From Bolinopsis microptera (lineage: Eukaryota > Ctenophora > Tentaculata > Lobata > Bolinopsidae), in NCBI RefSeq assembly GCF_026151205.1, contig NC_087077.1, positions 12,002,983 to 12,066,982 of the forward strand: a stretch of 64,000 nt of DNA. The letters are read 5' to 3'. The stretch's first letter is position 1. Each line of letters starts with the position of its first letter. The notes under the pieces are model-generated. The model was not told the DNA's origin. It ran no database searches and saw nothing but the letters and a program-made list of their open reading frames with translations. This document shows, piece after piece, positions 1-64,000 of this stretch. The position numbers and the translations under genes are program-made.

Positions 1-363
1 ATTTTAATATTAGTTAGCATTGGTTTTAGTTTTGTGTATTACAATTTTATATTTCATAATTATTTGGTTATTGTTCATGGTTATAGTTAAAAGTATGTTA
101 TCGGTAGGTTTCAATGGTAATTAATTATTAAAAACAGAATAATTGTTTCACCAAATGTTTTTCTAACTTACCCACTTTACTGTCGTTTACAGATCAAGAA
201 TTCTATTAATGCTTTTCATGCAAACAAGATAAAACAAATTCTTTATGTCGTGCATCCTGGGTTTGGACAAGATATGCCCGCTTAAGATACTTCCATCGCG
301 TTACATATATATTATTTTAATGAAAGTTATCCCATATTAACCCTTAATATCTCAAACTACAGG

Positions 364-25415
<25,052 letters not shown>

Positions 25416-25889
25416 CGCGGCCCCGATTTGTATTAAATTATTATTGAAACGAATGTTTAACCTTGATTTTATGTGTTTTTAATTATCAAACCATGATTTG
25501 TAACTCAAATGCATGAAGATTTGGGTATAATTTTCAAATGTTTAACTTTTATAGAAGTTTAAGGTAAAATCTATCTCAACATATAACTAACTATAACCTT
25601 GTATAATCTTTGTCAGATTTCAGTCAAGACTTGTCTCGCATTTTATTGTGCATGAACACAGATTTGAATATTTAATTTGTGCTATTTACTTTTATAGTGA
25701 CTTATAAGTCACTTTCAACGAAGATACATCATAAAAGGTGTTTATTTTTACATGTTAATCATGATGTTTACAGATAATCCAATTGATAATGGGATAGTAT
25801 TTATCATTCGTATGAAAGAATTTCGTTTCATTGCTCAAGAGCTGTTAAAAATCCAAATAAAAATGAAATGGCAAGAAAATGTAATTAAT

Positions 25890-25990
25890 GAATTCTATAA
25901 ACGAGCATCTGGCATCTTCACCGATCGTGGTTTCTGAATAATCTCACAGATTGTATAAACAGTAAAAACTGTCAACAACATCACACTCTT
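25890..25990. repeat. ~100-bp dispersed direct repeat, copy 2
   Basis: Partner of 24305-24412, in the same orientation, just beyond the 3' end of the MCC-like gene. Confidence 0.8.
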
Positions 25991-26140
25991 TAGGAATGAG
26001 CACTCATCGAACTGTAAGTTAATCATAATGTCTCTTAGATAACAATTAAGAAAAATTCTATAAACTCAGAAAGTTTTAGATAACAAATAAAAAGTCCTGA
26101 TTCACACTTGGAGAAGCATCTTTTTCATCCTCGGATTGGT

Positions 26141-26575
26141 TTATATCTGCCTCCTCGGATACTTCATGTTGAGGTCCGGGTAGGGTGGTGCTAGTTTAAC
26201 CTCAGGTTCTCCCTCACCCCCAGCTTCTAATCCCTCCAACTTCTCAAACATCTCCTCAACCTCATTTTCTTTCTGTTTCACAATCAAATCAAACTCAGGT
26301 GTCATAGCGAAGTCTGCGTTATCCTTTACTTTGTACCTGTGGGGCAGAAAGGGTTCAGTATCCATTTCTTTGTTGTATTCCCTCCACAGTTCCTCGTATT
26401 CTCTTTCAGTTCCAACCCTGACCATCTTCAACATCAGTGATCTGAAACCTTTGCTTGACTCCATATGCTGCTGTCTACGGGCGCTGGGTGCCAAGGATCC
26501 AGCAACAGCAGATACTAAAGTCGTGATAGCTCCCAAAGTGGCTGCTACGTAATGGGTGATAGGAAGAAGGGTCAT
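26141..26575 (-). CDS. Unrecognised small protein with N-terminal membrane segment
   Basis: Single ORF of 144 aa. An N-terminal hydrophobic Ala/Thr/Val-rich stretch (residues ~4-28) suggests a signal anchor or one membrane helix. Then comes a basic stretch (ARRQQHMESSKGFRSLMLKM), a charged middle with EREYEELWREYNKE, an acidic Glu-rich helix (~98-123) and a Pro-rich end finishing KYPRRQI. The composition and codons look coding. The frame is open upstream of the ATG for a further 15 codons with no other ATG, so a spliced 5' exon is possible. I recognise no family. It is convergent with the MCC-like gene, 3' ends 726 bp apart. Confidence 0.55.
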   Translation of the reverse strand: MTLLPITHYVAATLGAITTLVSAVAGSLAPSARRQQHMESSKGFRSLMLKMVRVGTEREYEELWREYNKEMDTEPFLPHRYKVKDNADFAMTPEFDLIVKQKENEVEEMFEKLEGLEAGGEGEPEVKLAPPYPDLNMKYPRRQI

Positions 26576-26639
26576 GAGAGGGTCGTCATCGCAGAGACCG
26601 CAATCAAAGATAGACTCATAATGTTATGTGAGCTGTCCC

Positions 26640-27170
26640 ATTATTGTGCCACTTTGGAGTGAGAATCAGCTTTAGCTTTTGTCATGTTTACGAATGATAA
26701 CCAGTTTTTGGAGATACCCATGATTGTACACACCCTAGGGTTAACCAGTATATTAAAATGTTCGTTGGATTAGTGGAATGTAAGTGATTGGAAAACAAAT
26801 GTGTATGAAATCGCATTCACGAGCCTATTAGACAAAGGCTTATATTATTATTATATATCAGACAAAGAAAACTGTGTACAGTTTGAATTACAAGAGCCTC
26901 TTTTCTATTCCTGATCACTCTTCTCGGTATCTATTCGGTATATTCCTCAGTGGAACTGGAAGACTGTAATCGTGACATGGCATGGCTACAATTTTCAGAA
27001 GATCGAGAAGTCTATCATCGATCTTGAGCTTGAACAACTAACACTAACACTAACAGTAACAGTTGGCGACCACTTATCCAGATCCTTACACTCATACAGT
27101 TACATTGTCGGACTCCTGATTCTATTTAATTGGAAATTGATCGGGCGTTAGACTTAGAGAGCTTAAGAGC
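26640..27170. other. Spacer, no gene seen
   Basis: Non-repetitive by eye; no recognisable coding or structural signal. Confidence 0.35.
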
Positions 27171-27177
27171 CATCTAC

Positions 27178-27865
27178 TTAGGACGTCCGACAAATAGGGA
27201 GGGGGTGGTTTTGGAATTTCAGACAAATCTGGACACTGACACCGACAGGGGTTGGGGGGTTTCTGAAAATCTGGACGTCCGGAAATTTGGGCAGAATTAA
27301 CGAAAAAGTCCCATTTATTTATTTATTTCGACTCTTTGACACTAATTACTTTGTAATAATAATATATATAAGTTTAAATCCCTTTATTTTGAACGAGAAG
27401 TCGATTCCCAGAGCAGCTCATGAGACCCGAGACACAACTCGCATATTCTCCTACTGCCTTTTATACTTCATGTTGCCAGCCAGTCTGGCGACAATCCGGA
27501 CGTCCGGGGGAGGGAGGGTGTTTTTTTTTAATTCTGACACACCGTACCCGGACAGGGGAGGGGGGTGACCAGGGACAAAAGGATTATTTTGGCCAAAAAT
27601 CACGATACCGCGAATTTTAACCGACTATACATTAAATTATACATAAAATTTGTCGCAAATAATGGGGAAAATCGCGATTCCGTACATGCCGCGATTTCCT
27701 TGTAGGTCGATAACCTACCAGGACGCGCGCCGAGTTGGACTCGTCGACGGTCCAATATATGGAACAGATATTTTACCATTTACGAGTGTCGCCCGTTAAC
27801 GATTTCCTTTTGTCCCTGGGGCGGGGTGACGTATGAAAATCTGCAATTTTGGCGGACGTCCTTAC
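27178..27865. repeat. Cluster of GGACGTCC-bounded repeat pieces
   Basis: GGACGTCC occurs at about 27180, 27271, 27497 and 27855, each next to G-rich stretches and to TCTGACAC or CCGACAGGGG-like blocks. This looks like nested or tandem fragments of one short element. At 27640-27690 and 27790-27815 there are pieces of the ATCGCGATTT/CAAAAGGAAATCG family. Confidence 0.5.
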
Positions 27866-27903
27866 TCTTAGTTTTAGTACTACTAGATGGCCCTTAATAT
27901 TAA

Positions 27904-28847
27904 AACTAAGTAGTGCACCATCGACAGTGAGCCGCGCATTGCATGCCGACTGTAGGATGGTTTTTTAGCGCTAATTTCGGCCAGCACAAAATTCTTGAAA
28001 CACATGCTTATTGAGTAACTTTCCCTTGATCCAATTTTAACAAAAATTGGTAAGCTTACTCATAGACTTACAAGGAAAGTGTCCGAAAAATTTAAAGCAT
28101 ATCCAACCATTAGACATTTTGTTACAGCTAAAAACAGCGTATTTTGCCCCATTTTCATCACTTTATCAACTCCGATATCCACCAAATTTTTCGGACAGTT
28201 GTGAAAGCCCTATTGGAAGGTCGTCACCAATTTTCAGAATGATCTCATTCATATCATATCAAGGAACCGAAGATATATCAGAATAGTACGACAAAAATCA
28301 ACGAATTTGGTCAAATTACGCGACTTTTAGTTTTACAGCTACTTTTGCTCCAAAAGCCACGCACCATCAAACATCAAATATGGATTATGGCTCCTATCCT
28401 GGGCAAAACTCACTGATCTTTCTAAAAGAGTATGAAAAATTTGGTACTGTGAAAATTCTCACAGTCTCTTGATCATTGATTGACGATGTTTGTAGGTTTA
28501 CAACCTACCAGGACGCGCGCCGAGTTGGACTCGTCGACGGTCCAATATATGGAACAGATATTTTACGAGTATCACCCGTTAAGACGATGTCAACCCATCG
28601 AGATCGTTGCTCTGCGAATTGATTGACGATGTCAATCCGTCGAGATCGTTGCTCGACGATCGATGCGAAGCAAGAATGCTAGTTTGCGCGGCGCGTCGAA
28701 GCGGCGAAGTCCTCCAACTCTGCGAAGCAAGAATGCTAGTTCGCGCGGCGCGTCGAAGCGTCAAAGTCCTCTAAACAGTTTTTAGAAAACAATGGTACAA
28801 ACATTTTAAAAATCCGAACAAGTTTATTTTATCGTGCACCCCCTATA
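27904..28847. mobile_element. Copy 2 of the TGCRCCAT-ended element, interrupted
   Basis: Starts GTAGTGCACCATCGACAGTG and ends TATCGTGCACCCCCT. It is collinear with the uninterrupted 593-bp copy at 58539-59131, apart from an insert at ~28490-28775 that breaks the homology. The shared internal frame (SLLIDLQGKCPK.../YQLRYPPNFSDSCESPIGRS) is probably coincidental or a remnant. Confidence 0.75.
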
Positions 28848-29410
28848 ATAAAACATGCACGCATTAACTGATTTGAGAAGCAGTAACAAGCATGACACCT
28901 TGAATTGGAGGACTTCGCCGCGCCGCGCGAATTAGCATTCTTGCTTCGCAAACTAGCATTTTTGCTTCGCATCGTCGATCAACACTTTGAACAGGGCTAC
29001 TGAGTTTGCCTTGAGTCTTGGTTACTTTAACGGATTACGCTTAAAACATAAAATCTGGACAGGGGGCTAAAATAAAAGGCAAACTTTTTTATTTAGGCTT
29101 CTAACATTTTCAAATATTTTTTCGGTTTTCAAAGTCTGCACCTATGGCTATAATACTAATAGGGCCCCCGACAGTTGAAACCAACTTCAATCGTTGTATT
29201 TTCGGACGCTGATTCCGAATCACCCCCATGACATAGGGTTAAAATGCTCCCCTAACGAGATATTGGCGAAAAACTTGGAGGACTTCGCCGCTTTGACGCG
29301 CCGCGCGAACTAGCATTCTTGCTTCGCATCGTCGTCGTCATCGTCGTCGATCGTTGCTCTGCTTCGCAGAGCAACGATCTCGACGGATTGACATCGTCAA
29401 TCAAGCGAAA
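28490..29410. repeat. Inverted GATCGTTGCTC/AGCAAGAATGCTAG repeats
   Basis: 28580-28770 holds two direct units (GCGAAGCAAGAATGCTAGTT, GCGCGGCGCGTCGAAGCG). They return in inverse orientation at 28905-28980 and 29270-29405, the latter including CGACGGATTGACATCGTCAA. CpG-rich and non-coding. 28494-28570 repeats 27703-27795 (GACGCGCGCCGAGTTGGACT). Confidence 0.7.
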
Positions 29411-29634
29411 AACTGTCTCGATCACTTGATATGACCGTATAAGGAAGTTAATAGTCTAATTTCTCGTTAGGGTTAGGGTTTCAGTGTATGCTTTTGTTAA
29501 AAATTGGGTTAGAGTTAGGGTTCGGATCAGATTAGAGGGCTAGGATTTCGAAAAGTCGTTCAGAACCAGCTAGAGACTGAGAACGGGTTGAAAAAGTCAC
29601 GTGACAGTTGGTTGAGTGTACTTGTAGAGTGATT

Positions 29635-31060
29635 AATCATCATCCGGTTTCACCTCGTAATGCGATCTCGCAAGGTAAGCCTCCCCTTCGTAGTACGAGC
29701 TCGGAAGCGGGAGCTCTGCCTTCAGACTCAGAGCTAGGTACGTATGGAGAATGACTCGGACCAAACACTTTTGTGTTTTGATGACTTTCTGAGTCAAAAT
29801 TGTTCAAAGTTTTTCTGAAAACTATTTTAGTTTATTATATGTTTTATGCTACATGCTACCCTGATTATTATGAGCCGAAAATTTTTTTTCGGTTTTCTGA
29901 AGTCCGTACCTGTAACATTCGAAAGGCTGTGGTGTGTGGGTGTGATCGGTTTCATAATCATATACTTATACTTATAGAAAACGTTATATTTGGGGGGGGG
30001 GGGGGGGGGGGGGGGTGACATGTCCGCCAATGTCCGCCTATGTCCTGTCCTTTTTGGATTCTATGAGATCACAAGCGGACATGTTTTTGGGCAGGGGTGT
30101 AGGAAGCGTAGCGGGGGGGCAGGGGGCCATCCCCCCATGAAATCTGGGCAAGGGGCCAAAAAGGGCCAATTTTTTAATTTAGGTTTGTAAGAACATTTTT
30201 AAGTCAAATATTTATAAGTCAAACATTTTTAAGTCAAAAATTTTAGAAGTCAAAATTTTTCAAAGTTTTTCTGGAAACTACTTTTGTTCATGTTTCATCT
30301 TGATTCACGATGTCATGTCAATCCTTCTCATCTCGCCGATCTGTGGTTGCGAGAAGCATTATTGGATGCGCGCAAGTTTCATGCTACCCTAATCATTCTG
30401 AGCCGAAAATATTTTTTCGGTTTTCGAAGTTCGATATACGATTTTGGAATCTAGGGTTCCCCTTTGTAATGAGATCTCGGAAGGCAGGCCTCCCCGGCCC
30501 TTCGCAATACGAGCTCGGAAGCGGGAGCTCTGCTTTCAGAGGTACGTATCAAGAATGACTCGGACCGAAAATTTTCTAAGTCACAATTTTCAATTTTTCA
30601 AAGTTTTTCTGGAAACTACTTTTGTTCATGTTTCATGCTACCCTGATCATTCTGAGCCGAAGATATTTTTTTCGGTTTTCGAAGTTCGATATACGATTTT
30701 GGACTCTAGGGTTCCCCTTTGTAATGCGATCTCGGAAGGCAGGCCTCCCCTTCGCAATACGAGCTCGGAAGCGAGAGCTCTGCTTTCAGAGGTACGTATC
30801 AAGAATGACTCGGACCGAAAATTTCTAAGTCACAATTTTTCAAAGTTTTTTTGGAAACTACTTTTGTTCATGTTTCATGCTAGTGCTACCCTGATCATTC
30901 TGAGCCGAAAATATTTTTTTCGGTTTTCGAAGTCCGCACCTACATTCGGAAGGTTGTACTTGTGGATGTGATACTGATCGGTTTCATATTGATATACAGT
31001 ATACTAATTTTACTTATAGATAAACGTGATATTTGGCCCCGCTCCTTATACTAAATCACT
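29635..31060 (+). repeat. Tandem copies of the CTCGGAAGGCAGGCCT repeat family
   Basis: Units of roughly 250-260 bp, each with ATCTCGGAAGGCAGGCCTCC, GAGCTCGGAAGCGRGAGCTC, AGAATGACTCGGACCGA, TTTTTCTGGAAACTACTTTT and CTGAGCCGAAAATATTTTTT blocks. Units are anchored near 29660, 30470 and 30728. The last unit ends in the ATTCGGAAGGTTGT...AACGTGATATTTGGCC tail also found at 14560. Fragments continue at 31255-31345 and 31480-31540. Confidence 0.8.
29992..30015 (+). repeat. G24 homopolymer
   Basis: Twenty-four consecutive G, followed by a short element with inverted TGTCCGC/GCGGACAT ends (30016-30085) that recurs at 33280-33345. Confidence 0.98.
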
Positions 31061-31981
31061 CTCCCAAATTTTAAGAAAATTCTTGTGAAAAGGCCCTTTG
31101 GGTATGAAATTGATCTCCATCGGTGTATTTTTGGACGCTGATTCCGAATCACCCCCCATGACGTAGGGTAAAAATGCCGGCCCCGCTCCTACTAAATCGC
31201 TCGCCTGTAGAATGAAACGTGGAAAAAAGTGGTTTTCATAAAAACTTTGAAATAAGGCAGGCCTCCCGGCCTTTGTAACACGAGCTCGGATTCGGAATCG
31301 GGAGCTCTCGATACGAAAGGTACGTATCGAGAATGGCTCGGACCGACAATTTTCTATCAGAGTGAAATTGTGTGGAATTTGAATTAAAATATTGTCAAAC
31401 CGGAATCAACCGTAAGAATTTAGAAACCCCCTCCCCCTCGGCTGTTTACGTAATACGTGAACGATCCCTTACAAAGGGGAACCCTCGTGTCCAAAATCGT
31501 ATATCGAATAGTAGGTGCGGACTTCGAAAAAATATTTGACTTACAAAATCTTCGGTCAGAGTTTTTTTTCCCTAAATTTTTAGAAAACTTAATAAAAAAT
31601 GTTGCCCTTTTTGGCCCCTATACCCCTGACTTGATCCTGAACTTCGCAAATTATTCCCTATTCTACTAGCTTAGCTAGCTATGTGCTTGTTCATTCGTCA
31701 CGCCTCTCTGGCTCAACTGACTGATACGGGATATCAAGGTCACGTGACTACATACTGGACTCTAGACAGTGACTCAGCTATAGACGGTGATTATCACTGT
31801 TTCAGAGTCCACACTGACACAGTGGCTGCTTGCCAACATGAACAGCCCTTCCAAGCGCAGAACCGCTCCATGAGTTTTTACATCACGTGATATGTAGCGC
31901 ATGTATTTCTAGTTCTTGTACCCAAGTAAAACAGTCCTTGACATCTCACTTCGCACCTCAAAATACCTTTAAAACAGGATC

Positions 31982-33180
31982 GGGGGGGGGGGGGGGGCCA
32001 ATGGCATAAAAATTAAAATGGCATAAAATGGCATAAAATGGAGACTTTTTCTATGGAGAAAATGGAAAAACCCATGAGTAATTCTCCATTTTCTCCATTT
32101 TATGCCATGAATTTTGTCTTCGAAATTTCATCTTTAACACCATTTAACACCTAAATTGGACATCCTAACATGTTTATTTACGGTTACTAGGGGCGTAACA
32201 AGCTTATGAAAGCTCATAGTAGGCTACTAGATGCTTATACTAGGTTAGTAGAGGCACACTTCAGGCAAACTCATAATTACTCAGCCTATAGTGTAAAGTT
32301 ATTTCTACAGGCTACAGCAGGAGTGAGTAATAGGGGAGAGTAATAGGCACTGAGAAGTGAGACATACATCCTCGACAGTCGAAACAAGCTCGCACTACAA
32401 AGGGGAGGCCTGCCTTCCGAGATCGCATTACCAGGGGGAAGTCCTCGAGGGGTAGGTGCAGACTTCGATAAACCGAAAAATATTTTCGGGTTATAATGAA
32501 GAGGGTAGCATGAAACGTGGAGAAAAGTGGTTTTTAGAAAAACTTTGAAAAATTTTGACTTAGAAAATTTTCGGCCCGAGTCATTCTCGATACGTACCTC
32601 TCGTATCGAGAGCTCCCGATTCCGAGCTCGTGTTGCAAAGGGGAGGCCTCTGAGATCGCATTACCAGGGGGAAGCCTCGAGTCCAAAATTGTGTACCGAG
32701 GGGTAATTTTCTAAGTCAACATTTTAAAAAGTTTTTCTGAAAACCGCTTTTATCCACGTTTCATGCTACTCTGTTCATTATTTACCGAAAAAATTTTTCG
32801 GTTTTTCGAAGTCCACACCTTCCCCTCGATACACAATTTTGGACTCGAAGTAATGCGATCTCGGAAGGCAGGCCTCCCCTTTGCAACACGCGCTCGGAAT
32901 CGGGAGGTACGTATCGAAAATGACTCGGACCGAACATTTTCTAAGTCAACATTTTTCAAAGTTCTTCTGAAAACCACTTTTCTCCATGTTTCATGATACT
33001 CTGTTCATTATTGGCCGAAAATATCTTTTTTTTTAAATAATTTTTCTCGAAATTCTAAATTTTTCAGGTTTTCAATGGCATAAAATGGCATAAAATGGAG
33101 ACTATTTCTATGGAGAAAATGAAAAAACCTATGAGTAATTCTCCATTTTCTCCATTTATGCCATTGGCCCCCCCCCCCCA
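31982..33180. mobile_element. Foldback element ending in G16/C12 tracts and CCAATGGCATAAAA
   Basis: The left end is G16 plus CCAATGGCATAAAA and an ATGGAGA...TCTCCAT stem. The right end (33070-33180) repeats this stem and closes TTTATGCCATTGG plus C12. Inside are inverted copies of the CTCGGAAGG family (32375-32700 against 32700-33010). No ORF of interest. Confidence 0.8.
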
Positions 33181-33365
33181 CAGGATCTATACTCTAAAGG
33201 GTGAACTACATAAAATGTGACTTTTTTGGAAAAGTATAAAACAAATTTTAACAAAATTCAGCTTATTTTCTTGTCCATTTTTGTCCGCTGATGTCCACTT
33301 TTGTCCTGTCCTTTTTGGATTCTATGAGACAAGCGGACATAGACGGACGTGGCCCCCCAATGTTA

Positions 33366-33507
33366 GGGGTCGTCCACATATTACGTAATCATTTTTACCC
33401 CCTCCGTAATTAGTTTTACACATAGCTATTGTGTCAAAATTACACTAGCGTAATCATTCGGAACCCCCCCTCAGCTGATTACGTAATATGTGAACGACCC
33501 CTTATTA
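33366..33507. mobile_element. MITE with AGGGGTCGTYCACATATTAC ends
   Basis: Terminal inverted repeats of about 25 bp: AGGGGTCGTCCACATATTAC at the left and its near inverse at the right, ending TGAACGACCCCTTA. About 140 bp in all. A solo end lies at 31437-31475. Confidence 0.85.
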
Positions 33508-34204
33508 AAATTCCAACCACTATTTGGTTAATACGCCATCTATGCTACTATTGATTTATTAAACCACCCTGGATGGACAGTTCACTGTCATTTATATGTA
33601 ACGTCCTCTTTAGTCTCATCGTATTTGTCGTACCATATTCGTTTGTCCAGTTACTTCGGCCATGTGTTTAGTGCGTTTTCCAGATCAATTCCTGCAGGAA
33701 ACACTATACTGCATTCCACTACATATTTCTCTTGGCATCGCAATGTGCATTCCAACGCTTTCAATATTATATCATCGATAGCGCGCGCACAGGGTCTACA
33801 TCTACAATTGCTTAAAACTGCACGGCTGTTCTAGCGTGGATTCTAATCCGATAGGATTACGCCATTCCTGGTTGGACGACGTTCGCTGTCCTAGGGCGAT
33901 CCGATCGCATTTCAGATCGTCGTCCGATCGCTCCTGATCGCTAGGCGCTCGGATTTTATTTTTGAGAGGCGATAGGATAAAAAAATCCGAGAGCCTAGCT
34001 CTAGGATTTTACGTTTCCGAGAGGTGTGCTCTCGGATTTATCATTTCCGGGAGATAAAATGCGTGTTGCGCGTTTCCGAACTCAAATAAAATTCCATCGA
34101 GATCGAAAACATGAAAAAAAAATTTAAAATATTAACTTTTAGTATGTTTTCATTCTTCCGTAAAATTAATGAGAAAATATAGAGAAGCAAAATTCATCAT
34201 CATT

Positions 34205-34321
34205 GGATACGGCCATACTCGGTTGAATACACCCCATCTCGTTCGATCTGGAAGTTAAGCAACTGCAGGCCGGGTTAGTACTTGGATGGGTGACCGCCTG
34301 GGAATTCCCGGTGCCGTATCC
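34205..34321 (+). rRNA. 5S rRNA gene
   Basis: 117 nt with the canonical eukaryotic 5S layout: complementary ends GGATACGGCC/GGTGCCGTATCC, ACACCCCATCTCGTTCGATC, GGAAGTTAAGCAA, and the internal control region GGTTAGTACTTGGATGGGTG followed by ACCGCCTGGGAA. A TTTT Pol III terminator follows at once. It looks intact. It is a single copy here, not part of a 5S array, and it sits in the TIR-bounded unit. Confidence 0.93.
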
Positions 34322-34580
34322 TTTTGTTATATTTCCGAAGAATTGTTTTACTGAACAGAAGAAATTGTGAATGGCTTTTTCAGAATTGCAGTGGTTATTA
34401 AGAATAGCATTTTATCCTTAGCAATATAGTCTATGTTCAAACGCAAGGAAATGTTTCCAAATGTCAGAATAACATGGCTTAGAATAGCTACAAAGTTTTG
34501 TCTGAAAGGGCTTTGGTGTTTCATTCTAAGATCTATCTGAAACATTCTTATCTGCTCAAAATTGATTAGAATATATTCTT

Positions 34581-36898
34581 AAGTTAACTTGAAGAGTACT
34601 ACAAGGTATCCTGAAGTTAACTTGAAGGGTACTACAAGGTATCCTAGAGTTAACTCAAAAATTACTACAAGTTATCCTGAAGTTAACTTGAAGAGTACTA
34701 CAAGGTATCCTGAAGTTAACTTGAAGGGTACTATAAGGTATCCTGAAGTTAACTTGAAGAGTACTACAAGGTATCCTGAAGTTAACTTGAAGAGTACTAC
34801 AAAGTATCCTGGATTTAACTCAAAAAGTACTACAAGGTTATATCCTGAAGTTAACTTGAAGAGTACTACAAGGTATCCTGAACTTAACTTGAAGAGTACT
34901 ACAAGGTAACCTGAAGGTGACTTGAAGAGTACTACAAGGTAACCTGAAGGTGACTTGAAGAGTACTACAAGGTATCCTGAAGTTAACTTGAAGAGTACTA
35001 CAAGGTATCCTGAACTTAACTTGAAGAGTACTACAAGGTAACCTGAAGGTGACTTGAAGAGTACTACAAGGTATCCTGAACTTAACCTGAAGAGTACTAC
35101 AAGGTATCCTGAACTTAACTGAAGAGTACTACAAGGTATCCTGAACTTAACCTGAAGAGTACTACAAGGTATCCTGAACTTAACCTGAAGAGTACTACAA
35201 GGTATCCTGAACTTAACCTGAAGAGTACTACAAGGTATCCTGAACTTAACCTGAAGAGTACTACAAGGTATCCTGAACTTAACCTGAAGAGTACTACAAG
35301 GTATCCTGAACTTAACCTGAAGAGTACTACAAGGTATCCTGAACTTAACCTGAAGAGTACTACAAGGTATCCTGAACTTAACCTGAAGAGTACTACAAGG
35401 TATCCTGAACTTAACCTGAAGAGTACTACAAGGTATCCTGAACTTAACCTGAAGAGTACTACAAGGTATCCTGAACTTAACCTGAAGAGTACTACAAGGT
35501 ATCCTGAACTTAACCTGAAGAGTACTACAAGGTATCCTGAACTTAACCTGAAGAGTACTACAAGGTATCCTGAAGTTAACTTGAAGAGTACTACAAGGTA
35601 TCCTAGATTTAACTTGAAGAGTACTACAAGGTATCCTGAAGTTAACTTGAAGAGTACTACAAGGTATCCTGAACTTAACTTGAAGAGTACTACAAGGTAT
35701 CCTGAAGTTAACTTGAAGAGTACTACAAGGTAACCTGAAGTTAACTTGAAGAGTACTACAAGGTATCCTGAGTTAACTCAAAAGTACTACAAGGTTATCC
35801 TGAAGTTAACTTGAAGAGTACTACAAGGTATCCTGAACTTAACTTGAAGAGTACTACAAGGTATCCTGAACTTAACTTGAAGAGTACTACAAGGTATCCT
35901 GAAGTTAACTTGAAGAGTACTACAAGGTATCCTGAACTTAACTTGAAGAGTACTACAAGGTATCCTGAAGTTAACTTGAAGAGTACTACAAGGTATCCTG
36001 AAGTTAACTTGAAGAGTACTACAAGGTATCCTGAGTTAACCTGAAGAGTACTACAAGGTATATCCTGAAGTTAACTTGAAGGGTACTATAAGGTATCCTG
36101 AACTTAACTTGAAGAGTACTACAAGGTATCCTGAAGTTAACTTGAAGAGTACTACAAGTTATCCTGAAGTTGACTTGAAGAGTACTACAAGGTATCCTGG
36201 AGTTAACTCTTATAGAGAACTACAAGTTATCCTGAAGTTAACTTGAAGAGTACTACAAGGTATTCTGAAGTTAACTCAAAAAGTACTACAAGGTAACCTG
36301 AAGTTAACTTGAAGAGTACTACAAGGTATTCTGAAGTTAACTTGAAGGGTACTATAAGGTATCCTGAAGTTAACTTGAAGAGTACTACAAGGTATCCTGA
36401 ACTTAACTTGAAGAGTACTACAAGGTATCCTGAACTTAACTTGAAGAGTACTACAAGGTATCCTGAAGTTAACTTGAAGAGTACTACAAGGTATCCTGAA
36501 CTTAACTTGAAGAGTACTACAAGGTATCCTGAACTTAACTTGAAGAGTACTACAAGGTATCCTGGAGTTAACTCAAAAAGTACTACAAGGTTATATCCTG
36601 AAGTTAACTTGAAGAGTACTACAAGGTATCCTGAACTTAACTTGAAGAGTACTACAAGGTATCCTGGAGTTAACTCAAAAAGTACTACAAGGTAACCTGA
36701 AGTTAACTTGAAGAGTACTACAAGGTATTCTGAAGTTAACTTGAAGGGTACTATAAGGTATCCTGAAGTTAACTTGAAGAGTACTACAAGGTATCCTGTA
36801 GTTAACTTGAAGAGTACTACAAGGTATCCTGAAGTTAACTTGAAGAGTACTACAAGGTATCCTAGAGTTAACTCTTATAGAGAACTACAAGTTAGCTT
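34581..36898 (+). repeat. 33-bp minisatellite, about 70 copies
   Basis: Unit GAAGTTAACTTGAAGAGTAC plus TACAAGGTATCCT. A central block (~35077-35566) has about fifteen near-identical units of the CTTAACCTGAAG variant; the flanks mix several variants, some in higher-order arrangement (34581-34910 resembles 36240-36890). Because 33 is divisible by three, it yields open frames of an 11-residue period (KSTTRYPEVNL). I regard these as translation of satellite. Confidence 0.97.
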
Positions 36899-37442
36899 CA
36901 AGTTATCATTTATCTACTTAATTTAACCTAAACAACCTCCATGTTGTTGTAACCTGCAGGCAACCGTGGATCAACTTAAGATAAAGCGATGATATGATCC
37001 TGAAGTTAACTGACAGAAAGCATGAAGTTTCAACCTACAGTTAGATATGCGTCGTCTTCCAATTATATCGGTCCTGATATTTGAAATTTGATCGCCTCTC
37101 GGATTTGCTCTCGGATCCTATAGGATTTGAGTATCCTATCGGGTCCGAGAGCAAATCCTATCGGCACTCGGAATTGTTAAATCCTATCTCCGCTAGGATT
37201 AGCGCTCGGATCCGATAGGTTCTTAATTTCCTATCGGGTCCGAGAGCAAATCCTATCGCCTCTCGGAACTTACACATCCTATCGCCGCTCGGCGATAGGA
37301 ATTCATCGGAGGTATCCTGGGGGGACTGGATCGGCGTTAGGATTGATAAAATCCGAGAGATCTCGGACGCGCTAGGATAAATCCTAGGGTAATCCTGTCT
37401 AATTAGAATCGCAGAAATCGACGTTCTGAACAGCCGTGACTG

Positions 37443-39050
37443 TATACTTTCCAAATAATCATGCTCACAATTCGTGCTTTATCAGCACCTAAGAGGGTGC
37501 GCGCAGTGGCACCATAAATAAATGCAGGTCTGTTCATTACTCATGACATCACGAGGTCAAAGAATAAGAAATGATCACACTGTCTGCAAGACTAACTTAC
37601 TAGGTCCATCATTAACCACAGCTCCTTTTCTATACACAATTCAGAATCTTTGAGATTCGTTAAATCGAAAATTCAGGGACAGCATTAAAAATTCCATTTA
37701 AAGTCATACTATTTATAAATCATCATTCTTCAATCATGTTTTGAGTTGAAAACGATTTACAACTGCGATGAATTAATGGCTGAAATTAGTGGGGGAGGGG
37801 GAGAGTGATATCACTGCGATATCAATACTGTCATGATAATATCATCAATATTTTCATTTCAAAAAATTCTGGCCCTCCACATAATTTTGTCGTGCTTGCG
37901 AAGTTCCATGACGTTTTAACAGAGAGCCGATGATGTTGAAGAAACGTCACTGATCTCGGTCGATAGAAGTGTCATATGTTAAGGAAATCAAGTCGTCAGA
38001 AGTAAACAAGAATCTAAATTTCAAGTCGCTATCAATCTTTACATATTACATGATAATTGTGACCAAATTGGGCTTCGTTTAAAGTAAATCAGAAGATTCA
38101 CTTGCTCGTTAAATATTATTATTTCTAGAAAAAGAGTACTAAAACAGAAATTTCTCAGCAAATCAGATATTAAAATTCAGGCTTGCTATTATTATTTAAC
38201 ATAATCATACGATATAAGAGACAGGAGATGTGACGACATATCATCATCATATTTTACAAAATCTCAACTAAGATCAAGATCATGTGATCCATACAATGTT
38301 ATCAAGTGAACTTTTCTTAACTTGTGATCGATTAATCATCCATTCATACCACAAGATATACATGATATGTTATAGACTGGTGAAAAGTGAATTTATCAAA
38401 AATCGCCAACATAACATTTAATAATACAACAAAGAGTTCAATCAAACAACACACACGTATTCAAGTAAAAGAATTTCTTCCTTATTAACATGACCTGGCT
38501 ATTCATTAATTAATCAATTATAACTATTTAGTTTTAATGATTTTGTCGCACGACGTTGCCGGTCATATATACTTTACTTCGAAGTTTGAACCAAGATATA
38601 TACCGAATCAAAAAAGAGATGGGCGCGCTGAATATTTCATCATTTTTTTTTCAAAACAAACTTCATCATGTATACAATATAAAAATATTGTTATTGTTCG
38701 TAAAAATAATTTTAAAAGTGGAGAGAGACATCATATTAACGCAAGGTAAATGTATGTAAAATCAATCAGTTCCTCCACTCCTTTGATGTATAATAGTTCT
38801 CTTCGAGCTGCCTCCGAAACTGTGTTCAACAAATTGAGTTCCCGGTTAACGTATAAACATGCTGACAAAGCACAGACAAATAATCTTCTCATCTGATCTG
38901 TGATCCGGTCTGAGGGTGTATCACCCGATCTTATCATCAGATGATCTGAGCGCAATCTGTGTGCACTGTGCAGTCGCAGCAGTCGATTCCCATTCCGTAC
39001 ATAACAACACGCGAAATTTACACGTATCAATATATATAAAACTCTACAGG
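37443..39050. other. Intergenic AT-rich spacer, no gene seen
   Basis: No convincing coding region between the minisatellite unit and the end of the TAO kinase gene. The 3' UTR of that gene probably lies just below 39051. Confidence 0.4.
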
Positions 39051-51634
<12,584 letters not shown>

Positions 51635-52376
51635 CAATCTCTTCTAACTCACACTATCTCGTCGGTGGGAATTACACTCGTCTGGCTAGTAGCCTTCATC
51701 AACCGACACTTTACATCCTTATTCTGTGCAAAAATCGGATTAGATGAAAGTTTACTTGAATCCAAAACTAAATTCATTTTGTTTTAGGTGAGTTGATATT
51801 TTCTCATCACAATTGTTGTTCCTACCGGCAATGTTCAGCACAATCAAGATATGTTTATTATTTACACATGCAAGGTAGAAGAAAGAATGAAAATTAAACG
51901 ATTCACTGATGAGATCATTGAGAAGCAAGTGTGATAATATATAAGAGAAATAAGAGAATAAATAATTAGTCACCCAAATTTACAGTTTTAGTCTAAATTA
52001 ATGATAAATCAGAAAAATCTCATTCCTTGCGAATGATAAAATAATTGGAAATGTCATCATAAAAACAATCGTTACATGCCTATTATTTTAAATGCAAACA
52101 GCCTCATCGGACCAGAAAAATTTGTGAAAATTAACTGAATAAAATCCGGATTACAAAGTATCCCATGAATATTAAGAATTGTGGAAGTTAACAATAATTG
52201 TGCAATCGAGAAATTAATAAATCATACTTCAATAAAAATCATATTTTTACAGCTGATTACAATGCAAAAGCAGTTAGCACCATGCAATAACTAGCAAACA
52301 TTTATTTTGCAACTGTAAATTTTGCAAGCAAAGCGGGAAAGGGTATTATAACATGAATAAAATAGCTGCACGAAAT

Positions 52377-52955
52377 TTAATCCAGAGTTGATGATGAATT
52401 TAACAATTCTTTAATGATGGCAATGACAACTGCTGCAGTGTTCTTAGCTGGGGAGTCCTCGAGTTTTGGAACATGAATGAAGACTGACTTTCCTTTTCCA
52501 TTGCGCAGGGAATTGTGGAAACTGTACTGACACAAATATTGCCCTGCATCCTCGGAAAGCCTTACAGGAACAGGTAAGGATTGTTCAGAAAGAATTTGAA
52601 CAATTTCTTTTAATGGAAATGCAGATCTAATGAAAGGCCACTTCCCATCTCCTGGTATTTTTTCTTCAACATCTTTGAGCGAATACTCAGTTTCATTGCA
52701 CTGGCACTCAACTGAGACAAATTTTTCTGTGTAAACACCAAGATGAACGCAAAAAAGGGGTGTTTTTGTTTCCCAATATTTTGATATGAACTCCTTAGTG
52801 CTTTCATAGACCACACGGAGTTCTTGAAAATCGAACTCAATACCTTTTAAAACAAGTTCCTTACTCACTATTTTTAATGTCTCAGAACTGGCATTAACAG
52901 GATGATTGGCAAATGGGCCAAATCCAGTAATCAAAACACGACTTGCCATTTTCAA
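52377..52955 (-). CDS. PGPEP1: Pyroglutamyl-peptidase I (peptidase family C15)
   Basis: Single-exon ORF, 192 aa, close to the family's usual 200-220. The enzyme removes N-terminal pyroglutamate from peptides in the cytosol. It starts with the family signature VLITGFGPFANHPVNAS. The catalytic triad can be placed: Glu83 (VSVEC), Cys142 (SEDAGQYLCQY) and His161 (FIHVP). The first Met or Met3 could start; Met3 (MASRVL) matches relatives better. It lies upstream of TAOK in the same orientation. No intron is needed. It appears functional. Confidence 0.95.
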   Translation of the reverse strand: MKMASRVLITGFGPFANHPVNASSETLKIVSKELVLKGIEFDFQELRVVYESTKEFISKYWETKTPLFCVHLGVYTEKFVSVECQCNETEYSLKDVEEKIPGDGKWPFIRSAFPLKEIVQILSEQSLPVPVRLSEDAGQYLCQYSFHNSLRNGKGKSVFIHVPKLEDSPAKNTAAVVIAIIKELLNSSSTLD

Positions 52956-54350
52956 CCTGGAGTTATTTTAATGAGCATTTACATGGATTTAATGTTCACT
53001 AAACAGGGTGTCGTATAAAACTTTTTAGTCCCTTTCTGATTCACAACTTATACTCATTTAAAACTGTATTCTAGAATTATGACTGTTTTCTAGAGGGGGA
53101 CGTATATTTCCATCCACTGCTCTGGTCAGTTCTTGTGTTTCAAAGTAATTGCCATAAAATTAAGAATATTATTTTAACTTTCATCTATGTAATTGTAGGA
53201 AATCAAAAAGTGAACTATACTCATGTCTTGTACGCGTACAAATTCAACTCATGACATAATACATTCAAACTCCAAAGCTATTGTGTCGTCAAATAGAACA
53301 TTGTCAATGACATGTGCAACTTTCAATGAATCTAAATGTAACTATACAAGGAAATAACGTAGGTCTAGCATGTAGCTCTTGGCCTGCAAATGTTTAGTAT
53401 CATTATACCAATGCAGTAAACACAATACAAGTAAACGTTTAGATAAGAAAGAGTGAAACAAATTTTAGTGAAACAAATTTAAAATTTTAAGAGTGAATAA
53501 GTTACAACCAAGGTATAGTGAAACAATTTTATCGATTATGAATTTGATCCATGTAATTATAAATTAATATGATTAAATTTTAGGGAATTTCAATGCATAT
53601 TGTGGGGCATATTTACGAACGATTGTAGGAACAAAAGTGCTTACACCGCTTAAGGGCATATACAGGGTGTTATATTGTTAACACCATCTATACATGAGTT
53701 TAACACAAATATTAGATATTACTATAGACACAGGTCACAGTGGAAACATTCAGCCTAGTGGCTATTAGATGGACCTTGCCAAAAGATCAAGAATCTTCTT
53801 AGGATACACCTTCAGCTTCAGTACGCCTAAATTGTATAACTGTAAACAAACTATTGATATATATATATATTAGAGCCTTCAAGGGCGGCGTATTAGGGAA
53901 AAGAAGTACACTTAACCAGATATCATGACCCCGATTACATTTGAAATAGTCAGTTCTCTATATACTAGCTCTTATAAGATATCTTCTCTGCAATTAGCAG
54001 CCAAAGACATATTAGCTCTATCCCGCAATGCTCAAGAAAAAGTGACAATGTGCTGAATGGCCAGAGACTGTCAGAGTAAGCCGTAAACATTCGTGGAACA
54101 TTTTCAAGGCAAAACACATGACAAACATAATAGCCTAACTAAACAAGAGTAAAGGTTTCTTCGACAATGCTTTCAGATGTCAGAGGGGAATGTTATAACT
54201 CAGTTCGTCTTCAGATCCAATACAATAACTGCAGCATGCAATGATTATTACCCAATTGTAAGTATTAGCAACTAAAATTCAACTCTAAGGATTTATTGCT
54301 TATGTCTGTACCTAGATCTACTTTAACAGCTCTACAACTTTTTATTCTTC
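52956..54350. other. Intergenic spacer with a SINE-tail fragment
   Basis: 53720-53850 carries the CCAAAAGATCAAGAATCTT tail of the SINE at 20142, with a CAGCCTAGTGGC piece. The rest shows no gene. Confidence 0.45.
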
Positions 54351-54359
54351 TTCTTCGAT

Positions 54360-55660
54360 ACTATAGACGAAATGATTGTTGTTATCAATTGTGAATGTAA
54401 TGTTTGACGGATGTTACTCCTCTAAATTTTTTCGAAGTAGCGCGCGCCGCTTTCTTCTCGAAATGTTGGCCCGATGGCAAGTGCTACGAAGTAGCGCGCG
54501 CCGGGCCAAACCATTAACAATGGTCAAATGTAATGTGTAAAACATTTCACTGAATTTGCAGCTTTATTTGACATAAAACATCGCACTATTATTTGTTTCC
54601 AGATCACAACTTCGCCTATCCCGGTCTACAACGTCAAACGTGTAACAAATTCGGCTTTTATAATTTGACTTATACTATAGCTATTATACTTTGTCACCAT
54701 TCACGTTACATGTTTTTCAGAATTGCAGCATGGCAATTAATAAATGGATTGATAAATAAATAATAAAACAATTTTAAAACTTTAACATTCAACTAAACGT
54801 TTGGTCGACGCCGCGCACGAAAAATTATCTTGGGTAAAAATATTTGGGTTCAATAAAAATATTGGTAAGCAAAAAGCTATTTGTCATACGTTGAATGACC
54901 CGCCGCGCACGAGTGCGCAGCTCCCCTGTATCGTAAAAACTCTACAGGGGGGTCACCGCGTGATACAAGGGGTCATGACGTGATACAAAAAGCTATAAGG
55001 ACCAGCAAAAATTCTTTAATGTGGAAAACATGTTAGATGGGCAACATATCAAACGTTCACATAGCCATGTGTATACGGTTGCTCTAACCAAAGCCCTCTC
55101 GCTTGCAGTACAAGCACTTGTGAAACAACCGCGTCACGCAGTACGCATACACACATAGCTATGTGAATGTATACGGCGGTCACGAGAGGGCTCTGGTTAT
55201 AAAGCAATATCAAACGCAAGGCAGTATTTGTAGCACGATGCGTTACTGGGCCGCGCGCGATGCGCAATCAATAATGCTTCTTCGATAGATCGGCGAAATG
55301 CGCTACTGGGCCTTGCCGAGCTGCGAAAAATTTAGTAACGCTAAAATTACATTTAAAAACAAGGCTCTTTGGTCAATTTTTCAGTTTTCAATTTAAGCAT
55401 TATGACAACAGTTATATTAAAAATGACAATTCTGTGTTTATTTTTTTGTGAATAAACATTTTTTTGTTGCTTTGATGCTTTAAGTTTTTTGCTCGAGCGG
55501 ATCTTGCTTTTGTCCATTGTCAATTGTTAATGAACTATAGGGCTAACATTTCAAGAGAAAAGCGGCGCGCGTTACTTTGAAGAAATTAAGAAGAGTAACA
55601 TCCATCAAATCATGCTTCAAATGTTAATTCACAATTGCTACTTGTGTCGGATTTGAAGTA
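54360..55660. mobile_element. Foldback element with GCGCGCGCCGC arms
   Basis: 54390-54475 (GGATGTTACTCCTCTAAATT... AGTAGCGCGCGCCGCTTT) is the inverse of 55545-55620. The interior holds a MITE (54881-54988) and a second inverted pair (ACATAGCCATGTGTATACGG against its inverse near 55156-55175). Confidence 0.7.
54881..54988. mobile_element. MITE, TTGTCATACG ends, 8-bp target duplication
   Basis: 108 bp starting TTGTCATACGTTGAATGACC and ending GACGTGATACAA. AAAGCTAT is present directly on both sides (54873-54880 and 54989-54996). Contains the palindromic CCGCGCACGAGTGCGC block. Confidence 0.9.
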
Positions 55661-55890
55661 TACTTTTAATAAATTTCTGTACCAACCGATTTAAGCCAAA
55701 GTGGCTCTTACAGCTTGCTTGTGAAAAGTGTATTTACTACCCACCAAAGCACAAAGCGGTGGGTTTTTTAAACATTTTTGTTTTGTGCAAGGTGCTGGTT
55801 AGTATTAGCTTTTTGCTGCCAAGTTTGTGTTATCTTAACGGGTGATACTCTTAAAATATCTGTTCCATATACCGTCGACGAGTCCAACTC

Positions 55891-55995
55891 TTGTCATACG
55901 TTGTATGACCCGCCGCGCACGAAGTGCGCGGCTCCCCCTGTAGCGTCGAAGACGCTACATAGTGAAACGACCGTGGGGGTCGCAACGTGATACAA
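55891..55995. mobile_element. MITE of the same family inserted in another repeat
   Basis: 105 bp, TTGTCATACGTTGTATGACC to CAACGTGATACAA, flanked by TCCAACTC on both sides (55883-55890, 55996-56003). The host repeat occurs without the insert, in inverse orientation, at 27711-27765 and 28502-28560, so the empty site is directly visible. Confidence 0.95.
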
Positions 55996-56038
55996 TCCAA
56001 CTCGGCACGCGTCCTGGTAGGTTATAAACCTACAAGTG

Positions 56039-56117
56039 TTATCATACGTTGTATGACCCGCCGCGCACGAGTGCGCGGCTCCCCTGTAACGACCGTGGGG
56101 GTCGCGACGAGATACAA
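56039..56117. mobile_element. Third MITE copy, shorter
   Basis: TTATCATACGTTGTATGACC, the CCGCGCACGAGTGCGCGG palindrome, ACCGTGGGGGTCGC and a GATACAA end. No matching target duplication was found. Confidence 0.8.
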
Positions 56118-56944
56118 ACAACAACGTTTGTGCGGCATTTTCACATTTGTTGTTAATAAGTTCACATAACATACTAGCTGTTAAAATATAAGACACAAAA
56201 ATAACCCTACTATTTATTCACAGATAAATTAGAAACGTTTCAATCAAGATGGAAAAATTTCCTTGTGCGGAAATAATTTTGTTTAGAAGTGCAACATTTG
56301 AAAACTTCTTATGAAAGATTTTCATCATCATCATCCTTCCACCACCTGATTAACATATTTTGTGTTTGAACATGTTTAAGTTTTACTATCACTGTTGTAT
56401 GGTCCTAGTGTGATCATACGTGCCCTTGGATCATTATCTGAAAGTTTTTGTCAAATCAATTTTTTTGTCTCCCAAGACCAAGAGGAATCATTATATCATG
56501 CTCCACAACTACAGGGGGCCAAAAGTCATTACCTATACGTTGGCCTAAGGCCTTAATAGCTCAGTCACTGAGTGCCCAATTGAAAACAATCCCCTTCAAC
56601 AAATTTAATTCAGTGTTGTCGGCCCACAGGTTCCTCCTATTAACACATTTTGATTTTGGTAAATGTTTGCTGACAGAGGGGCGAGAAAGAACTTTGTCAA
56701 TATAGACAGTTTAGATTTGAACTTGGAGCCGCAAGGCCAAGGGTGATTTTGAAAACTTTGATTTGTTGAAGGGTTTCGTTTTTTCCTTTTATATAGGGTC
56801 ATTGTGACACTATGTGTATACTGTTCTTATCCATTATCATTTTACTACTTTCCATTATCATTTTACTACTTTCATTACGCATCAATATTTTTCCTCTGTA
56901 ATCTACCTTTTCTTATCGCACTGAGCTTGTGATTTATACTGATC

Positions 56945-59322
56945 ATGTCGCGACGAAATTCTGCAACTCCTACACCTAATACCTCTACACCTACATCATC
57001 CCAGAGGAAGAAACTACCTTCTAAAGCTGCTTCTGAGTCAATCGCTGACCCAGAAGCACCTTCTATCGGTATGTTGGGGTTTGGGGTGTCAGCGAATTAC
57101 ACGTTTGCAGCAACAACATGCCTTCACTTGTTAAGCTTACTGCCTGCTCCCGATTTAGATTTTGAGTTCGAAAGACTCCGCCTCCTTTCGAAAAGTGCTA
57201 CTAAAGCAAGCACAACGGACAACAAAATTTCTTTTTTAAGAAAGCATTTATTAGGCCAATGTGCCCTAGACGCTGACGAGACAATGAACAAATTAACTGC
57301 GAGTCTAAAACTCATTTCATGTACCGTTAATGAAGAGGTTGAGAAGGCGGTCAACAGCATCACGGAACGAGCCTGCACTGCGATCCAGGAAGTCTCTGAA
57401 GAGTCCAGGAAGCAGACCTCTCTCATTGTTGAAGCAGCTAGCTCTCCACAGACTCTCCCCTTCCGGTGAAGTAGCAAGTATACCTAACCCACCACCTCCG
57501 GTAAGATTTTTGGACTGTGACTTTGGTGAACTTTCTTTTGATGAAATCTACCGCGAGCTTGACTTTAACATGAAACACCCGGGGGGCCGTTCAACGTCAT
57601 ATTTTGGCTCGGTACCTTACAGTTATGGCAGAACCAACCACCGTGCATCCCATGATAATCCCTTGCCGCCTGTCCTAAAGCGCATATTTGATTGTTTGCA
57701 TGAATCCGATCCTGACATTACTCCCACGAACTACACCTGCCTATGTACTTACTATAAGGACGGGTCAGTTGGTATCCCATCGCATAGTGACAGCGAATCC
57801 AGCATTGTAGAAGATAGTCTGATTTACACTGCATCATTTGGCTCTACCAGAATTATGAGAATGTCAACGTCGACAGGCCCTTTCGTTGAGCATAACATTC
57901 CGCTTGAGCACGGCTCTGTCTTTGCAATGTCTCAATCTGATCAGAACCACTGGCAGCACGGCATTGAACGTGATCCTCTGTTAAGGCAGCCACGAATCTC
58001 GCTCACTCTTCGCAAGTTGAAACAGCCTGATCCCACGGCCTTGCCAGCACCTGCAGCCCCTTCTCGGGTCCCGCCTGTTGCACCACCTACACAGAAACAG
58101 TCACCAACGTCCCGTCACTCCAGAGTCCTCTTTATTCACAACTCAATACACCGAGAAAGGCCAGAATGGCTGTTCGATCAGATACCTGGCCACCGATGTC
58201 AAAAGCGACTTAACTATCAACTAGTAGACTCTCTGGAACATCAAAATGAGTTCAAACATTCTAAAGCAGTCGTACTTTCCTGCGGCATTAATGACCTAGC
58301 TAGGTATGGGCCAGTCGGCCAGGAGTCTAGCGGACAATTTCTGTCCCCGTTTTATAGACTCTTGTAACAATAACAAGAATACCGAGTTTATGTTTTGTGC
58401 TTTATCTATGACTAAATTTAACTGGTTGAATGCAGAGATTGACGCTTTTAATATCATGATGTTGAACCTGGCTAAGGATATTCCAAATCTGAGTTTTTTC
58501 GATGCCCATGCCGTGATCAAGCGTGTTAACTCATACTAGGTAGTGCGCCATCGACAGTGAGCCGCGCGTGCCGACTGTAGGATGGTTTTTTAGCGCTAAT
58601 TTCGGCCAGCACAATTTTCTTCAAACAAATAGATATTAAGTATCCTTCCCGACCTCCGATTGCAACAAAAATTGATAAGCTTACTTATAGACTTACAAGG
58701 AAGGTGTCCGAAAAGTTTAAAGCATATCCAACCATCAGACATTATGTTACAGCTAAAAGCAGCGTATTTTGCCTCATTTTTATCACTATATCAACTCCGA
58801 TATCCACCAAATTTTTCGGACAGTTGTGAAAGCCCTATTGGAAGGTCGTCGCCAATTTTCAGAATGATCTCATTCAAGGAACTGAAGATATATCCAAATA
58901 ATACGACAAAAATCAACGAATTTGGTCAAATTTGGTCAAATTACGCGACTTTTACAGCTAATTTTGCTCCAAAAGCCGCGCACCATCAAATATGGCACCT
59001 AGGCGAAACTCGCTGATCTTTCCAAAAAGGTATGACAAATTTGGTATTGTGAAAATTCTCAATGTCTCTAGAAAACAATGGTACAAAAATTTTTAAAATC
59101 CGAGCAAGTTTATTTTTATGGTGCACCCCCTACTCATACTACGTATGGGACCGCAACGACAGACATGGCATCCACTTATATCACGAGGTGCAAAGGGTAG
59201 TGGCACATGAACTTGTTAACTGCGTTGGCAAGTTATGTGGATCTGAACAGAGACGTCACAGGAACTGTGAGTGGCTCTATCACCACAAGCCCAACAGTCT
59301 CTCCAGATATAACCGAAGCTGA
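56945..59322 (+). pseudogene. Retrotransposon ORF1 with AlkB-like and SGNH-like domains, broken
   Basis: The first part (56945-57475) encodes a Ser/Thr/Pro-rich N-terminus and a helical segment. After a frameshift near 57460 the frame 57330-58367 carries an AlkB-like dioxygenase: HSD (His152, Asp154 of that frame), HWQHG (His210) and QPRISLTLRKL (Arg222, Arg228), then an SGNH-like start (RVLFIHNSIH, VVLSCGINDL). A second frameshift near 58303 leads to 58306-58528. There a 593-bp element (58539-59131) is inserted; on its far side the same frame resumes with DRHGIHLYHEVQRVVAHELV to a stop near 59322. The copy is dead but shows the same architecture as the ORF1 at 59820. No ORF2 follows. Confidence 0.85.
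58539..59131. mobile_element. 593-bp transposon insertion, 10-bp target duplication
   Basis: Bounded by ACTCATACTA on both sides (58529-58538 and 59132-59141). The ends are GGTAGTGCGCCAT and the inverse of GGGGGTGCACCAT, so weak TIRs. The size of the duplication would fit Mutator-like or related DNA elements. Same family as 27904-28847. The interior has no clear transposase. Confidence 0.85.
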
Positions 59323-59819
59323 GCGCTTTACAAATCATTGATACCATTCTGATTAAAAAATACGATACCATTTTTCTCAACTTCCAGTCCACCTTTAACA
59401 GATCGTTACCAAGATCGAACATATAATGAAATGATCTGATTGGTGGAATTTTTCTCATTATCTGATAAGCTCATCCATTATCAGTATCTCTTATCACCCA
59501 ATCGCACACAAAACATCTTACTCTACAAATCTGTATCATCCTAAATCAATGAGATTTCATTACTCTATACAAAATTCAAAATTCACATACAAGTTTTAAT
59601 ACTTTCAACACTACTATATAACAAATAATTTGAGGTATGAGATATGATAGACGAGCGTAAGTGTTGACGTGCAAAGGACTGCTGTGAGTGTACTTGAAGA
59701 TTACTCATCCTCCTCCTTCTCATCAAAACTATTCTCATCAAAACTACTATCTGGACTGAAGGTATTGCGTTTACAGTGTTTATTGTGCTTCTGAACATTG
59801 AACTCTTGATAATATAACT
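59323..59819. other. Spacer, probable 5' UTR/promoter of the second LINE
   Basis: No ORF of note. It lies between the dead first ORF1 and the intact second one. An internal LINE promoter would be expected here but cannot be identified by eye. Confidence 0.35.
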
Positions 59820-61694
59820 ATGTCAAATAATCAGAGCTCAGACATTAGTCTCCACTCTTGTGAGCGCCCTTTAGAACATTTGAACTTTTCATTCCAGTCT
59901 GAAAAATCAGAGAACTGTAACAATTGTCTGTCAAAAGACATCAAGATTGACTTTTTAGAAAAAAAGTTGTCTTTATTGAATGAAATTATCAGAACTAGTG
60001 ATCTCATTGCTCAGTACAATGATAGTCTCATATCAGATCAAACTCAAATACAAGAACAGAGTTTTAAGTGTGAAAATTTGCTGCCAAACTTGTCAGAGGA
60101 GATTGAATGTGAGATCATAACCATTACCCCTCAGTCACACGTTGTTATCAATCAAGTAGAAGCGTTTGATGTAGATGACATTGTTGTGGAAGATGTTGTA
60201 TCGGACAGTTTGTTTGTTGACAACGATGTCGTGGACAAGGTTGTTCCACAGGAGGTTGTTGGAAACGAGATTGTTATCAGTGAGATTGTTGTTAACGAGG
60301 TTATGGCAGACGAGGATGATGTGTCTGATCTCCCTGTATCTACTGCTACTGGTGAATCACGGATCAACACCCCTAAGCCCAGAGACAAATATCCAAACTT
60401 GGTCCCTGCCCCTGTCTACGATCCTATAACACCGGGGCCAATGAATATATCTGTAACTTGTTCCCCATCACCAGTGAAACCAGTTACCCTACTAGATGAT
60501 GGTCCATTCTCTAAATTTTCACTTGATCTATTAATGGAAGAACTTGAGTTCAGTCACGGTTTTAAAAACAGGAAATCGGTTTATTTTGGTGACTTTCCCT
60601 ATGAGTATTCAGGTGCAACACATGACCCAAAAAGTGTACACAATGATTCCTACCTTGCTAAACTCAGCTCCTACATTAATGTGATATTACCCAATTTCAG
60701 ACACAATAGTATTCTCGTCAATCTATATGAAACTGGAGCAGAGTTCATGCCAGCTCATAGCGATTCTGAATCATGTATTGTAGAACACTCTGATATTGTA
60801 ACCATTTCACTTGGTGCGACGAGAACACTGCAAATTAGATCAAACGGCAGCAATGAAGTTGTGGGCTCTGTGCAGCTTCAGCATGGAGATGTCTTCATCA
60901 TGTCCAAATTGTCTCAGGCTGACTTTCAACATGAGATACTGCCAGACGAAATGTGTGATGAACCCCGGATCAGCATCACCCTAAGACTGATGAAGCCCCC
61001 TAGGATCACTCAGTCAACTGAGTTTGGTCTGCGTTCACCGCCCCCACCCATCCCTCATTCAGGACACAAACTGACAGACTCTTCTTCACCTGCACTCTCA
61101 GTTTGCAAACAGTCAGCTAAAGCTTCACAAAAGTCTGTCCTATTCATAAGCAGCTCTATGTTCAGGTTTCTTGATGCGGACAAGTTATCATCGTCCACTG
61201 TTAGTGCTAGTAAACTGTTTTATCCTGGGGCTGATGCCAAAGTAATGTTAAATAAACTAAAAACTGACCTACACTCCGTTCCATCCCCATCTATTATTTA
61301 TATTATGACAGGAACTAATAATGTGAACACAGTCTATTTTGGCTCAAAGTCACTGAAGGATGCAGCGGGTGACATTAGTAATCTCTTAAATTATCTCAAG
61401 TCAGTGTATCCGAATGCAACAATTAATGTTCTCAATATTCTTCCCAGGAGTACAAAAGGCCGCAATGATGTTGTGGCAGAGCTGAATAAGGTTATTAAGG
61501 ATATGTGTAGCAAAGATTCTTGTTTTAATTACATTAGCACCCATAATTTATTTAACTATAATAGAAGTGGATTCAGGAAAGAATTTTATTTTGCCAGACC
61601 ATCTGCAAAAATATCTGATAACTGTCACCTCAATACAAGCGGTGTTATTCGACTTGCTAAATTTCTGAAGTATTGGGCCCATAAGCAAGTTTGA
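59820..61694 (+). CDS. Retrotransposon ORF1: AlkB-like dioxygenase + SGNH hydrolase-like protein
   Basis: Intact ORF of 624 aa. Residues 1-90 include a Cys cluster (CNNCLSKD) and a predicted coiled coil; 110-170 is an acidic, Val-rich repeat region (IVVEDVV, DVVDKVV, EIVVNEV); 225-392 is a 2-oxoglutarate/Fe(II) dioxygenase of AlkB type. Its metal ligands His313-x-Asp315 (PAHSDSESC) and His371 (FQHEI), and the 2-oxoglutarate-binding R383xxxxxR389 (PRISITLRL), are all present. After a Pro/Ser linker, 438-620 is an SGNH/GDSL-like domain: LFISSSM (nucleophile region ~444-446), TGTNN (500), DNCHL (Asp600, His603). An esterase domain is known in ORF1 of CR1-type LINEs; the AlkB domain is the unusual part. 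By analogy with AlkB domains of plant RNA viruses it might repair alkylated RNA; this is inference. ORF2 follows 159 bp downstream. Confidence 0.85.
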   Translation: MSNNQSSDISLHSCERPLEHLNFSFQSEKSENCNNCLSKDIKIDFLEKKLSLLNEIIRTSDLIAQYNDSLISDQTQIQEQSFKCENLLPNLSEEIECEIITITPQSHVVINQVEAFDVDDIVVEDVVSDSLFVDNDVVDKVVPQEVVGNEIVISEIVVNEVMADEDDVSDLPVSTATGESRINTPKPRDKYPNLVPAPVYDPITPGPMNISVTCSPSPVKPVTLLDDGPFSKFSLDLLMEELEFSHGFKNRKSVYFGDFPYEYSGATHDPKSVHNDSYLAKLSSYINVILPNFRHNSILVNLYETGAEFMPAHSDSESCIVEHSDIVTISLGATRTLQIRSNGSNEVVGSVQLQHGDVFIMSKLSQADFQHEILPDEMCDEPRISITLRLMKPPRITQSTEFGLRSPPPPIPHSGHKLTDSSSPALSVCKQSAKASQKSVLFISSSMFRFLDADKLSSSTVSASKLFYPGADAKVMLNKLKTDLHSVPSPSIIYIMTGTNNVNTVYFGSKSLKDAAGDISNLLNYLKSVYPNATINVLNILPRSTKGRNDVVAELNKVIKDMCSKDSCFNYISTHNLFNYNRSGFRKEFYFARPSAKISDNCHLNTSGVIRLAKFLKYWAHKQV

Positions 61695-61853
61695 ATTTTC
61701 AGAAAGATTGTTAACATTTATTTCATCTAGATAAGGGATAATTACACATTGTTCCTCATGTTTATTGAAGTTTTAGAAAGTTTTGTTATTATCTCATACA
61801 AATTTGCCAGTTCTGCAATTTATCTTATTCTGACAAGTTTATAGCAGCATAAA

Positions 61854-64000
61854 TTGGAAAAATTTTCATGCTCTCACAGCAGTTCTTGCATTAACCCGTG
61901 CATTAGTAAAATCACAGTTTCATACCATGCCAAAAAGCTTGCAGTGGGACATTGCAACATGCAGGGAGGACTAACAGGTATGCCAAAATGTCTTGAAATC
62001 CAAGATCTAATCTGGAAAGAGAAATTAGATGTTTTATGCCTGAATGAAACAAATCTTAAGTCGGATATTGACTCAGCCAGTCTAAACCTACCCAAGAATT
62101 TTACTTTTATCCGCAAAGACCGTCATAACGACAATGGTCATGGGGGATGTGGCATTCTCATCAGTGAGCACATAAAGTTTAAAATGATTCAACTAAACTT
62201 AGTTTTGCAATATGACCAAATCGAGGCTATTTGGATCCATCTTACAGATTGCAATATTTTCATCTGCTGTTTCTACAGATCTGAGTTGTTTAGTCCTCTT
62301 GACAAATTTTTAGATTATATGACAGACTGCATGATGAGTATAGGAAGTAAGAATGTTATTTGGCTGGGTGATGTAAATGTAGACCAAAACAACATCAGCA
62401 GTATGAACTATAAGAAATTAGACATTACAATGAAAATGTTTGGAATGGTACAGGTAGTTCAGGATATTACCCGCATTGCTAAACTAGGAAACAGAATCAC
62501 AAAGACCACAATCGATGTTGTCATAACAAACACTTACTCCAAGTTTCTTGACTGCAAAGTCCTTGATGATTGTATAGGGGATCATCAGGTCGTAAAGTTC
62601 ATTGTCGATTTCAATGTGCATAAGGCCTCAAAATTCAAGAAGTTACTAATAAGAGATCACAGCAAAATGAATGTTACTGCTCTTAAAGAATTTTTGGAAA
62701 CTTGTGATTATAGACCAATAATAGATTCAACTAGTCTGAATGATGCAGTTGATGGTTTAAACGAACATATTGATCACTACTATGATCACTTCTGTCCAAT
62801 TAAACAAATTAAGTGCCATAGTGATTACATCCATAAGCCATCTCCAGAATTTTTAGAAAGTAAGAAATTGAAAGGGAAACTTTACCGTAAATTTTTAACA
62901 CACAACAAGAACAGACGTATACATCCAAATGGTCTTATACACTGTAATAAATGTGACTCATTATGGATGGCATATAAACGGCAGAGAAACTATTCAACCT
63001 ATTTGTCTAGAATTAATAGGAAGACTAACTTAGCAACAGAACTGAAAGCCAAGTGTGCCATGAATGATCTAAAGGGTGTATGGAAAACGATAAAGACAGC
63101 ATCAAATCTGCCTGTTAAAGCTAACAATATCAATAACAATCTTGATGCTGAAACCACCAATAAATATTTTGCTGAAATAGGTCCAAAGATCCAAGCAGAA
63201 GTGCAGCTGGAAAATAAAAATGAATTTCTATCTTATCTACAAAATGAGCAGATTGACAACGATACCAGCTTGAATAGCTTTACTGAAATAACTGAGTCCA
63301 ATATCTTAGACTATGTGGCAAGTATCCCTTGTAGCAAATCCACTAATGATCATATACCATTGAGAGTGTTTAGACAAATTTTACCTGCATTTATTGCTCC
63401 ATTAACACATCTTGTAAATTTGAGTTTATCCAGTGGCATCATGCCAAACAGCTGCAAGGTTGCAAAAGTCACCCCAATCCATAAGGATGGTGATACTGAG
63501 AATCCTAGTAATTATCGACCAATCTCAATTTTACCGATTCTTGGAAAGTGCATCGAATTTTGTGTGAACTCCCAACTGACTCAATATCTTGATGAAAAGG
63601 GAATACTTTCAGAGCATCAATATGGTTTCCGTAAAGATCACTCTACAACTTATCTCATGTTAGATCTGTTTGATCGTATATTTACTGCTAAGAACAGTGC
63701 CAAGCATCCTGCAATTATCTTCCTGGACATCAGAAAGGCATTTGATACCATGATATTCTCATTCAAAAGCTGAAGCATTATGGAATAAAAGATACTGCAT
63801 TGAGCTGGTTTAGGAGCTTCCTCACAGATAGATTACAGCAAACTAGAGTTGGGAGTAGGATAAGCAGTTTACATTCATTGAACTCTGGAGTGCCTCAAGG
63901 AAGTATATTAGGACCAATTCTATTCAGCATTTTTATCAATGACCTGCCTAATGCATGCCTATTTTCTAAACCTTATCTATTTGCTGATGACGGTGCATTA
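61854..64000 (+). CDS. Retrotransposon ORF2: APE endonuclease + reverse transcriptase (partial)
   Basis: Runs off the window. The N-terminal endonuclease (APE/EEP fold) has CNMQGG, LNETNL (catalytic Glu), GGCGILI, WLGDVNVD (GDxN), TIDVVITN and GDHQVV (SDH-like). The reverse transcriptase follows: KVTPIHKDGD, NYRPISILPILGK, EHQYGFRKDHST, FLDIRKAFDT, GVPQGSILGPILFSIFINDL and FADDG at the window's end. The frame from 61854 stops at 63773; the RT continues in another frame after about 63750, so there is a small indel just past AFDT. The first in-frame codon after the upstream stop is TTG and the first ATG lies inside the endonuclease, so translation may use reinitiation or a non-ATG start. The motifs fit the CR1/L2 group with APE endonuclease. 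Confidence 0.92.

Follow-up and report, generated by a model that had tools for sequence, protein, structure and literature searches.

The locus described here raises the question of whether a retrotransposon can carry a demethylase-family enzyme within its own ORF1 protein and, if so, what that enzyme might do for the element. The window that we analysed is a 64,000-nt stretch of the Bolinopsis microptera genome (contig NC_087077.1, positions 12,002,983 to 12,066,982 of the forward strand), and near its right end are two LINEs, designated F1 and F5. The features of this segment are as follows.

56933..58542, plus strand: broken F5 ORF1 with an AlkB domain (Pfam AlkB, 8.2e-19), frameshifted in the part equivalent to SGNH
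58543..59131, no strand assigned: ~0.6-kb repeat inside F5 ORF1, with 14 bp (2667-2680 of locus L044) on both sides
59132..59592, plus strand: end of F5 ORF1 (to 59316) and spacer ahead of F5 ORF2; F1 sits at the right edge
59592..64000, plus strand: F1 LINE (5.9 kb), bounded by comparison with other copies and by the empty site in L044 (F5)
~65484 in window coordinates, beyond the window: 3' end of F1, with a (TTTA)n tail
59592..59819, plus strand: F1 5' untranslated leader; the sequence common to copies starts ~228 bp 5' of the ATG
59820..61694, plus strand: F1 ORF1, 624 aa, ordered as coiled coil, disordered acidic linker, AlkB and SGNH
59919..60056, plus strand: predicted long helix (coiled coil), residues 34-79, from the structure model
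60468..61001, plus strand: AlkB-like 2OG-Fe(II) dioxygenase, residues 217-394, from Pfam, alignments and predicted fold; H313, D315 and H371 (iron), R383/R389 (2OG site), and also conserved R251, Y261, Y263 and E317
61125..61685, plus strand: SGNH (GDSL) esterase, residues 436-622, with S446, G470, N500, D600 and H603
61854..63770, plus strand: first part of F1 ORF2 (APE endonuclease, start of RT); past a frameshift, the RT resumes in a different frame and runs on to the edge of the window

The original prediction, made from the sequence of this ORF, was that an AlkB-like dioxygenase with a complete motif set is fused to an SGNH esterase in a LINE ORF1, and a significant dioxygenase match together with the predicted fold supported it. 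The F1 domain has the HxD...H iron site, the R...R 2OG site and, in the structure model, the double-stranded beta-helix fold. F1 ORF1 as a whole is of Type IV, the esterase type, with the S/N/D-H esterase residues and a coiled coil that is predicted as a long helix; the zebrafish ZfL2-1 ORF1p (PDB 4c1b) gave a profile match to it at 3.8e-10. The closest sequence matches of the F1 AlkB domain were ALKBH3 and ALKBH2, and among the 44 chains that passed E 0.01 in this sequence comparison there was none named ALKBH5 or FTO. For structure comparison, the 1000 top chains from Foldseek were re-aligned to the predicted F1 ORF1 model; human ALKBH3 and ALKBH2 were 23-30% identical to the domain over ~172 residues.

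We examined conservation of these residues in an alignment of 104 rows, consisting of the 2 window copies, 66 relatives from a first protein search and 36 rows from a second. H313, D315, H371, R383 and R389 were all kept in 101 of the 104, in an alignment in which the median share of the top residue per column was 0.34. The exceptions were P0027 and P0041, in which the segment is missing, and P0207, with R389W; H313, D315, H371 and R383 were each invariant in the 103 rows having that column. R251 (97 rows), Y261 (96), Y263 (93) and E317 (100) were nearly as constant, and align in sequence with ALKBH2/3 positions that we take to be base- or DNA-handling residues. N301, presumably the counterpart of a 2OG contact in AlkB, was far less constant, with an N in 39 of the 104 rows. 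The esterase residues S446, N500, D600 and H603 were all kept in 92 rows; the other 12 were six short lone AlkBs (P0217-P0222), P0216 (N for D600), P0064, and four rows that are cut short (window copy 2, P0188, P0214 and P0215). P0064, of 436 aa, has an AlkB followed by a PC4 domain and no SGNH, and by these data is no LINE ORF1.

To which element this ORF belongs was settled from the genomic DNA of its copies. A search of the genome (264.65 Mb in 232 contigs) with F1 ORF1 gave at least 81 matches, with 71 of 980 first-look candidates scored. These included 20 full-length, stop-free F1 copies that are 99-100% identical, 19 further F1 rows, 85-100% identical, that are incomplete or disrupted, and 14 rows of a family with 608-619 codons and 41-44% identity to F1 ORF1. 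The 20 copies that we compared were picked for a complete ORF1 without stops, so that the sequence 3' of ORF1 was unselected; in all 20, at 20 sites, it was ORF2 sequence. The whole 4180 bp up to the window end was matched by 19 of the 20. The copies have ~5.9 kb in common, start at or near the same point, end in (TTTA)n and have unlike flanks; internal stretches are added or absent in three of them, and L033 matches the first 3.3 kb only. ORF2 is frameshifted in the window's copy, but runs to as many as 1009 codons, with a FADD motif, in others (1009 codons in 12 of 20 copies and at least 971 in 16). In the L020 copy, Pfam matched ORF2 to RVT_1 (5.5e-36) and, both under the cut-off, to Exo_endo_phos (1.9e-4) and Exo_endo_phos_2 (4.6e-4).

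The locus L044 matches both flanks of the window's F1 copy without containing F1, and is therefore an empty site from which we conclude that this copy was inserted into F5, between its ORF1 and ORF2. Target-site duplications showed no consistent pattern across the fetched copies, being short or unclear, and the overlap at the empty site was at most 2 bp. With its APE- and RT-bearing ORF2, its dispersed copies and this empty site, F1 is a recently active APE-type LINE. The multicopy linkage and the empty site bore out the further expectation that an APE-RT ORF2 belongs to the same element, and answered the worry about assembly. Placement of F1 in CR1/L2 would draw on two features, the ORF1 type and the 3' microsatellite. 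An argument for ORF1-ORF2 linkage from equal-sized contigs of relatives (5 equal against 1.2 by chance, p=0.006) was dropped: for 2 of these 5 pairs, a single contig of that size is too short to hold both ORFs.

The original prediction came with a proposed check of dN/dS across copies. Pairwise values for 19 copies, the twentieth (626 codons) being left out, were 0.14 (AlkB), 0.19 (SGNH), 0.39 (N-terminus) and 0.50 (linker), and ORF2 gave 0.18 in the 12 full-length copies; all of these are rough, because counts are small, substitutions that follow insertion are neutral and the copies had been picked for freedom from stops. Polymorphic codons gave a similar picture for AlkB, in which 4 of 12 were nonsynonymous against 78% expected (p=0.001, or p=0.009 with 70% expected). 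The corresponding counts were 8 of 17 for SGNH (p 0.005; 0.04 with 70% expected) and 12 of 21 for the N-terminus (p 0.02; 0.15 with 70% expected). The AlkB codons of F1 are under purifying selection.

F5, into which F1 was inserted, also encodes an AlkB. Its ORF1 in the window is 96.3% identical to that of L044, which is open for 593 codons and matched Pfam AlkB at 2.8e-19 and GDSL at 0.001, under the cut-off; the window's F5 ORF1 copy had no Pfam match to GDSL. The 0.6-kb repeat inside this ORF1 has an apparent 14-bp duplication at its flanks, and a second copy of the repeat, ~84% identical, lies within 27905-28845.

Pfam AlkB found at least 151 matches in the same genome (150 of 587 candidates scored), and all of those listed were stop-free but the last. 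That AlkB-bearing frames recur at the same lengths (551-552, 593, 611, 646, 676, 707 and others) suggests several multicopy AlkB families. We fetched representatives, as follows.

L038-L040: F2 family, ORF1 of 611-619 codons
L041: F3 family, ORF1 of 644 codons
L043: F4 family, ORF1 of 551 codons
L044: F5 family, ORF1 of 593 codons
L046 (G000:C2:22917400-22924000): F6 family, ORF1 of 843 codons
L045: PHD-type piece
L052 (G000:C2:13101780-13103240): 478-codon type

The ORF2s of F1, F2 and F4 are of the FADD type and 50-54% identical to one another; that of F5 has YADD, an extra N-terminal Cys-rich part and 28% identity to F1, and that of F6 has WADD and ~25% identity. F6 ORF1 contains AlkB, then a linker region and then a weak SGNH (E 0.0077). 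By eye, a reversed F1-like ORF2 seems to precede the endonuclease of L041 itself. With 150 of 424 candidates scored, many of the GDSL matches listed in the genome share a frame length of 478-479 codons, and we considered these as possible esterase-only LINEs. This was rejected for L052, the one fetched, which has a very divergent AlkB (E 1.4e-19 with a profile built in this analysis) as well as SGNH and is thus no example of an AlkB-free sister family.

Protein searches extended the distribution. A search of 5.8 billion proteins with F1 ORF1 as query, in which 7988 candidates were scored, yielded 66 relatives, and all 5 that carried organism names were from the ctenophore Mnemiopsis leidyi; a second search, from five distant rows, gave 30 further long relatives. 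Pfam at E 0.01 detected AlkB in 45 of 45, GDSL in 28 and PHD (PF00628) in 1 of the set A2, and AlkB in 35 of 35 and GDSL in 16 of the set A6, the two sets overlapping in P0063, P0065 and P0066. Some relatives have the order PHD, coiled coil, AlkB, SGNH. The ORF1s of one group, clade B (P0065, P0066, part of P0187-P0205, and L045), combine AlkB with an SGNH that has a GDSNT-type serine block, in some cases with a PHD finger in front. IMG/VR scans with the F1 ORF1 protein, with the further ORF1 queries A3 and A7 and with the ORF2 query A8 yielded no relative, and the scan with A2 yielded one lone AlkB, in the 322-kb viral contig L001. A GTDB scan gave 8 bacterial loci that match the SGNH half only, and a phage search gave 4 records that match the AlkB part only, over 23-25% of the query. 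One ORF2, P0068, is 79% identical to that of F1 and was deposited under a Tenacibaculum MAG; its source is probably animal DNA that ended up in the bin of this marine bacterium.

The pairing extends beyond LINEs. Six of the AlkB matches listed share a frame, 2225-3388 codons in length, with Helitron_like_N, and 6 of 41 Helitron_like_N matches are in one open frame with AlkB. In these very large single frames AlkB lies before Rep and the helicase. We read one of these in two overlapping pieces, L042 (G000:C10:16872000-16880500) and L047 (C10:16880400-16884800), as a single frame of 3388 codons that encodes, in order, SGNH (7.5e-6, under the cut-off), a Pro-rich region, AlkB (4.2e-21), DUF6570, Helitron_like_N and a PIF1 helicase (3.3e-22). 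It is classed as a Helitron because its protein unites Rep (Helitron_like_N) with a PIF1 helicase. Its SGNH precedes AlkB, whereas in the LINEs AlkB precedes SGNH. Of the other loci (C9:15.87M, C9:11.09M, C3:14.44M, C12:2.47M and C12:8.33M), all but C12:8.33M had GDSL matches among those listed (150 of 424 candidates scored), so that 4 of the 6 AlkB-Helitron loci, L042/L047 not among them, were represented; the match at C9:11.09M has a stop inside the frame.

We built trees of both domains. In the AlkB tree (55 domains, host ALKBH genes being left out), LINE clade A, with F1-F4, had support of 100/97, clade A plus the F5 group 99/91, and clade B only 75/66. The tree also held 11 lone AlkBs, whose sources are phages, plasmids, metagenomes and a virus. 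Ten of them grouped with F6 and P0064, divided from every other row by a branch of 100/98, which suggests that F6 gained its AlkB separately. The eleventh, P0217, grouped with F5 and P0216 and may thus be a piece of an ORF1. The Helitron row nested on a long branch in clade B, with 96/95 at its fork with P0065, P0066 and P0203. In the SGNH tree, of 45 rows (F5, F6 and P0216 scored too low for entry), clades A and B each formed one group, and the Helitron row was long and unplaced. From these trees, a plausible history would be a single old union of AlkB and SGNH in LINEs, with one or more further gains and a transfer to Helitrons.

Several known systems share parts of this organization. Type IV ORF1s of CR1/L2 LINEs, such as ZfL2-1 ORF1p, likewise have a coiled coil and SGNH and accompany an APE-RT ORF2, but in F1 an AlkB dioxygenase lies between the two. 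Kapitonov and Jurka, whom PMC4120745 cites, reportedly described, in 2003, CR1 ORF1s with PHD and esterase domains; some clade B relatives resemble these, but add AlkB in between. Human ALKBH3 and ALKBH2 have the same fold and catalytic set as F1 AlkB, but are host repair enzymes and not mobile, and we know of no SGNH fusion of either. The AlkB of plant RNA viruses is part of the replicase polyprotein. It is recorded in Alphaflexi-, Betaflexi- and Closteroviridae (PMC9289625), which resemble F1 as genetic parasites with an RNA phase and an AlkB, although the replicons are unrelated. In PMC11294593, AlkB2 figures as a host gene.

The original prediction also took a self-encoded demethylase to be a novelty among retrotransposons, which in that general form does not quite hold. 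A Ty3/Gypsy lineage of the orchid Phalaenopsis carries an ALKBH5-like 2-ODD ORF whose product is an m6A demethylase in vitro, and is described by its authors in terms of epitranscriptomic control (PMC9289625). Like F1, it is a retrotransposon with an AlkB-family enzyme of its own; but it is a plant LTR element with a separate extra ORF, whereas F1, known here from sequence, is an animal LINE whose ALKBH3/2-like AlkB is fused to an esterase and recurs in several families. What is new in F1 is the element class, the esterase fusion, the enzyme subtype and the scale. In the PMC literature, covered mostly at the level of titles and abstracts, neither a LINE nor a Helitron with an AlkB domain came to light. 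The words 'AlkB', 'oxygenase', '2OG' and 'demethylase' are absent from the main texts of PMC3905857, the 4c1b paper, and of PMC4120745, a survey of 448 Jockey-superfamily elements that places esterase ORF1s in two vertebrate groups only.

What, then, might the dioxygenase do? N1-methyladenine and N3-methylcytosine are lesions of the ALKBH3/AlkB type that lie on the Watson-Crick face and block reverse transcription; ALKBH3/2 repair both, and AlkB/ALKBH3 enzymes prefer single strands. Since m1A and m3C block reverse transcription, cleaning of template RNA or cDNA would be the simplest benefit to the element. The explanation that we favor as a whole, and regard as somewhat probable, is that the AlkB of F1 ORF1p demethylates the element's own single-stranded RNA or cDNA, such that target-primed reverse transcription runs through. 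ORF1p multimers would coat F1 RNA by means of their coiled coil and of the surface of AlkB; with Fe(II), O2 and 2-oxoglutarate, AlkB would strip methyl groups, most likely those of m1A and m3C, from this RNA in its single-stranded state or from the growing cDNA; and reverse transcription would proceed on the cleaned template. The esterase probably adds contact with lipid or membrane, or removal of acyl groups. The substrate is not readable from fold or sequence; the orchid enzyme, as noted, is ALKBH5-like and acts on m6A (PMC9289625).

The strongest alternative, which we consider unlikely but by no means negligible, is that AlkB mainly erases host marks (m6A or m1A on transposon RNA, or N6-methyladenine at donor or target DNA), and that the element thereby evades recognition. 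PHD fingers are often chromatin readers, and PF00628 was found in 9 of the 35 A6 rows, among clade B ORF1s. Precedents are the orchid demethylase (PMC9289625) and the rise of N6-methyladenine on young L1s upon Alkbh1 knockout (PMC4982230). Yet F1 itself has no PHD by Pfam, and its AlkB is ALKBH3/2-like rather than ALKBH5-, FTO- or ALKBH1-like.

A second alternative is that the AlkB fold was retained as a nucleic-acid binder, with catalysis of little weight. The esterase ORF1s in RepBase are without RRM or other structural RNA-binding domains (Schneider et al., PMC3905857), so that they would need some such module, which AlkB would then supply. The invariance of H313, D315, H371 and R383 makes this improbable, since loss of the iron and 2OG ligands would be expected in a domain that does no more than bind. 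Within the favored explanation, AlkB may also double as the binding module otherwise absent from esterase-type ORF1s, and so offer an answer to the question of how these proteins, with no structural RNA-binding domain (PMC3905857), handle RNA.

That the partner domain is an esterase, and that the AlkB relatives ALKBH4 and ALKBH7 have protein substrates, might suggest a dioxygenase directed at protein, lipid or the SGNH product; with the repair members ALKBH2/3 as nearest relatives and R251, Y261, Y263 and E317 conserved, we give this very little credence. An artefact, whether a chance ORF, an assembly join or a host gene beside a LINE, found no support and is refuted by ORF1-ORF2 linkage at 20 sites, the empty site, and 66 + 30 long protein relatives.

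Returning to demethylation of the element's own strands, we note that Helitrons transpose via single-stranded DNA, which, with the single-strand preference of AlkB, points to single-stranded intermediates as the feature common to the two element classes. The Helitron pairing also hints that the LINE SGNH esterase cooperates with base demethylation rather than serving as a lipid anchor alone. A bolder reading, which we advance tentatively as a real if minority possibility, is that AlkB and SGNH form a two-enzyme cassette traded among unrelated classes of transposon, namely LINEs with FADD, YADD and WADD RTs and the rolling-circle Helitrons, the two jointly erasing modifications of single-stranded intermediates: AlkB would remove alkyl groups and the esterase an acyl or ester group. 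If so, the spread to at least 151 AlkB matches would record an arms race between transposons and a host defence by chemical marking of transposon RNA or DNA. F1 is in any case an animal retrotransposon with its own demethylase-family enzyme, for which dN/dS is similar to that of its endonuclease-RT. It suggests that chemical marks on nucleic acid are among the pressures that transposons face in early-branching animals. The many recent intact copies make these proposals directly testable.

Elsewhere in the window, degraded frames at 3355-4447 (minus) resemble, by eye, the C-terminal part of another LINE RT, with no Pfam match in frame 3355-4032 (minus). Two likely host genes are also on the minus strand, a glutaminase whose single unbroken frame also encodes EF-hand and ankyrin repeats (5297-7108) and a pyroglutamyl peptidase (52380-52967). 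A 33-bp minisatellite of ~70 copies (34574-36905) directly follows a 5S rRNA gene (34205-34322).
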